Of a stretch of DNA of 64,000 nucleotides, positions 1 through 64,000 are shown piece by piece. This DNA comes from Ignavibacteriota bacterium (GTDB taxonomy: Bacteria; Bacteroidota; Ignavibacteria; Ignavibacteriales; Melioribacteraceae): the NCBI GenBank assembly GCA_002698995.1, contig PAAX01000020.1, positions 62,001-126,000 of the forward strand, given 5' to 3'. Within the stretch, counting starts at the first letter, position 1. Every line of letters begins with the position of its first letter. The translations under genes and the position numbers were made by a program. Below the pieces are notes generated by a model, which saw only the letters and a program-made list of their open reading frames with translations, did no database searches and was not told the DNA's origin.

Positions 1-33
1 TTGCTTATAAAAGGTTTTAGAAATAATAAATGA
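1..33 (+). CDS. 3' end of an upstream gene (partial)
   Basis: The first frame stays open from base 1 and stops at TGA 31-33, giving a ten-residue tail (LLIKGFRNNK). The stop overlaps the ATG of the next gene at 30 in an ATGA arrangement, as is usual for coupled genes. The other two forward frames stop within 20 bases. The product cannot be judged. A glycosyltransferase-cluster gene is likely from the context. Confidence 0.35.
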   Translation: MLIKGFRNNK

Positions 34-1238
34 AGATTTTATACATTGCTCCTAAAAATCCAATCCCTCCAAACGAAGGAGGAAAAATTGCAATTCTTGG
101 TAATGTGAAATATCTCAATGCAAGAGATCATATAATCGATTTTGTTTATTATTCTAATAAGTCTGATGCATCAAAAAATGAATTACAGAAATATACAAAT
201 TCAATTATCCCGGTTGAATATAGTACGAGCAATTCAATTCTCGGAATTATAAAAAATCTTTTTTCGCCAGTCCCATATAACATTTCCAAGTATCATTCTT
301 ATAAAATGAAAAGTGCTGTTATTAATGCTTTGCAAATAAATAATTACGACATTGTTTTTATTGAAAATCTGCACATGGGATTTTTAGTTGATGATATAAA
401 AAACAAATTTCATATTCCTGTTTTGCTAAGACAGCATAATGTTGAAATGAAAATAATGAAGCGATTTTTTGAATCGCAAAAAAGTTCTTTGCTGCGATTT
501 TATTCAAAACTTCAGTACAAGAAATTTTTGAAATACGAACCAAATCTTTGTTCAAAGTTTGATAAAGTTGTAATGATAACAAAGAAGGACGAAGATGATT
601 TATTAGAACTAAATGCAAAAATAAAAACTACAGTAATTCCAGCCGGAGTTGAAAAAAGTTTATTAAGTATTCAACAAAAAGTAAAAGAGCCTTATTCAAT
701 TTTTCATATTGGAAAATTAGATTGGTTTCCAAATATAGATGCTCTGCGGTTTTTTATCAATGATGTTTTACCTTTCTTAGTAAAGAAACAGCCAAAAATA
801 AAATTTTACATATACGGTGGCAAACTTCCTGAAAATTTTGATATCCCAGAGGAAGTAAAAAATCATATTATTCAAAAGGGTTATGTTGATAATCTTTGGA
901 CTGATATCGTTGATAAGCAATTGGCAGTTATTCCATTAAGAATTGGCAGCGGAATGCGTCTTAAAATAGTTGAACTTTTAGCTGCCGGACATAATATTTT
1001 AACCACTTCAATTGGTTGTGAAGGAATTAATGTAGAAGATGAAAAGCATCTTTTAATTGCTGATCAAAAAGAAGAATTTGCTAACAAAGTTATTGATTTT
1101 TTTAATGGTAAATTTGATTCGGAACAAATGATTAGAAATGGAAGAACATTAATTGAAGAACAATATCTTTGGGAAAAAATTGCTGAAAAGTTTGAGCAGA
1201 CTTTCGAAAAATTAGTTTCAGAAAATAAAAACAAATAA
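30..1238 (+). CDS. GT4-type glycosyltransferase
   Basis: This is a predicted cytoplasmic GT-B fold glycosyltransferase of 402 residues, probably adding a sugar to a lipid-linked polysaccharide precursor. The N-terminus opens with the usual beta strand and glycine loop (MKILYIAPKNPIPPNEGG). The C-terminal half has the nucleotide-sugar binding region (GSGMRLKIVELLAAG, around residues 306-320) followed by a CEGI motif, as in GT4 enzymes. Donor and acceptor cannot be read from the sequence. It is followed after 35 bases by a second GT4 enzyme, and the whole run to about 9 kb is polysaccharide biosynthesis. Confidence 0.85.
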   Translation: MKILYIAPKNPIPPNEGGKIAILGNVKYLNARDHIIDFVYYSNKSDASKNELQKYTNSIIPVEYSTSNSILGIIKNLFSPVPYNISKYHSYKMKSAVINALQINNYDIVFIENLHMGFLVDDIKNKFHIPVLLRQHNVEMKIMKRFFESQKSSLLRFYSKLQYKKFLKYEPNLCSKFDKVVMITKKDEDDLLELNAKIKTTVIPAGVEKSLLSIQQKVKEPYSIFHIGKLDWFPNIDALRFFINDVLPFLVKKQPKIKFYIYGGKLPENFDIPEEVKNHIIQKGYVDNLWTDIVDKQLAVIPLRIGSGMRLKIVELLAAGHNILTTSIGCEGINVEDEKHLLIADQKEEFANKVIDFFNGKFDSEQMIRNGRTLIEEQYLWEKIAEKFEQTFEKLVSENKNK

Positions 1239-1273
1239 AACACTTACCTCTTAACTTTTCTTATATTTATCCA

Positions 1274-2497
1274 ATGAAAATTTTAATATATTCTCATTTT
1301 TATAAGCCAGAAGCAGGAGCTGCTTCAGTTAGGATTCAATATCTTGTTGAAGCAATTAAAAAAGCAGGATATGAATTCCTAATAATTTCTCCTTATCCTA
1401 ATTATCCTCATAGAAATTTATTCAAAAATTGTAATATTAAAGAAATAGAAAGGATTGAAAATGTAAAGTTTTTGCCGGCCTATTTTCCTAAAAGTGACAC
1501 ATTAATTACCAGAATGTTTTTCTATTTTAGTTACATGATAACCTCGGCAATATACTCCTTACTAATTTTACCTAAGTACGATGTAATACTTAATTCATCT
1601 CCTCCAATTACTACATCACTTGTTGCATGCATTATAGCCAAAACTAAAAGAAGTAAATTTATTTGGGATATCCGTGATATTTGGCCTGATATTGGAATTG
1701 AAATAGGAATTTTAAAGAACAATTTTATTATAAATATTTTTAGGAAAGTTGAAAAATTCTTATTGAAGAATTCTAATTATATAACTGTTACTGCTGAGGG
1801 AGATAAATATAATTTGATCAAGAAGGGCTATAATAAGTCTAATATAATTACTTTATTTAATGGTGCTGATACAAATCTTTTTGTTCCTCTTGAAGAAAAT
1901 GAAAAAAAGCAAATTAAAATGAATTACAATATCCCGATCGATAAGAAAATCATGATTTATTTTGGATCTTTTAATTATGGAATGAATGATGTCGAACTTC
2001 TATCTCAAGCTTTATCAGAATTGCATGAGTATTCTGACAAATTTCACTTGGTGTTAGTTGGTGATGGTAATAGTCGAAACGATTTTATTTCAAGAATAAA
2101 GAATAAAATTGGGTTCACTTATTTTAATAATCTTAATAAAGAAGAAATAGCAAGAATATTAGCTTCATCAGATTGGAGCTTAATTCCTCGTAAGTTTATT
2201 GAGAATGATACCGGGGGCAATATTCCGGTTAAATGCTATGAAAGCTGGTCATGCGGTATTCCGGTACTTCTTTCCGGTATTGAAGGAACAGACATTTATA
2301 AAATATTTAACAAGGTAAAATTAGGGAAATTTATAAAACCAAATAATTTAGAAGAGTTTAAAGAAGCTTTAATTGAGATTTTGGAAATGAATATTGATTC
2401 TGAAATTAAAGATTTCGGTAGAAAATTTGTCGTTGAAAACTTTGACAGAAATAAGGAATCACAAAAATTGATGAATATAATTGAGGCAATCAAATAA
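1274..2497 (+). CDS. GT4 glycosyltransferase, WbuB-like
   Basis: This 407-residue GT-B glycosyltransferase resembles the WbuB-like branch of GT4, whose members extend O-antigen or capsule repeat units at the inner membrane. Supporting motifs are HFYKPEAGAASVR at the N-terminus, WDIRDIWPD in the middle, LNGADTNLF at the start of the C-terminal domain and YESWSCGIPVL at the donor site. A hydrophobic stretch near residues 80-105 may dip into the membrane, as in relatives. Its TAA shares one base with the ATG of the next gene (TAATG), so the two are probably translationally coupled. The exact sugar is unknown. Confidence 0.85.
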   Translation: MKILIYSHFYKPEAGAASVRIQYLVEAIKKAGYEFLIISPYPNYPHRNLFKNCNIKEIERIENVKFLPAYFPKSDTLITRMFFYFSYMITSAIYSLLILPKYDVILNSSPPITTSLVACIIAKTKRSKFIWDIRDIWPDIGIEIGILKNNFIINIFRKVEKFLLKNSNYITVTAEGDKYNLIKKGYNKSNIITLFNGADTNLFVPLEENEKKQIKMNYNIPIDKKIMIYFGSFNYGMNDVELLSQALSELHEYSDKFHLVLVGDGNSRNDFISRIKNKIGFTYFNNLNKEEIARILASSDWSLIPRKFIENDTGGNIPVKCYESWSCGIPVLLSGIEGTDIYKIFNKVKLGKFIKPNNLEEFKEALIEILEMNIDSEIKDFGRKFVVENFDRNKESQKLMNIIEAIK

Positions 2498-3657
2498 TGA
2501 TTTTTAATGAGTCATTAATATTGTTCATTATTTTTCTTTTATTGATAATTCATTCATTTTTCTTTTATCCGGTTATATTAATTCTATTAAACAGACTCAA
2601 GTCATCAATACATTCAATCAAAGATAATCAAAACAAATCTCTTTCAATATTAATTGCTGCCTACAACGAAGAAAAAGTAATTAAAGATAGAATTGAAAAT
2701 TTGGCTGAACAGAATTATGATTTTGAAAAAGTTGAAGTATTTGTCGGATCTGATAATTCTTCAGATAAAACCGATGAAATTCTTCTTGAACTATCACAAA
2801 AATATATGTGGCTTAAATTCTTTTCTTATAAGCAGAGAGGCGGGAAAGCCGGAGTTCTTAATAAACTTATTAATGAAGCAAAAAATGAAATTATTGTTTT
2901 TACTGATGCAAATACAATTTTTGATAAAAATGTTTTGAAGAATCTAGTTAAATATTTTGACAATAATGATATTGGTGGAGTATGTGGTAAACTGATTTTA
3001 AAATCTGAAGATTCAGATGATAATGAGGAAAGCCGCTATTGGTCTTATGAAACAATGATTAAACAAGTTGAAGGGGATTTAGGAATAAGTATTGCTGCCA
3101 ACGGCGGAATTTTTGCAATTCGAAAAGAACTTTATACTCAAATTCCTACTGAAAAAGCTGTTACAGATGATTTGTTTTTATCCTTAAAAGTTCTTTCCAA
3201 AGGATACAAATTTGCTTATGCAAGCGATGCGCGTGCTTATGAGAATACTGCAAATTCCTTAAATGAAGAGATGCAGAGAAAGATCAGATTTTCAGCCACA
3301 AATTTTCAAACTTTGCTTGCTTGTAAGGAATTATTATTTCATAAAAATTTATTATTAAGTTATGCTTTTTGGTCACATAAAGTTATTAGATGGTTCCTGC
3401 CATTACTGCTGATCTTCATTTTTATTTCTAATTATTTATTGATTTCATTCGGCAGTTTCTATAATCTGTTTTTTATTCTTCAAGTTATTTTTTATGCATT
3501 CTCTTTTATTGGCTTTATTCTATATAAATTTAAAATCAGATTTATGATATTTACTCTTCCTTATTATTTTTACCTTTCCAATTATGCTTTAGTTATGGGT
3601 TTTATAAAATTTATAAAAGGTCAAAATTCAGTTATTTGGGAATCAACCAAGAGGTAA
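2497..3657 (+). CDS. Membrane-anchored GT2 glycosyltransferase
   Basis: This is a processive-type family 2 glycosyltransferase of 386 residues with an N-terminal membrane helix (about residues 5-25), a cytoplasmic GT-A domain and three or four C-terminal membrane helices. Visible motifs are AAYNEEKVI (nucleotide binding), FTDANT (the DXD position) and TDDLFLSLK plus QRKIR in place of the usual Q/RxxRW. This layout is shared by hyaluronan, cellulose and poly-GlcNAc synthase relatives, but the short C-terminus and cluster context fit an exopolysaccharide glycosyltransferase. The next gene starts three bases after its stop. Confidence 0.85.
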   Translation: MIFNESLILFIIFLLLIIHSFFFYPVILILLNRLKSSIHSIKDNQNKSLSILIAAYNEEKVIKDRIENLAEQNYDFEKVEVFVGSDNSSDKTDEILLELSQKYMWLKFFSYKQRGGKAGVLNKLINEAKNEIIVFTDANTIFDKNVLKNLVKYFDNNDIGGVCGKLILKSEDSDDNEESRYWSYETMIKQVEGDLGISIAANGGIFAIRKELYTQIPTEKAVTDDLFLSLKVLSKGYKFAYASDARAYENTANSLNEEMQRKIRFSATNFQTLLACKELLFHKNLLLSYAFWSHKVIRWFLPLLLIFIFISNYLLISFGSFYNLFFILQVIFYAFSFIGFILYKFKIRFMIFTLPYYFYLSNYALVMGFIKFIKGQNSVIWESTKR

Positions 3658-3660
3658 CCC

Positions 3661-4860
3661 ATGAAATTCGATTTCATTATTGTTGGTGCCGGTATAGTTG
3701 GATTGGCTACAGCTCTTAAAATTCAAGAGAAAAATCCTAAAAAGAAAATATTGATCATCGAGAAGGAAAGAAAAGTTGCTGCTCATCAAACCGGTAATAA
3801 CAGCGGTGTCATTCATTCTGGAATCTATTATAAACCGGGAAGTTTAAAAGCTAAGAACTGCGTTTATGGTTATAAGTTACTTTTAGATTTTTGCGATCAA
3901 CATAATGTTAAATATGATTTATGCGGAAAAGTAATTGTTGCTGTTGATCAATCAGAAGTTAATTATCTTGATGTTCTTATAGAAAGAGGAACAGCAAACG
4001 GTTTAATGAATCTGAGAAAAATTACTAAAGAAGAAATTAATGAAATTGAGCCTCATGTAAATGGTATCGCCGGAATATTTGTCCCGCAAACCGGAATTAT
4101 TGATTACAAAGAAGTATCGGAAAAATATGTTGAATTGATTTTGAGTAACGGTGGAATTCTAAATCTTAATGAAGAAGTTATTAATTTTAATGAGAAAGAA
4201 AAATTAGTTGAAGTGATAACAAATAAATCAGTTTATACTGCTGATGCTGTAATAACATGTGCCGGACTTCATTCTGATAAAGTTGCAAAAAAATCTCATC
4301 CGAATCTAGATTTAAAAATCATTCCTTTTAGAGGTGAATATTATAAAATAAAAGATGAACGAAAATATTTGGTAAAGAATTTAGTTTATCCTGTTCCTGA
4401 TCCGGCTTTCCCATTTCTCGGTGTTCACTTTACCCGAATGATTGATGGCGGAGTAGAAGCCGGACCAAATGCGGTTTTGGCTTTCAAAAGGGAAGGATAT
4501 AAAAAATCTGATATTGATCTTAAAGAAATTGTTGAAATCTTTACCTGGCCCGGATTTCAAATAGTTGCAAAAAAATATTGGAAAACCGGATTTGGTGAAT
4601 TTTATAGATCATTCAGCAAAAAAGCTTTTGTGAAAGCATTACAAAGATTGATTCCGGAAATTCAAGAAGATGATTTAATTCCAGGCGGTTCGGGAGTCAG
4701 AGCTCAAGCCTGTGATAAAACCGGCGGACTTTTAGATGATTTTTCAATTATAAAAAATAAAAGAATTGTGCATGTGTGTAATGCACCTTCACCGGCGGCA
4801 ACTTCAAGTTTGGCAATTGGAGAGCATATTACATCGGAAGTATTGGAATATTTTAGTTAA
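3661..4860 (+). CDS. lhgO: L-2-hydroxyglutarate oxidase (FAD-dependent)
   Basis: The 399-residue product matches the LhgO/L2HGDH branch of the DAO family, which oxidises L-2-hydroxyglutarate to 2-oxoglutarate and passes electrons to the membrane quinone pool. The N-terminal FAD site (IIVGAGIVGLATA, residues 5-17) is followed by HQTGNNSGVIHSGIYY, a strongly diagnostic stretch for this family. The C-terminal part carries PGGSGVRAQA and the APSPAATSSLAIG flavin-binding tail. It sits three bases after a glycosyltransferase and in front of a sugar transferase, so it is cotranscribed with polysaccharide genes although no role there is known. Length is normal for the family. Confidence 0.92.
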   Translation: MKFDFIIVGAGIVGLATALKIQEKNPKKKILIIEKERKVAAHQTGNNSGVIHSGIYYKPGSLKAKNCVYGYKLLLDFCDQHNVKYDLCGKVIVAVDQSEVNYLDVLIERGTANGLMNLRKITKEEINEIEPHVNGIAGIFVPQTGIIDYKEVSEKYVELILSNGGILNLNEEVINFNEKEKLVEVITNKSVYTADAVITCAGLHSDKVAKKSHPNLDLKIIPFRGEYYKIKDERKYLVKNLVYPVPDPAFPFLGVHFTRMIDGGVEAGPNAVLAFKREGYKKSDIDLKEIVEIFTWPGFQIVAKKYWKTGFGEFYRSFSKKAFVKALQRLIPEIQEDDLIPGGSGVRAQACDKTGGLLDDFSIIKNKRIVHVCNAPSPAATSSLAIGEHITSEVLEYFS

Positions 4861-4896
4861 CTTTAAGGCTTTATAATTTGGAGAATTGTTTTACCA

Positions 4897-6300
4897 TTGG
4901 ACAAAAAAGTTGAAAAAATATTAGTTCTTTTATCCGATTTAATTACAATTAATTTTGCCGGAATTTTATTCTTTTATTTTAGAGTTGAAACCGGTTGGTT
5001 TCAGTTAATTACCGAACCCGCATTTATCCTTCCCATTTCAATTTTATATCTTTTTTGGCTTTTAATTTTTTTTATTGTTGGAATGTATCGGACTTGGTTT
5101 GCTTCTTCAAGATTTGATGAATTATCTACATTATTCAAATCTACTTTTGTTGGGATTTTCATTCTTTTCTTTTTAATTCTTTATGATGATTTTGTTCATC
5201 AAGAGCCTTCATCAAACAGATTTTTAATTTTTATTTATTGGGGAATACTTCTTGGTTCGGTCAGTTTTGGCAGATTGTTTATTAGAAGTCTGCAACGAAG
5301 ATTATTGGTTAAAGGAATAGGAAGAAAAAATGCAGTTATAGTTGGATTCAATCCGAAAGCTCATTCTATTCATAATTCAATTAATAAATATAGAGCTCTA
5401 GGAATTGATGTTGCGGCATACGCTGCAGTTAAAAATGAAAATGTTGAGAAAGATCATTTAGGAATTAAAGCAGTTGATACGGTTGAAAATATTAAGAAAA
5501 TCTGTGAAAAATATGAAGCTAAACATGTTATAATAGCTTTAGAAAAACATGAAGATGATGTACTTTTTAATGTAATTGATCAACTTGAAAATATGGGTAT
5601 CAATATTAAAATTGTTCCTGATCTTTATGAAATTGTAAGCGGGCAGGCTAGAACATCACAAATTTATGGTTTCCCTTTGATTGATATTATGCCTGAACTT
5701 ATGCCGGAATGGGAAAAGAAAGCAAAAAGATTTATTGATATTCTAGTTTCGTTTGTTCTATTGGTTATAAGTTCACCAATTACCATTTCAACTGCAATTG
5801 CAATTAAGATTGACAGTAAAGGACCAATCTTTTATAAACAGGAAAGAAGCGGATTAAACGGAGAACCTTTTAATGTTCTCAAATTTAGATCAATGGTAAA
5901 TGATGCAGAGAGTAAATCCGGTCCGGTTTGGTCTCAAAAAGGAGATCCGAGAATTACTAAAGTAGGAAAATTTATAAGAAAAGTTAGAATAGATGAACTG
6001 CCCCAGATTTGGAATGTATTAAAAGGTGAAATGAGTCTGGTTGGTCCGCGTCCTGAAAGACCATATTTTGTTGAACAGTTGTCTAAAGAAATTCCTCTTT
6101 ATAAAAGAAGATTACGAGTTAGGCCGGGTGTGACCGGCTGGGCGCAGGTTAAACATAAGTATGATGAAACAATTGAAGATGTTAAACAGAAGCTAAAGTA
6201 CGATCTTTTTTATATTGAAAATATGAGTATAAGAATGGATCTTAAAATTCTTTTTAGAACGGTTTTTGTAGTTCTATTTGGCAAAGGACATTACGAGTAA
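4897..6300 (+). CDS. Polyprenyl-phosphate glycosylphosphotransferase
   Basis: This 467-residue membrane enzyme starts polysaccharide repeat units by moving a sugar-1-phosphate from a nucleotide sugar to undecaprenyl phosphate. It has about four N-terminal membrane helices, a CoA_binding_3-like Rossmann domain (near residues 140-260) and a C-terminal bacterial sugar transferase domain with all the usual motifs: KRFIDIL, FYKQERSG, KFRSM, DELPQIWNVLKG, SLVGPRPE and RPGVTGWAQV. The start is a TTG at 4897, preceded by GGAGA about 13 bases upstream. No in-frame ATG fits better and the first residues lead into the first helix. It is the priming enzyme of the cluster. Confidence 0.93.
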   Translation: MDKKVEKILVLLSDLITINFAGILFFYFRVETGWFQLITEPAFILPISILYLFWLLIFFIVGMYRTWFASSRFDELSTLFKSTFVGIFILFFLILYDDFVHQEPSSNRFLIFIYWGILLGSVSFGRLFIRSLQRRLLVKGIGRKNAVIVGFNPKAHSIHNSINKYRALGIDVAAYAAVKNENVEKDHLGIKAVDTVENIKKICEKYEAKHVIIALEKHEDDVLFNVIDQLENMGINIKIVPDLYEIVSGQARTSQIYGFPLIDIMPELMPEWEKKAKRFIDILVSFVLLVISSPITISTAIAIKIDSKGPIFYKQERSGLNGEPFNVLKFRSMVNDAESKSGPVWSQKGDPRITKVGKFIRKVRIDELPQIWNVLKGEMSLVGPRPERPYFVEQLSKEIPLYKRRLRVRPGVTGWAQVKHKYDETIEDVKQKLKYDLFYIENMSIRMDLKILFRTVFVVLFGKGHYE

Positions 6301-6303
6301 CTT

Positions 6304-7023
6304 ATGAAGAAAACATTAATTATAATTCCAACATACAATGAAATTGAAAATGTAACAAAGTTGATTCCTCTTTTGCTTGAGATGTATCCTTTTATTCATA
6401 TTCTAATTGTTGATGATAATTCGCCGGATGGAACTGCTGAATATGTTTTCAAATTATCTCAGAATGATGAGAGAATTAAACTACTCAAAAGAGCTAGAAA
6501 ACTTGGACTAGGAACTGCTTATGTTGCCGGATTCAAATATATGCTCGAAAACAATTATGATTTAGCTTTTGAAATGGATGCAGATTTTTCTCATGATCCA
6601 AAAGAAATAAAAAACTTTCTGGAAGCTGCCGAAGAAAATGATTTAGTAATTGGTTCAAGGTATATCAACGGAGTAAATGTAATTAACTGGCCAATGATGA
6701 GATTACTTCTTAGCTGGTTCGCAAATAAATACACAAGATTTATAACCGGTATGCCTTTATGTGATTCTACCGGTGGATTTAAATGTTTTAGGAGAGAAGT
6801 TCTTCAATCAATTAATCTTGATAAGATCAGATCAAATGGTTATGCCTTCCAAATTGAGATGAATTTTAAAGCATGGAAAAAAGGATTTAAGCTGAAAGAA
6901 ATTCCTATCATTTTTGTTGATAGAGTTCAGGGTACTTCTAAAATGTCGAAAAAAATTGTGCATGAAGCAATTTTTATGGTTTGGAAATTAAGAATAAGAA
7001 GCATGCTAGGAATATTAAGATAA
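6304..7023 (+). CDS. Polyprenol-phosphate mannosyltransferase-like GT2
   Basis: The 239-residue product resembles dolichol/polyprenol monophosphate mannose synthases, which transfer a hexose from a nucleotide sugar to a polyprenyl phosphate on the cytoplasmic face. Motifs in order are IIPTYNEIENV, VDDNSPDGTAE, ARKLGLGTAY, EMDADFSHDP (DXD) and STGGFKCFRREVL. It has no C-terminal GtrA-like membrane domain, so it is the short bacterial form. It begins three bases after the priming transferase. The sugar could be mannose or another hexose. Confidence 0.9.
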   Translation: MKKTLIIIPTYNEIENVTKLIPLLLEMYPFIHILIVDDNSPDGTAEYVFKLSQNDERIKLLKRARKLGLGTAYVAGFKYMLENNYDLAFEMDADFSHDPKEIKNFLEAAEENDLVIGSRYINGVNVINWPMMRLLLSWFANKYTRFITGMPLCDSTGGFKCFRREVLQSINLDKIRSNGYAFQIEMNFKAWKKGFKLKEIPIIFVDRVQGTSKMSKKIVHEAIFMVWKLRIRSMLGILR

Positions 7024-7027
7024 CATT

Positions 7028-9016
7028 ATGCCCAAGTTATCAATTATAATTGTCAATTATAATGTGAAGGAGTTTATTCTTAATCTGCTTAAATCTATTA
7101 CCAGCGCTGCAAAAGATTTCTCTTATGAAGTAATTATTGTTGATAATGCTTCTGATGACGGAAGTATTGAAGTAATAAAAGAAAAGTATCCTTCAGTTAA
7201 TCTTATTGTAAATAATAAAAATGTTGGATTTGGTAAAGCAAATAATCAAGCATTACTCCAGGCAAAAGGGGAATTTTTTCTATTACTTAATCCAGATACA
7301 ATTGTAAAAGAAGATACTTTTGAAAAGATGTTTGATTTCTTTGAAAGGAATCCCGAAGCAGGTATGGCGGGATGTAAAGTATTAAATCCCGATGGTACTC
7401 TGCAGTTGGCTTGTAGAAGAAGTTTCCCTGGTCCTTGGACATCTTTCACAAAAGTTACCGGATTAAGTTCATTGTTTCCTAAAAGTAAATTGTTTGCCAA
7501 ATATAACCTTACTTATCTTGATGAAAATAAATCCTACGAAGTAGATGCAATTTCCGGTTCATTCATGTTTATAAGAAAAGAAGTTTATGAAAAGATCGGC
7601 GGATTTGATCCTGAATTTTTTATGTACGGTGAAGATTTAGATTTATGTTATAGAGTGCAGAAATCAGGTTATAAAGTATACTATGTTCATTCAACAGAGA
7701 TAATTCATTACAAAGGAGAAAGCACTAAAAGAAGCAGCTTAGATGAAACAAAAGTATTTTATGATGCTATGCATCTTTTTGTTAAGAAACATTTTTCATC
7801 TTCATTCTTAGTTGAAACCATTCTTCAATTTGCAATATTTGTGAGAAAGTCGATTGCATTTGCTAATGTGTATAAACTCCCAATTTTTACTGCTGTATTG
7901 GATTTTATATTATTTACAGTCACACTTTTTATTTCGGAAAAGCTTTATGCAAAAGAAGATGGATGGCAGGGTTTTCCTGAAGAGGTAAAACCGGCAATTT
8001 ATTTTATTCCCGGATTTTTGCAATTATTTATTTCAACAATTTTTACTGCTTATAAAAAGAAAAGTATTTCAGTATTACGAATTGTTATTTCACTTTTAGC
8101 CGGAGTTGTATTAATATCTTCAATAACATTTTTCTTTAAACAATATGCATTCAGCAGAGCTGTTCTTTTAATTACTTATGCAATTTTATTTTTTGCTCTT
8201 CCTTTATGGAGAATTATTTCTAAGTTATTTTTCAATATCGGAATTGAAAGACATTTATCTAAAGCTAGAACACTAATAGTTGGCTCGGAAAATAGAGCTA
8301 ATGATTTGATAAAAAAATTAAAATCGAATGTAAATGATATACATAACATTATCGGTTTAATAGGATTCAGAAATGATGAAATTGATAAAGAAGTAAACGG
8401 TGTGAAAATTATCGGTACTATCAAAAACATCAAAAAAATTATTGATGACAGAAAAATTGACAAAGTAATTTTTTCATCGGATAGAATTACATTTGCGGAA
8501 ATATTCAGAATAGTTTCAATTGGGCAGAGCAGCAATGTAGATTTTATGATTGCCGGAAGTGAATCAGATTACTTAGTTGGTAAATCGGCAATAGCAATGT
8601 TGAATGATATTCCGCTTGTTAAAGTTCAGTACAATATATCATCCATTTCAAATAAAATTGTAAAGTTAATATTTGATGTAAGTTTAAGTTTGCTGATATT
8701 ATTTTTTATATTTCCGTTTGTTTATTTGTTTGGTGGAAAAAGAAAAAGAGAATCCGAATTTGGAAAATTTATTATGAGTGTTCCCAAAGTTTTTTTTCTT
8801 AGGAAAAGTTTTGTAGGACCAAAGCAGTCAAATAACGAAGGATTATTTTTAGGAAAACCCGGCTTAACCGGATTATGGTTCACTGAGTTTTATGATAAGA
8901 GTGACAAGAAAGAAGAAGAAAAATTAAATATATATTACGCTAAAAATCAGAATGCTTGGTTAGATTTAGAAATACTCGGAAAGACAATATCAAAGTTTTT
9001 TATTAAAGGAGAGTAA
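7028..9016 (+). CDS. GT2 glycosyltransferase fused to a degenerate sugar-transferase module
   Basis: The 662-residue protein has an N-terminal rhamnosyltransferase-like GT2 domain (about 1-245: IIVNYNVKEF, VDNASDDGS, LLLNPDT, GEDLDLCYR), a membrane region of roughly four helices (about 265-400), a CoA_binding_3-like Rossmann segment (about 415-545, starting TLIVGSENRA), another hydrophobic helix and a C-terminal tail resembling the end of bacterial sugar transferases (GKPGLTGLW, then WLDLEILGKTI). The catalytic centre of that family (KFRSM, DELPQ, GPRPE), intact in the neighbour at 4897, is absent. The GT2 half is expected to be active and the second half a non-catalytic remnant or scaffold. 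The next gene, accA, begins three bases on. Confidence 0.8.
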   Translation: MPKLSIIIVNYNVKEFILNLLKSITSAAKDFSYEVIIVDNASDDGSIEVIKEKYPSVNLIVNNKNVGFGKANNQALLQAKGEFFLLLNPDTIVKEDTFEKMFDFFERNPEAGMAGCKVLNPDGTLQLACRRSFPGPWTSFTKVTGLSSLFPKSKLFAKYNLTYLDENKSYEVDAISGSFMFIRKEVYEKIGGFDPEFFMYGEDLDLCYRVQKSGYKVYYVHSTEIIHYKGESTKRSSLDETKVFYDAMHLFVKKHFSSSFLVETILQFAIFVRKSIAFANVYKLPIFTAVLDFILFTVTLFISEKLYAKEDGWQGFPEEVKPAIYFIPGFLQLFISTIFTAYKKKSISVLRIVISLLAGVVLISSITFFFKQYAFSRAVLLITYAILFFALPLWRIISKLFFNIGIERHLSKARTLIVGSENRANDLIKKLKSNVNDIHNIIGLIGFRNDEIDKEVNGVKIIGTIKNIKKIIDDRKIDKVIFSSDRITFAEIFRIVSIGQSSNVDFMIAGSESDYLVGKSAIAMLNDIPLVKVQYNISSISNKIVKLIFDVSLSLLILFFIFPFVYLFGGKRKRESEFGKFIMSVPKVFFLRKSFVGPKQSNNEGLFLGKPGLTGLWFTEFYDKSDKKEEEKLNIYYAKNQNAWLDLEILGKTISKFFIKGE

Positions 9017-9019
9017 CAG

Positions 9020-9970
9020 ATGGCAAAGAATACATTGGATTTCGAAAAACCTATTATAGATCTTGAAAAGAAAATTGAAGAGATGAAAGCATATGAAGAT
9101 AATCTTGATATTAAGGATGAGATAAGTAAACTAGAGCAGAAAGTTGATCAGTTGAAGAAGAATGTTTACGAAAACTTAACAAGATGGCAGAGAGTTCAAT
9201 TAGCACGTCATCCTGAACGTCCATACACATTAGATTATATTTATATGATGACAAAAGATTTTGTTGAACTTCACGGTGATAGATTATTTAAAGATGATAA
9301 AGCAATTGTTTCAGGATTTGCTGAGATTGATGAATATAAAGTAATGATAATCGGTCATCAAAAAGGAAGAGATACAAAATCAAATCTATATAGAAATTTT
9401 GGAATGCCTAATCCTGAAGGTTATCGTAAAGCATTAAGAATGATGAAACTCGCCGAAAAGTTTAATCGACCGGTTATAACATTTTTAGATACACCCGGAG
9501 CTTTCCCGGGACTTGAAGCCGAAGAAAGAGGACAGGCTGAAGCCATTGCAAAAAATTTACTTGAAATGAGCCGGTTAAAAGTCCCGATAATTGTTGTGAT
9601 TATTGGTGAAGGAGCAAGCGGCGGTGCTCTTGGTATTGGCGTTGGTGATAGAATTTTGATGCTTCAGAATACATGGTATTCGGTAATTGCACCCGAATCT
9701 TGTTCAAGTATTTTATGGAGAAGTTGGGAGTATAAAGAGCAGGCTGCTGAAGCCCTTAAATTAACTGCCGAAGATTTACTTCAACAAAAAATTATAGATA
9801 GAATTGTACCCGAACCTCTTGGCGGAGCACATAAAAATCATGATGAAATTGCTAAAACATTGAAGGCAATTTTAAAGGAAGAGTTAGCAAATCTTATAAA
9901 GGTAAAACCGGAAAAACTAATTCAAAATAGATTAGAAAAATTTGGTAAGATGGGAGTTTACGAAGAATAA
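9020..9970 (+). CDS. accA: Acetyl-CoA carboxylase carboxyltransferase subunit alpha
   Basis: This 316-residue subunit forms, with AccD, the carboxyltransferase that moves CO2 from carboxybiotin to acetyl-CoA, the first step of fatty acid synthesis. An N-terminal coiled coil precedes the crotonase-like core. Diagnostic stretches are [53 protein letters not shown] and the oxyanion-hole loop [12 protein letters not shown]. Length equals the family norm. A clear ribosome site (AAAGGAGAGT) overlaps the stop of the preceding gene. AccD is not in the window. Confidence 0.97.
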
Positions 9971-9972
9971 AA

Positions 9973-10386
9973 ATGATTTCTCACGAAACTGAAATCCGTG
10001 TCCGTTATGCCGATACAGATAAAATGCAATTTGTTTATAACGGAAAATATCTTGAATATTTTGAAGTTGGAAGAACCGAACTATTAAGAAGTTATGGTTT
10101 AGCATACAGCGATATTGAAAAAGCCGGATATCAATTACCTTTAATTGAAACAGGATTGAAATATAAAATACCTGCAACTTATGATGATATTTTAATCGTA
10201 AAAGCAATTGTTAAAGAATTGTTTTCCGCAAAAGTTCATATTGAATATGAGATTTATAATAAAGAAACTAAGCAGTTATTAACAAACGGATTTACAACTC
10301 ATATGTTTATTAATGCGGTTACTAAAAAACCAACTAAACCTCCTAAAATTTATATTGATCAATTAGCTCCTTACTTTAATAAATAA
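9973..10386 (+). CDS. Acyl-CoA thioesterase, YbgC/4HBT family
   Basis: This is a 137-residue hot-dog fold thioesterase. The motif RYADTDKMQFVYNGKYLEYF contains the catalytic Asp of the 4-hydroxybenzoyl-CoA/YbgC family and is followed by the long hot-dog helix (EVGRTELLRSYGL). It likely hydrolyses short or medium acyl-CoA or acyl-ACP in the cytoplasm. It begins two bases after the accA stop and its own TAA directly abuts the ATG of the next gene, so it is part of a tight operon in which a link with fatty acid synthesis is plausible. Confidence 0.88.
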   Translation: MISHETEIRVRYADTDKMQFVYNGKYLEYFEVGRTELLRSYGLAYSDIEKAGYQLPLIETGLKYKIPATYDDILIVKAIVKELFSAKVHIEYEIYNKETKQLLTNGFTTHMFINAVTKKPTKPPKIYIDQLAPYFNK

Positions 10387-11850
10387 ATGATAGAAAAATT
10401 AAAAGCATTAACCAAAGAAACTGCAATTTATGGTGTAAGCACTATTGTCGGGCGTTTTCTTGGATTTATATTAGTTCCGTTTTATACCAATGTTTTCAAT
10501 CCAACAGAATATGGTTTGTTCGGATATATTTATGCTTATATGGCATTCATGAATATAGTTTACATATATGGAATGGATGCTGCATTCATGAAATATTTTT
10601 CTCTAGCTGAGAATCATAAAGAAAAGCAGGACACTTTTTCTACACCATTCATTTTTGTTTTTATTACTTCAACTCTTTTATCGATATTAATTTTAGCTTT
10701 ACAAAATCCTATAAATTCTGCATTAGGAATTCCTTTAAATTATTCTCAGCTAATCTATTTTGTTTCATCGATTCTTTTTCTTGATGCAATAGCAATGGTT
10801 CCTTTTGCACATTTAAGAATGAGAAATAAAGCTGTCAAATTTGCCTCCATAAAAGTGATAAATATAATTATCAATCTGGCTCTAAATATAATTCTTGTTC
10901 TCTATTTTGATATGGGAATTGAAGCAATATTTATAAGTAATTTAGTTGCATCTGCATTTTCAATCATTGTTTTGATTCCGGATATTTATCGTGAATTGAA
11001 AATTAAAATTGATAGAGTGAATTTAATTAGAATGCTGAAATTTGCATTACCTTACCTGCCGGCGAGCTTTGCTGCAACTGTTGTTCAAGTAATAGATAGA
11101 CCGATTCTTGAATATCTCACAAATGTAAAAGTATTAGGAATTTACCAGGCGAACTATAAACTCGGTATTTTTATGATGCTATTTGTTTCGATGTTCCAAT
11201 CAGCTTGGCATCCTTTTTTATTAACTAATGCAAAAGAGAAAAATGCAAAAGAATTATTTGCAAGAGTTCTAACAATTTTTCTTGTTGCTTCTTCATTAAT
11301 TTGGATTGTTCTTTCATTATTTATTGATGACATAGCAAGATTTCAATTCTTAAATGGAAAAAGTTTGATTGGCGAAAAATATTGGGATGGATTAATTATT
11401 GTACCAATAATTTTACTGGGATATATTTTTCATGGAATGTACGTTAATTTTACAGCCGGAATTTACATCGAAGAGAAAACAAAATATTTGCCGGCAATTA
11501 CCGGAGTTGGAGCATTAATAAATGTTGTAGTTAATTTCACTATGATTCCATCATTAGGAATACTTGGTGCTGCAATTGCAACTTTAGCAAGTTATATTGT
11601 TATGGCTTTAGGAATCTTTATTACCGCACAAAAATTTTATCGAATTGATTATGAATACTTTAAGGTAACCAGAATTTTAATCTTACTTTTAGTTTCTTGC
11701 GGATTGTATTATTACCTCTATTTTAATTTTGATTTTAATTTACTGATTAAATTTATCTTCTTAATAGGATTTTCAGTTTTAATGTTTACACTCAGAGTAG
11801 TAAATTTCTCCGATGTAAAATCAACATTTAAACTATTATTTAAGAGATAA
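10387..11850 (+). CDS. Wzx-like polysaccharide flippase
   Basis: The 487-residue protein is an integral membrane protein of the MOP superfamily (oligosaccharide flippase). It shows the N-terminal GVSTIVGRFLGFILVPFYTNVFNPTEYGLFGY region, written here as consecutive motifs GVSTIVGRFLGF and VPFYTNVF, then about twelve to fourteen hydrophobic helices. Such proteins move undecaprenyl-linked repeat units across the inner membrane, which fits the glycosyltransferases upstream. The start codon directly follows the stop of the thioesterase gene. No Wzy polymerase is evident in the window. Confidence 0.88.
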   Translation: MIEKLKALTKETAIYGVSTIVGRFLGFILVPFYTNVFNPTEYGLFGYIYAYMAFMNIVYIYGMDAAFMKYFSLAENHKEKQDTFSTPFIFVFITSTLLSILILALQNPINSALGIPLNYSQLIYFVSSILFLDAIAMVPFAHLRMRNKAVKFASIKVINIIINLALNIILVLYFDMGIEAIFISNLVASAFSIIVLIPDIYRELKIKIDRVNLIRMLKFALPYLPASFAATVVQVIDRPILEYLTNVKVLGIYQANYKLGIFMMLFVSMFQSAWHPFLLTNAKEKNAKELFARVLTIFLVASSLIWIVLSLFIDDIARFQFLNGKSLIGEKYWDGLIIVPIILLGYIFHGMYVNFTAGIYIEEKTKYLPAITGVGALINVVVNFTMIPSLGILGAAIATLASYIVMALGIFITAQKFYRIDYEYFKVTRILILLLVSCGLYYYLYFNFDFNLLIKFIFLIGFSVLMFTLRVVNFSDVKSTFKLLFKR

Positions 11851-11936
11851 AATATCTTTTTCACATCTTTCTTAAATTGCAAGTTGTTTATAGATTTTTT
11901 TCCCTGTAATATTTTAAAGCAAAAAGGAAATTTTTC

Positions 11937-12392
11937 ATGTCCCCAATTACTATTAAAGTTAAAAGAATAAATGAAAATTTTAATGATATTCCTCTTCCCA
12001 AATATGAAACTGATGGAAGTGCAGGATTAGATATTAGAGCGGCAGTTGAAAATGATGTTATTATTAATTCTGGAAAAATTGGTTTTATCTCTACAAATCT
12101 TTCTGTAGAAATACCGGAAGGATATGAAATTCAAGTAAGACCAAGAAGCGGTTTGGCTGTTAAACATGGAATTGGAATTTTGAATTCTCCGGGAACAATT
12201 GATTCTGATTACAGAGGTGAGATTAAAATTATTCTCTTCAATTTTGGAGAAAATAATTTTACTGTTAAAAGGGGAGATAGAATAGCCCAGTTAATTATTT
12301 CAAAAGTTTATAAAGCAGATTTAGTGGAGACCGAAAATCTTAACCAAAGCTCAAGAGGAAGCGGTGGATTTGGTCATACAGGAAAATCTTAA
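11937..12392 (+). CDS. dut: dUTP diphosphatase
   Basis: This 151-residue trimeric dUTPase hydrolyses dUTP to dUMP and pyrophosphate, which keeps uracil out of DNA and supplies dTMP synthesis. All five conserved motifs are visible: GSAGLDIRA, RPRSGLAVK, NSPGTIDSDYRGEI (uracil pocket), RIAQLII and the C-terminal RGSGGFGHTG arm. An AAAAAGGAAA ribosome site lies ahead of the ATG. It is followed 21 bases later by dnaE, a functional pairing in DNA synthesis. Confidence 0.97.
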   Translation: MSPITIKVKRINENFNDIPLPKYETDGSAGLDIRAAVENDVIINSGKIGFISTNLSVEIPEGYEIQVRPRSGLAVKHGIGILNSPGTIDSDYRGEIKIILFNFGENNFTVKRGDRIAQLIISKVYKADLVETENLNQSSRGSGGFGHTGKS

Positions 12393-12413
12393 TTAGAGTT
12401 TGGAGTTTAGTAA

Positions 12414-15400
12414 ATGTCTGATTTTGTTCATCTTCATAATCATTCACATTATAGTTTACAGGATGCCGCGGCAACAATTGACGGTTTAGTAAATGCTGCT
12501 GTTGATAACAACATGCGTGCTCTTGCTCTAACTGATCATGGTGTTATGTATGGCGCATCTGAATTTTATAAAAAAGCTATCAAAGCCGGAATCAAACCGA
12601 TAATAGGTATGGAAGCCTACATTGTGATGAATGGAAGTCACAAAGAAAAAGGAGTTGAAGAAAAAAACGGTAAAGGCAGAAGAAGAGATTATAATCATCT
12701 TGTTCTTCTTGCAAAGAATGAAACCGGTTATAAAAATTTAATTAAGCTTGCAACTATTGGTCAGAAAGAAGGTTTTTATTATAAACCGAGAGTTGACTTA
12801 GACACATTAAGAAATTATACGGAAGGATTAGTCTGTACTTCTGCTTGTCCTGCCGGACCAATTTCAACAGAACTAATAAATGATAATTTTAAGAAAGCTA
12901 GAGAAGTAGCATTAACATTTCATGAAATGTTTGGAGATGATTTTTATCTCGAAATTCAGGATCATAATCTTGAAGTAGAAACACCAATTCTTAAAGGAAT
13001 GCCTAAACTGTCGCAAGAACTTGGTATAAAATTAATTGCTACAAATGATATTCATTACATTCACAAAGATCATGCTTTAGCTCATAATATTTTATTGATG
13101 CTTGGAGATAAAACCGGAACCGGGGATTATAATCAACTCAGATACGGAACAGATGAAATTTATTTCAAGTCAACTGAAGAAATGACTAAACTTTTCAAAA
13201 ATTATAAAGGTGCAATTGAAAACACCTTAGAGATAGAAGAAAAAATAAATCTAAAATTAGATTTCAAAGGTTTTCATTACCCTAATTTTCCAGTACCCGA
13301 TGGAATAACATTAGAGCAGTATTTTGAACAGCTTTCTAGAGAAGGACTTGAGAGAAAATTTAAAAAGTTAAACAGAGATATTGAAGATAGATTTGCTTAC
13401 GAAGTAAAAGTAATTCAAGAGATGGGTTATTCCGGTTACTTTTTAATTGTTCAGGATTTTATAAATGCTGCAAAACAAAAAGGAATTCCGGTTGGACCAG
13501 GAAGAGGTTCTGCTGCCGGAAGTTTAGTAGCATATTCGCTTGGGATTACAAATGTAAATCCTTTAGAATATGATTTATTGTTTGAAAGATTTTTAAATCC
13601 CGCAAGAAAATCAATGCCCGATATTGACGTTGACTTTGCCGATGATCAACGAAGTGATGTTATTGAATATACTAAGAATAAATATGGTGAAGCATCTGTT
13701 TGTCAGATTGTAACATTTAACAGACTTTCATCAAAGGCAGTAATAAGAGACGTTGCGAGAGTGCTTGGAATTCCGATTCCAAAAGTTAATTCAATTACAA
13801 AATATATTCCTTCAAAGTTCGGTAGAGTTTTTACAATTCAGCAGGCATTGGATGAAGTACCCGAACTAAAGTGGGTTAAAGAATCGGATGAACCGGAAAT
13901 TCAGAGTCTTATAAAGTATGCAAAAATACTTGAAGGGATGAATAGAAATATCGGTAAACATGCTGCCGGTGTTGTTATTACTCCCGGTGATGTAAGTAAT
14001 TTTGTTCCACTGGCTAGAGCCGGAAGCGATACTGATATTGTAACACAATTCAATATGAAGGAACTTGATGATGCCGGTCTTCTTAAAATGGATTTTCTTG
14101 GTCTAAGAACTTTAACAATTATTAGAGATACAATTGATTTAGTTAAACAGAACAGAGGAATTGATGTTGATATAGATTCAATTCCGGTTGATGATAAAAA
14201 AACTTATGAGTTATTTGGAAAGGGACAGACCACTGCAGTATTTCAGTTTGAATCTGCCCCGATGAAAGAATATTTAAAAAGATTAAAACCGACAAGTATT
14301 AAAGATCTTGCCGCAATGAATGCTTTGTATCGTCCGGGTCCAATGGAATTTATTGACGACTTTATTGCCCGCAAACATGGTAAAAAAGAAATTACTTATC
14401 TGCATCCTATTCTTGAATCAATTCTTAATGAGACATACGGAATTATCGTTTATCAAGAACAAGTAATTCAACTTGCAAACAAAGTTGCCGGAATGTCTTT
14501 AGCCGAAGCTGATTTGCTTAGAAGAGCAATGGGTAAAAAAGATTTGGCTGCAATGGCTGAACAGAAAAAGAAATTTGTTGAGGGATCTAAGAGAAATAAT
14601 ATTCCTCAGAAAATAGCCGAAGAAATTTTTGAGAATATAGATAAGTTTGCTAATTACGGGTTTAATAAGAGCCATGCAGTTGCATATAGTGTTGTTGCGT
14701 ATCAAACGGCATATTTGAAAGCACATTACTTGGAAGAGTTTTTAGCAGCCAACCTTTCAAACGAATTCAGCAATGCAGATAAAGTTACAATTCTACTGGA
14801 TGATGCAAGAAAGATGCATGTAAAAGTTATGCCGCCAAGTATAAATAATCCTTCTGTAAAATTTAATGTTAAGGATAACAAAATAATTTTTGGTATGTCT
14901 GCTATTAAGAATGTTGGTGTTAATGCCGTAGAAGAAATAAGAAGCACTCATGAAAGAATTGGACGAAATTTTACAAGCATTTACGATTTTACTGCAAATA
15001 TAGATACAAGAATAGTAAACAAAAGAGCATTGGAAGGATTAGTATTAGCGGGAGCTTTAGATTCTGTAACCGGTACTAGAGCACAAAATTTTGCTGCAAT
15101 AGAAGAAGCATTACAATTCGGAAACAAAGTAAGTAATGCAGTTCCTACCGGTGAAAGTTTATTTGGAGATGCAGAGGAAGAATTAATTGATCTAAATGAA
15201 CCTGAACTTCCTAATGTTGCAGAATGGGAGACAAAGGAAAATCTTCAAAAAGAAAGGGAAGTACTCGGTTTCTATCTTTCAGATCATCCATTAAATAAAT
15301 ATGAAAGAGAATATAAATCTTTTGCAACAGTTCATCTTGGTGAAACGGAAGAAATTTCTGCTGAAAATGTTATTGCAATTGGAGTTATTACTTCAGTTAG

Positions 15401-15857
15401 AACTAAGATTGATAAAAAGAATAATACAATGGCATTCTTTAAGATAGATGATTTAAGCGGTTCATGTGAATGTATGGCTTTTTCTAAAGTATTTAAAGAC
15501 TGCAGCGAGTATGTTAAGGAAGAAGCTACGGTATTGGTAAATGGAAAAATTGAAAGCAGCGGTGATTCGGTTAAAATTGTTGTTGAAGAACTAATTCCTT
15601 TGGATGAAGCTAAATCAAAAATGACAAGAAGATTTGGTGTTTTGCTTGATTCTGAAAAGCATACGGATGAACAAATAAAAGAATTCAAAATAATAATAGA
15701 TTCGTATGAAGGTAATCTTCCAATCAAACTTATGGTAAATGATTCCGGTGTACAGAGGATTTTTCATTTGAATCAAAAAGTAAAATTAAATGATGAGTTT
15801 ATTCAAAAGGTGGAAAATCTTTTTGGTGAAGATTCTATTAGATATCTGACTACATAG
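12414..15857 (+). CDS. dnaE: DNA polymerase III alpha subunit
   Basis: This 1147-residue protein is the replicative DNA polymerase catalytic subunit. It carries an N-terminal PHP domain (HLHNHSHYSLQDAA at about 5-18), the C-family polymerase core with the aspartate cluster PDIDVDFADD (about 402-411), GPGRGSAAGSLVAY upstream of it, NYGFNKSHAVAYS in the fingers, tandem HhH segments and a C-terminal OB fold (about 985-1025, ITSVRTKIDKKNNTMAFFKI). Length matches bacterial DnaE. The PHP metal ligands HNHS are retained, so residual exonuclease activity is possible. It closely follows dut. Confidence 0.98.
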   Translation: MSDFVHLHNHSHYSLQDAAATIDGLVNAAVDNNMRALALTDHGVMYGASEFYKKAIKAGIKPIIGMEAYIVMNGSHKEKGVEEKNGKGRRRDYNHLVLLAKNETGYKNLIKLATIGQKEGFYYKPRVDLDTLRNYTEGLVCTSACPAGPISTELINDNFKKAREVALTFHEMFGDDFYLEIQDHNLEVETPILKGMPKLSQELGIKLIATNDIHYIHKDHALAHNILLMLGDKTGTGDYNQLRYGTDEIYFKSTEEMTKLFKNYKGAIENTLEIEEKINLKLDFKGFHYPNFPVPDGITLEQYFEQLSREGLERKFKKLNRDIEDRFAYEVKVIQEMGYSGYFLIVQDFINAAKQKGIPVGPGRGSAAGSLVAYSLGITNVNPLEYDLLFERFLNPARKSMPDIDVDFADDQRSDVIEYTKNKYGEASVCQIVTFNRLSSKAVIRDVARVLGIPIPKVNSITKYIPSKFGRVFTIQQALDEVPELKWVKESDEPEIQSLIKYAKILEGMNRNIGKHAAGVVITPGDVSNFVPLARAGSDTDIVTQFNMKELDDAGLLKMDFLGLRTLTIIRDTIDLVKQNRGIDVDIDSIPVDDKKTYELFGKGQTTAVFQFESAPMKEYLKRLKPTSIKDLAAMNALYRPGPMEFIDDFIARKHGKKEITYLHPILESILNETYGIIVYQEQVIQLANKVAGMSLAEADLLRRAMGKKDLAAMAEQKKKFVEGSKRNNIPQKIAEEIFENIDKFANYGFNKSHAVAYSVVAYQTAYLKAHYLEEFLAANLSNEFSNADKVTILLDDARKMHVKVMPPSINNPSVKFNVKDNKIIFGMSAIKNVGVNAVEEIRSTHERIGRNFTSIYDFTANIDTRIVNKRALEGLVLAGALDSVTGTRAQNFAAIEEALQFGNKVSNAVPTGESLFGDAEEELIDLNEPELPNVAEWETKENLQKEREVLGFYLSDHPLNKYEREYKSFATVHLGETEEISAENVIAIGVITSVRTKIDKKNNTMAFFKIDDLSGSCECMAFSKVFKDCSEYVKEEATVLVNGKIESSGDSVKIVVEELIPLDEAKSKMTRRFGVLLDSEKHTDEQIKEFKIIIDSYEGNLPIKLMVNDSGVQRIFHLNQKVKLNDEFIQKVENLFGEDSIRYLTT

Positions 15858-15926
15858 TGATTTGATTTACAAAAGACCTTTTGTTAAGTTTACAAATCTT
15901 AATTGAAAATAAATAAAGGAAATAAG

Positions 15927-16742
15927 ATGACAAATAAATGGGCTTTAGTTTTAGGAGCCTCAAGTGGTTTTGGTGGTGCTGCATCTGTTGGTTTAGCAAA
16001 AGCCGGTTATAATATTTTAGGAGTTCATTTAGATAGACAGGCAACAATACCGAATGCTGAAAAAGTTAAAGCGGATGTTGAATCTGCCGGAGTAAAAGCA
16101 GTATTCTACAATGTAAACGCAGCTGATGCATCAAAGAGAAAAGAAATATTAGATGAATTCAAGAAAAATTTTGCCGGTGATAAAATAAATGTTTTAGTCC
16201 ACTCATTAGCATTTGGAACACTTAAACCATTCATTGCAAAAAATCCTAATGATTGTATTTCACCGGCTCAAATGTCTATGACATTAGATGTTATGGCACA
16301 TACAATAATTTATTGGACACAATCACTTGTGCAAAAAGAATTACTTTCCGACGGGGGAAGAATTTTTGGATTAACAAGTGCAGGGGGACAAACAGTAATT
16401 CCTTCTTACGGTGCTGTATCTGCCGCTAAAGCTACTTTAGAATCTCACATAAGATATTTAGCTGTTGAGCTTGGAGTTATGAAAGTTACTGCGAATGCAA
16501 TAATGGCCGGTGTAACCGATACTGCAGCGTTGAGAAAAATTCCGGGTAATGAAGATATGATTGAAGCAGCAGCTATGAAAAATCCTCACGGAAGATTAAC
16601 TACTCCGGAAGAAGTTGCAGATGCTATTGTACTTCTTTGCGACGAAAAAGCAAGCTGGATTTCGGGAAATGTAATTGGTGTTGACGGTGCAGAATATATT
16701 GTTAATCATATTAATCAAAAAATCTGCAGACCAATAAAATAG
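15927..16742 (+). CDS. fabI: Enoyl-ACP reductase-like SDR (FabI/FabL type)
   Basis: This 271-residue SDR protein probably reduces enoyl-ACP in the last step of fatty acid elongation. The start is set at ATG 15927 because AAAGGA lies six bases before it; an in-frame TTG at 15903 has no such site. The nucleotide loop GASSGFGG, the HSLAFG stretch and the spacing Y-x6-K (SYGAVSAAKATLE) are those of FabI/FabL rather than classical SDRs, which have Y-x3-K. The outer tyrosine found ten residues before the catalytic Tyr in E. coli FabI is serine here. It could be another SDR with FabI-like spacing. Confidence 0.65.
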   Translation: MTNKWALVLGASSGFGGAASVGLAKAGYNILGVHLDRQATIPNAEKVKADVESAGVKAVFYNVNAADASKRKEILDEFKKNFAGDKINVLVHSLAFGTLKPFIAKNPNDCISPAQMSMTLDVMAHTIIYWTQSLVQKELLSDGGRIFGLTSAGGQTVIPSYGAVSAAKATLESHIRYLAVELGVMKVTANAIMAGVTDTAALRKIPGNEDMIEAAAMKNPHGRLTTPEEVADAIVLLCDEKASWISGNVIGVDGAEYIVNHINQKICRPIK

Positions 16743-16804
16743 TTTTTCTTCATGCTGATTGTTTATAATCAGCTTGAAAAGTTTATTAATTATAGGAGAA
16801 GAAA

Positions 16805-17128
16805 ATGAAACCTTTTGAATTTACTGATGATAACTTTAAAGCGGAAGCTATCGAATCTGATCAATTAGTTGTTGTTGATTTTTGGGCAGTTTGGTGTGGA
16901 CCTTGCAGAATGATTGCTCCAATTATTGAAGAACTTGCCAATGAATATGAAGGCAAAGTTAAAGTTGGTAAACTTGATGTTGATTCAAATCCTAATACTG
17001 CTATGACGTATGGTGTTAGAAGTATTCCTACTGTTCTTTTCTTAAAGAATGGTGAAGTTGTTGATAAAATAATTGGTGCTGTTCCTAAAGCACAATTTGT
17101 TGAAAAAATTAATGCAAAAGTTGCATAA
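16805..17128 (+). CDS. trxA: Thioredoxin
   Basis: This 107-residue thioredoxin is a soluble thiol-disulfide reductase that feeds electrons to ribonucleotide reductase and repair enzymes. The active site WAVWCGPCRM lies near residues 28-37 and the cis-proline loop is SIPTVLFLKNGE. Length is that of E. coli TrxA and there is no signal peptide. TATAGGAGAAGAAA gives a strong ribosome site. It has its own short intergenic regions on either side. Confidence 0.97.
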   Translation: MKPFEFTDDNFKAEAIESDQLVVVDFWAVWCGPCRMIAPIIEELANEYEGKVKVGKLDVDSNPNTAMTYGVRSIPTVLFLKNGEVVDKIIGAVPKAQFVEKINAKVA

Positions 17129-17140
17129 TTAATTTAATTA

Positions 17141-17195
17141 GGATGTCTTATATATAATCACAATTAACTATCCATAATGGATTTGTAAGGCATCC
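17141..17195 (+). other. Structured intergenic RNA between trxA and serA
   Basis: GGATGTCTTA (17141-17150) can pair with TAAGGCATCC (17186-17195) with one T-G wobble, and a smaller hairpin ATCCA-TAA-TGGAT lies inside the loop. The outer stem is followed by AAAATTTT, so it may end trxA transcripts, though the T run is short. It could equally be part of a leader for serA. Confidence 0.4.
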
Positions 17196-17226
17196 AAAAT
17201 TTTCCCACCAAAATATAAAGAGAGCT

Positions 17227-18804
17227 ATGAAAAGGGTATTAATATCAGATAAGTTAGATGAATCTTGTGTAACGCTTCTTAAAGAAAAAGGTTTTGAAGT
17301 TGATTATAAAGCCGGTTTAAGTAAAGATGATCTTTTATCAATCATAAAAAATTATAATATTCTTTTAGTAAGAAGTGCTACCAAAGTAACCGAAGAAGTA
17401 ATTAATGCTGCATCTAAATTGGAAATTATTGGTCGTGCTGGAACCGGTGTTGATAATGTTGATATAAAAGCTGCAAACCGTAAAGGTATAATTGTAATGA
17501 ATACTCCCGGCGGTAATACTACATCTGCGGCAGAGCATACAGTTGCTTTAATGCTTTCAATGTGTAGAATGATACCGCAAGCAAATAGATCTTTAGTTGA
17601 AGGAAGATGGGACAGAAAATTATACAGCGGTACAGAGTTCAGCGGCAAAACTTTAGGTGTAATTGGTTTAGGAAAAATAGGTCGTGAAGTTGCCCTTTTA
17701 GCTAAAGGTTTAAGAATGAACGTTATCGGTTACGATCCTGTTTTATCTAAAGAATATGCCGATGAAATTGGAGTTGAGTTATTTTCATTAGATGATATTT
17801 ACAAAAACTCTGATTTTATTTCTCTTCATGTACCTCTCACTCCCGCTACCGAAAACATGATTTCAAAAAATGAATTAGCTAAATGCAAAGATGGAGTTAA
17901 AATAATTAACTGTGCTAGAGGAGGAATTGTAAATGAGCCGGATTTATTAGAAGGATTAAATTCCGGTAAAGTAAGCAGTGCAGCCTTTGATGTGTTTACT
18001 GAAGAACCCCCTACAAATTATGATTTGATTAAACATCCTAATTTTATTGCTACACCACACTTAGGTGCAACAACGGAAGAAGCCCAAATTAGAGTTGCAA
18101 TTCAAGTAGTAAATCAAATTGCAGATTATTATTCAGGTTCCGAAGTTATGGGAATTGTAAATTCATCATCCTTAACATATGCTAATAATCCTTTTATTAA
18201 ACCATTTGTTGAGTTATCCGAAAAGATTGGGTTGATTCAATCTCAGCTTATCGAAAAAAGTTCTAATAAAATAACAGTGCAGGTAAACGGTAAAAAAATA
18301 ATTAAATATTCCGATTTATTTGTTGCCGGTGTATTAAAAGGGCTGCTCGAAAATATAAGTGAAGAGCCGGTTAACATTGTAAACTCAAAAGTAATTGCCG
18401 ATGAAAAGGGAATTAAAGTTGACGTTATTACAAGTTCAGAAAACAGCTATTATGCAAACAGCATTACCGTTTCTATAGAATTAAATAACAGTAAAAAAGT
18501 AGTTACGGGAACTGTACTTGATGAATCGTTAAGAATAGTTAGAATAGATGGATTTAATTTAGAGTTCAAACCGGAAGGTAATTTACTTATCTATAATAAT
18601 CTGGATAAACCGGGAGTTCTATCAAAAGTAAGTTCGGTTTTATCTTCCAACAATATTAATATTGCGGGATTAACATTGGGCAGAACCGGTTTGGGTAAAG
18701 AAGCAATTACAGTTATAAGCTGTGATGAAGAGATAGATAATAAAACTATTGAAAGTGTTGCAAAACTTCAATTTGTTGAAAATGTAATGGTTGTAAGACT
18801 TTAA
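17227..18804 (+). CDS. serA: D-3-phosphoglycerate dehydrogenase, long form
   Basis: This 525-residue enzyme oxidises 3-phosphoglycerate to phosphohydroxypyruvate, the first step of serine synthesis. The catalytic part contains GRAGTGVDNVD, the NAD Rossmann motif GVIGLGKIGREVA, NCARGGIVNE and PHLGATTEEAQ with the catalytic His. It is followed by the intervening ASB domain and a C-terminal ACT domain (about 450-525, NLDKPGVLSKVSSVL), so serine feedback control is likely as in long-form PGDHs. A second, shorter PGDH is encoded at 43165-44355. Confidence 0.95.
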   Translation: MKRVLISDKLDESCVTLLKEKGFEVDYKAGLSKDDLLSIIKNYNILLVRSATKVTEEVINAASKLEIIGRAGTGVDNVDIKAANRKGIIVMNTPGGNTTSAAEHTVALMLSMCRMIPQANRSLVEGRWDRKLYSGTEFSGKTLGVIGLGKIGREVALLAKGLRMNVIGYDPVLSKEYADEIGVELFSLDDIYKNSDFISLHVPLTPATENMISKNELAKCKDGVKIINCARGGIVNEPDLLEGLNSGKVSSAAFDVFTEEPPTNYDLIKHPNFIATPHLGATTEEAQIRVAIQVVNQIADYYSGSEVMGIVNSSSLTYANNPFIKPFVELSEKIGLIQSQLIEKSSNKITVQVNGKKIIKYSDLFVAGVLKGLLENISEEPVNIVNSKVIADEKGIKVDVITSSENSYYANSITVSIELNNSKKVVTGTVLDESLRIVRIDGFNLEFKPEGNLLIYNNLDKPGVLSKVSSVLSSNNINIAGLTLGRTGLGKEAITVISCDEEIDNKTIESVAKLQFVENVMVVRL

Positions 18805-19093
18805 TGCAATTAATTTTATGTTAAATTAAAGTGCTTGACAAAAAAAAACGCAAGTGTTAAATTCACATTACTTTTTATAACTAAGGTTGAAAAGCCTTAT
18901 AAATAGAGGGGAAAAAAGTTTTTTAACTTTTTATTTTTTTTAATGAACAAGATAATTTTAAAAAAGAAAAATAATTTTTCTCTTGCTTTAATCTCATTAT
19001 TTAGTAATCTTTACGGCTTAGGACGCATGTAGTTTTAAAAAGTTTCACAAATAATTTAAATAACACAATCACTCACAAAACATGGAGTAACTC
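18805..19093 (+). promoter_or_regulatory. Long leader region of the T9SS cargo gene
   Basis: This 289-base stretch has no gene. It begins with a promoter-like pair (18835-18863) and then holds a very A/T-rich leader with a hairpin of AAAAAGTT/AACTTTTT followed by ATTTTTTTT around 18913-18945, and a small AAGG/CCTT hairpin before it. About 230 bases lie between the promoter and the ATG at 19094, so the transcript has a long 5' untranslated region. Nothing else is recognised in it. Confidence 0.4.
18835..18863 (+). promoter_or_regulatory. Putative sigma-70-like promoter
   Basis: A perfect TTGACA (18835-18840) is followed after 17 bases by TAAATT (18858-18863, four of six matches to TATAAT). 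It faces the secreted-protein gene at 19094. The similar pair at 52260 also precedes a T9SS cargo gene. Confidence 0.5.
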
Positions 19094-20881
19094 ATGCTTA
19101 AAAAACTTACTCTTTCACTCGTAGTTTTTCTTGTTATGGCAAGTTTAACTTTCGGACAAAATGCTTTAGAAAATGCAAAGCATAAAGTTCAAAAAGTTGA
19201 TCCATCTCAAGAATCAGTTTTAAATAACGCACCTGTAAAAACATCTCCTACAATTTCTGCTGATCTTTTTACAACAGATTATGACTATGCTGGTAACAAC
19301 TCAAGACCAACTATGTTATGGCCATATGACATTGATGGAAATGGTGCATTAGATCCAGTTGGTACAGGTATGCAAAGAGCTGATGCTGGTACAAGATCTC
19401 AGCAGTTTTTTGCTGCTTTAGAAGGTGAATTCACTTGGTTCCCAGTTAGTGATCCTGCTCTTTATACAGGTTGGGGCGGCGTTCAGTCATTAACTGAAGG
19501 TCCTTGGGCTGGTAAAGCATTAGTAATGATGCACCAAGGTGGTTTAACTAAATATTCTTTAGTTGATCTAGCAACTTTTGGATTAGATGTTACTCATGCT
19601 GATGTTGATGCAGCAAACTCAACAAACTTCCCACAGTTTGTATACTTACCAGACGGAACAATATTCTGGGTATCTGATGCTGGTAATTTGTTCAAATCTA
19701 CAGATCAATTAGCTAGCAGTACATTAGTTACAAATGTTATTCCTCAAGAAGCAACAGATGCTCCTGCGGAATTTATTCTTAAGAGATCACCAAATGGTCA
19801 ATACGTTTTCCACCCTGCTGCTTTCAGTGTTAGTGGCTCTATATTAGATGGTGTAGAACAAGATTCAGCTGACTTCGTTTCAGCTTATTATTCAACAGAT
19901 GGTGGTGAAAATTTCACTTTTGAAAAAATAGGTTATGAAGGATATTCTCCAATTGATAATAGACCTGGTTATATGCCGCTATTTGCTAACTTTGCTCAAA
20001 TAGATGGTGCTGTTGATAACAGTGGCAAAATGCACGCTGTTATAAATGGTTATTCTGTTGATTTAAATTCAGTAGATACTGCAGCAGTTTGGCCAATTTA
20101 TTACTGGAACTCTGAAAGAGCTGCTTGGACTGCTATTACAACTGTTGAACAAGAAACTGTTCCTGAAGTTTTAAATTACTATCCTGGTAATGGTATTGGT
20201 AATTCTTATCCTACAGTTGCAACAAACGAAGATGGCAGTGTTGTGGTTGTAGTTTGGCAGTCTCCTGAAATAGTTGATGGTGCATTGAATATTTATCCTG
20301 GTGATGGTTCTGATGCATCTTTAGCAAGCTTTTATACAGACATTTATTATGCAATGTCAACTGACGGTGGACAAACATTTGGTGAACCAGTTAAATTAGC
20401 TGGAGAAGCTGATAGAGCTGATTATTATCCTTATGTTGCTGCTACTGGTTTAGAACCAGTTGGTGACAACGAATATCGTTTACATTATGTATACTTTGTT
20501 GATGTAATTCCTGGTGGTTCTATTTTTGGTGAAAATAGTGCATCCAATGATAGTTACTGGGTTTATGATTCAATGGATTTCTTAGCAGTTAGTGTTGATG
20601 ATGAATTAACAACTGTAAGTAATTTTGAATTAGCTCAAAACTATCCAAACCCATTCAACCCAACAACAAAAATTTCTTATTCTGTAGCTGATCAAACAAT
20701 GGTTACATTAAAAGTATATGACGTTTTAGGTAAAGAAGTTGCTACTTTAGTTAATGAAGTTAAAGCAGCTGGTCAATACAATGTATCATTCAATGCAGCT
20801 AACTTAGCTACCGGTATGTATATTTATAAATTACAAGCTGGAGATTTTGTAAGCTCAAAGAAAATGATGTTAGTTAAGTAA
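19094..20881 (+). CDS. Secreted protein with T9SS type A sorting domain
   Basis: The 595-residue product has a Sec signal peptide (about 1-21, ending in TFGQ), a middle region with BNR/Asp-box-like turns (STDGGENFTFEKI, STDGGQTFGEPV) suggesting a beta-propeller, and a C-terminal type A sorting domain starting ELAQNYPNPFNPTTKISY and ending KKMMLVK. It should be exported by Sec, passed through the type IX system and attached to or released from the cell surface. No catalytic motif is recognised. A terminator follows. Codon choice is strongly biased to GGT, GCT and GTT, which suggests high expression. Confidence 0.85.
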   Translation: MLKKLTLSLVVFLVMASLTFGQNALENAKHKVQKVDPSQESVLNNAPVKTSPTISADLFTTDYDYAGNNSRPTMLWPYDIDGNGALDPVGTGMQRADAGTRSQQFFAALEGEFTWFPVSDPALYTGWGGVQSLTEGPWAGKALVMMHQGGLTKYSLVDLATFGLDVTHADVDAANSTNFPQFVYLPDGTIFWVSDAGNLFKSTDQLASSTLVTNVIPQEATDAPAEFILKRSPNGQYVFHPAAFSVSGSILDGVEQDSADFVSAYYSTDGGENFTFEKIGYEGYSPIDNRPGYMPLFANFAQIDGAVDNSGKMHAVINGYSVDLNSVDTAAVWPIYYWNSERAAWTAITTVEQETVPEVLNYYPGNGIGNSYPTVATNEDGSVVVVVWQSPEIVDGALNIYPGDGSDASLASFYTDIYYAMSTDGGQTFGEPVKLAGEADRADYYPYVAATGLEPVGDNEYRLHYVYFVDVIPGGSIFGENSASNDSYWVYDSMDFLAVSVDDELTTVSNFELAQNYPNPFNPTTKISYSVADQTMVTLKVYDVLGKEVATLVNEVKAAGQYNVSFNAANLATGMYIYKLQAGDFVSSKKMMLVK

Positions 20882-20936
20882 TTAATTTTTCATAATAATT
20901 TGATGAAATTTTATTACTTGTTTTGAATTAAATATA

Positions 20937-20971
20937 AAGACTCCCCCAACGCTTTTTGTTAGGGGAGTCTT
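20937..20971 (+). terminator. Intrinsic terminator after the T9SS cargo gene
   Basis: AAGACTCCCC (20937-20946) pairs perfectly with GGGGAGTCTT (20962-20971). The following T run is weak (CTGTAATTT). It lies 56 bases after the stop and isolates this gene from the TonB receptor gene. Confidence 0.75.
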
Positions 20972-21072
20972 CTGTAATTTAAGAACCTTATGTCATTTAT
21001 TTAGCTGTAAATCTCTTTTTTGAAAATTTATTTCTAATTATGTTTTTATCTTTTATAAAAAATGGAGTTGCT

Positions 21073-23925
21073 ATGAAAAAGTTGTTTACTTTTTCGGCGC
21101 TAATCTTACTTTTCTCTCTGCTATTTACGGTTTCTGCTCAGGTGGGTACCGGTAAACTTGCCGGTAAGATTACGGATGCTGAAACAGGCGAACCATTGAT
21201 TGGCGCTAACGTAGTTATATTAAATACTACCTTAGGTGCAGCTGCCGACCTTGAAGGTAACTATTTTATCCTTAATATTACTCCCGGAACTTATGACGTT
21301 CAATTTAGTTACGTTGGATATGGATCTAAAACACTTCAAGAAGTACGTATAGTTCCCGGTGTAACATATGAATTAAATGTAACCCTCACAGCTGGTTTAA
21401 ACCTGGATGAAATTGTTGTTACAGACAAAAAGTTTTTTGAAGAAAAATCTACAAATACCGTAAAAGTTATTGATGCTAGCCAAATTCAACAATTGCCTGT
21501 AAAAGGTGTTGCAAACATCGCTTCTTTGCAAGCCGGTGTTGTTGTTGCTGATGGTAGCGGTGGTGAAGACGGAAACGCAACTATCAACGTAAGAGGTGGT
21601 AGAGGCGGTGAAGTTCTTTACATTGTAGATGGTGTTCCTCAAAACGATGCTTTATTCGGCGGTAATAATTCACAAGTTAGTAATGCTGCTATTGACCAGA
21701 TTTCATTCCAAATTGGTGGTTATGAAGCTAAATATGGTCAAGCTCAATCTGGTATTATTAACGTTACCACTAAATCTGGTAATCCAAAATATAATTTATT
21801 TGCAGATGTAGTTTCATCTCAATTTACAGATGACTATGGCTACAATTTGTACACTGCATCTTTAGACGGTCCTTTCATTCCCGGAAATGGAAATCATACT
21901 TTCTTCTTCTCTGCTGAAAGAGGCTGGTTCTTAGATGCTAATCCAAAAGCAATTGGTGTTACTATTCCTACTGCAAACATTGATTCTCCAACAATGCCGA
22001 ATAATGCTTCAGGTATTTGGAGATTTACCGGTAGAACATCACATAGTTTTGATCCTTTTACTTTAAGACTTGGTGCTAACATAAATACAAGACAAGTAAG
22101 AGGTTATATCCATAGTTATGCAAAACATAATTCACATCATAATCCTATAACAGAAGACGGTAACTACTCATTCAGTGGTCGTTTTTCTCATAACGTTTCT
22201 TCAAGTTCTTTCTGGAACTTAAACGTTGGTTATAAAATTTATGAAAGTGAAAATGGTGACGGTGTTTGGTTTAATGATTTGAATGCTTATGGTGATACTC
22301 TTGTAAATCCTGAAATTACTGCGCAAGGTATTAGAAGATCGTTAGATAATATTGGTTTATTCTTCCAAGCTGGTAGAGTAAATTCTGGATACAGTAGAAT
22401 TGCAAATAATACATTAAATGCTGACTTCGACTTTACTGCTCAAATTGATAACCACTTATTAGAAGTTGGTGCCGGTTTGCAGTATAATACATTAAGATAT
22501 TACAGTTTAGTTGGTGTTGAAAGAATCGCTATTGATATTAGAGGCGAAAATGCCATTCCTTATGAAGATAGAGTTGCTCTTCAAAATCCTTTCTTCTTTG
22601 GATGGGATGTAACTGGCCAAACTAAAACTGATGCTAACGAATCTAAAGTTGTAGGCGGAATTAACAGAAACGTTAAAACCGAACCAAGAAACCCAATAAT
22701 CACTTATGCGTATATTCAAGATAGATTTGAATTAGATGATTTAGTATTAAATCTTGGTGTTAGATTCGATTATTTTGATTCTCAAGCAAGAATATTAAGA
22801 TCTGAAGCTTTACCATTCGCTTTTGGCGATCCTAATATTTTTGATGCTGAAGACTTTGTTACAAAAGATCCTGAATTCTTTGTTTCTCCTAGAATTGGTC
22901 TTGGTTTCCCTGTAACAGAATCAACAGTATTCCACGCTCAATATGGTAAATTCATTCAGCAGCCTACTTTAATTGATGTTGTTACATCTGAAGATGATTT
23001 ACAAGGATTAGTTAAAGATGGTAACTTTGGTGTAAATACAGGTCATGTTAATAGTGAAGAAACTACTCAGTACGAAATCGGTTTACGCCAAGTTTTAGGT
23101 GATAATGCCGGTGCTCTTAACATTACAGCATTTTATAAAAACACCAAAGGTTTGATAAATACACAAACTATTTTCTTCCAAAGATTTGTTGGCGGTCAGT
23201 TTGATAGATATTATAGACCTACAAACTCTGACTTTGGAACAGTTAAAGGGGTAGCTTTATCTTTACAATTATCAAGAATGAGCTATTTCTCAGTTAACTT
23301 AGATTATACATACTCTTTAGCTGAAGGTACAGGATCTTCAACTAGCTCAGCTACAACTGCTGCTTTTAGAAATGACAACGGTGAAACTCCTAAAGTAATT
23401 GCTCCATTGGATTTCGATCAACGCCATACTGGTGTTATCAATGTTAACTTCTATGTTCCAAAAGGAGATTTAGGATTTTTTGAAATGACTTCTGCTAACA
23501 TTCTATTTACATTTAACAGCGGAAGACCTTATACACCGCTTGAATCACAAAATATTACTCCTGGTGGTGGTTCTAACTTAGGTGATACTAAAGGTTATGT
23601 TAACTCGGCTTATGGTCCTGGAACCAGCAGAGTTGACCTTAAAATTGAAAAATCATTTGGTATTGGAGATAATTTATTATTAACTCCTTATGTATGGATT
23701 CAAAACTTGTTTGATACTGAAAATGCAGTTAATGTTTACAGATCAACAGGCGATCCATATACAAGTGGTTACTTATTGACCGAAGAAGGTAAAGCAGTTG
23801 CCGCAGATTCAGGTCCGAACTATGTTTCAGATTACACAGCTTTGGAAAGAGATCCTAGTAATTTTGGTATTCCAAGATTAATTAGACTTGGATTCAGATT
23901 GAATTTCTCAAACATAACCTTCTAA
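21073..23925 (+). CDS. TonB-dependent receptor with carboxypeptidase-like domain
   Basis: This 950-residue protein is an outer-membrane beta-barrel that imports a ligand with energy from TonB. The start is placed at ATG 21073, six bases after GGAG, giving a signal peptide ending VSAQ; the ATG at 21040 lacks a ribosome site. Next come a CarboxypepD_reg-like domain (GKITDAETGEPLIGANV, then VGYGSKTLQEV), a plug (ASLQAGVVV, NVRGGRGGEVLYIVDGVPQND) and the barrel, ending RLGFRLNFSNITF with an aromatic last residue. No SusD gene is nearby, so a polysaccharide utilisation role is not supported. The ligand is unknown. Confidence 0.9.
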   Translation: MKKLFTFSALILLFSLLFTVSAQVGTGKLAGKITDAETGEPLIGANVVILNTTLGAAADLEGNYFILNITPGTYDVQFSYVGYGSKTLQEVRIVPGVTYELNVTLTAGLNLDEIVVTDKKFFEEKSTNTVKVIDASQIQQLPVKGVANIASLQAGVVVADGSGGEDGNATINVRGGRGGEVLYIVDGVPQNDALFGGNNSQVSNAAIDQISFQIGGYEAKYGQAQSGIINVTTKSGNPKYNLFADVVSSQFTDDYGYNLYTASLDGPFIPGNGNHTFFFSAERGWFLDANPKAIGVTIPTANIDSPTMPNNASGIWRFTGRTSHSFDPFTLRLGANINTRQVRGYIHSYAKHNSHHNPITEDGNYSFSGRFSHNVSSSSFWNLNVGYKIYESENGDGVWFNDLNAYGDTLVNPEITAQGIRRSLDNIGLFFQAGRVNSGYSRIANNTLNADFDFTAQIDNHLLEVGAGLQYNTLRYYSLVGVERIAIDIRGENAIPYEDRVALQNPFFFGWDVTGQTKTDANESKVVGGINRNVKTEPRNPIITYAYIQDRFELDDLVLNLGVRFDYFDSQARILRSEALPFAFGDPNIFDAEDFVTKDPEFFVSPRIGLGFPVTESTVFHAQYGKFIQQPTLIDVVTSEDDLQGLVKDGNFGVNTGHVNSEETTQYEIGLRQVLGDNAGALNITAFYKNTKGLINTQTIFFQRFVGGQFDRYYRPTNSDFGTVKGVALSLQLSRMSYFSVNLDYTYSLAEGTGSSTSSATTAAFRNDNGETPKVIAPLDFDQRHTGVINVNFYVPKGDLGFFEMTSANILFTFNSGRPYTPLESQNITPGGGSNLGDTKGYVNSAYGPGTSRVDLKIEKSFGIGDNLLLTPYVWIQNLFDTENAVNVYRSTGDPYTSGYLLTEEGKAVAADSGPNYVSDYTALERDPSNFGIPRLIRLGFRLNFSNITF

Positions 23926-23954
23926 ACTAAAGTATGAATAAAAAAGGCGGTAAA

Positions 23955-26900
23955 ATGAAAATGGATAAATCAAAAATTATTAGTCGTGCACTCTTGCTGG
24001 CACTGCTTTCAATAGGGCTTTTATTAGGCGCCTATTCGCAGTCTGGTAAAGGTAACGGCGGAAAACTCAACAAAACTGCCGCAACAGGGGAATTTTTTGA
24101 TTTTAATATTAACAATCTAAGAATTCCTTTGGATAACAAAGGTGTTATTGCGGATGTACTTACTGGAGATCCAAGAGGTGCTGGTGGTTTTTATGATGAC
24201 CACGTATTTCTTTTCTCATCCGGATTTTATGTCTCAGGTTATCATGATGTAAACAATGATGGTAATTTAAGTGAAAGCGAGCTATGGGGTAATGGTGTGT
24301 TAAGTGCTTCTCGTATTGAAGACTATCAGCCAGGTCCTTACGGTTCATCGCAAGGCGATCCAAGAAACCAAGTTTATGTTGTTTATGCAACAGATCAAGC
24401 TTTTGGTACTTCTTGGCAGGAATGGAAAGATGCTGTTGATATTGGCGCAGATTTTTATGATGGCGATGGTGACGGCGTTTATGATCCTACTGACAAAAAC
24501 GGAAACGGAACTTGGGATCCTACAGAAGATAGACCTGATTTAATTGGTGACGTTACTGCTTGGACAGTTTATAATGATGGTGTTCCTACTGCTCTAAGAA
24601 GATTTACAGTTGCTCCTAAAGGTCTTGAAGTTAGACAAACAGTATTTGGATTTAACTCTAAAACTGCTGTTGGTAACATGATGTTCGTTAGATATCGTTT
24701 AGTTAACACAGGTGAAGTAGCAGACGAATTTTATAACGTATATTTCTCTGCAGCAGCTGATCCTGATTTAGGAGAATATCAAAGTGACTTAGTTGGTAGT
24801 GATACTGTATTAAGTGCCGGTTATGTTTATAATGACGGCAATGATGCCGAATACGGTCCAAACGCTCCTTGTTTCTTAATGGACTTCTTCCAAGGTCCTT
24901 ATGAATATATTCCTGGTGTTACTTTTCAAGATGCTAACGGAAACGGAGTTTTTGACGATGGTGAAGTTGCTTTAGATACTGCATATAAAGTTAAAGGTAA
25001 AGTAATTGGTATTACTGAAATTCCGGGTGCTAGAACTTTAGGCTTAGCAAGTATGACTCAGTACATGCAGTCTCACCCTACACATGGTGACCCTAATACC
25101 CATTTTGAATTAAGAAACTATATGATCGGTGGTAGAGGTAAAGATGGTGATTCTCTTTATATTACTAACTGGTCATTTGGTAATGGTTCTACCTTAGGTG
25201 CCGATTCATCAAGAATTAATACAAAATATATGTATTCTGGTGAACCTGCTACAGGCAGAGGCTGGTTAAATATTGTTCCTATTGATCAAAGACAAATGTC
25301 TAATACCGGTCCTTTTACACTTAGAAAAGGTGAACCACAAGATATAGTTGTTGCTTACATTGTTGGTAGAGGTAATTCACCTACTAACTCTGTAACCATA
25401 GCTAAAAACTATAGTGAAATAGCTCAGGAAGTATTCGATAATAACTTCCCTTCACCTCCTCCTCCTCCTCCGGTTGTTCCAACAGTTGCGCAGGGTGAAG
25501 GATTTTTTGATATTATGTTTGAAACTGATGAGCAGGCAAATTATAATGCTGTTGATACTGTTCTTGGTATTAATAGAATAGTTCAAGGATTTTATATTAC
25601 TGCCTACAGATTTAATTCATCGAATCCGACTATCGGTGGTCAAGTAAACGAAGAAGAACTTCAAAGCTATAGATTCGATAATTTTATCCAAAGCTTCTAT
25701 ACAATTTCTTCAAACGGTGGTAGAGATTTATCAAGAGAAGCTGCTCCTATCTCTTTAGATCCTCAAGTATACAGTGATCCATCTAAAGGTAGAGTTAAAT
25801 TGAGAATTTCTGCTGATCCGTTCAGTGGTGATCCATTGGTTAAAGGATCTGAATATTACTTCAAAGTTGGTGTTTATACAGTAAATACTGCTAATATTGT
25901 ACCTATGACAGATGGTGCAGCGTACGGTACAGTTGATGATTATTATGATCCTGTTGGTGGTGCTTACGAAGAATTTGAAACAGGAATGATTACCGTAACT
26001 TATGGTTCTGAATTATTCTCTCCTGCAATAGGCGAAAGCCCTTCCGGTACACAAAAAGCCGGTGCTGCTAGCGGAGAAGTTAAATATATTCCTCTTTCAA
26101 AAGAAGATCTTAATGGAAACACTTATGCAGTTGAATTTTTCAGAGATTCTTCAACTACTTTGTGGAGTACATTCTGGAAATTGACTAATGTAACTACAAA
26201 TACCGTTATGTTAGATTCAATGAAAAATTACAATTTTGATGATGAAGATATAGCTGGTAAAGTAACCGACGGCTTTATTGTCAAAGTATCTCCGGCTGCT
26301 CCAATAATTAATTCTCTTACTGAACAGCAAAGTAAATATGAAGGAACTGCTTGGTTCCCTGATTTCATACGCGCAAGCAATTCAGGCGTATATTATGTAG
26401 GCTTGGATATCGATAAAGATGTTTATCCTGAAGTTCAATCAACATTATTTACAGGTGCTAACGAAAGATCTACTGCTATTACTGCAGATAGATTAAGAAG
26501 AGTAGAATTAAGATTTGGAGAAAATAGTAAAGCTTATAGATATCTTAACGGATATATTGGTAATGCAATTACTAGAAACAATTCTTATGCATGGGCTGGA
26601 CAGTTAACTGCAGCCGATACAGCAGGTATTGGTAAAGTTGGAAAGCTTGGTGAAGGCTTTGTTGATGTTCCTTTCAGTGCATGGGTTGTGGATGAAAGAT
26701 ACGGTGAAGAATATCAGTTAGCTACCGGGTTTATTGAAGCTGCTCCTAAAGCTGGTGGAACAGGTGGAAATCCTGATGGTAATTGGGATCCGGGTGTTTC
26801 TCTAGTAGGTTCAAAAGAAGTCATCCTAATTTTTGATGCTCCTTATGATGCAAATGGTGCTCAAAAATTGTACACTGGTGGTGATTATACAGTTAATGGA

Positions 26901-27515
26901 ACTACTACAACTGTTTATGCTGATGTTAAACGTGGTTATACAATTCCTGCTGGTGCCGATGGCGTTACAGCTAAAGAAATTGCTACTGCAAAATCTCCAT
27001 TCTTAAATACAATGTATGTGGTACAATTGCCAAGATTAGATGCGAATAGTTTCTTTGCTAATGGCGATGTATTGAATATCGAATTAACCGAATATCCATA
27101 TACAGAATTAGATAGATTTGAATTTTCAACCCCGGCTGGTGGCGGATTTACTGAAGAAGATGCTCAAGCATTATTTGAGAAAGTTAACGTATTCCCGAAT
27201 CCATTGTTTGCGTTTAACCCTCAAACAAGCGTGAATCCTTCTGCTCCGGCAGACGATCCGTTTGTTACATTCTCTAATTTGCCTGAAGAAATTACCGTTA
27301 AAATATTTACCGTTAGCGGTACTTTAATTAGAACTCTTGGAACAGCTGATAAGGCAAGCCCAACTTCTCCTTTCTTGAGATGGGATCTTCAAAATGAAGA
27401 TGGTTTAAGAGTTGCTTCAGGTATGTATTTGGCAATTGTGGATTCACCAAAATATGGTCAAAAAATTCTCAAATTTGCCGTAATTATGCCACAAAAACAA
27501 TTGCGTAGATATTAA
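23955..27515 (+). CDS. Very large secreted protein with C-terminal sorting-like domain
   Basis: The family is not recognised. The product is 1186 residues from ATG 23955, which follows AGGCGG; an ATG at 23934 is the alternative. It has a signal peptide (to about AYSQ), Asp/Asn-rich calcium-binding-like loops (DVNNDGNLSESEL; DGDGDGVYDPTDKNGNGTWD), a run of six prolines near 25455-25472 separating two halves, and a C-terminal domain starting VNVFPNPLFAFNPQ with VKIFTVSGTLIRTL, as in T9SS/FlgD-type Ig-like domains. It starts 29 bases after the TonB receptor and is probably cotranscribed and exported to the surface with it. Confidence 0.75.
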   Translation: MKMDKSKIISRALLLALLSIGLLLGAYSQSGKGNGGKLNKTAATGEFFDFNINNLRIPLDNKGVIADVLTGDPRGAGGFYDDHVFLFSSGFYVSGYHDVNNDGNLSESELWGNGVLSASRIEDYQPGPYGSSQGDPRNQVYVVYATDQAFGTSWQEWKDAVDIGADFYDGDGDGVYDPTDKNGNGTWDPTEDRPDLIGDVTAWTVYNDGVPTALRRFTVAPKGLEVRQTVFGFNSKTAVGNMMFVRYRLVNTGEVADEFYNVYFSAAADPDLGEYQSDLVGSDTVLSAGYVYNDGNDAEYGPNAPCFLMDFFQGPYEYIPGVTFQDANGNGVFDDGEVALDTAYKVKGKVIGITEIPGARTLGLASMTQYMQSHPTHGDPNTHFELRNYMIGGRGKDGDSLYITNWSFGNGSTLGADSSRINTKYMYSGEPATGRGWLNIVPIDQRQMSNTGPFTLRKGEPQDIVVAYIVGRGNSPTNSVTIAKNYSEIAQEVFDNNFPSPPPPPPVVPTVAQGEGFFDIMFETDEQANYNAVDTVLGINRIVQGFYITAYRFNSSNPTIGGQVNEEELQSYRFDNFIQSFYTISSNGGRDLSREAAPISLDPQVYSDPSKGRVKLRISADPFSGDPLVKGSEYYFKVGVYTVNTANIVPMTDGAAYGTVDDYYDPVGGAYEEFETGMITVTYGSELFSPAIGESPSGTQKAGAASGEVKYIPLSKEDLNGNTYAVEFFRDSSTTLWSTFWKLTNVTTNTVMLDSMKNYNFDDEDIAGKVTDGFIVKVSPAAPIINSLTEQQSKYEGTAWFPDFIRASNSGVYYVGLDIDKDVYPEVQSTLFTGANERSTAITADRLRRVELRFGENSKAYRYLNGYIGNAITRNNSYAWAGQLTAADTAGIGKVGKLGEGFVDVPFSAWVVDERYGEEYQLATGFIEAAPKAGGTGGNPDGNWDPGVSLVGSKEVILIFDAPYDANGAQKLYTGGDYTVNGTTTTVYADVKRGYTIPAGADGVTAKEIATAKSPFLNTMYVVQLPRLDANSFFANGDVLNIELTEYPYTELDRFEFSTPAGGGFTEEDAQALFEKVNVFPNPLFAFNPQTSVNPSAPADDPFVTFSNLPEEITVKIFTVSGTLIRTLGTADKASPTSPFLRWDLQNEDGLRVASGMYLAIVDSPKYGQKILKFAVIMPQKQLRRY

Positions 27516-27520
27516 TAGGT

Positions 27521-27542
27521 AGAGTGGATTTTTTTCCACTCT
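27521..27542 (+). other. Intergenic hairpin
   Basis: AGAGTGGA (27521-27528) and TCCACTCT (27535-27542) form a perfect eight-base stem around a T6 loop. There is no T run after it, so it looks like an attenuating or mRNA-stabilising hairpin between the large secreted protein and the PorV-family gene rather than a full terminator. Confidence 0.5.
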
Positions 27543-27576
27543 CCCATTGAAAATTAAATACAAGGGAGATATCACA

Positions 27577-28596
27577 ATGAAAAAGTTTGTAACAATCTTG
27601 AGCTTTCTGCTGGCAATTACGCTATTGCAAGCCGGTGATACTTCCAGAAAAGGGACCACTGGGGCTGAGCAACTTCTGATTCCTGTAGGTGCTAGAAGTA
27701 TTGCTACAGCAGGTGCATTTATCGCCAATACTACTGGTGTTGAAGCAATTTACTATAACCCTGCTGGTCTTGCAGTTTCTGGAAAATCTGAATTAATGAT
27801 TTCTTATATGGATTACTTGGCTGACTTAAACGTTACTTATCTTGCCGCAGCAGCTAATTTAGGTGAATTTGGTGCAATCGGTTTCACATACAAGAGCTTA
27901 GACTTTGGTGACATTCCTGTTACTACTGTTGATGCTCCTGATGGTACCGGTGCTACTTACTCACCTGGTTTTTATACTGTTGGTTTAACTTATTCTAAAG
28001 TTATTACCGATAGAGTTGCTTTTGGTGTTAACTTTAAATATATACACGAAGGTATTATGAGTACTTCTGCTGAAGGTGCTGCTCTTGACTTTGGTGTTCA
28101 ATATACTTTCAGCAATAACCTTTTCTTAGGTGTTGCTGTTAAAAATATTGGTACTAATATGTCTTACAGCGGACAAGATCTTCAGGTAAAAACAGATGTA
28201 CCTAATTCTCGTCCCGGTTCACAGCCTGGTGCTTATACACCGGTTACCGAAGAATTTCAAATACCTAGTTATTTTGAATTAAGTATGGCTTATAGATTTG
28301 ATTTCAATGCTGAAAACAATCTATTGTTAGGTACTTCTTTCAGAAATAACAATGCTATGGAAGATCAAGTTATCTTTGGAATGGAATATGCATTTATGCA
28401 GAATTTCTTCTTAAGAGGTGGTTATGATTTATTAATGCAGAATATGGATGACCACACCTTCGGCTTTACTTTTGGTGCTGGTGTTAATTATTCTCTAAGT
28501 GATAATCTTGGATTCGTTTTTGATTATGCATATAGAGAAGTTAAAGAATTCCCTGATCCAAACCACATCTTCACATTAAAACTAGCATTACAATAG
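27577..28596 (+). CDS. PorV/PorQ (UPF0164) family outer-membrane protein
   Basis: The 339-residue product has a signal peptide (to about LLQAG) and a FadL-like beta-barrel. The motif GARSIATAGAFIANTTGVEAIYYNPAGLA, seen here as GARSIATAG plus YYNPAGLA, is the signature of the PorV/UPF0164 family, whose best known members shuttle T9SS substrates to the attachment complex. The start is at ATG 27577, preceded by AAGGGAG; the upstream ATG at 27547 is inside the intergenic region. Lying after two large surface proteins, it may serve them as a partner. A strong terminator follows. Confidence 0.88.
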   Translation: MKKFVTILSFLLAITLLQAGDTSRKGTTGAEQLLIPVGARSIATAGAFIANTTGVEAIYYNPAGLAVSGKSELMISYMDYLADLNVTYLAAAANLGEFGAIGFTYKSLDFGDIPVTTVDAPDGTGATYSPGFYTVGLTYSKVITDRVAFGVNFKYIHEGIMSTSAEGAALDFGVQYTFSNNLFLGVAVKNIGTNMSYSGQDLQVKTDVPNSRPGSQPGAYTPVTEEFQIPSYFELSMAYRFDFNAENNLLLGTSFRNNNAMEDQVIFGMEYAFMQNFFLRGGYDLLMQNMDDHTFGFTFGAGVNYSLSDNLGFVFDYAYREVKEFPDPNHIFTLKLALQ

Positions 28597-28610
28597 TTTT
28601 ACCTTTTCTT

Positions 28611-28650
28611 AAAAAAGCGCCTGTTGTATATTTCAATAGGCGCTTTTTTA
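28611..28650 (+). terminator. Strong intrinsic terminator
   Basis: AAAAAAGCGCCT (28611-28622) pairs with AGGCGCTTTTTT (28638-28649), the T run being part of the stem. It ends the surface-protein block. Confidence 0.88.
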
Positions 28651-28669
28651 TTTAATTCCAGGGGGAAAA

Positions 28670-30037
28670 ATGAAAAAAATCTTATTTCTTATTTTGCTTA
28701 CTTTATCAATTAAAGCGCAAGATAAAGAACTAAATTTTGAATTTGATTATGCCCGGTTTAATTATGATACAACCAGTACTTATCTGGAAATGTATTATGT
28801 TATTGAACCAAATGATCTTCAGGTAATTCAAAAAGAAAATCAAGATTTTATAGAAGTAGATATTTCAGTTACAATTATAAATAAAGCTACAGATCAACTG
28901 GTTGTTGATAAAAAATACAGGGTAAATAATATTATTGAAAGTTCTGATTCTACTTTACCCAGTTTAGTTGGTGTTGTTGGATTTTTACTTAATGAAGGTA
29001 TTTATGCACTAAATGTAACAGCTACTGATGCAAACAATAGCGAACTATTCAAAATTTTTAACGATGAATTATCAATTGGAATTTACGGTGAAAAAAAATT
29101 TTCATTAAGTGACATACAGTTAGCTAGTAAAATTGTGACCGAAAATGTAAATCAAAATTCAGTATTTTATAAAAACACAATGGAAATAGTCCCTAATCCA
29201 CAGAATATTTTTGGCAAAAACTTACCGGTAGTTTTTTACTACTCCGAACTCTATAACTTAGCAAATGGAAATCCAGAAGTAAAAACACTTACACTCGATA
29301 GAAAAATTTTTAATAGTGTAGGTAGAATTGTATATGACAAATCTAAAGAAGTTGTAAAATCAAAAAATTCAATTGTAGAAGCGGGTGCGGTTAATGTAGC
29401 AAAATATCCAACAGGTTCTTACACTTTGGCTCTTAGTTTAATTGATCCTGCAAATAAAAAAGCAGTTTCTTCTACAAAGAAGTTTTTCATTTATAACCCC
29501 GATATAGTCGAAGAACAAGTTGCCGATGGAAGAAATCTTGGGGTAATTGGAAGTGAATTTGGAGTTATGACTGAAGATGAATGTGATCTTCATTATAATA
29601 GAATTAAGTTTATTGCTTCAAATAATGAAATTGCGCAATATGAAAAATTGAGCGAATTAGAGAGTAAAAGAGAATTCCTTTTTAATTTTTGGCAGAGAAG
29701 AGATCCTAATCCAAACACTCCGGAAAATGAATTTAAAAGAGAGTTTGAAGATAGAATTAAATTTGTTGAAAACAGGTTTAAGACTTTTAATAAAACCGGC
29801 TCCAAAACTGATAGAGGAAGAGTTTATCTGCAGTATGGAGAACCTGATGAAATGGAATTACATCCTAATGACTATGATAAAAAACCTTATGAAATTTGGT
29901 ATTACAACAGCATAGAAGGTGGAGTAATTTTCGTATTTGGTGATATAACCGGATACTCTGATTATGAACTTCTTCATTCAACTAAGCGCGGTGAATTAAG
30001 AGATGATAATTGGGTTAGACGTATTTTAGCTAATTAA
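28670..30037 (+). CDS. GWxTD domain-containing secreted protein
   Basis: This is a 455-residue exported protein with a short signal peptide (MKKILFLILLTLSIKAQ). The C-terminal third carries a GWxTD-type domain: FNFWQRRDPNP, GRVYLQYGEPDE, PYEIWYYNSIEGG, VFGDITGYSDYELLHST and a final LRDDNWVRRI. The domain is frequent in Bacteroidota, Chlorobiota and Acidobacteriota but has no settled function. An AGGGGGA ribosome site follows the terminator directly. Only two bases separate it from the next gene. Confidence 0.88.
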   Translation: MKKILFLILLTLSIKAQDKELNFEFDYARFNYDTTSTYLEMYYVIEPNDLQVIQKENQDFIEVDISVTIINKATDQLVVDKKYRVNNIIESSDSTLPSLVGVVGFLLNEGIYALNVTATDANNSELFKIFNDELSIGIYGEKKFSLSDIQLASKIVTENVNQNSVFYKNTMEIVPNPQNIFGKNLPVVFYYSELYNLANGNPEVKTLTLDRKIFNSVGRIVYDKSKEVVKSKNSIVEAGAVNVAKYPTGSYTLALSLIDPANKKAVSSTKKFFIYNPDIVEEQVADGRNLGVIGSEFGVMTEDECDLHYNRIKFIASNNEIAQYEKLSELESKREFLFNFWQRRDPNPNTPENEFKREFEDRIKFVENRFKTFNKTGSKTDRGRVYLQYGEPDEMELHPNDYDKKPYEIWYYNSIEGGVIFVFGDITGYSDYELLHSTKRGELRDDNWVRRILAN

Positions 30038-30039
30038 TT

Positions 30040-30912
30040 ATGTTGAAAAATAAAATTGAATATTTCCTTTTTATTTCTGTTGTAAAAACAGTAAACATCT
30101 TTGGAATTAAAAAAGCGAGAATCTTTGCAAAGGTTCTCGCTTTTATTTTTTATTCTCTTCTTAAATTAAGAAAGAAAGTTGTAATTGATAATCTTACAAA
30201 AGCTTTTCCAAACAAACCGCATCAAGAAATTTTATCTATTGCAAAGGAAAATTATTTTCATATCTCACTAACTTTTATTGAAATGATGTGCGTTCCGTAT
30301 ACTTCTCAAGAGGAGATAATTAAATTGGTCTCGTCCGAAACAGATCATAAAATTAAGCAGCTTCATGGTTTGGGAAAAGGATTAATTCTGTTAACGGCTC
30401 ATATGGGGAATTGGGAACTGATTCCTGCAGCATTTGCAAGAAAACTTGGAATTGAAATTCACTTGTTATCCAAAAATCAAAGAAACGGATATATTACCGA
30501 TTGGATTACAAATATGCGAAAAGTTCATGGCAATAAAATTGTAATGCTGGGTCAATCTGTAAGAGATATCTTCAAAGTTTTGATGGATGGTGGAATTGTT
30601 GGAGTTGTTGGAGATCAAAGAGGTTCTATCGAATCTCAGCGGGTTAAATATTTTGGGATAGATACTGCAGTCTATTCCGGAACTGCGAGCATTGCATTAA
30701 AACTTCATTCGCCAATTTTGCTTGCAATGATTATACGTCAACCTGATTATACTTATAAAGTAGATTTTATTGAGCTAAACTATGATCACCTTGATGGAAA
30801 AGATGAAGAGAGAATAATCAAAATAAATCAGAAGTATATGAATATTTTAGAGGAATATGTTAGAGAACATCCGGAGCAATGGTTTTGGATGCATAATATT
30901 TGGAAGTATTGA
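30040..30912 (+). CDS. LpxL/HtrB-family lysophospholipid acyltransferase
   Basis: The 290-residue enzyme is likely an inner-membrane acyltransferase adding a secondary acyl chain to lipid A. It has an N-terminal hydrophobic helix, the H-x4-E catalytic motif in LLTAHMGNWELIP, and GVVGDQRGS, both typical of the family. Length is normal (about 290-310). A terminator-like hairpin lies inside its coding sequence at 30111-30150 (see the separate entry), in codons 24-38. Its TGA shares one base with the ATG of the GT9 gene. Both belong to LPS core/lipid A assembly. Confidence 0.9.
   Translation: MLKNKIEYFLFISVVKTVNIFGIKKARIFAKVLAFIFYSLLKLRKKVVIDNLTKAFPNKPHQEILSIAKENYFHISLTFIEMMCVPYTSQEEIIKLVSSETDHKIKQLHGLGKGLILLTAHMGNWELIPAAFARKLGIEIHLLSKNQRNGYITDWITNMRKVHGNKIVMLGQSVRDIFKVLMDGGIVGVVGDQRGSIESQRVKYFGIDTAVYSGTASIALKLHSPILLAMIIRQPDYTYKVDFIELNYDHLDGKDEERIIKINQKYMNILEEYVREHPEQWFWMHNIWKY
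30111..30150 (+). terminator. Terminator-like hairpin inside a coding sequence
   Basis: AAAAGCGAGAA (30111-30121) pairs perfectly with TTCTCGCTTTT (30134-30144), and the loop itself (30122-30133) can extend the stem with one T-G pair and four Watson-Crick pairs. It is followed by ATTTTTTATT. The structure has all the features of an intrinsic terminator but sits 72 bases inside the acyltransferase gene and 74 bases after the stop of the GWxTD gene. Confidence 0.6.
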
Positions 30913-31922
30913 TGAATAATAGAATTCTTATCATTCAAACAGCTTTTCTCGGCGATGCCTTATTAACCTTACCTTTAATTCAATATGTAAAAACCATAAA
31001 CAAAAAGAATATAATTGATGTTGTTTGTATTCCTTCTACCAAAGAAATATTCAAAGCATCAAGTTCTGTTAATTCGGTATTTGTTCTCGAAAAAAGAGGA
31101 AAACACAAATCCTTAAAATCATTTTTATCTTTTGCTAAAGAGCTGAAAAAAAATAGTTACACAAAAATAATTTCTCCTCATAGATCGTTTAGAACTTCAT
31201 TATTGGTTTGGTTTCTTAATGTAAAAGAAGCAGTCGGCTTTGATAAATCATCAATGAGTTTTATTTATTCAAAAAAAATAACTCATAATTGGAGTGATCA
31301 TGAAGTTTTGAGAAATTTAAAATTAGCAGATTTTAGCGGCAGTGATTGGAGAATCAAACCAGATATTTCCATTCCAGAAAATACTAAAGAAAAAATAAAA
31401 AGATTAATAACAGAAAATAATCTTGATAAATTTATAATGATTGCTCCCGGTTCAGTATGGAATACCAAAGCATATCCCATTGAATTATATAGAATAGTGG
31501 TTGAATATTTTATTGGAAAAGACTTTAAGGTTGTCCTTACCGGGGGGAAAAATGAATTTGAGATTTGCGGGTTATTAGGAAAAGATTTTAACGATAAAGT
31601 TATTAATTTTTCCGGTAAGCTAAGTATAATTGAATCGATTGAATTTATGAAGTATTCTAAAATATTGATTTGTAACGATAGTGCTCCAACACATATGGGA
31701 ATGGCAGCAGATATTTCCGTATTGACAGTTTATTGTTCAACAGTTCCTAGCTTTGGATTTTATCCATATAATGAAAAAAGCAGATATCTATCTTATGATG
31801 AATTAAAATGTAAGCCTTGCGGTATTCATGGTAAACAATCATGCCCAATAAATACATTTGAATGCGCTTACAAATTGACGCCGGGAACTATTATTGATAC
31901 CGCAGTTAAAATGATTTCTTAA
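30912..31922 (+). CDS. GT9 family ADP-heptose:LPS heptosyltransferase-like
   Basis: This 336-residue GT-B enzyme probably adds heptose to the LPS inner core from ADP-heptose. The start is ATG 30912, overlapping the previous TGA (TGATG); an in-frame TTG at 30900 is less likely. Motifs include QTAFLGDALLTLPL at the N-terminus, IAPGSVWNTKAYP, LTGGKNE and NDSAPTHMGMA, all typical of WaaF/WaaC relatives. The C-terminal Cys-rich stretch KCKPCGIHGKQSCP is also common in family members. It forms a two-gene unit with the acyltransferase. Confidence 0.9.
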   Translation: MNNRILIIQTAFLGDALLTLPLIQYVKTINKKNIIDVVCIPSTKEIFKASSSVNSVFVLEKRGKHKSLKSFLSFAKELKKNSYTKIISPHRSFRTSLLVWFLNVKEAVGFDKSSMSFIYSKKITHNWSDHEVLRNLKLADFSGSDWRIKPDISIPENTKEKIKRLITENNLDKFIMIAPGSVWNTKAYPIELYRIVVEYFIGKDFKVVLTGGKNEFEICGLLGKDFNDKVINFSGKLSIIESIEFMKYSKILICNDSAPTHMGMAADISVLTVYCSTVPSFGFYPYNEKSRYLSYDELKCKPCGIHGKQSCPINTFECAYKLTPGTIIDTAVKMIS

Positions 31923-31966
31923 ATCTATCTATTTAGTTAAATTAAAGAATAAAATAACAGACGATA

Positions 31967-32836
31967 ATGAGTTTATTTAATTTAAAAGAATTAAAAAGAT
32001 CATCCATTTATTTTACACCAAATTTTCCCTCGCTTCAAACGAAGAGATATAAATTCAGTTTTTTTAAGGTAACCGGACTGGTAATTTTATATTCATTGTT
32101 TGTTGCTCTTCTTACAACATTAATTTTAATACTTACTCCGGCAAAGGAAATTTTATTCTTTGTTGAAAATGAAAATTTGACTGAAAAGGCAGAACAAATA
32201 AAAGAAATGGATGAAAGAATTCAAATTCTCACTAAACAGTTGAATGCAATTTCATCTACTAATGCAAAGCTAAAATATGCTATAATGCTGGGTGAAGTTG
32301 ATTCATTAGACTCAAACACACAGAAAATTTATGATTCATTAAGAGAATCAAGCACTAATAAGAAAAAAATCCCAAAAGAAGGTTTTGTATTAAAAGCTTT
32401 TATCCAATTTGTAAATAAATTTTTCAATAATGATACTTTAGATGCTGATTTAATTTTTATTCAGCCTTCTAAAGGAAAAGTGATTAATAATTTTAATGAA
32501 ACCAAAGGGCATTTGGGAGTTGATTACGCACTCAAAAATGATTCACCGATTTTTGCTTCAGAATCCGGACACATTATATTTTCGGGTTATGATATTAACG
32601 ACGGTTACACAATTATTATTGCACATCAAAACAACTACATCTCAAAGTATAAACATTGTGCAAAATTATTAGTAAGCGAAAGAGAATTTGTAAGACAAGG
32701 AGAAATAATTGCAATGAGCGGAAACTCCGGTTTCAATACTAGCGGTCCGCATCTTCATTTTGAAATTTGGAAAGATGGATTTGCTTTAGATCCATACAAA
32801 TATTTAATAGTAGAAGGAGAACTTAATGGCAAGTAA
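31967..32836 (+). CDS. M23 family membrane-anchored peptidoglycan endopeptidase
   Basis: The 289-residue protein has an N-terminal cytoplasmic tail, one membrane helix (about residues 38-62), a coiled-coil stretch and a periplasmic LytM/M23 domain. The zinc ligands are complete: HLGVD (His and Asp) and PHLHFEIW (HxH), with a further His in the loop IIIAHQNN. It should cut peptidoglycan cross-bridges, not merely activate an amidase. It overlaps the bactofilin gene by 11 bases; such M23/bactofilin pairs control cell shape in several bacteria. Confidence 0.92.
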   Translation: MSLFNLKELKRSSIYFTPNFPSLQTKRYKFSFFKVTGLVILYSLFVALLTTLILILTPAKEILFFVENENLTEKAEQIKEMDERIQILTKQLNAISSTNAKLKYAIMLGEVDSLDSNTQKIYDSLRESSTNKKKIPKEGFVLKAFIQFVNKFFNNDTLDADLIFIQPSKGKVINNFNETKGHLGVDYALKNDSPIFASESGHIIFSGYDINDGYTIIIAHQNNYISKYKHCAKLLVSEREFVRQGEIIAMSGNSGFNTSGPHLHFEIWKDGFALDPYKYLIVEGELNGK

Positions 32837-33206
32837 AAAGGAAACTAATATAACCGGCGACGTTAGCATTTTAAGCAGCGGTGTAAAACTAGAAGGAAAA
32901 TTATACAGCGAGGGAAATGTAAGGATTGACGGATCCGTGAATGGTGAAGTAACAGTAAACGGAAATTTGACATTAGGTGAAAGTTCAACATTTGTTGGAG
33001 ATGTAAAAGCAAATAATATTACCTTAAGCGGAATAATGGAGGGAAAGGTGATTGCTGCAGAAAAATTAATTTTAGAGAATAGATCGAAATTAAAAGGTGA
33101 ATTGAAAGCAAAAATTCTTGTTGTTGAAGAAGGAGCTTTGTTTGACGGGACAAGCAGTATGTCTGTTAATTCATCACAGCAAAATGAATCAAAAGAAGAT
33201 TCTTGA
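32826..33206 (+). CDS. Bactofilin (polymer-forming cytoskeletal protein)
   Basis: This 126-residue protein consists almost entirely of the bactofilin beta-helix: SGVKLEGKLYSEGNVRIDG, then repeated short strands VNGEVTVNGNLTLGES, and a charged tail rich in Ser and Glu. Bactofilins self-assemble into filaments at the inner membrane and recruit cell-wall enzymes. The gene overlaps the M23 peptidase upstream and the AtpZ/I-like gene downstream (ATGA at 33203-33206), so it links the cell-shape pair to the ATP synthase operon. Confidence 0.94.
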   Translation: MASKKETNITGDVSILSSGVKLEGKLYSEGNVRIDGSVNGEVTVNGNLTLGESSTFVGDVKANNITLSGIMEGKVIAAEKLILENRSKLKGELKAKILVVEEGALFDGTSSMSVNSSQQNESKEDS

Positions 33207-33463
33207 TGATTAATGATGATGAGAATAAATCAAATCTTATTAAATCATACTCCGATATAGCTCCGTATATTGGGCTTGGAACTCAATTAGCCATTACTAT
33301 TGTTGTTATGTTTTTTCTAGGCAGATGGCTGGATCAAAAACTTGATTGGACTCCCATTTTAACAATTACTTTTTCCTTTATTGGCGGATTTGGCGGCATA
33401 TATAATTTTATTAAAACTGTACTGGATTTAAATGAAAGAAAAAAATCTAAAAAAAACAATTAA
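33203..33463 (+). CDS. AtpZ/AtpI-like F0F1 assembly protein
   Basis: This 86-residue protein has two membrane helices. The pattern YIGLGTQLAITIVVMFFLG followed by GRWLDQKL and FIGGFGGIYNF is that of the F0F1-ATPase gene-1 (AtpZ/AtpI) family, which helps assemble the c ring or import ions for it. It overlaps the next gene by 32 bases in another frame, and that gene starts before this one ends. Confidence 0.82.
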   Translation: MMINDDENKSNLIKSYSDIAPYIGLGTQLAITIVVMFFLGRWLDQKLDWTPILTITFSFIGGFGGIYNFIKTVLDLNERKKSKKNN

Positions 33464-33824
33464 CAGTGCAATCATTTTTACAATAGCTGGTATAATTACA
33501 ATTGCACTTTTGTATTTTTTTCAAATAATTGATCAGTTGTTTCTTAACTCTGCAATTTATGCAATTCTTTTTAATATCATAAATTTTGTAGCTGCCGTTT
33601 ATTTATTTAAAAGCAGTCTGGGTAAAAGCAACAATACCTTTCTAATAAAGAATTTAGGGGGGATGGGATTACGACTTATTATTCTACTTCTTGTCATATT
33701 TATTTCTTTAAAATTCTTGAATATTGATAGATATGGATTTATATTAGTATTCTTTATTTTTTATTTTGTGTACTTAATTTTAGAAATAAACTTTTTCAGA
33801 CTGTCATCTATAAATAAAGGCTAA
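33432..33824 (+). CDS. ATP synthase subunit I-like membrane protein
   Basis: The 130-residue protein has four predicted membrane helices (about 10-32, 38-60, 75-95, 100-120) and lies directly ahead of atpB, where atpI is usually found. Sequence conservation of this family is low, so assignment rests on topology and position. Its stop overlaps the ATG of atpB (TAATG). Confidence 0.6.
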   Translation: MKEKNLKKTINSAIIFTIAGIITIALLYFFQIIDQLFLNSAIYAILFNIINFVAAVYLFKSSLGKSNNTFLIKNLGGMGLRLIILLLVIFISLKFLNIDRYGFILVFFIFYFVYLILEINFFRLSSINKG

Positions 33825-34675
33825 TGAATTTAGATACCGTAAAAACAGCAGTTGATACTCTGCACAGTGCCGGAGAAAAGGAAGATACCAGCTGGATATT
33901 AGAGCACGTATTAGATGGTAATTATTTAGATTTTACTCCATTCGGTAAAATTTATTTACCGCAAATACACTTTAATTTATTTGGTATTGATGTTGATTTA
34001 TCACTGACAAGACATGTGATTTTTATGTGGCTTGCTTTAGTAATCTTAGTTGTATTATTTATAAAGGTTGGTAAGTCATATCGTAATTCTTTAGTTCCCA
34101 AGGGTATTTCAAATTTAGTAGAAGTGCTGATTTTATTTGTAAAAGATGAAATTGCAAAACCTACAATAGGTAAGGGACATGAAAAGTTTCTCCCTTATTT
34201 GCTGACGGTTTTCTTTTTTATTCTAACTTGTAATTTTTTAGGGTTGGTTCCATACGGATCAACTGCAACCTCAAACATTTCGGTTACGGCAACTTTGGCT
34301 ATCATTTCATTTATTGTTATTCAAATCGGTGGAATGATGAAGAACGGAGTTTTTGGTTATTTCAAAGGATTGATTCCTCATGGAGTTCCGGCTTGGCTGA
34401 TTCCAATTATGTTTGTTGTTGAAATTTTAGGATTGTTTACTAAGCCATTTGCTTTGGCAATAAGATTGTTTGCAAACATGACTGCTGGTCACATTGTGAT
34501 TTTAGCATTATTAGGATTGATTTTTATACTAAAAACGGTTGTCGTAATTCCGGTTTCCGTTGCTTTCGCTTTATTTATTTATCTGCTTGAAATATTAGTA
34601 GCATTAATTCAAGCGTATATTTTTACAATGTTGTCATCCCTATTTATAGGAATGGCAGTTCATCAGGATCATTAA
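33824..34675 (+). CDS. atpB: ATP synthase F0 subunit a
   Basis: This 283-residue integral membrane subunit forms the proton half-channels against the c ring. The essential arginine lies in FALAIRLFANMTAGH (Arg about 214). Other family marks are LPYLLTVFFFILTCNFLGLVP, read here as LTVFFFILTCNFLGL, and LLEILVALIQAYIFT near the end. The long N-terminal extension before the first helix is common in Bacteroidota and Chlorobiota. It precedes atpE by 25 bases. Confidence 0.96.
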   Translation: MNLDTVKTAVDTLHSAGEKEDTSWILEHVLDGNYLDFTPFGKIYLPQIHFNLFGIDVDLSLTRHVIFMWLALVILVVLFIKVGKSYRNSLVPKGISNLVEVLILFVKDEIAKPTIGKGHEKFLPYLLTVFFFILTCNFLGLVPYGSTATSNISVTATLAIISFIVIQIGGMMKNGVFGYFKGLIPHGVPAWLIPIMFVVEILGLFTKPFALAIRLFANMTAGHIVILALLGLIFILKTVVVIPVSVAFALFIYLLEILVALIQAYIFTMLSSLFIGMAVHQDH

Positions 34676-34686
34676 AATAAATTCTT

Positions 34687-34694
34687 AAGGAGGA
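34687..34694 (+). promoter_or_regulatory. Very strong ribosome binding site of atpE
   Basis: AAGGAGGA, a full match to the anti-Shine-Dalgarno core, lies six bases before the atpE ATG. It fits the need for many c subunits per complex. Confidence 0.75.
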
Positions 34695-34700
34695 TATTAA

Positions 34701-34919
34701 ATGGATTTCGCATATTTAGCAGCCGGTTTTGGTGCAGGTTTAACTGTTATAGGCGGTGCTTTTGGTATTGGAAAATTAGCTAGCTCAGCTATGGATGCAA
34801 GCGGTCGCCAACCAGAAGCTGCTGGTGATATTAGAACTTCAATGATTATTGCTGCTGCTCTTATTGAAGGTATATCACTTTTCGCACTAGTTATTTGTAT
34901 CCTTTTAGCACTCAAGTAA
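34701..34919 (+). CDS. atpE: ATP synthase F0 subunit c
   Basis: This 72-residue hairpin of two membrane helices is joined by the polar loop GRQPEA (35-40). The ion-carrying carboxylate is Glu56 in LIEGISLF. The Gln and Ser/Thr ligands that mark sodium-dependent c subunits are absent from helix 1 and after Glu56, so proton coupling is expected. Glycine-rich packing motifs (GFGAGLTVIGGAFGIG) are present in helix 1. A strong ribosome site precedes it and a small hairpin follows. Confidence 0.97.
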   Translation: MDFAYLAAGFGAGLTVIGGAFGIGKLASSAMDASGRQPEAAGDIRTSMIIAAALIEGISLFALVICILLALK

Positions 34920-34924
34920 TATAT

Positions 34925-34943
34925 GGAGTGTTTTAAGCACTCC
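34925..34943 (+). other. Hairpin between atpE and atpF
   Basis: GGAGTG (34925-34930) and CACTCC (34938-34943) form a six-base stem followed by TATTATT. It may protect the atpE message or reduce read-through to atpF, in line with the high c-subunit demand. Confidence 0.5.
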
Positions 34944-34967
34944 TATTATTAATTAAAAGGGAACGAT

Positions 34968-35507
34968 ATGACATTTTTGAATTACGGATTATTAGCTTTA
35001 TCTGGTGGTGAAGCAGGCGGACCTTTGGATGTTAATCCCGGTTTAATTATTTGGACCGTGGTTACATTTGTTGTTCTGCTTTTAGTTCTTAAAAAAGTTG
35101 CTTGGAAACCAATTCTAAGTTCGCTTGATGAAAGAGAAAAATTCATTAAGGATTCTTTAGAAAAAGCTGAAGTTGCTCAGAAAGAAGCTGAGAAACTTAT
35201 TCAAGACAACAGAGAAAGTATTACTAAAGCAGAAGAGGAAGCTCAGAAAATTGTTGCTCAGGGCAGAGACTACGCTGAAAAATTAAAAGCACAGATGCTT
35301 GAGGAAAGTAAAGCTGAAGCCAAGAAAATGATAGATAATGCTAAAGCTGAGATTGAAAGAAAAAATCAAGAAGCATTTAATAATATTAAAGATCAAGTTG
35401 CGGAAATTGCTGTAAATGCGGCTGAGAAAATTATTAAAGAAAATCTTGATAAAGAAAAGAATACTCAGTTAGTAAACAAATTGATTGATGAATTACAGAA
35501 GAATTAA
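34968..35507 (+). CDS. atpF: ATP synthase F0 subunit b
   Basis: This 179-residue peripheral-stalk protein has one N-terminal membrane helix (about 25-45, LIIWTVVTFVVLLLVL) followed by KVAWKPILSSLDERE and a long charged coiled coil rich in Glu, Lys and Ala that reaches F1. Length is normal. The gene ends three bases before atpH. Confidence 0.95.
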   Translation: MTFLNYGLLALSGGEAGGPLDVNPGLIIWTVVTFVVLLLVLKKVAWKPILSSLDEREKFIKDSLEKAEVAQKEAEKLIQDNRESITKAEEEAQKIVAQGRDYAEKLKAQMLEESKAEAKKMIDNAKAEIERKNQEAFNNIKDQVAEIAVNAAEKIIKENLDKEKNTQLVNKLIDELQKN

Positions 35508-35510
35508 GTA

Positions 35511-36059
35511 ATGGGATTTCTTAATATATCAAATAGATATGCGAAAGCATTGTTGGAAATTGCAAAGGAAAAAAATATTTTTGATGCGGTTTCAAATGAT
35601 ATGAAGCTTATTTTAAATACATTAAAAGAAAGCAAAGAATTAAAGATTGCTCTTAAAAGTCCTATTATTAAGGAAAGTGATAAATTAAATATTCTCAAAG
35701 AAATTTTTTCTTCTAAGGTATCACTTGAATCGATGCAGTTTGTTGAATTTGTTTTAGAGAAAAATAGAATTGAAATTCTTTCTGATATTTCCAGAAGATT
35801 TGTTGAATTGGTTGATGAAATTCAAGGATTTGTTGAAGTTGAAGTTGCTTCGATAGATTTATTGGATAATAATCAAAAAGAATTATTGAAAAATAAATTG
35901 GAAAGTATAACTCATAAAAAAGTTAGACTTTCGTACAAAATAGATAGAAATCTTATTGGTGGTTTTACTGCAAGAGTAAAGGATAAAGTTTTTGATGCTT
36001 CAGTTAAACATCAGTTAGAAAATTTACGTAAATCATTTTTACAAGAACATCTTAATTAG
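35511..36059 (+). CDS. atpH: ATP synthase F1 subunit delta
   Basis: The 182-residue protein is the OSCP/delta subunit that joins the peripheral stalk to F1. It begins with ISNRYAKALLEIAKEK, the family N-terminal signature, and ends with DRNLIGGFTARVKDKVFDASV, of which LIGGF is the conserved C-terminal mark. It lies between atpF and atpA in the usual order. Confidence 0.94.
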   Translation: MGFLNISNRYAKALLEIAKEKNIFDAVSNDMKLILNTLKESKELKIALKSPIIKESDKLNILKEIFSSKVSLESMQFVEFVLEKNRIEILSDISRRFVELVDEIQGFVEVEVASIDLLDNNQKELLKNKLESITHKKVRLSYKIDRNLIGGFTARVKDKVFDASVKHQLENLRKSFLQEHLN

Positions 36060-36084
36060 TTGAGAAAAATTTAAGGGATATAAA

Positions 36085-37632
36085 ATGGCAGAAGTAAGAC
36101 CTGACGAAGTATCTGCGATTTTGAAAAAACAATTAACCGGATTCGACAGCGATGTTGAAGTTTACGATGTTGGTACTGTACTTCAAGTTGGCGACGGTAT
36201 TGCCAGAGTTTATGGTTTAAGCGAAGTAATGGCTAGTGAGTTGGTTGAGTTTCCAAACGGTGTAATTGGTATGGTTCTTAACCTTGAAGAAGACAGCGTT
36301 GGTTGTGTATTATTTGGCGAAAGTACTTTAGTTAAAGAAGGCGATACTGTTAAACGTACAAAAAGATTGGCTTCGATGCCGGTGGGCGATGCTATGCTCG
36401 GTAGAGTTGTTAATCCTCTTGGTGAACCAGTTGACGGAAAAGGTCCAGTTAAGTTTGAAAAATATTCACCAATTGAAAGAAAAGCCCTTGGTGTTATTGC
36501 TAGACAACCGGTTAAAGAACCTTTACAGACAGGTATTACAGCTGTTGATGCAATGATTCCAATTGGACGCGGACAGAGAGAATTAATTATTGGTGACAGA
36601 CAAACAGGTAAAACTGCTGTTGCTATTGATGCTATTATAAATCAAAAATTTACTCATACAGAAGAAGCTAAGAAAAACGGTATTAATCCGGTTTACTGCG
36701 TTTATGTTGCTACCGGACAAAAAGCCTCAACAATTGCTCAGGTAGTTGCAAAATTAGAAGAACATGGAGCTATGGAATATACAACTGTTGTAGCTGCTCC
36801 TGCTTCAGTTCCTGCACCGCTTCAGTATATTTCTCCTTATTCTGGTGCAACTTTAGGTGAATACTTTAGAGATAACGGTAAGCATGCTCTTGTAGTTTAT
36901 GATGATTTATCTAAACAAGCTGCTGCTTATAGAGAATTATCATTGTTGTTGAGAAGACCTCCCGGACGTGAAGCTTACCCTGGTGATGTTTTCTATTTAC
37001 ACTCAAGATTACTTGAAAGAGCTTCTAAATTAAGTGATGATTTAGGAGGTGGTTCGTTAACTGCACTTCCTATCATTGAAACTCAGCAAGGTGACGTATC
37101 TGCTTATATTCCTACAAACGTTATTTCTATTACTGACGGTCAAATTTATCTTGAACCGAATTTATTCAACGCTGGTGTTCGTCCTGCTATTAACGTAGGT
37201 ATTTCGGTATCGCGTGTTGGTGGTTCTGCTCAAATTAAAGCAATGAAAAAGGTAGCCGGTTCATTAAAGTTAGATTTAGCTCAATATAGAGAATTAGAAG
37301 CATTTGCAAAATTTGGTTCCGATCTTGATAAAGCTACATTAAAGACTCTTGAAAAAGGGGCTAGATTAGTTGAATTATTAAAACAAGGACAATTCCAGCC
37401 GGTACCGGTTGAAAGACAAGTTGTTAGTGTATACTTAGGTACAAATGATTTCTTGTCAAGTATTCCAGTTTCTGAAATAAAAAGATTTGAAAAAGAAATG
37501 ATGGAATATGTTGAGGTTAATTATCCTCAAATTTTTGAAAATATTAGAACAAAGAAAGAATTAAACGAAGAGACAATTAATTTAATTAAGAAAGCTGCAG
37601 AAGAATTATTAAGCAGATTCAAGAAAAATTAA
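36085..37632 (+). CDS. atpA: ATP synthase F1 subunit alpha
   Basis: This 515-residue non-catalytic nucleotide-binding subunit carries the Walker A motif GDRQTGKTA (about 170-178), the N-terminal [32 protein letters not shown] region (seen as [18 protein letters not shown]), and [17 protein letters not shown] near residues 370-385. Length is normal. The matching catalytic beta gene (atpD) is not adjacent and not in the window. A terminator-like hairpin follows. Confidence 0.97.
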
Positions 37633-37657
37633 TTATGTCTAAAAAATAAATTTACTT

Positions 37658-37689
37658 CCACTATCGAAAGATTTCGGTAGTGGTTTTTT
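37658..37689 (+). terminator. Terminator-like hairpin between atpA and atpG
   Basis: CCACTATCGAAA (37658-37669) pairs with TTTCGGTAGTGG (37672-37683), with one T-G pair, followed by TTTTTTCTG. It is a good intrinsic terminator inside the operon, so atpG may be made at a lower level than atpA, which matches the 3:1 subunit ratio. Confidence 0.75.
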
Positions 37690-37712
37690 CTGTTTAACTT
37701 TTATTAAAGATT

Positions 37713-38591
37713 ATGGCAACTTTAAGAGACATAAAAAATAGAATAGTTGGAGTAAAAAATACTCAGAAAATTACCAAAGCAATGAAAATGGTTGCTGCGG
37801 CAAGATTAAGAAGAGCTCAGGAAAATATTATTAATGCTCGTCCTTATTCAAGAAAGATTACTGAAGTATTAAGCCATTTAATGTCTCTCGAAAAACAGAG
37901 CGGTAATCCTTTATTGCAGGAAAGAGAAGTAAAAAAAATTGGATTAGTATTAGTTACTTCCGATAGAGGTTTGTGCGGAAGTTTTAATATGAATATTATT
38001 AACAAGACCATTTCTTTGGTTAATGAAGATTTTGCCGATTACAAAAAGAACGATGCAATTGAGTTATTTTGTGTAGGTAAAAAAGGATTTGATTTCTTCA
38101 AAACAAAAAATTATAGAATTGGAAATGGTTACCCCGGCATTTTTAGCAGCTTAAATTACGAAACTGCTGTTATGTTAGTAAACGAATATAAGACTAAGTT
38201 TTTGAATGGTGATTTAGATAAAGTTTATGTGGTTTATAATGAGTTCAAATCGGTTATGCAGCAGAATATTATTGTTAAGCAGCTTCTTCCTATTTTACCC
38301 CAAACCGAACATCAAGAAGAAAAAGAAACTGATTATATATTTGAACCGGATAAACTAAGTATTATTAATTCTTTACTTCCAAGGTATTTAAATAGTCAAA
38401 TGTGGACTTTGTTATTAGATTCTTACGCTGCCGAACTTGGTGCAAGAATGACCGCTATGGATATGGCAACCGAAAATGCTAAGGAATTAATAAGAACATT
38501 AAATATTCAGTATAATAAAGAAAGACAAGCTACAATTACTACTGAAATTTTAGAGATTGTTTCAGGTGCTAATGCACTTAAAGAACAATAG
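37713..38591 (+). CDS. atpG: ATP synthase F1 subunit gamma
   Basis: This 292-residue central rotor shaft protein starts with LRDIKNRIVGVKNTQKITKAMKMVAAA, of which KNTQKITKAMKMVAA is the family signature. The middle has SDRGLCGSFN and the C-terminal helix holds RMTAMDMATENA, both diagnostic. Length is normal. Neither atpD nor atpC follows; ffh is next, 56 bases downstream, with a possible promoter of its own. Confidence 0.96.
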   Translation: MATLRDIKNRIVGVKNTQKITKAMKMVAAARLRRAQENIINARPYSRKITEVLSHLMSLEKQSGNPLLQEREVKKIGLVLVTSDRGLCGSFNMNIINKTISLVNEDFADYKKNDAIELFCVGKKGFDFFKTKNYRIGNGYPGIFSSLNYETAVMLVNEYKTKFLNGDLDKVYVVYNEFKSVMQQNIIVKQLLPILPQTEHQEEKETDYIFEPDKLSIINSLLPRYLNSQMWTLLLDSYAAELGARMTAMDMATENAKELIRTLNIQYNKERQATITTEILEIVSGANALKEQ

Positions 38592-38605
38592 ATGAAATTT
38601 GGTTT

Positions 38606-38633
38606 TTGATTTGATCTTTATATTTTATATATT
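38606..38633 (+). promoter_or_regulatory. Putative promoter of the ffh operon
   Basis: TTGATT (38606-38611) is followed after 16 bases by TATATT (38628-38633, five of six to consensus), 15 bases before the ffh ATG. The short leader leaves little room for a ribosome site, so an upstream start from the atp operon is also possible. Confidence 0.35.
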
Positions 38634-38647
38634 TTCTTAATTTAAGA

Positions 38648-39973
38648 ATGCTAGAAGATTTATCATTAAAGTTAAATAAAGCTCTTAAAAAGGTAACAGG
38701 ACAAGGTAGAATTACCGAGTCAAATATTTCCGATACTTTAAGAGAAATTAGAAGAGTTCTTTTAGATGCTGATGTAAACTACAAAGTTGCTAAACAGTTT
38801 ATTGATGATGTTAAAGAGAAGGCTTTAGGAAAAGAAGTTCTTTCTTCTGTAACTCCTGGTCAGTTAATTACTAAAATAATGTATGATGAATTATCTGAAT
38901 TAATGGGAGGCAGAAATTCCGAGCTGCAGATTAATGCATCCGGAATTACAGTAATTTTAATGGTTGGTTTGCAAGGTTCAGGTAAAACTACCTTCAGCGG
39001 TAAACTTGCAAAATATTTGTCTTCAAAAAATAGAAAAGTTCTTTTAACGGCTGCGGATGTGTACAGACCTGCTGCTAAAGATCAGTTAAAAACTTTAGGT
39101 AAGCAGATTAATGTACCTGTATTTTCAATTGACGAAAGTACGGATGCAGTTAAAATTGCTGTTGAATCTTTGGATTATGCTAAACAGAATGGCTATAATA
39201 CCGTAATTGTTGATACTGCCGGACGTTTACACGTTGACGAAGATTTGATGAACGAAGTTTCTGCCATAAAAGAGAAAATTAAACCTACAGAAACTTTGTT
39301 TGTTGTTGATTCTATGACAGGTCAAGATGCAGTTAATTCTGCAAAAGCTTTTCATGACCGTGTTGATTTTGATGGAATTGTTCTTACAAAACTTGATGGT
39401 GATTCAAGAGGGGGTTGTGCCCTTTCAATTAAAGCGGTTGTTAATGAACCGATAAAATTTGTGAGCCAAGGAGAAAAATTAGATTCAATTGAAATTTTTC
39501 ATCCCGATAGATTGGCTTCAAGAATTTTAGGAAAAGGGGATATAATTTCTCTTGTTGAAAAAGCACAAACTCAATTTGATGAAAAAGAAGCTGAAGATTT
39601 AGAGAAAAAACTTTTATCAAATAAATTTGATTTTGAAGATTTTCTTAAGCAAATTAGAATGATTAAGAAAATGGGTTCTTTAAAATCTTTAATTGGGATG
39701 ATTCCCGGAGTCAGTAATCAGATTAAAAATGCTGATATTGATGACAAGCAGCTCGTAAGAGTTGAATCAATAATTCAATCGATGACTCCGAAAGAAAGAA
39801 GTAATCCCAAAATTTTAAATGGAAGCAGAAGAAAAAGAATTGCTTTAGGAAGTGGAAATTCAATACAGGATGTAAACAGACTTATAAAGCAGTTTAATGA
39901 AATGCACAAAATGATGAAAATGATGAGTTCTAAAGGAGGGAAAAACCTCTTAAAGAATTTTAGATTTAACTGA
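38648..39973 (+). CDS. ffh: Signal recognition particle protein Ffh
   Basis: This 441-residue GTPase binds signal sequences of nascent membrane proteins with 4.5S RNA and delivers them to FtsY. The N domain is followed by the G domain with GLQGSGKTTFSGKLA (P loop, about 106-120), DTAGRLHVDEDLM and TKLDGDSRGG. The C-terminal M domain is methionine-rich (FNEMHKMMKMMSSKGG). Length is typical. It heads the run rpsP-khpA-rimM-trmD-rplS. Confidence 0.97.
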   Translation: MLEDLSLKLNKALKKVTGQGRITESNISDTLREIRRVLLDADVNYKVAKQFIDDVKEKALGKEVLSSVTPGQLITKIMYDELSELMGGRNSELQINASGITVILMVGLQGSGKTTFSGKLAKYLSSKNRKVLLTAADVYRPAAKDQLKTLGKQINVPVFSIDESTDAVKIAVESLDYAKQNGYNTVIVDTAGRLHVDEDLMNEVSAIKEKIKPTETLFVVDSMTGQDAVNSAKAFHDRVDFDGIVLTKLDGDSRGGCALSIKAVVNEPIKFVSQGEKLDSIEIFHPDRLASRILGKGDIISLVEKAQTQFDEKEAEDLEKKLLSNKFDFEDFLKQIRMIKKMGSLKSLIGMIPGVSNQIKNADIDDKQLVRVESIIQSMTPKERSNPKILNGSRRKRIALGSGNSIQDVNRLIKQFNEMHKMMKMMSSKGGKNLLKNFRFN

Positions 39974-40012
39974 TTTTGGAAATAAATTAAATTAATTGGA
40001 GGAGTAAGAAAC

Positions 40013-40465
40013 TTGGCTGTTAAGTTAAGATTAAGTAGAATGGGAAAGAAAAGACAACCTGTTTATAAGGTTGTTGCTGCAGATGCTCGTTCCCCAAGAG
40101 ACGGTAGAATTATTGAAGCGATTGGCTTGTATAATCCTAAAACTGAACCTGCAACGGTTGATATTAAAGAAGAAAGAGCATTGTATTGGTTAGGAGTTGG
40201 TGCGCAGCCTACTACAACTGTTAAAAATTTATTGAGTAAAAAAGGTATTTTATTAAAAAGAGAACTCTTAAATAAAGGTCTTTCTGAAGATAAAATTAAT
40301 ACAGAAGTAGAAAATTGGTCAAAAGCTCTTGAAGCTAAGAATGCTGCTAAAACCAAATCTGATAAAAAAGTAAAAAAAGAAGAACCGAAATTAGAAGTTA
40401 AAGAAGAAAGTATTCAAGAAGCTGAGGGTACGGCTTCAACTGAAGAAACAAAAGACGAGGCATAG
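40013..40465 (+). CDS. rpsP: 30S ribosomal protein S16
   Basis: The 150-residue protein contains the complete S16 domain ([50 protein letters not shown]) in its first 85 residues and then a long charged Lys/Glu/Ala tail to residue 150, a frequent extension in Bacteroidota. The start is TTG 40013, preceded by GGAGGA nine bases away. The family sequence fits that start exactly and no ATG is available. Confidence 0.97.
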
Positions 40466-40519
40466 TATAAGATCCTTGTTCAGTACCCTTTATTGTCAAA
40501 TTATTATAAAGGTACACTT

Positions 40520-40753
40520 ATGAAAGATTTTATCGAATTTATCTCAAAACATCTTGTTGATAATCCGGATAACGTGAGTATTGAAGAAGCTACTCCGGAT
40601 GAAAAAACCATTGAACTAACTCTAAAGGTTGGTGCTGATGATGTTGGTAAGGTAATTGGTAAACAAGGAAAAACAGCTCAAGCAATGCGTACTTTATTAA
40701 CAGCAATTGCTGCTAAAGAAGGTAAAAGAGCTATCTTAAAAATTTTAGATTAA
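40520..40753 (+). CDS. khpA: KH-domain RNA-binding protein KhpA
   Basis: This 77-residue protein has a single type II KH domain with the GKVIGKQGKTAQAMRTLL loop (GxxG). ATG 40520 is used; an in-frame ATG at 40493 would add nine residues that do not belong to the family. KhpA proteins bind RNA, often with KhpB, and the gene commonly sits between rpsP and rimM as here. Confidence 0.92.
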   Translation: MKDFIEFISKHLVDNPDNVSIEEATPDEKTIELTLKVGADDVGKVIGKQGKTAQAMRTLLTAIAAKEGKRAILKILD

Positions 40754-40756
40754 TAG

Positions 40757-41272
40757 GTGTCCGAATACTTTCTTATTGGCGAAATAAAATCTGTTATTAA
40801 TAGTAATGGTTTTGTTTCAATAAAAAGTTATTCTGATTTTCCGGATAAGGTTTTAAAACTTAAAGAAGTTTTTGTTGATATTTTTGGCGATAAGCGCCGA
40901 TTTATTATTGAAAATATCGAATATAAAAAATCTTTTTTTGTTTTTAAGTTTAAGAACTTTGATTCATTAGAAACTACTGAAATTTTAGTAGGTAAAAAAA
41001 TTTTTGTTGATAATTTACGTCTTCCAAAATTGAGTTCTTTTGAATTTTATATTCATGACTTAATTGGTAGTAAAGTTTATCTGGAAAATGAGTTCTTTGG
41101 AGAATTGATAGAAGTACTTCAATTACCGGCTAATGATGTTTATGTTGTAAATTCTAAAGAAGGTAAAGAAGTGCTTGTACCGGCTGTAAAAAAGATTATT
41201 AAAAGTTTTGATTCAGCAAATAAAATATTAATTATTAGCTCCGATTTTGACTATTTAGAAGATGAGAATTGA
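40757..41272 (+). CDS. rimM: 16S rRNA processing protein RimM
   Basis: This 171-residue 30S maturation factor binds S19 and helps assemble the 30S head. The N-terminal beta-barrel begins YFLIGEIKSVINSNGFVSIKS and the C-terminal PRC barrel contains DLIGSKVYLENEFFGELIEVLQ and KEVLVPAVKKII. The sequence is divergent but family marks and gene order are clear. The start is a GTG three bases after the khpA stop. The end overlaps trmD by 11 bases. Confidence 0.9.
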   Translation: MSEYFLIGEIKSVINSNGFVSIKSYSDFPDKVLKLKEVFVDIFGDKRRFIIENIEYKKSFFVFKFKNFDSLETTEILVGKKIFVDNLRLPKLSSFEFYIHDLIGSKVYLENEFFGELIEVLQLPANDVYVVNSKEGKEVLVPAVKKIIKSFDSANKILIISSDFDYLEDEN

Positions 41273-41942
41273 TTTAATTTCTGCTGTTCCGGATTTATTA
41301 ATGAGTCCGCTTCAAACAAGTATTATAAAGCGTGCTCAAAGCAAAAGTAAAGTTGAAATTTATATTCATGATTTGCGGGATTATGCTTTTAATAAGCATA
41401 AGCAGATTGATGATAAACCTTTTGGCGGTGGTCCCGGAATGCTTCTTAAACCGGAACCTTTCTTTGAATTAATTGAAAAGTTAATTTTGGAAAGAAAGTA
41501 TGATGAAATAATATTTTCAACTCCGGGTGGAAAAATTTTTAATCAGAAAATTGCCAATAAGTTGTCATTAAAAAATAATATAATAATTATTGCCGGACAT
41601 TATAAAGGAATTGATGATAGAGTAAGAGAAAGATTTGCTACTTTAGAATTGTCAATTGGTAATTTTGTTTTAAGTGGTGGTGAGTTGCCGGCTCTTGTAA
41701 TTGTTGATGCAATTGTGAGACTGATTCCTGGTGTATTAAATGATAGTGAATCTGCTTTGAATGATAGTTTTATGGACGGTAATTATATTGAAGCTCCTAA
41801 TTATACACGTCCATCAGAATATAAAGGTTTAAAAGTTCCGGAAGTTTTACTTTCTGGGAACGAAAAATTAATAAATGATTGGAAAACTGAACAATCAAAA
41901 GTTTTAACAGAAAAGTGGAAAAACATTAATAGTTCGGAGTAA
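41262..41942 (+). CDS. trmD: tRNA (guanine37-N1)-methyltransferase
   Basis: The 226-residue SPOUT-fold enzyme methylates G37 next to the anticodon of tRNAs reading CNN/GNN codons and prevents frameshifting. The knot motifs are DKPFGGGPGMLL, AGHYKGIDDRVRE and FVLSGGELPALVIVDA, and the usual SAM pocket is intact. Length is normal. It overlaps rimM and ends three bases before rplS. Confidence 0.97.
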   Translation: MRIDLISAVPDLLMSPLQTSIIKRAQSKSKVEIYIHDLRDYAFNKHKQIDDKPFGGGPGMLLKPEPFFELIEKLILERKYDEIIFSTPGGKIFNQKIANKLSLKNNIIIIAGHYKGIDDRVRERFATLELSIGNFVLSGGELPALVIVDAIVRLIPGVLNDSESALNDSFMDGNYIEAPNYTRPSEYKGLKVPEVLLSGNEKLINDWKTEQSKVLTEKWKNINSSE

Positions 41943-41945
41943 GAG

Positions 41946-42293
41946 ATGAATAAATTAGCTGAAATTGTTGGAGAACAGAAGAGAGAAGATATCCCAAATT
42001 TTAAGGCTGGGGATAGAATTCGTGTTCATGTGAGAGTAATTGAAGGTGATAAAGAAAGAATACAGCCTTATGAAGGGGATGTTATAAGCATTAAAGGAAG
42101 TGGTGTTAACAGAACTTTCACTGTAAGAAAAATATCCAGCGGTGTTGGTGTTGAAAGAATTTTTCCTTTCAGTTCACCAAAAGTTGCTAAAGTTGAATTA
42201 GTAAGAGAAGGTAAAGTTAGAAGAGCAAAATTATTCTACTTAAGAGAATTAAGTGGTAAGGCTGCCAGAATTAAAGATAAAAATCAAAAGTAA
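41946..42293 (+). CDS. rplS: 50S ribosomal protein L19
   Basis: The 115-residue L19 lies at the 30S/50S interface. Recognised by [44 protein letters not shown] and [20 protein letters not shown], all conserved. An AGAG ribosome site is seen. A strong terminator follows and closes the operon. Confidence 0.97.
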
Positions 42294-42320
42294 TTCTTAA
42301 CTAACAAAATTTTCTTATAC

Positions 42321-42350
42321 AGCCGCTTTTATTAAGCGGCTTTTATTTTT
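42321..42350 (+). terminator. Intrinsic terminator of the ffh-rplS operon
   Basis: AGCCGCTT (42321-42328) pairs with AAGCGGCT (42334-42341), loop TTATT, followed by TTTATTTTTT. Confidence 0.9.
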
Positions 42351-42367
42351 TAAAGTGCAGGTAATTT

Positions 42368-43126
42368 ATGAAATTATTCCTTCCAAATAATCTTTTCAGC
42401 CGTTTATTCGAAAAACTTTTAGATAAAAAAAATATTTCTGAGGTTATTTATCTCCCTTCGGCACAGATTAGCAAAATGGTGGAAAGCTATGAGGAAGCAG
42501 TCGGTTTAATTCCAACTTGTGATTTATTAAATCATCATGAACTGTTTATTTCGTCTAAACTGGGTTTAGCTTTTGACGGGCTTATTTCAACTTCATATTT
42601 CTATCTTGGTAATAGCTTTGGTAATGAAAAAAAAATTCATCTTTATGGTGATATATCATCAAATGATTTAATACTTTCTAAAATTTTGATATCCGAAAGA
42701 TATGATATTGATATTGATTTGGTTCTTGAAACTAAAGATAGAACAGATGATATAGAAAATTATCTAATTTGCGGCGATGATAATTTTAACAAGTCTCAGT
42801 TTGAAATGGGAATAAGTTTTGCTGATCAGACAGCAGAGTTTATAAATCTTCCTTATGTTAATTATGTGCTTGCATCAAAAAAGGATAATTTATTAAGCGA
42901 ATTAAACCAAAGTTCAGATAAAATTGATATTACTTTTGAGGATTCATTTAATGAGATAATATCGAAAGAAAATATCTCTGAATCTTCAATTGATTTCATC
43001 AAAATGAACTTGGGAAGCATTTATTTCCAGTTAACGGAAAATGAAATTGAAGCAATAAACGAAATTGTAAAACTTCCTTTTTATCATGGTATGATAGAGG
43101 ATGTACATGAATTAAAATTAGTATAG
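42368..43126 (+). CDS. MqnA-fold protein, divergent
   Basis: The 252-residue product resembles the periplasmic-binding-like fold of the MqnA/MqnD family (chorismate dehydratase of the futalosine menaquinone pathway). Matching stretches are EAVGLIPTCDLL, LGLAFDGLISTSYFYLG, NYLICGDDNF and EMGISFADQTAEFINLPYV, in the family order. The N-terminal segment of true MqnA, with the conserved tyrosine-leucine-asparagine region, is missing or unrecognisable, so activity is doubtful. It is a lone gene with a terminator on each side. It may be a non-catalytic relative or a new binding protein. Confidence 0.45.
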   Translation: MKLFLPNNLFSRLFEKLLDKKNISEVIYLPSAQISKMVESYEEAVGLIPTCDLLNHHELFISSKLGLAFDGLISTSYFYLGNSFGNEKKIHLYGDISSNDLILSKILISERYDIDIDLVLETKDRTDDIENYLICGDDNFNKSQFEMGISFADQTAEFINLPYVNYVLASKKDNLLSELNQSSDKIDITFEDSFNEIISKENISESSIDFIKMNLGSIYFQLTENEIEAINEIVKLPFYHGMIEDVHELKLV

Positions 43127-43134
43127 AAAATTTA

Positions 43135-43158
43135 GCCGTACAGAAAAATCTGTACGGC
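43135..43158. terminator. Bidirectional terminator between convergent genes
   Basis: GCCGTACAGA (43135-43144) pairs perfectly with TCTGTACGGC (43149-43158) around an AAAA loop. It lies seven bases before the stop of the convergent serA gene and nine after the plus-strand gene, and can serve both, although T runs are short on both sides. Confidence 0.7.
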
Positions 43159-43164
43159 AATAAA

Positions 43165-44355
43165 TTAAATTTGACTGTGTGATACAGTAATTACATTCGG
43201 ATTATTTTTAATTATTGACAGCATATTATCGTTAAGCTGAGTTTTAAGTTTCATTGTACAGCATGCAACAACTGCTCCATCAAAAATTATATTTTCTACT
43301 TCTTCTATGTTTATATTTTCTTCTTTTATTACATCAAGTATTGATGAAAGAACTCCAGGTTTATCATAATGCTTAACTACTAATTGATATTTTGCATCAG
43401 TAATTCTTGCTCTGTTAACCCAATGCTGAATAACGCCGCTGTTTATATAATTTAGAATGATATTAACAGCTTCTTCTGCTACAGCATCTTGAGCTTGAGT
43501 TGTTGAAGCTCCGATATGATGAGTAACATAAACATTCTCTAATTCTTGCAGCTTAGAGCTTACGCCGCCAGATTTTTGTTCAGGTTCACCGGCAAATACA
43601 TCTAAACCTACTCTTAGATTTTTTTCCTTAACTGCTTTCATCAAAGCTTCTTCATCAATAACATCTGCTCTTGAAGTATTTATTAATATTGCTCCATCCT
43701 TCATGTAACTAAACATCTGTTCGTTAAATAATCCTTTTGTTTGAGGAGTAGCTGGTAAGTGCAATGAAACAATATCAGCCAGCGGAAGAATTTTATCAAA
43801 TTCGGAAAAATCTTTATATGGTAATCCTTCAACTCTTGAAATATCTTTACCGTAAACATTCATACCAAATGCATGAGCACGTTTCACAAGTTCCTTCCCG
43901 ATATTTCCTAATCCAACAACAGCAATAGTTTTTCCAAATAAACCTTCAGCTTTTGAATACTCTCCTTTATTCCAAACACCATTCTTAAAATCAGAAACAT
44001 TATGTGGAATTCTTCTATCGAGAGCAATAATAAGTCCCATTGCTAATTCTGCTACGGCAATTGCATTCTTGCCAGGACAATTAGCAACATAAACTCCTTT
44101 TTTATTAGCCGCAGAAATATTAATATTATTAACACCTGCTCCGGCTCTTACAATTAAGTTTAGTTTTTCAGCTCTCATTATTGTTTCTTCATTTACTTTA
44201 GTAGAACGAACTACTATAACATCAACATCTTTAGCTGCTTCAGGTAAATCATTTTCGCCAAGTTTTGGGTTATTAATAACTTCCAGTCCGTGCTCAGTTA
44301 ACATATCCAAATATTTTTGTGGAAGTTTGTCTGCTACTAAAACTTTAATCTTCAT
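43165..44355 (-). CDS. serA: D-3-phosphoglycerate dehydrogenase, short form
   Basis: This 396-residue NAD-dependent dehydrogenase is of the D-2-hydroxyacid family. Seen are VRAGAGVNNIN, the Rossmann motif VVGLGNIGKELV, NTSRADVIDEEAL and HHIGASTTQAQ (catalytic His), plus a C-terminal ACT domain (HYDKPGVLSSILDVI). It lacks the ASB domain of the long form at 17227. A GGAG ribosome site precedes the start. It is the last gene of a minus-strand operon after hutU. Serine synthesis is the likely role, but a different 2-hydroxyacid is possible. Confidence 0.88.
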   Translation of the reverse strand: MKIKVLVADKLPQKYLDMLTEHGLEVINNPKLGENDLPEAAKDVDVIVVRSTKVNEETIMRAEKLNLIVRAGAGVNNINISAANKKGVYVANCPGKNAIAVAELAMGLIIALDRRIPHNVSDFKNGVWNKGEYSKAEGLFGKTIAVVGLGNIGKELVKRAHAFGMNVYGKDISRVEGLPYKDFSEFDKILPLADIVSLHLPATPQTKGLFNEQMFSYMKDGAILINTSRADVIDEEALMKAVKEKNLRVGLDVFAGEPEQKSGGVSSKLQELENVYVTHHIGASTTQAQDAVAEEAVNIILNYINSGVIQHWVNRARITDAKYQLVVKHYDKPGVLSSILDVIKEENINIEEVENIIFDGAVVACCTMKLKTQLNDNMLSIIKNNPNVITVSHSQI

Positions 44356-44387
44356 ATTAGCTCCATTGTATTATCTATTGAAATAAA

Positions 44388-46043
44388 CTATTTCATCATA
44401 GGAATTTTTACACCAAATTTATTCGCATTATCATAAGCTCGTTTATAACCGGCATCCGTATGTCTAATGATTCCCATACCGGGATCATAAGTAAGAACTC
44501 TTTCTAATCTTTCTTCGGCTTCTTTTGTCCCGTCTGCAACAACCACCATTCCAGCATGAATTGATTTTCCCATTCCAACACCACCTCCGTGGTGAACAGA
44601 AACCCAGCTTGCACCACCAACAGCATTTAACAGAGCATTTAATATGGGCCAATCGGCAATTGCGTCACTTCCGTCTTTCATACCTTCAGTTTCTCTATTT
44701 GGGGAAGCGACAGAACCGCAATCCAAATGATCTCTTCCAATTACGATTGGTGCTGAGACTTTTTTATCAGCTACAAGTTGATTAAATATTTTTCCCATCT
44801 TTGCTCTTTCGCCATAACCAAGCCAGCATATTCTGGAAGGCAATCCTTGGAAATGAATTTTTTCTTGTGCTAATTTAATCCATCTTATCAATGCATCATT
44901 TTCCGGGAAAGATTCAATTATTGCTTTATCGGTTTCATAAATATCTTTGGGGTCGCCTGAAAGAGCAGCCCATCTAAAAGGACCTTTTCCATCGCAGAAA
45001 AGGGGACGAATATATTCCGGAACAAATCCTGGAATATCAAAAGCATTTTCAACACCATTATCTTTAGCTTCACCGCGTATGTTGTTGCCGTAATCAAAAG
45101 TAATAGAGCCTCTTTTTTGAAACTCAAGCATTGATTTAACATGCTCAACAACAGTTTGTCTTGCTAATGAAATATATTCATCTGAATTTGAATTACGAAG
45201 TAAGACAGCTTCTTCATAGTTCATTCCCATAGGAACATATCCGTATAGCATATCATGAGCTGAAGTTTGATCTGTCAGTATATCGGGAATAAAATTTCGT
45301 TTTAATAATTCTGGTAAAATATCTCCGGCATTTCCCAGTAAACCAACTGATAAAGCTTCACCATTTTCTTTTGCAGAAAGAATCATATTAAGAGCTTCAT
45401 CAATGTATGTAGTCATTTTATCTAAGTAACCTGTTTCTAATCTTTTCTTAATTCTAGAAGGATCGATTTCAATTGCCAAGCACGCTGCTCCATTCATGGT
45501 TGCAGCTAAGGGCTGAGCACCTCCCATTCCTCCTAATCCCGCAGTCAATAAAGTTTTACCTTTTAGTGAACCATTAAAATGCTGGTTAGCACATTCGGCA
45601 AAAGTTTCATATGTTCCTTGAAGAATTCCTTGCGAACCAATGTATATCCAGCTTCCGGCAGTCATTTGGCCGTACATAGTTAAACCAAGTTTTTCTAATC
45701 TTCTAAATTCATCCCATGTTGCCCAATCCGGTACCAGCATCGAATTTGAAATTAACACTCTTGGTGCATTTTTATGCGTTCTAAAAATTCCAACCGGTTT
45801 ACCTGACTGAACCAAAAGAGTTTCATCATCTTCTAGGTTTTTTAATGATTCAACTATTGCATCAAAAGCTTCCCAGTTTCTAGCTGCTTTCCCAATTCCT
45901 CCATAAACAATTAAATCCTCAGGTTTTTCTGCAACCTCAGGATCAAGATTGTTCATTAACATTCTTAATGCTGCTTCTTGAATCCATCCTTTTGTATTAA
46001 GAATAGTTCCTCTAGGTGCTTTAATTGTTCTGGTTGATTCCAT
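44388..46043 (-). CDS. hutU: Urocanate hydratase
   Basis: The 551-residue enzyme hydrates urocanate to 4-imidazolone-5-propanoate in histidine breakdown, using tightly bound NAD as an electrophile. Signature stretches include [20 protein letters not shown] (read as [17 protein letters not shown]), [48 protein letters not shown] and [13 protein letters not shown]. Length equals the family norm. hutH and hutI are not in the window, so the pathway must be completed elsewhere. Two bases separate it from the small upstream gene. Confidence 0.97.
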
Positions 46044-46045
46044 TT

Positions 46046-46387
46046 TTACTCTTCAAAATAATTTGATAAAATATTGTTGTATTGATTAAACATCGATTTG
46101 TAAAGCCATTTCTTTAAGAACCAGCTTTTCTCCATCTTTAGTTTTAAGAATTTGACATTTTCCTTTAATTGAAGGACTAACCTAGTCCTTTCATCTTTTG
46201 TAAGCTTAACATCTTCTAGACCGTTGCCTAACTTACTAATTATTGACTGAAAAGCCTTTACATCTGCATAAAATCTTGAGTCAGTTTGCATCTGCTTTAT
46301 AGCTTGATTACAAAATGTGGTCAATAATTTTCTCTCATTTTTGTCAAAATCATAAATGTAGCTTTTGAATAACTTATTTCTTTTCAT
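46046..46387 (-). CDS. Small uncharacterised protein in the add-hutU operon
   Basis: This 113-residue protein is not recognised. It is basic, mostly helical by composition, has no signal peptide or membrane helix and no cysteine pair (one Cys). The C-terminal part has a Trp/Lys-rich stretch ([17 protein letters not shown]) that could be amphipathic. It is tightly packed between add (11 bases) and hutU (two bases), which supports it being a real gene. Confidence 0.65.
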
Positions 46388-46398
46388 AATTCTCTGGA

Positions 46399-47487
46399 TT
46401 AATTTTTAAGTGAAAGTAAATTTGATCTCATTTCCTGATAGCCTGGTTTTATTACTTTGTAAATAAATTCCAACCTTTCTTTATGAGGTAAGAAAGATGA
46501 TTTCATAGCATTAATATTAAGTTTTTCTATTTCGTCAAGAGTAATTCCAAAATAATCAGCAGCTATTAAATATTCTTTTGTTAGAGTTGTATCGCTCATT
46601 AGTCTGTCGTCGGTATTTAAGAATACTCTAAATCCTTCTCTAAAAAATTTAATGAAAGGATGATTCTCTAATTTATCAACAGCTCCGGTATGAACATTAC
46701 TAAGAAGACAAATTTCAAGCGGAATTCTTTTATCTAAAATGAACTGTGCTAAATTACCAAGTTGTATTACTTTTCCTGAATCATCAATTGCCATATCTTC
46801 AACTAATCTGGTTGCATGACCAATTCTATGAGCTCCGCAGATCTGAAGTGCCTGCCAAATTGATTCTTTTCCAAAAGCTTCTCCGGCATGAATTGTAATA
46901 TTAAAATTTTCCCTCATAATAAATTGGAATGCATCTAAATGTTTCTTAGGAGGATAACCACCTTCTTCACCCGCTAAATCAAATCCAACAACTCCTTGAT
47001 TTCTAAAGTTGACTGCTAGTTCAGCTATCTCCAGAGTATTTTTCATATTTCTCATTCCGCATAATATCAATCCAAATCCTACACCATATTTTTCTTTCCC
47101 TTTTTCCAATCCTGTTAATACTGCATTTATAACATCATCAAAATATAATCCTTTATCGGTATGAAAAACCGGGGCAAAACGAGTTTCAACATAACAAATA
47201 CCATCATGATACATATCTTCAATCATCTCAAATGCAATTCTTTCCAATGCTTCCTTGGTTTGCATTACAGCACAAGTATGTTCAAAACCTTGTAAATATT
47301 CAACAAGATTTCCTTTATTTGCTCCTCTATGGAACCATTCAGCCAATTCACCTGCATCATCGGTCGGGAGCTTTTTATATTTCATTTCTTTGGCAATTTC
47401 TATTATTGTAGAAGTTCTGAGACCGCCATCCAAATGGTCATGAAGTTGTACTTTGGGGACTTTTCTAATGATTTCTTCAGTTTTCAT
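46399..47487 (-). CDS. add: Adenosine deaminase
   Basis: The 362-residue zinc-dependent deaminase converts adenosine to inosine. Metal and substrate residues are visible: HDHLDGG (first His pair), DLAGEE, TIHAGEAF (His and catalytic Glu), GAHRIGHATRL and LNTDDR (Asp pair). Length is that of ADA. Members of this family also deaminate aminodeoxyfutalosine in menaquinone synthesis, so that substrate is an alternative. It is first in a minus-strand operon with an unknown protein, hutU and serA. Confidence 0.9.
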   Translation of the reverse strand: MKTEEIIRKVPKVQLHDHLDGGLRTSTIIEIAKEMKYKKLPTDDAGELAEWFHRGANKGNLVEYLQGFEHTCAVMQTKEALERIAFEMIEDMYHDGICYVETRFAPVFHTDKGLYFDDVINAVLTGLEKGKEKYGVGFGLILCGMRNMKNTLEIAELAVNFRNQGVVGFDLAGEEGGYPPKKHLDAFQFIMRENFNITIHAGEAFGKESIWQALQICGAHRIGHATRLVEDMAIDDSGKVIQLGNLAQFILDKRIPLEICLLSNVHTGAVDKLENHPFIKFFREGFRVFLNTDDRLMSDTTLTKEYLIAADYFGITLDEIEKLNINAMKSSFLPHKERLEFIYKVIKPGYQEMRSNLLSLKN

Positions 47488-47625
47488 ATTTTTTCTTTTT
47501 ATTGTTTAATTCAGACTCAAAAATATTTTATTTAGCCTCTAAAATCAATTTAATAAGAGCAGTTTATAAATTTTGATTACAAATAATTTTCTTCAAAAAG
47601 TTGGAATTGTATAGTTTAATTGAAC

Positions 47626-47654
47626 TTGACTATCCTTTGAATATATAGTAATTT
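47626..47654 (+). promoter_or_regulatory. Putative promoter of the TPR gene
   Basis: TTGACT (47626-47631) is followed after 17 bases by TAATTT (47649-47654). The -10 match is only three of six. It lies in the 204-base gap between the divergent add and TPR genes, which must hold both promoters. Confidence 0.35.
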
Positions 47655-47691
47655 GAAGTGATATTTATTATTAAATAAACAAGGTGTTTTA

Positions 47692-48831
47692 ATGAAAAAA
47701 GTACTTTCATTCTCATTAATTTTAGCTATGGTGTTTGGATTAGTAGCATTTCAATGTTCTTCAACAGAAATTACTAGTGCACGCCTTTATATACAACAAA
47801 AAAACTGGGAAAAAGCTAAAGAATCTTTAGAAAAAGAAATTTCTAAAAATCCTAAAAGTGATGAAGGATTTTATTTATTAGGTTTTGTGAATGGTGAATT
47901 AGGTGATTTTGACGGAATGCTTGCCAATTATGAAAAATCATTAGAAGTAAGTAATAAATTTAAAGAAGATATTGTAAGATCAAAGAAATTTTACTGGGGA
48001 ACTAGCTTTAATAAAGGTGTAGGATTCTTTAATAAAGCAACAAAATCTACTGATAAAGATAGCGCAAGTGTATTCTTTGATAAATCAGTTGAATCATTTA
48101 AAACCGCAATTAAAATTGCACCCGATTCATCTGCAGCTTACAAAAATTTAACTTTCTCATATTTTAATATGGGTCAGACAGAAAAAGCTATTGAACCATT
48201 AACAAAATTAGTTGATTTAACTAAATCAGCTGATTCATACTCAATGCTTGGAGAGATTTATTATAACCAAGGCGTTAAATATGCAAATCAAGAGAATGAA
48301 GAAAAATCAATGGAATACTTTAATAAAGCATTAAGCTTGCTAAAAGATGCACAAAAAGTATATCCTGATGATAAAGATATTTTATTGCTTCTTTCTAATG
48401 CATACGTAGCTACTAATAAACTTGATGAAGCAAAAGATGCTTTTAAAGCCGGTGTTGAAAAAGATCCTAGCAATCAATATTATAGATATAATTACGGTGT
48501 ATTGTTGTTGGGTGGAAACGAATTTGCTGCAGCGGAAGAGCAATTCTTAAAAGCTGTTGAAATTGATCCTGAATATACTAATGCTCATTATAACTTAGGT
48601 GTTACCTACTTAAAGTGGGGAACTGCAATGAGTGAAGAAGAAATTGCTGAAGGTGGTGAAGCAGTTCAGTATAAAGAAAAATATAAAATGGCTCTTCCTC
48701 ATTTCCAGAAATATTTAGATAAAAATCCAGAGGATTCAAAAGTTTGGGAATATTTAGGTAAAGTTTATGCAAACCTTGGAATGATGGAAGAATCTGAAGA
48801 AGCTTTCCAAAAAGCTGATCAAAATCGTTAA
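47692..48831 (+). CDS. Tetratricopeptide repeat protein, probable lipoprotein
   Basis: The 379-residue protein has a hydrophobic leader ending VAFQCSS, suggesting lipid attachment at Cys although Gln at -1 is unusual. The mature part is TPR repeats: SARLYIQQKNWEKAKESLE, GFYLLGFVNGELGDFDGML, AYKNLTFSYFNMGQTEKAIE, AHYNLGVTYLKWG and a final VWEYLGKVYANLGMMEESEE. It is a periplasmic or outer-membrane scaffold; the partner is unknown. A terminator follows. Confidence 0.85.
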   Translation: MKKVLSFSLILAMVFGLVAFQCSSTEITSARLYIQQKNWEKAKESLEKEISKNPKSDEGFYLLGFVNGELGDFDGMLANYEKSLEVSNKFKEDIVRSKKFYWGTSFNKGVGFFNKATKSTDKDSASVFFDKSVESFKTAIKIAPDSSAAYKNLTFSYFNMGQTEKAIEPLTKLVDLTKSADSYSMLGEIYYNQGVKYANQENEEKSMEYFNKALSLLKDAQKVYPDDKDILLLLSNAYVATNKLDEAKDAFKAGVEKDPSNQYYRYNYGVLLLGGNEFAAAEEQFLKAVEIDPEYTNAHYNLGVTYLKWGTAMSEEEIAEGGEAVQYKEKYKMALPHFQKYLDKNPEDSKVWEYLGKVYANLGMMEESEEAFQKADQNR

Positions 48832-48859
48832 TTAATAACAAAATAATTTTAAGTTATTG

Positions 48860-48905
48860 CCCACAATTTGTTAAATTTACTGCAAATTGTGGGTTTTTTA
48901 TTTTA
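48860..48905 (+). terminator. Intrinsic terminator after the TPR gene
   Basis: CCCACAATTTG (48860-48870) pairs perfectly with CAAATTGTGGG (48883-48893), followed by TTTTTTATTTT. Confidence 0.9.
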
Positions 48906-48920
48906 AATAGAGGAGATAAG

Positions 48921-49247
48921 ATGAATCAGAACCAAGATAACCAATCAAAACAGATCAATATTGAGTTAGGTGAAAAAGAAGCTGAAGGTATTTATTCTAA
49001 TTTAGCTATTATTACACACTCTCCGGCTGAATTTATAATTGATTTTACAAGAGTTGTACCGGGAGTTCCAAAAGCAAAAGTTCATGCACGCATTATTACT
49101 ACACCTCAGCATGCAAAAATGCTTCTTAAAGCTTTAGAAGATAATGTGAAAAAATTTGAATCGAGATTTGGAGAAATAAAAATTGATCAGCAGTTTAATC
49201 CTGCTGTCGGTTTTCCTGCAGTTAATAAAAATGAAAAAGTAAATTAA
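48921..49247 (+). CDS. DUF3467 family protein
   Basis: This 108-residue soluble protein matches the DUF3467 family: EAEGIYSNLAIITHSPAEFIIDF, written here as GIYSNLAIITHSPAEF, and a second part VPKAKVHARIITTPQHAKML. The family is common in Bacteroidota and has no known function. A strong GAGGAGAT ribosome site precedes it. The next gene starts four bases later, so the pair is probably cotranscribed. Confidence 0.85.
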   Translation: MNQNQDNQSKQINIELGEKEAEGIYSNLAIITHSPAEFIIDFTRVVPGVPKAKVHARIITTPQHAKMLLKALEDNVKKFESRFGEIKIDQQFNPAVGFPAVNKNEKVN

Positions 49248-49251
49248 TTAT

Positions 49252-52200
49252 TTGAGCAGACTATTTTCAATATTGTTTCTATTAGGTTTTTCTGCTGTTA
49301 TTACTGCGCAATCACTATCGTTTAAATATTTTTCAAGTGATGATGGATTAGCACAAAATTCAGTTTACTCTATGATTCAGGATTCCAAAGGTTATATTTG
49401 GATTGGTACCGAAGGGGGACTTTCCAAATTTGACGGATTGAAATTTACAAATTATACTAAATTAAACGGATTACCAGATAATCATATTAGAGTGGTTTTT
49501 GAAGATCATCAGAAAAATATTTGGATTGGTACTAATAAAGGGGTTGCTAAATATTCTAACAATAAATTTGAACCAAAATTTACAGAAATATTAGGCTCTT
49601 CAATTGTGTATTCTTTTAATTCTACTATTGACTCTAATATTTTTGCTGCTACTTCAAATGGCGTATTCATTATTGATACAAAAAATAAAGCATGCACTGG
49701 TATTGTTGATACTAACAATAATGCTCAATATAGAGATATAGTTAATTATTTAGGAACTACTTATTTTGCGTCAGATAGAGGTATATTTGAAAGAAATAGC
49801 AATGGAAGTTTAGATCAAATTCAATTAAATACAATAAGTGATACCATTTATACTTTGTTTACTGATTCGAATAATAATTTGTGGATTGGCACTGAAAAGG
49901 GAGTTGATGTTGTAAATTATAGCAATGATGAATATGAAATCATTAAAACCTATCCCTTTGGAAAAATATTTGAAATAACCGAAGACATCAACAATAATAT
50001 ATGGATAAGTACTTTTGAAAATGGCGTCTTTAAAGTAATTAAAAAGGAAATCAAACAATATAATTCAAGTAATGGATTATCTAGTAATGATATTACTTCT
50101 ATACTTATTGATGCTCGAGGAGACTTATGGTTTGGAACATTATACGGCGGCATTTGCAAATTAGCCGTTGAACAATTTGAAGTTTTTTCATCACAAAACG
50201 GACTTACGAACGATATAGTTTTTTCAATTAGTCAGGATAAATATAATAACATGTGGTTCGGTCATGTTGGCGATGGAATTTCGATTTACAATACTGGCAT
50301 GTTTAAAAATATTACTACTAAAGAAGGTTTAGTTGATAATAATGTTGCATCAATCTATAAATCTAAAAATGATAATTTATGGATTGGAAGCCAAGGAGGA
50401 GTTACTAAATATGATTATTCTAATTATACAACTTTTACAACTCAAAATGGTTTGGTAGATAGCTGGGTTCTTTCCATTCACGAAGATTATAAAGGGAATA
50501 TGTGGTTTGGTACTCGTGCAGGTGTTTCCAAATATGATGGACAGAAAATAATTTCTTTCAGCAGTGCTGAAGGTTTTCCTAAAGATTGGGTTTGGGATAT
50601 TTTTGAAGATAATCAAAATAGATTATGGTTTGCAACAGATGACAGCGGATTAGTTTTACTGGAGGGAAATAATTTCCGAAGATTAACTAAGGAAAACGGA
50701 CTTCCACTAAATGATGTTTTTTCAATTACTCAAGATAGATATGATAATTATTGGATTGCAACCGACGGCGGCGGATTGGTTAAGTATGATGGAAAATCTT
50801 TCCAAACAATTACAATAGAAGATGGTCTGCCGAGTAATACTTGTTACTTTTTATTTGAAGAAGGTCCTTATTTATACATTGGAACTACTAAGGGAATTGC
50901 CAGATTTGAATATTCGGCATTCGATGAAAAAGGGAAATCAGCCTTTAAAGTATATTCTAAAAAAGATGGGTTAATTTCTTCTGAAATGAATACTGGTTCT
51001 TACTTTAGAGATAAAGAAAGAAACTTGTGGTTTGGGACTGAAAAGGGAGTAGTAAAATTTAGTCCTTATCTAAAACCAAATTTAATTCCTTCTCCAATTT
51101 ATATTCATAACATAAGAATTATTGATGGAAAAAGTGAAATTGATACAACTGTAAATTCAGAACTAAACTTAGAGTACGATCAGAATAGTATTAGGTTTGA
51201 TTATATAGGCATATCATTTGCATCGCCCGAAAATATGATTTATAGTTACATTCTAGATGGCTCCGATCAAAAATGGACTGAAACAATTGAACATTCGATA
51301 ACATACAGATCACTTTCTCCTGGAAGTTACACATTTAAAGTTAGGTGCAGAAATAGTGACGGTATATGGAGTGAAAGTGCTGATTTAATTATAATAATAT
51401 CTCCTCCTTTTTGGCAGACTTGGTGGTTTTTGTCTGTTGTTTCAATATTAATTTTATCCTCTATTTATTCTTTTTATTTATTGAAAACAAATCAAGTAAA
51501 AAGAAGAAATATTGAATTAGCAAATATGGTTCGATTACGCACGAGAGAACTTGAAACAGAAAAAAATAAATCCGATGAACTGCTTTTAAATATTTTACCG
51601 GTTTCGCTGGTTAGGGAATTAAAAGAAAAAGGATCTGTTCAACCAAGAGAATTTAAAAATGTTACTATTCTTTTTACCGATTTCAAGGAATTTACTTATA
51701 CAGCGTCTGTTCTCCCGGCTGAGGAATTAGTAAAAGAATTGAATGAAATCTTTTTGGGATTTGATAATATTATTGAACAAAATGGATTAGAAAAATTAAA
51801 AACAATTGGGGATAGTTATATGGCAGCGGGTGGACTTCCGCAAGAAGCCGAAGACCACGCAATAAAAGTTGTGAATGCTGCAATTGAAATGCAGGAGTTA
51901 ATTAAGGAAAGAAATAAAAACTCCGCTATTAAGTGGGATATGCGTGCCGGCATTCATTCGGGAAATGTTATTGCCGGAGTTGTTGGAACTAAGAAGTTTA
52001 CTTACGATATTTGGGGTGATACCGTTAATATCGCAAGCCGAATGGAAAGTTCGGGTGAAGCAAATCAAATTAATATTTCTGCTTATACATATATGCTTGT
52101 TAAAGATTATTACGATTGCGAATACCGAGGAAAAGTTGACGCAAAAGGTAAAGGCAAAATTGATATGTATTTTATTAAAGAAAGAAAGAATAATATTTGA
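49252..52200 (+). CDS. Two-component-type propeller sensor fused to class III adenylate cyclase
   Basis: This 982-residue transmembrane sensor has a signal peptide (to about TAQS), about a dozen Reg_prop propeller repeats of the form ...GNIWIGTNKGVAKY..., a Y_Y_Y domain (SYTFKVRCRNSDGIWS near 700), one membrane helix (about 722-744), a coiled coil with a LLLNILP motif (about 777) and a C-terminal class III cyclase. All catalytic residues are present: metal Asp810 and Asp854, adenine-specifying Lys850 and Asp919, and Asn926/Arg930. Lys/Asp at the specificity positions indicates cAMP rather than cGMP. TTG 49252 is the start; no ribosome site is seen, so coupling to the DUF3467 gene is likely. 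Confidence 0.9.
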   Translation: MSRLFSILFLLGFSAVITAQSLSFKYFSSDDGLAQNSVYSMIQDSKGYIWIGTEGGLSKFDGLKFTNYTKLNGLPDNHIRVVFEDHQKNIWIGTNKGVAKYSNNKFEPKFTEILGSSIVYSFNSTIDSNIFAATSNGVFIIDTKNKACTGIVDTNNNAQYRDIVNYLGTTYFASDRGIFERNSNGSLDQIQLNTISDTIYTLFTDSNNNLWIGTEKGVDVVNYSNDEYEIIKTYPFGKIFEITEDINNNIWISTFENGVFKVIKKEIKQYNSSNGLSSNDITSILIDARGDLWFGTLYGGICKLAVEQFEVFSSQNGLTNDIVFSISQDKYNNMWFGHVGDGISIYNTGMFKNITTKEGLVDNNVASIYKSKNDNLWIGSQGGVTKYDYSNYTTFTTQNGLVDSWVLSIHEDYKGNMWFGTRAGVSKYDGQKIISFSSAEGFPKDWVWDIFEDNQNRLWFATDDSGLVLLEGNNFRRLTKENGLPLNDVFSITQDRYDNYWIATDGGGLVKYDGKSFQTITIEDGLPSNTCYFLFEEGPYLYIGTTKGIARFEYSAFDEKGKSAFKVYSKKDGLISSEMNTGSYFRDKERNLWFGTEKGVVKFSPYLKPNLIPSPIYIHNIRIIDGKSEIDTTVNSELNLEYDQNSIRFDYIGISFASPENMIYSYILDGSDQKWTETIEHSITYRSLSPGSYTFKVRCRNSDGIWSESADLIIIISPPFWQTWWFLSVVSILILSSIYSFYLLKTNQVKRRNIELANMVRLRTRELETEKNKSDELLLNILPVSLVRELKEKGSVQPREFKNVTILFTDFKEFTYTASVLPAEELVKELNEIFLGFDNIIEQNGLEKLKTIGDSYMAAGGLPQEAEDHAIKVVNAAIEMQELIKERNKNSAIKWDMRAGIHSGNVIAGVVGTKKFTYDIWGDTVNIASRMESSGEANQINISAYTYMLVKDYYDCEYRGKVDAKGKGKIDMYFIKERKNNI

Positions 52201-52259
52201 TTTCGTGATTTACAACATTACATTCGTGTGATATCGATTACAATCCAATAATATACATA

Positions 52260-52287
52260 TTGACATTATACTTTTATTGAATAAATT
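52260..52287 (+). promoter_or_regulatory. Putative sigma-70-like promoter
   Basis: TTGACA (52260-52265) is followed after 16 bases by TAAATT (52282-52287). The -35 and -10 elements are the same as those of the pair at 18835. It faces the T9SS cargo gene at 52324. Confidence 0.5.
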
Positions 52288-52323
52288 GGGTTTTAGTTTT
52301 TAGATATCTTAAAGGAGACAAAA

Positions 52324-53256
52324 ATGAAAAAGTATATACTAATTTTAACCTTGTTGTTGGCTTCTGTTATGTCCGCGCAACCATATACGGTAAATTATCA
52401 GTTAAATGTAGTTGATCCTTGCACTAATTCAAATTATACAGCTTTAACCGGTCAATTTAATGCTGGTGAATCATTTACTGCAGATCTTACTAATTGGTCA
52501 ATTCCTAATTCCTTATTACCATGGGAAGATTTAATAAAATTCTTTGACGGCTCAGTTTGGTCTTTAGATGAATGTGCAATAAGTGAAAATCTTCAATTAG
52601 CAATTAATATAACAAAATTAAATTGCGGTACTGAGAATGATTATGATTATGATGATCCATTATTCTTCTATGTTGAAGTAGCTGTAATCGGTCAGAATTC
52701 CGGAGTTACTCCTGTTGATCAAGATTACATGTTTAATTCAGGCTGCTTTGCAACTTTGGATATTCCGATTACACCTGAAAAAATAGCTTTATTAACCGAA
52801 CTAGATATATCAATTGCTGATATTGCATGTGCATATTACTATGCCGGAAGCGGATGGACAAGTTCGGGAATGTCTTGGACTATTGAAAATAATACTCTTT
52901 CTTTACAGTTAAGCCATTTTTCAAAATTTGGCGGTGGAAAAGGAACATTAGTTAGTTCAGTTGAAAGTGAAGAAGTTATAAATCAGATTCCTTCCAAATT
53001 TAATCTGGACCAAAATTATCCTAATCCTTTTAATCCAACAACAAACATAAGATATACTTTACCCACCGAAGGGGAAGTAACATTAAAAGTGTATAATACA
53101 TTGGGCGTTGAAGTTGAAACTTTAGTAAAAGGATTAAAACCTGCCGGTACTTATGAAATCAAATTTAATGCAGATAACATGCCTTCGGGAATATATTTTT
53201 ACGAGTTAAGAATGAACAATAATTCATTAACAAGAAAAATGTTATTAGTAAAATAA
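52324..53256 (+). CDS. Secreted protein with T9SS type A sorting domain
   Basis: The 310-residue protein has a signal peptide (to about VMSAQ), a middle part with five cysteines, among them DPCTNSNY, DECAIS and NCGTEND, that may form disulfides, and a C-terminal sorting domain beginning DQNYPNPFNPTTNIRY and ending RKMLLVK. The middle domain is not recognised. It should be exported by Sec and then T9SS. AAAGGAGA is the ribosome site. Its own promoter and terminator make it a single-gene unit. Confidence 0.85.
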   Translation: MKKYILILTLLLASVMSAQPYTVNYQLNVVDPCTNSNYTALTGQFNAGESFTADLTNWSIPNSLLPWEDLIKFFDGSVWSLDECAISENLQLAINITKLNCGTENDYDYDDPLFFYVEVAVIGQNSGVTPVDQDYMFNSGCFATLDIPITPEKIALLTELDISIADIACAYYYAGSGWTSSGMSWTIENNTLSLQLSHFSKFGGGKGTLVSSVESEEVINQIPSKFNLDQNYPNPFNPTTNIRYTLPTEGEVTLKVYNTLGVEVETLVKGLKPAGTYEIKFNADNMPSGIYFYELRMNNNSLTRKMLLVK

Positions 53257-53290
53257 GCTTTGAAATTAGGAATAAAAGTTACTATTATTA

Positions 53291-53316
53291 GACCGCACTG
53301 TGTGCGGTCTTTCTGT
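53291..53316 (+). terminator. Intrinsic terminator
   Basis: GACCGCAC (53291-53298) pairs with GTGCGGTC (53302-53309), loop TGT, followed by TTTCTGT. It covers the GTG at 53300, which argues against a start there for the next gene. Confidence 0.85.
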
Positions 53317-53338
53317 ATATAATCACATCGAGGAGAGA

Positions 53339-55030
53339 ATGAAAAACAAAATGTTGCAATTTTTTATTTTGTTGTTAGGATTAATATTTCTAACACAATG
53401 TATCGATACTCCCAAAGAAGTTGTAGCTCCTAAATGGGATGTTGAAATAAATCTCCCTGTCAAAAAAGATAGATTTACTTTGGCAGAAATTATTGATTCG
53501 TCAAATAACGCAAATATAGGAATTCTTGATTCATTAGAATTTCAGGATGGAACGTCAATAACGGGAGATAGTCTTTATTTTCTATTTGTTCAAGACTTGG
53601 AAGCAAATAGTACAATACAGGATACTTTAAGAATTCCTGTTTCTCTTGCACCTGATACATTAGATTTGTCTGGGTCCTCCAGCGGAGGTGTAATCACTAA
53701 CGCTATAATTTATAATCCCGATCCGGAGTATCACTTAATTGAAGCACAATTTAGATCAGGTTCATTTGATATTAGATTAGTAAACAGTTCGGCATTCCAA
53801 GTTGAATATGAAATTATAGTCCCGGGATTTAAAAGAAAATCCGATGGTGCATTGATGCAGGATGTTGGAACTATTGCTGCTAATACTGCTTCAAGAATTA
53901 GTTTTCCTTTAGCCGATTATAACTATAAAGAATTACCGGTAGCAGGTATTAATGATCTTTTTAATTATTCGGTTCAAGCTACACAAGGCTTTTTCTTTGT
54001 TGGAAAAGTTAGAGCTTCCGGTTCTGTTAATGTAGACTTTATTTCCGAAATTAATAATGACGATATTACTTTATCAAAATTAGTTGGAAGAATCAAAACT
54101 ACTGAACTGGAATACTTCGAAGAAAATTATGAAACCGGATTTGGAAATGATATAAAGAACTTTGAAGAATCTATTAGATTCAGAGATACTCGTCTTGCAA
54201 TTAGAGCCAGAACTAGCGGGGAAATGAAAAATCTAAAAATTGTAATGGATTCACTCACGGTTGTAGGATTTGATAAATCCGGTAATCAACTGCTTCCAAT
54301 TACTTTTGACGGTAAAAATTATTTTAAAGATTCATTGACTGCAGGTATAGGGTATTATAACGTATTTAATCAACATAATACCAATCTCAACGACCTTTTT
54401 CTTAAACTACCAGATGTAATTAGAGTTGGAAATAGATTTATTCTTAAGAAGGGGGATGAGGCTGAAGAAAATCAAACTATTTCAGACAGCGATAGTATTC
54501 ATTTTAGAGCAAACTTGTTCGCACCGTTAATTGTTTCAATGTTAAATGCAACTTATGCAGATACGGTTACTTTGTTTGATTCATTTGGTGAAGATGGAAT
54601 TTTTTCTGACGATGCTAAGAAGGAATTAAATAAAGGTAATTCTGCAAAATTATCCTTGGATATAACAAATATGATTGCTTTAGGAATGACAGTTATTACA
54701 CAAATCGTTGATCAAAATTATAACCAATTATTTGCGCTAAAGAATGCATCCGGACAAAGCTCATTAGTTATTCCTTCTGCAAACGTTAATGATGATGGAG
54801 TACCGATTAGTCCCGGACTTTCAGATGGTTTAACTCTTCAATTAACTAAGGAAGAAATAAATTTATTACTAGATCAGGGTAAGTATGTAATAATTAGTGT
54901 TGCTTTCAATTCTACCGGTAGTTCTGGAAATACATTTGGCCCCTATGCAAGAGTTAGGGCAAAGGACTATATAGATTACCGTCTTTATGGTCAAGTTAAT
55001 TACAGAGTTGATCCTGATAGCGAAAATTAA
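53339..55030 (+). CDS. Uncharacterised outer-envelope lipoprotein
   Basis: The 563-residue protein has a leader ending LIFLTQCIDT, a likely lipobox with Gln before Cys. ATG 53339 is chosen because AGGAGAG lies just before it and an earlier GTG falls in the terminator. The mature part is mainly beta by composition, with Ig-like or jelly-roll-like segments, and no motif is recognised. Its TAA overlaps the ATG at 55030, and the next gene begins right there, so the two are coupled and likely act together at the outer membrane. Confidence 0.75.
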   Translation: MKNKMLQFFILLLGLIFLTQCIDTPKEVVAPKWDVEINLPVKKDRFTLAEIIDSSNNANIGILDSLEFQDGTSITGDSLYFLFVQDLEANSTIQDTLRIPVSLAPDTLDLSGSSSGGVITNAIIYNPDPEYHLIEAQFRSGSFDIRLVNSSAFQVEYEIIVPGFKRKSDGALMQDVGTIAANTASRISFPLADYNYKELPVAGINDLFNYSVQATQGFFFVGKVRASGSVNVDFISEINNDDITLSKLVGRIKTTELEYFEENYETGFGNDIKNFEESIRFRDTRLAIRARTSGEMKNLKIVMDSLTVVGFDKSGNQLLPITFDGKNYFKDSLTAGIGYYNVFNQHNTNLNDLFLKLPDVIRVGNRFILKKGDEAEENQTISDSDSIHFRANLFAPLIVSMLNATYADTVTLFDSFGEDGIFSDDAKKELNKGNSAKLSLDITNMIALGMTVITQIVDQNYNQLFALKNASGQSSLVIPSANVNDDGVPISPGLSDGLTLQLTKEEINLLLDQGKYVIISVAFNSTGSSGNTFGPYARVRAKDYIDYRLYGQVNYRVDPDSEN

Positions 55031-55041
55031 TGGAGGGGCTG

Positions 55042-56472
55042 ATGAAGAAATTAAAATTAATATTAGCGGTTTTATTGTTTACATCGATATTATCTGCCCA
55101 GAGCGGAGGTTCTGTTGGAGTTACTGATGCTATATCTTCTTCTATGGGTAATACTTATATAACTAATTCAACTGGAGTATATTCAATTGGTAAAAATCCA
55201 GCAAACCTAATGTTTAGCGAAGACAACCATTTTGAGTTTGCTACTGTTCTTCCTTTCCCAAATTTTGGGGTTTATGCCGGTGCTGATTTTATGACCTTTG
55301 AAGAATTTAATTATTACTTCGGAGGGGAAGAAGTAAACGGTGAAGTTCAAGGGAGATATTTAACAGACGAAGATAAAACCAATCTTAAAAATTTATTTGA
55401 AGAAGGTGGAATTACAACAATCGGCGCTTCAATAAATTACTTCAGTTTTATGTATAAAGCTGATAAAGATATTGGTGCATTCGGATTTAGTATTTCTGAT
55501 AATTTCGGGTTTTCATTCGATTTCCCTGCTGGTATAGTTGATCTTGCCTTAGAAGGAAATCCAATTGGAAGCGTTTATAGTTTTGACGGTGCTCATGTTA
55601 GAGCTTCTTATTACAGAGATTATACTCTTTCCTATGCAAGAGAGTTTACAGATTTATTTGACGGAACTTTTGAAATGTTCTCTGTCGGACTCTCAATGAA
55701 AATTATACAAGGTTTTGCTTACATAGAAACAGAAAGAATGAATTCCTCAATTGAAACTGGTCCAAACAGCCAATTAATAACTAAAGGAGATGTTTTAATT
55801 CATTCAGCATTTTCATCTGACTTTGGAGTTGAGTATGATTTTGATTCAACAGATGTAGGTGAGAGTAATGTTTCTCCATTTCCAACTCCTGCCGGAAACG
55901 GTTTTGGAGTGGATTTAGGTTTTGCTGCTAAGTTAGATGATATTTGGACTTTTGGATTAGCAATTACTGATATAGGAAGTATTAATTTTACTGAAAGAGT
56001 TGCCGAGTATAAATCCGATAAAGCTCTTATTCTTGAAGATATATCAAATCAAGAAGAGAGAGATTCATTGTCAGAAGTTTTAAAAGGAGAAGGAAGCTTA
56101 GTAGATGAAGTATCTTCTGCTCTACCCACTGCATTAAGAATGGGAGCTTCTGCTAGGATTGATAAATTAGTCGGTCAATTTCCCGGAACGCTTTTAGTCG
56201 CATTAGATTACAATCAAGGATTCAACAACAAAATCAGAAATTCAACCACACCAAGATTTTCTTTAGGTGCAGAATGGAGACCTTTTGCAAGCTGGCCAAT
56301 TAGAACCGGTTTTTCATTTGGAGGAAGAGATGGAGCTGCTTGGTCTTTAGGTACCGGAGTTGATTTTGGAGTTCTTGAAATGAATATCTCTGCATTTAGA
56401 TTTGGAAATCTGCTGGCTGCAAATAATGCAAGCAAGTTTTCAGTTGCGTTTGGATCAAGATGGAAATTCTAA
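55042..56472 (+). CDS. DUF5723-like outer-membrane protein
   Basis: The 476-residue protein starts with a signal peptide (MKKLKLILAVLLFTSILSAQS) from ATG 55042, preceded by GGAGGGG. An ATG at 55030 would lie in front of that site. The motif SMGNTYITNSTGVYSIGKNPAN is of the kind found in barrel proteins of the DUF5723/PorV type, and the C-terminus ends in SVAFGSRWKF with a final aromatic. A beta-barrel is expected. It is coupled to the upstream lipoprotein. Confidence 0.7.
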   Translation: MKKLKLILAVLLFTSILSAQSGGSVGVTDAISSSMGNTYITNSTGVYSIGKNPANLMFSEDNHFEFATVLPFPNFGVYAGADFMTFEEFNYYFGGEEVNGEVQGRYLTDEDKTNLKNLFEEGGITTIGASINYFSFMYKADKDIGAFGFSISDNFGFSFDFPAGIVDLALEGNPIGSVYSFDGAHVRASYYRDYTLSYAREFTDLFDGTFEMFSVGLSMKIIQGFAYIETERMNSSIETGPNSQLITKGDVLIHSAFSSDFGVEYDFDSTDVGESNVSPFPTPAGNGFGVDLGFAAKLDDIWTFGLAITDIGSINFTERVAEYKSDKALILEDISNQEERDSLSEVLKGEGSLVDEVSSALPTALRMGASARIDKLVGQFPGTLLVALDYNQGFNNKIRNSTTPRFSLGAEWRPFASWPIRTGFSFGGRDGAAWSLGTGVDFGVLEMNISAFRFGNLLAANNASKFSVAFGSRWKF

Positions 56473-57555
56473 TTATTTCTGCATCCTTATAATTCCGATT
56501 ATTGCAGAAATTAAAAATATAATATTAGCAAACCAGGCTGTAAGCAGAGGATCTAAAATTCCATTCTTGCCGAAAGCCTGGCTAATTTTCATAAATCCCA
56601 AATAAATAAATGTAATTGCTAAATTCTTACCGACTTGAACTGCCATTCCACCTTTTCTTTTATTAGCGGAAATAGGCATTCCAAAAAGAACAACTACTAA
56701 ACTTGCGAATGCAAAAGCAAATCTTGAATGATACTCTATATAAACTCTTGTAGGATCATTACCAGATTTTAATTGATCATCTGCAAAATCTTGTAATTCT
56801 GTTAAAGTTAATTCTTCCAGCTTAGCCTGTTTTTTAATTACATCATCAGGCTTAAATTTTAGATTTGTTAAAGTATCTTTTTCAAAAAATTCTGCAGTTT
56901 CTTTATCACCGTTAAAAGTTCTTTTTACTCCGTCAATTAAAAACCAGTTGCCGGTAAGTGAATCATACCTAATTAATTGTGAATCATATCTTACTATTAA
57001 ATCAGTAATATTATTTGGATTAAATTCTTGGATACTTATCCTAACTCCTTCACGTTTAAAATTATTGAAATAAAGCATTGTAACAATTCTGGTTTTTGTA
57101 TCTTGAAACGATACATTTCCTTCACCATGAACAACACCTTTTTTCATATAGATTTTTTCAAACTGTACTTTCTGCTTATTTGCTTGCGGTGCAACAAATC
57201 CGCCAAAATACACACTAAAAATGCTTATAACTAAAGCAACGCCTAAAAAAGGAATCATTAATCTGTAAATACTTACTCCGCTTGCTTTAATTGCTGCAAG
57301 TTCATTCTGAGTACTTAATCTCCCTATAGTAAATAAACTTGAAAGAAGAACTGCAACGGGCATCATTAAACGAATTATTTCGGGAATAAAAACAAAATAA
57401 TAATGCACTACAATTCTAATATTCACTTCTTGATCAATAAAGTCGTCCAAATTTTCCATCATATCTATTACAACAAACAGAAGAGTGAATGCAAGTAAAC
57501 CAAACAAAAATATTTGAATGAATTGCTTTATTAAATATCGATCAAGAATTTTCAT
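56473..57555 (-). CDS. lptG: LptF/LptG-family LPS export permease
   Basis: The 360-residue inner-membrane protein has six membrane helices with a large periplasmic jellyroll domain between helices 3 and 4. It begins LDRYLIKQFIQIFLFGLLAF, the family start, and contains the conserved LAAIKASGVSIYRLMIP segment. With LptF and the LptB ATPase it pulls LPS out of the inner membrane. It overlaps the upstream family member by 14 bases. Naming as G rather than F follows gene order and is tentative. Confidence 0.9.
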   Translation of the reverse strand: MKILDRYLIKQFIQIFLFGLLAFTLLFVVIDMMENLDDFIDQEVNIRIVVHYYFVFIPEIIRLMMPVAVLLSSLFTIGRLSTQNELAAIKASGVSIYRLMIPFLGVALVISIFSVYFGGFVAPQANKQKVQFEKIYMKKGVVHGEGNVSFQDTKTRIVTMLYFNNFKREGVRISIQEFNPNNITDLIVRYDSQLIRYDSLTGNWFLIDGVKRTFNGDKETAEFFEKDTLTNLKFKPDDVIKKQAKLEELTLTELQDFADDQLKSGNDPTRVYIEYHSRFAFAFASLVVVLFGMPISANKRKGGMAVQVGKNLAITFIYLGFMKISQAFGKNGILDPLLTAWFANIIFLISAIIGIIRMQK

Positions 57556-58915
57556 TATTAAATAGCAGCTTTCTATATTTTGAAGGAATAATTTTAGTTA
57601 GAAAATCAAAACTAATGGTAACTCTTTCTTTGGCACTTTTAACAGTAAGCCAAATTCCTAATAATCCTAATAAAATATTTGCAGACCACATTCCCCAGAA
57701 TGGTGACAGTAAACCTCTATCGGCAAGTTTTTCTCCGCCGATTAAAAAAGCCCAGTAAATCAAGAAAAAGAAGAGACTTATACCCGCCGCCATTCCAAAT
57801 CCACCTTTACGGGTCATTGTTCCCAATGGAGCTCCCAAAAGAATAAAAACAACACATGCTACCGGTAATGAATATTTTTTATGAATTTCAACCCAATATC
57901 TGTTTACTTCTTGTTTATTGAATTTAATCCGGCTCATTGCGGCTTTTAACGTGCTTTCGTTAGCTCTGATTCTATCTTGTGCTCTTAAAATCAATCCTGA
58001 TCTGGAAATGCTTTTTCTAGTTGTTGTACTTACAACTGCAGAACTGTCTTCAAAATAATAAGTATCTAATTTTTGAGTGAAGTCTTTTTTATATCTTTCA
58101 CCGATTGTGTTAAGCGAATCAACAATTAAAAGCATCTCTTCGGCCCCAAGTTCTCTATCTCCTTTTTGTCCACCCGGTCCCGATTGTTCAAATGAGAATT
58201 GTTCGGCATTCATAGCAATTTTATGATCTTTAAACAAGAGCTTTCTATAAACATTTTTGTTGCTCGAATTCGACTCATGAATCTCACCATTGTGAAGTTC
58301 CATTATCAACTTTTTCAGTTGATCGGAAAAATATATGACTCCGCTTTCTGCTGTAACTGTAGTTGTTACATTTGGTTTTGAGTTATCAAAAATTGTGATG
58401 TCTTTTAATGTGTTGTTAACTGGATCGATACTTCTTGCAAGAATCGAATAATTTTGAACATCTTGAGAAAACACTCCCGGTACAAGTGATAATGTAGGTT
58501 TCTTTCGTGAGATATCCTGCATTAATATTCTAGCTTGATGATTTGCATCGGGATAAATATGATTATTAAATTGTATCAAAAGAAAAGAAACAACTATGCT
58601 TGCCGCTAACGGAGGAATTAACATTTTATATAAACTAACTCCTGAAGCTTTTAAAACAGCTATCTCATTATTCTGAGACATATTTCCAAAAGCCATTAAT
58701 GTAGATATTAAAGAAGCCATTGGAACTACAAGCACAACCATCCATGCTAAATTATAAGCAATAAGCTTTGTTATTACCCAAGCACTTAAACCTTTTCCTA
58801 CTAGTTTATCGGCAAACTTCATTAAAAACTGAAGTAGAAATACTGCCATTAAAATAAAATTGGCAAAAATAAAAGGAATAGCGTGATTTTTTAATATATA
58901 TCTAAATATTATCAA
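57542..58915 (-). CDS. lptF: LptF/LptG-family LPS export permease (longer)
   Basis: The 457-residue permease has the same fold, with FRYILKNHAIPFIFANFILM at the N-terminus and AVLKASGVSLYKMLIPP in the middle. Its periplasmic part is about 100 residues longer than in its partner, including a Ser/Thr-rich stretch. The start is a TTG with no clear ribosome site. It overlaps the downstream gene, so both are made together. Assignment as F is by order. Confidence 0.88.
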   Translation of the reverse strand: MIIFRYILKNHAIPFIFANFILMAVFLLQFLMKFADKLVGKGLSAWVITKLIAYNLAWMVVLVVPMASLISTLMAFGNMSQNNEIAVLKASGVSLYKMLIPPLAASIVVSFLLIQFNNHIYPDANHQARILMQDISRKKPTLSLVPGVFSQDVQNYSILARSIDPVNNTLKDITIFDNSKPNVTTTVTAESGVIYFSDQLKKLIMELHNGEIHESNSSNKNVYRKLLFKDHKIAMNAEQFSFEQSGPGGQKGDRELGAEEMLLIVDSLNTIGERYKKDFTQKLDTYYFEDSSAVVSTTTRKSISRSGLILRAQDRIRANESTLKAAMSRIKFNKQEVNRYWVEIHKKYSLPVACVVFILLGAPLGTMTRKGGFGMAAGISLFFFLIYWAFLIGGEKLADRGLLSPFWGMWSANILLGLLGIWLTVKSAKERVTISFDFLTKIIPSKYRKLLFNNENS

Positions 58916-59012
58916 TATATTGGTTACTTTGTTTAATAGTTATATTAATGCGAATTATTTTTATTTTTAGAACTATAAAATACCAAATTAACAAATAAAG
59001 AAAGAGGCAAAA

Positions 59013-60380
59013 GTGGAAAAAGTAATTCAGCATATCGAGAACAATTTCAACAATTACCTTGAAGAACTTAAAGAGTATATATCAATACCAAGTATAAGCA
59101 CTTTAGATGAAAATAAAAAAGATATGATTACATGCGCTAACTATGTTGCCGATAAATTAAAATCAGCTGGAATGAAAAAAACAAAAGTAATTAAAACAGA
59201 TGGTCATCCATTAGTATACGGCGAATGGATGGGAGCTCCCGGAAAACCAACTGTTTTAATATACGGACATTATGATGTTCAACCAGTCGATCCGCTTGAT
59301 GAATGGAAAACTCCTCCTTTTGAATTAACTGTTAAAGCCGGTAAAATGTATGCGAGAGGAGCTAATGATAATAAAGGACAAAATTTTGTTCATATAAAAA
59401 GTGTTGAATCATATTTCAAAACAGACGGAACTTTACCTTGCAATGTTAAATTTTTAATAGAGGGGGAAGAAGAAATTGGAAGTTCTAATCTTGGAAAATT
59501 TTTAAAAACAAATCAAAAACTGCTTAAGTGTGATGCAGTAATGATTTCCGATACATCAATGTTTGCTCCAAATACTCCAACTGTAAGTTATGGCTTAAGA
59601 GGTTTGTGCTACATGGAAATTGAAATGATAGGTCCTAAACAGGATTTACATTCAGGTTCTTTTGGCGGAGCAGTTGCTAATCCAATTAATGAATTAGCTA
59701 AATTAATTTCCAAACTTCACGATAAAAATGGAAAAATAACAATTCCTAACTTCTATAAAGATGTTCAAAAAATGACAAAGAAAGAGAAAGAGAATTTAAA
59801 ATCACTTAAGTTTTCTGAAGCAAAGTTTGCAAAAGAATTGAATGTTAAAGAATTACAAGGTGAAAAAGGTTTTGGAACCTTGGAAAGATTGTGGATTAGA
59901 CCAACACTAGATTGTAATGGAATAGTTGGAGGTTTTACCGGTAAAGGAGCAAAAACAGTTCTGCCATCAAAAGCTTCTGCTAAAATTAGTATGAGACTTG
60001 TTCCTAATCAAGATCCTAAAACAGTAGCTAAAGAATTTACAAAATATGTCAAATCACTTGCACCAAAAAGTGTAAAAATTAATGTAAAAGAATTGCATGG
60101 TGGATTGCCATTCGTTGCTCCTTTGGAAGAAAAAGCTGTTGTAGCTGCTGCCAATGCCGCCAGCAAAGCTTTCAAAAAGAAAACAGTATTTACAAGAGAA
60201 GGGGGCTCGATTCCAATTGTTGTTGAATTTAATAAACAATTAAACGCTCCTGTAATTTTAATGGGATTAGGACTTGATACGGATAATATTCATTCACCAA
60301 ATGAACATTTTAATGTAAGCAGTTTTAAATCCGGTATTAAAGCTTCAGCTTATTTTCTTGATGAAATGTCAAAAATATAA
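59013..60380 (+). CDS. M20 family metallopeptidase (dipeptidase)
   Basis: The 455-residue cytoplasmic di-zinc hydrolase is of the M20 type. Metal ligands lie in IYGHYDVQPVDP (His, Asp), ARGANDNKGQ (bridging Asp), IEGEEEIGSSNL (catalytic Glu and ligand), SDTSMF (Asp) and IHSPNEHF (last His). The lid domain around LHSGSFGGAVANP is also typical of carnosinase/dipeptidase relatives. The start is GTG 59013, preceded by AAAGAGG. It probably cleaves dipeptides; a wider substrate range is possible. Confidence 0.9.
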   Translation: MEKVIQHIENNFNNYLEELKEYISIPSISTLDENKKDMITCANYVADKLKSAGMKKTKVIKTDGHPLVYGEWMGAPGKPTVLIYGHYDVQPVDPLDEWKTPPFELTVKAGKMYARGANDNKGQNFVHIKSVESYFKTDGTLPCNVKFLIEGEEEIGSSNLGKFLKTNQKLLKCDAVMISDTSMFAPNTPTVSYGLRGLCYMEIEMIGPKQDLHSGSFGGAVANPINELAKLISKLHDKNGKITIPNFYKDVQKMTKKEKENLKSLKFSEAKFAKELNVKELQGEKGFGTLERLWIRPTLDCNGIVGGFTGKGAKTVLPSKASAKISMRLVPNQDPKTVAKEFTKYVKSLAPKSVKINVKELHGGLPFVAPLEEKAVVAAANAASKAFKKKTVFTREGGSIPIVVEFNKQLNAPVILMGLGLDTDNIHSPNEHFNVSSFKSGIKASAYFLDEMSKI

Positions 60381-60407
60381 AGTATTAAATAATTTTTTGA
60401 GGCAATT

Positions 60408-61244
60408 ATGAAAGTGTTAAGAATTCTTCTTATAGCAATATTTTTTATTGCTGCATGCTCGGATGATAAGGTAGACGGAGGAAGCGATGCTGAAACTTCC
60501 GCAGAAACCGATAAGCAGTTGAGAGAATACAATCTAAAAGTGAGAGAAGAACAAGCAAAAAAAAGAACTCCGTGTGATACACTTTCGCTTCAGGATTATA
60601 TCATAAACAATTATGAAGCAGGTGATTACTTGGTTATGTTTGATAAAACTCTAACATATACAATTCCAAAACCTGCTGTCTATTATTACAAAGATAAAAA
60701 TACACAATACATTTTTGCTGTAATTGCTAAATCAAAAAGAACCGAAAGATATGTTGAACCGCAAAACTTAGTTGGATATGAATCAAGTTTTATAAATCTT
60801 GATAGCACTAAACTTGGAACTGCATTTTTTTACTTAACACTATTTGAATGTGACGGTAATGGTGATTTTACAAAAATTTGGGAATCATCAGTTCCTAATC
60901 ATGGCGGCTTTAACAGAATGACATTAAAACGATGGCCGGCAAAAAATACAATGTATATGGAATTAAATTTTGAAGCCGGAATTATATCCGGACATAGAAA
61001 TTATAATTATTTCTTTATTGACGGAATTAGAAATGAACCTCATTTAATGGAAACTTATCTAGGTATAGTTCATAAAAGACATTTGGCAAATGTTAATAAC
61101 GACAAGTTTCCAGATTATTTTGAGTATAGATTTATTGATTCATCAGATTATATTAGAATATACGACAGTATTCCTTTTTACTGGAGTGAAAAAAGAAATC
61201 TTTATATAACCGATAAAAATAGAAGATGGACTAGACCATATTGA
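60408..61244 (+). CDS. Uncharacterised lipoprotein
   Basis: The 278-residue protein has a classical lipobox leader (LLIAIFFIAACSDD) and a linker rich in Asp, Glu and Ser. The rest is not recognised. It contains YITDKNRRW near the end and many aromatic residues. A TGAGGCAATT ribosome site is seen. It follows the peptidase by 27 bases and precedes ygfZ by 13, so it is part of that operon. Confidence 0.7.
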   Translation: MKVLRILLIAIFFIAACSDDKVDGGSDAETSAETDKQLREYNLKVREEQAKKRTPCDTLSLQDYIINNYEAGDYLVMFDKTLTYTIPKPAVYYYKDKNTQYIFAVIAKSKRTERYVEPQNLVGYESSFINLDSTKLGTAFFYLTLFECDGNGDFTKIWESSVPNHGGFNRMTLKRWPAKNTMYMELNFEAGIISGHRNYNYFFIDGIRNEPHLMETYLGIVHKRHLANVNNDKFPDYFEYRFIDSSDYIRIYDSIPFYWSEKRNLYITDKNRRWTRPY

Positions 61245-61257
61245 GAAAGGAATTATA

Positions 61258-62343
61258 ATGCAGAACAATCGTGAAAATACACTCTTAAATCCTTACGATT
61301 TATTAACAGACAAATTTCCGAATGCAGTTTATGAGAATGATAGATTTATAACTTTTTCGGATGAGCAAAAGGAATATGATTTGATTAAGCATTCTACTGC
61401 AATTAAATTAAATTTTTCTAACTCATTTATTCAGCTTGATGGAAATGATTCCTTAGATTTTTTACATAGAATTTCTACTAATGATCTTAAACTTCTTACC
61501 GAAAATCAAATTAAAGAAACAATTTTTACAAATGAAAAGGGAAGAATTTTAGATAAGACATATGTAGTTCACCAAAAAGAGAAATTTTATCTGCTTGGAA
61601 GTGAAAAAAATAATAAACTATTGGAAAGCTGGTTAAACAGATATATAATTATGGAAGATATTAAAGTGTCTGATTTAACTAATGAATTTGTAACAGCAGA
61701 ATTTTTTGGTGCTCAGGCGGAATCATTTCTAATTTCTTTATGCGGAAATACAATTTCCGATGCAGTAGAAAATATTTTTTATACAACTGAATTATTGGAA
61801 AAAAAAGTAAAGTTCTTTAAATCAAAGTACAATGATAAAATTCCTAGATTCATTTTCTTGATTTCAAGTAATGATTTTACCGATCTATTTTATAATCTTT
61901 TTGAAATAAAATCAGTTTTTGAATTTGGCTTTATTGGAGAAAAAGCATTTGATTTATTCAGAATTGAAAATGTATTACCGAAGTATCCAAATGAATTAAA
62001 TGATAATTTTAATCCTTATGAAACCAATCTTGTTGATTGTATCAGCTTTACAAAAGGATGTTATATTGGTCAAGAAGTAATAGCAAGATTAGATACTTAC
62101 GATAAAGTTCAGAGAGTTCTTAAGAAAGTTTGTTTTAATGATAAAGCTGACTTAAGTGAAGATAATCTTCCTAAAGAAATTTTAAGCGAAGATGAAAATG
62201 AAGCTGGAATAATAACTTCTTTCTTTTATTCGGAATTATTAAACAAGAAAATTGGTTTAGCTTTAGTTAGAAAAAAATATTTTGAACAAAATCTTTTTGT
62301 TAAGATCGATAATCAAAAATTTGAAATAAAAATTAAAGATTAG
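61258..62343 (+). CDS. ygfZ: YgfZ/GcvT-domain folate-binding protein
   Basis: The 361-residue protein has a GcvT-like fold and the YgfZ signature KGCYIGQEVIAR (near residues 265-277), which includes the essential Cys. Members use tetrahydrofolate to support iron-sulfur enzyme assembly, e.g. MiaB. The N-terminal part carries LDGNDSLDFLHRISTNDL and the glycine-type folate pocket. It belongs to the same operon as the PduO-type gene six bases downstream. Confidence 0.9.
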   Translation: MQNNRENTLLNPYDLLTDKFPNAVYENDRFITFSDEQKEYDLIKHSTAIKLNFSNSFIQLDGNDSLDFLHRISTNDLKLLTENQIKETIFTNEKGRILDKTYVVHQKEKFYLLGSEKNNKLLESWLNRYIIMEDIKVSDLTNEFVTAEFFGAQAESFLISLCGNTISDAVENIFYTTELLEKKVKFFKSKYNDKIPRFIFLISSNDFTDLFYNLFEIKSVFEFGFIGEKAFDLFRIENVLPKYPNELNDNFNPYETNLVDCISFTKGCYIGQEVIARLDTYDKVQRVLKKVCFNDKADLSEDNLPKEILSEDENEAGIITSFFYSELLNKKIGLALVRKKYFEQNLFVKIDNQKFEIKIKD

Positions 62344-62349
62344 AATAAA

Positions 62350-62898
62350 ATGAAAATATATACAAAAACCGGCGATAAAGGTGAAACTTCATTATTTGGC
62401 GGTGAACGTGTTTGGAAAAATAATTTACGTATTGAATGTTACGGAACTGTTGATGAATTGAATGCAGTTATCGGATTAAGTTTAACCGAAATAAAAAATC
62501 AAGAAATTATTGATGCACTAAGTAAAATTCAGAATGATCTTTTTGTACTTGGATCTGATTTAGCAACTCCTGAAAAGCAAAGTGGAAATCAGCCTTCGGT
62601 ACCAAGAATACAGAACGATCACAGTAAAACAATAGAAAAGCAAATTGATTATTTTGATAGTCAATTACCGGAATTAAGGAACTTTATTTTGCCCGGCGGG
62701 TCAAAAGGAGCAAGTCTTCTTCATCTTGCAAGAACAGTATGCAGAAGGGGAGAAAGATTAGTAGTAAATTTATTTAATCAAGAAAAAATATCTGAAGAAA
62801 TTGTTGTATATTTAAATAGACTTTCAGATTTGTTATTTGTTCTTTCACGTTTTGAGAATTTTACCAGTAATATAAAAGATACTTGCTGGAAACCTTAA
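62350..62898 (+). CDS. pduO: PduO-type ATP:cob(I)alamin adenosyltransferase
   Basis: The 182-residue trimeric enzyme makes adenosylcobalamin from cob(I)alamin and ATP. Recognised by IYTKTGDKGETSLFGGERV and the ATP loop, IECYGTVDELNAVIGL, ILPGGSKGASLLHLART and RTVCRRGERLV. Length is normal for the short PduO/MMAB form. The stop is 34 bases before the tmRNA gene; a small AT-rich palindrome lies in the gap. Confidence 0.93.
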   Translation: MKIYTKTGDKGETSLFGGERVWKNNLRIECYGTVDELNAVIGLSLTEIKNQEIIDALSKIQNDLFVLGSDLATPEKQSGNQPSVPRIQNDHSKTIEKQIDYFDSQLPELRNFILPGGSKGASLLHLARTVCRRGERLVVNLFNQEKISEEIVVYLNRLSDLLFVLSRFENFTSNIKDTCWKP

Positions 62899-62932
62899 AC
62901 GAAAAACGGTCTCTCAATTTAAAAATTAAATT

Positions 62933-63283
62933 GGGGGTGACATTGGTTTCGACGGGGTTACAAAGGCAATAAACTGCGTATCGTGATCTCCGAAGTCACG
63001 TAAAACATCGGAAACAAAAATAACTGGCGAAAATAATTACGCTTTAGCTGCGTAAACTAACGCAGCCGTTCTCTATTTCTTCTCGCATCGGGATTTAGAA
63101 GAACGTCGATAGATGCGATAGCCGAATCGAGTGTCTGAGTAGAAAAGGCGAAACCTTAATTGGGCTGGCTGACATAAATCCTGTTTATTGGAGTTATGTT
63201 GGTGAGACTTAAAAAATAAACTATGTACGTAGATGTTTGTTGTACTGTTTCTTCGGACGCGGGTTCGACTCCCGCCACCTCCA
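62933..63283 (+). ncRNA. ssrA: tmRNA
   Basis: The 5' end GGGGGTG pairs with CACCTCC (63276-63282) to form the acceptor stem with a G3-U70 wobble, the alanine identity mark. A T arm with stem GCGGG/CCCGC and loop TTCGACT lies at 63259-63275. The tag frame resumes at GGC 63026-63028 and runs to TAA at 63053-63055, giving GENNYALAA. tmRNA with SmpB rescues stalled ribosomes and marks the nascent chain for proteolysis. The terminal CCA is not encoded (CTA follows A73). Confidence 0.95.
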
Positions 63284-63284
63284 C

Positions 63285-63754
63285 TAAAGTCTATATAAAA
63301 TAATAGCTTACAGAACCGTCTCACAATATTCTCACAATTATTATGCTTAAATTATTACTGTTTTTTTCACATTTACAAATTGACAAATCATCCTCAATAA
63401 TTATATAATTTTCTTTTGGAATCATCATCCAAGCGTGAAGTGTTTGATTACTACTCCGTGTGGAATACATATACAAAATAACTGCTCCCTATTCGCTATT
63501 ATTTTCAGCTTGATAGTTATATATAATTATACAAAGGTAGTTTCTGATTGGGATTTAGAGAAAAGATTTTTTCTTATATTAAAATTTCAGAAAGCACAAG
63601 AAATAGTTTTATCATCTGAGTATAGTAATAGTATATAACTATCGCCGATCAAATTTTCAGCTAACATCAAATCCATTGATTGGTCTTTCTAATTGCAACA
63701 ATAGCATCAACTATACCACTAAGTATGTATACCCAAAGTCAGGAAGTTATCATT
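63285..63754 (+). other. Region without a convincing gene after ssrA
   Basis: This 470-base stretch is more A/T-rich than the upstream genes. It contains a 9-base direct repeat (63319-63338). A 67-codon open frame at 63435-63638 has no ribosome site or recognisable motif and is not called. No terminator of the standard type is seen right after the tmRNA. Confidence 0.5.
63319..63338 (+). repeat. Direct repeat next to ssrA
   Basis: TCTCACAAT occurs at 63319-63327 and 63330-63338, an 11-base period (one helical turn). It lies 36 bases after the tmRNA 3' end, where arm-type sites of tyrosine recombinase elements often lie. Confidence 0.5.
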
Positions 63755-64000
63755 ATGAAAAAAATCACGCCTAAGGAAAAAGAGCTGTTACTTCAAATTT
63801 TAGAGTATGGAATATTATCAACAAACCAAATCATGTTAATAAATGGAGTAGGGAAAAGAGAAGTACAAAGAAAATTAGAGAACCTTCGAAAAAAAGATTT
63901 AATAACTTTTCACAATATTAAGAAAGAAGGTAGGAAAGGTAGAACCGAGTATGTTTCATCTATAAGTGAAATCGGCGCAACAATTATTCGAAATGAATTT
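63755..64000 (+). CDS. Winged-helix DNA-binding protein, replication-relaxation-like (partial)
   Basis: The frame from ATG 63755 is open for 82 codons to the end of the window. AGGAAG lies eight bases before the start. The sequence KELLLQILEYGILSTNQI, then VQRKLENLRKKDLI and TEYVSSISEIGATII, reads as a winged helix with helix-turn-helix and wing, like replication-relaxation family proteins, which are usually carried on plasmids and integrated elements. The rest of the gene is beyond the window. Confidence 0.65.
   Translation, partial: MKKITPKEKELLLQILEYGILSTNQIMLINGVGKREVQRKLENLRKKDLITFHNIKKEGRKGRTEYVSSISEIGATIIRNEF

Follow-up and report, generated by a model that had tools for sequence, protein, structure and literature searches.

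The open reading frame at 49252..52200 (+) of the window (the whole 64-kb stretch of DNA analysed, 64,000 nucleotides) encodes a 982-aa receptor, in which Reg_prop and Y_Y_Y domains, a membrane helix, an S-helix and a class III cyclase succeed each other (ORF, Pfam, AlphaFold2 model). From its residues, we infer that this protein is probably an adenylyl cyclase of the homodimeric inner-membrane type, which would dimerize and convert ATP to cAMP. Bacteroides Reg_prop/Y_Y_Y sensors are known glycan readers acting via histidine kinases, and cAMP signalling in Bacteroidota is little studied. If the family described here is true, Bacteroidota would gain a receptor that answers to the periplasm with cAMP and whose layout is comparable to that of animal receptor guanylyl cyclases.

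Domain organization of the receptor

The gene starts with a TTG codon, 4 bp past the stop of the DUF3467 gene. All parts of the protein are encoded on the + strand. A signal peptide, MSRLFSILFLLGFSAVITAQ (49252..49311), was read by eye; the AlphaFold2 model has a helix at residues 2-14 of the N terminus. Two seven-bladed Reg_prop beta-propellers follow (residues 21-603; 49312..51060; Pfam and fold match to 4a2l), then a Y_Y_Y domain (51097..51399; residues 616-716 according to the model, 656-716 according to Pfam). An unbroken helix (residues 724-781; 51421..51594; AlphaFold2 model and sequence) comprises the membrane helix (about 724-744) and the S-helix coil, which carries the R-T signature and has NILP at its end. 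The class III nucleotidyl cyclase domain (residues 797-976; 51640..52179) was delimited by Pfam, phmmer and alignment. Reg_prop (2.9e-55, 10 stretches), Y_Y_Y (9.7e-17, residues 656-716) and Guanylate_cyc (1.7e-55, 187.9 bits for a cut-off of 21.9, residues 797-976) were all matched in this frame by Pfam, each far above its cut-off. The periplasmic Reg_prop/Y_Y_Y module, membrane helix, coiled coil and class III cyclase proposed by the first-pass annotation are thus all present, in the order claimed.

The AlphaFold2 model (single chain, 24 relatives as input; mean pLDDT 86.1, pTM 0.69) has 14 four-stranded blades, a Y_Y_Y sandwich (616-716) and a cyclase (799-978); the coil (750-781) is of low confidence in this single-chain model. 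Residues 21-719 resemble the periplasmic part of BT4663 (PDB 4a2l; Foldseek E 1.1e-49; VIA Z 40.2, 678 residues, 4.7 A), a heparin/heparan sulphate sensor according to that PDB entry. The receptor belongs to the Reg_prop/Y_Y_Y periplasmic sensors: both domains exceed the Pfam cut-offs, a membrane helix follows them and the fold is that of a solved member. Two other assignments were rejected. The protein is not a hybrid two-component system (HTCS): Pfam finds only the cyclase after the membrane helix, and no histidine kinase, receiver or HTH. It is not PorZ of the T9SS: NF052228 scores 88.3 bits against a cut-off of 260, and only the propeller fold is in common.

Catalytic domain and predicted nucleotide specificity

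Alignment to mammalian adenylyl cyclases, in which the roles of the six positions concerned are established, assigns D810 and D854 to metal binding, K850 and D919 to adenine recognition, and N926 and R930 to the transition state. The first-pass annotation had claimed full catalytic residues and the Lys/Asp pair of adenine specificity; all six residues are there and are invariant in a 25-sequence alignment of relatives. The class III assignment is given by Guanylate_cyc above its cut-off and by both metal Asp and the transition-state Asn/Arg on a single chain; the adenylyl type is predicted from the purine-selecting pair, K850 and D919. Judged by these residues, one chain holds both half-sites, like homodimeric class III enzymes; a homodimer would therefore have two active sites.

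Guanylyl cyclases carry Glu and Cys at the positions of K850 and D919. The invariance of this adenine-selecting pair across the 25 sequences makes it very improbable that the enzyme is a guanylyl or dual-specificity cyclase with cGMP as messenger, even though its catalytic fold is equally close to those of receptor/rhodopsin guanylyl cyclases and of bacterial adenylyl cyclases (6sir, rhodopsin guanylyl cyclase: Z 28.5, 181 residues, 1.5 A; 5o5k, bacterial adenylyl cyclase: Z 27.5, 214 residues, 1.9 A) and its coil is that known from receptor guanylyl cyclases (PMC1592074). The protein could also be catalytically silent or constitutive, with propellers serving adhesion or scaffolding and not sensing. 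The version found at the same locus in G004 has no propellers and keeps the membrane helix, coil and cyclase; this 381-residue protein indicates that the cyclase can exist without the sensor. The catalytic residues and coil register are nevertheless kept in divergent propeller-bearing relatives, and a silent or constitutive protein is considered unlikely. The adenylyl cyclase reading is retained below.

Linker between membrane and cyclase

Linker length was measured in 68 propeller-cyclase fusions between two explicit anchors, the juxtamembrane motif (PPFW or its equivalent) and the NILP proline. It is 66 residues in 45 of them, 73 in 18, 80 in three, 87 in one and 62 in one. The helix from membrane to cyclase thus has exact heptad steps (66, 73, 80 or 87 residues) in 67 of the 68 proteins. 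The receptor carries VRLRTRELE, whose R and T are invariant (15 close relatives), as found in S-helices. The S-helix is a coil of about 40 residues that precedes an output domain, bears an ERT signature and is present in sensor kinases and receptor guanylyl cyclases; the latter lose activity when it is deleted (PMC1592074). Among designed phytochrome-cyclases, two constructs that are seven residues apart are both light-activated (PMC5995499). The simplest reading of the linker is a continuous parallel coiled coil passing on rotation or tilt. With its exact heptad steps, the linker offers a ready guide to how sensor-cyclase chimeras can be built and tested.

The tree of cyclase domains requires 19 gains or losses of propellers, at least six of which are forced by strong branches. 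A single origin of the architecture is not supported by this tree. Because the fusions are scattered on it (at least six strong-branch changes), many of them are probably independent; as far as sequences tell, the fusion probably arose several times. The same seven-residue register is the only one in 22 of the 23 groups of the tree.

Distribution of propeller-cyclases and related outputs

The nearest named records belong to Melioribacteraceae and Ignavibacteriales (Bacteroidota). Propellers and cyclase are found in one frame in 36 of the best 80 named loci, mostly from Bacteroidota; these 36 include Flavobacteriales, Bacteroidales, Saprospiraceae and two Treponema. Two similar sequences come from Acidobacteria. 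Of 395 genomes drawn evenly from the phylum, about 17 have a full Y_Y_Y-to-cyclase match among the matches listed. The architecture is widespread in Bacteroidota and is no peculiarity of this genome. No paper dealing with Reg_prop or the two-component regulator propeller together with adenylate cyclase was found among the open-licence papers searched; propeller-cyclase receptors are apparently a sizeable, undescribed family.

The source genome (4.23 Mb, 36 contigs, about 100% complete) encodes 13 Y_Y_Y proteins: 10 with a histidine kinase end, which agrees with the earlier statement that this module is common to histidine kinases, two with a SpoIIE phosphatase and one, the receptor, with a cyclase. 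Two further class III cyclases are encoded, both being receiver-cyclase proteins. A receiver-cyclase gene lies 770 bp ahead of a Reg_prop histidine kinase gene, with one small gene between them (L002, L021; G000:C32:98038-103941); in this pair, the same sensor type possibly drives a cyclase by phosphotransfer. Elsewhere (L020, L006; G000:C15, about 10.8-15.0 kb), a Reg_prop histidine kinase gene is divergent from a Crp-type regulator gene; this kinase is the protein of the genome closest to the receptor.

Gene neighbourhood and occupation of the slot

The genes flanking the receptor lie on the + strand. The conserved upstream neighbours encode a TPR protein whose N terminus, read by eye, is lipoprotein-like (47692..48831), and a DUF3467 protein (48921..49247). 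Downstream are the genes of a secreted protein with a T9SS type A sorting domain (52324..53256; TIGR04183 43.1 bits, cut-off 23), of a conserved lipoprotein-like protein outside known families (53300..55030) and of a weakly PorV-like DUF5723 outer-membrane barrel (55030..56472). Across genera of family f1, and also in f2, the genes keep this order: TPR, DUF3467, receptor, T9SS-sorted protein, lipoprotein, DUF5723 barrel and, on the opposite strand, LptG/LptF. Since about 140 T9SS-sorted proteins are encoded in the genome, the proximity of the receptor to one such gene is weak evidence.

The DUF3467 gene is present in 58 of the 58 genomes searched, practically always in a single copy, so that the slot following it could be surveyed. 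The receptor occupies it in about 11 genomes of f1, of which three have it at a contig end and one lacks the propellers, and in three f2 genomes. The propeller-less receptor (L209, G004:C1:8911-9891) is found in a smaller genome; a 381-residue membrane helix-coil-cyclase is left. In 18 f1 genomes, the slot contains instead a four-gene cassette whose last gene encodes a CHASE2 adenylate cyclase (CHASE2 3.1e-54) and which also encodes a FecR protein and an 817-residue barrel; in G002 and G009, this cassette is directly ahead of the lipoprotein and barrel genes. Four f1 genomes have neither. No cyclase was found in the slot of f3 genomes in this survey of 58 genomes. In one f3 genus (L188, L190, L193, L211 from G057, G056, G053, G055), the slot holds another cassette, the first genes of which encode about 450, 250 and 260 residues.

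On a FastTree tree of nine syntenic proteins, receptor and CHASE2 states of the slot are interleaved (7 changes; after collapse of nodes below 0.9, still 4 or more). The two cyclase types do not strictly exclude each other: G013, G014 and G022 have a CHASE2 enzyme elsewhere and a Reg_prop enzyme in the slot, and the exchange is therefore not strict. The slot may be a place where some receptor cyclase is wanted, or a convergent junction that merely tolerates insertions. A serious possibility along the latter line is that the receptor is an adenylyl cyclase with an output unrelated to its neighbours, its position being a safe insertion site between convergent genes and the Crp-type site described below being read by an Fnr-like or other non-cAMP regulator. 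The slot does lie where genes converge (DUF3467, with LptG following on the opposite strand) and accepts different cassettes. Against such an unrelated output, both common occupants are cassettes with a membrane adenylate cyclase, and families f1 and f2 keep the gene order.

Candidate operator downstream of the receptor

The 123-bp region between the receptor and the T9SS-sorted gene contains a Crp-type palindrome, TGTGATATCGATTACA (52227..52242), 81 bp ahead of the start codon of the latter. The same region contains TGTGATTCAGGTTACA, TATGATTATTGTCACA, TATGATTTTTGTCACA, TGTGATTTAAATAACA, TGTGATAAGTGGTACA and TGTGATTTGTGATACA in relatives; spacers and flanks differ. In divergent genomes, 5 of 10 such regions have TGTGA-N6-TCACA with no more than one mismatch (two of the five, G016 and L069, being close kin), and 8 of 10 have it when two are allowed; about 0.06 sites would be expected in these regions (37 per Mb x 1,536 nt). 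When 13,312 dyads were compared with no pre-selection, it came third, after two patterns made of A/T only; among the 10,816 dyads with at least two G/C per half-site, it came first (5 regions, versus 2 for the runner-up).

No Crp-type site was found in the control regions upstream of the TPR gene, at the promoter head (0 of 24 genomes). The window has no excess of TGTGA-N6-TCACA (21 sites versus 29.6 in shuffled sequence); genome-wide, no clear enrichment was found, either in total (44 sites versus 40 in the reversed control) or in intergenic regions (15 versus roughly 7-14 expected). The operator claim rests, for this reason, on conservation at one locus. The only perfect site of the genome (C31:68249-68264, G000) is ahead of the gene of a 1187-residue T9SS-sorted protein. 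Other intergenic Crp-type sites are located ahead of a succinate dehydrogenase membrane subunit-like gene and of flagellin-like genes (L282, C28:3773; L275, C18:81005).

The site also bears on the unrelated-output reading. Some relatives without the receptor still have Crp/Fnr-type sites ahead of the same T9SS gene, so that the site need not serve the receptor. Ahead of the CHASE2 cassettes, TGAT-N4-ATCA is the core that ranks first among 3,328 dyads (5 of 18), and the sites are partly Fnr-like (TTGAT-N4-ATCAC). Opposed to this, conservation of the TGTGA half-site operator is highest in the presence of the receptor. The nearby candidate operator would offer a direct readout for signalling by the receptor.

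Candidate regulators and possible signal shut-off

The first-pass annotation had seen no cAMP-binding regulator in the window; no cNMP-binding protein was found within these 64 kb, and seven are encoded elsewhere in the genome, about five of them Crp/Fnr-like. The search for Crp/Fnr regulators and for sites near T9SS genes was positive on both sides: these approximately five proteins and the palindrome at 52227-52242. L004 and L006 have cNMP and Crp-type HTH domains and a recognition helix S-R-E-T-x-x-R, which we take, from E. coli Crp, to read TGTGA; we also take Ala-Asp to stand in them in place of the cAMP contacts Thr127-Ser128 of E. coli Crp, which counts against the route proposed below. 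The proteins nearest to L004 are Crp proteins from Thermus and actinobacteria.

In some relatives from named Bacteroidota (L078, L080, L092, L093, L106, L122), the C-terminal 220 residues, after the cyclase, form an HD domain (YHGxHHTxDV...HDxGF; 9e-5 to 4e-7 in four scanned relatives). It is plausibly a cyclic-nucleotide phosphodiesterase; such receptors would possibly combine synthesis and breakdown of the cyclic nucleotide in one chain. The only relative of this HD domain in the genome is fused to PycTM (4.5e-35). This protein (L149:1405-2667; G000:C10:15362-15880), with HD and a Pycsar-type PycTM membrane domain, is encoded beside PAP2, SixA and NUDIX, with no obvious defence island.

Proposed signalling route

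A periplasmic ligand or partner would bind the twin propellers and alter the posture of the Y_Y_Y pair. This change would travel via one membrane helix and the register-locked parallel coiled coil (S-helix), which would set the angle between the two catalytic domains and hence the conversion of ATP to cAMP in two active sites. cAMP would act via a regulator of the Crp family, whose gene lies elsewhere in the genome, on the candidate operator directly downstream of the receptor gene, which would control the genes of the T9SS-sorted protein, the lipoprotein and the DUF5723 barrel. We infer the direction of the signal, its ligand and the cAMP-responsiveness of the operator's regulator. A link between the receptor and the control of neighbouring genes is proposed tentatively. 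The wider scheme, a Melioribacteraceae envelope locus with interchangeable Reg_prop/CHASE2 receptor cyclases that have their own outer-membrane partners and drive the adjacent T9SS-sorted and outer-membrane genes via cAMP and Crp, is possible and rather doubtful. If true, a complete outside-in cAMP circuit would be encoded side by side.

Comparison with known systems

Like the hybrid two-component sensors of Bacteroides (BT4663, 4a2l), the receptor has a signal peptide, two seven-bladed propellers, a Y_Y_Y domain and one membrane helix; unlike them, its output is a class III cyclase and not a histidine kinase, receiver and HTH, and phosphotransfer parts are absent. CHASE2 adenylate cyclase cassettes likewise place a membrane receptor cyclase beside TPR and outer-membrane proteins, in the same slot in 18 relatives; their enzyme differs by its CHASE2 sensor, its multi-pass membrane part and its distant subtype (catalytic domain 37% identical over about 178 residues). 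In Campylobacterota, a cluster with CHASE2 cyclases next to FecR, TPR and phosphodiesterase genes is already known (PMC9239204). In the receptor's own order, response regulators of the receiver-cyclase type (L041-L045) share the S-helix and cyclase unit (54-61% identical) and differ by a cytoplasmic receiver domain and the absence of propellers and membrane helix. Single-pass receptor guanylyl cyclases such as GC-A, the atrial natriuretic peptide receptor, have the same layout: an outside sensor, one membrane helix, an S-helix (PMC1592074) and a class III cyclase. The phmmer match spans residues 752-976 (1.9e-38). Unlike GC-A, the receptor has no kinase-homology domain, its sensor is unrelated and its residues predict ATP, not GTP, as substrate.
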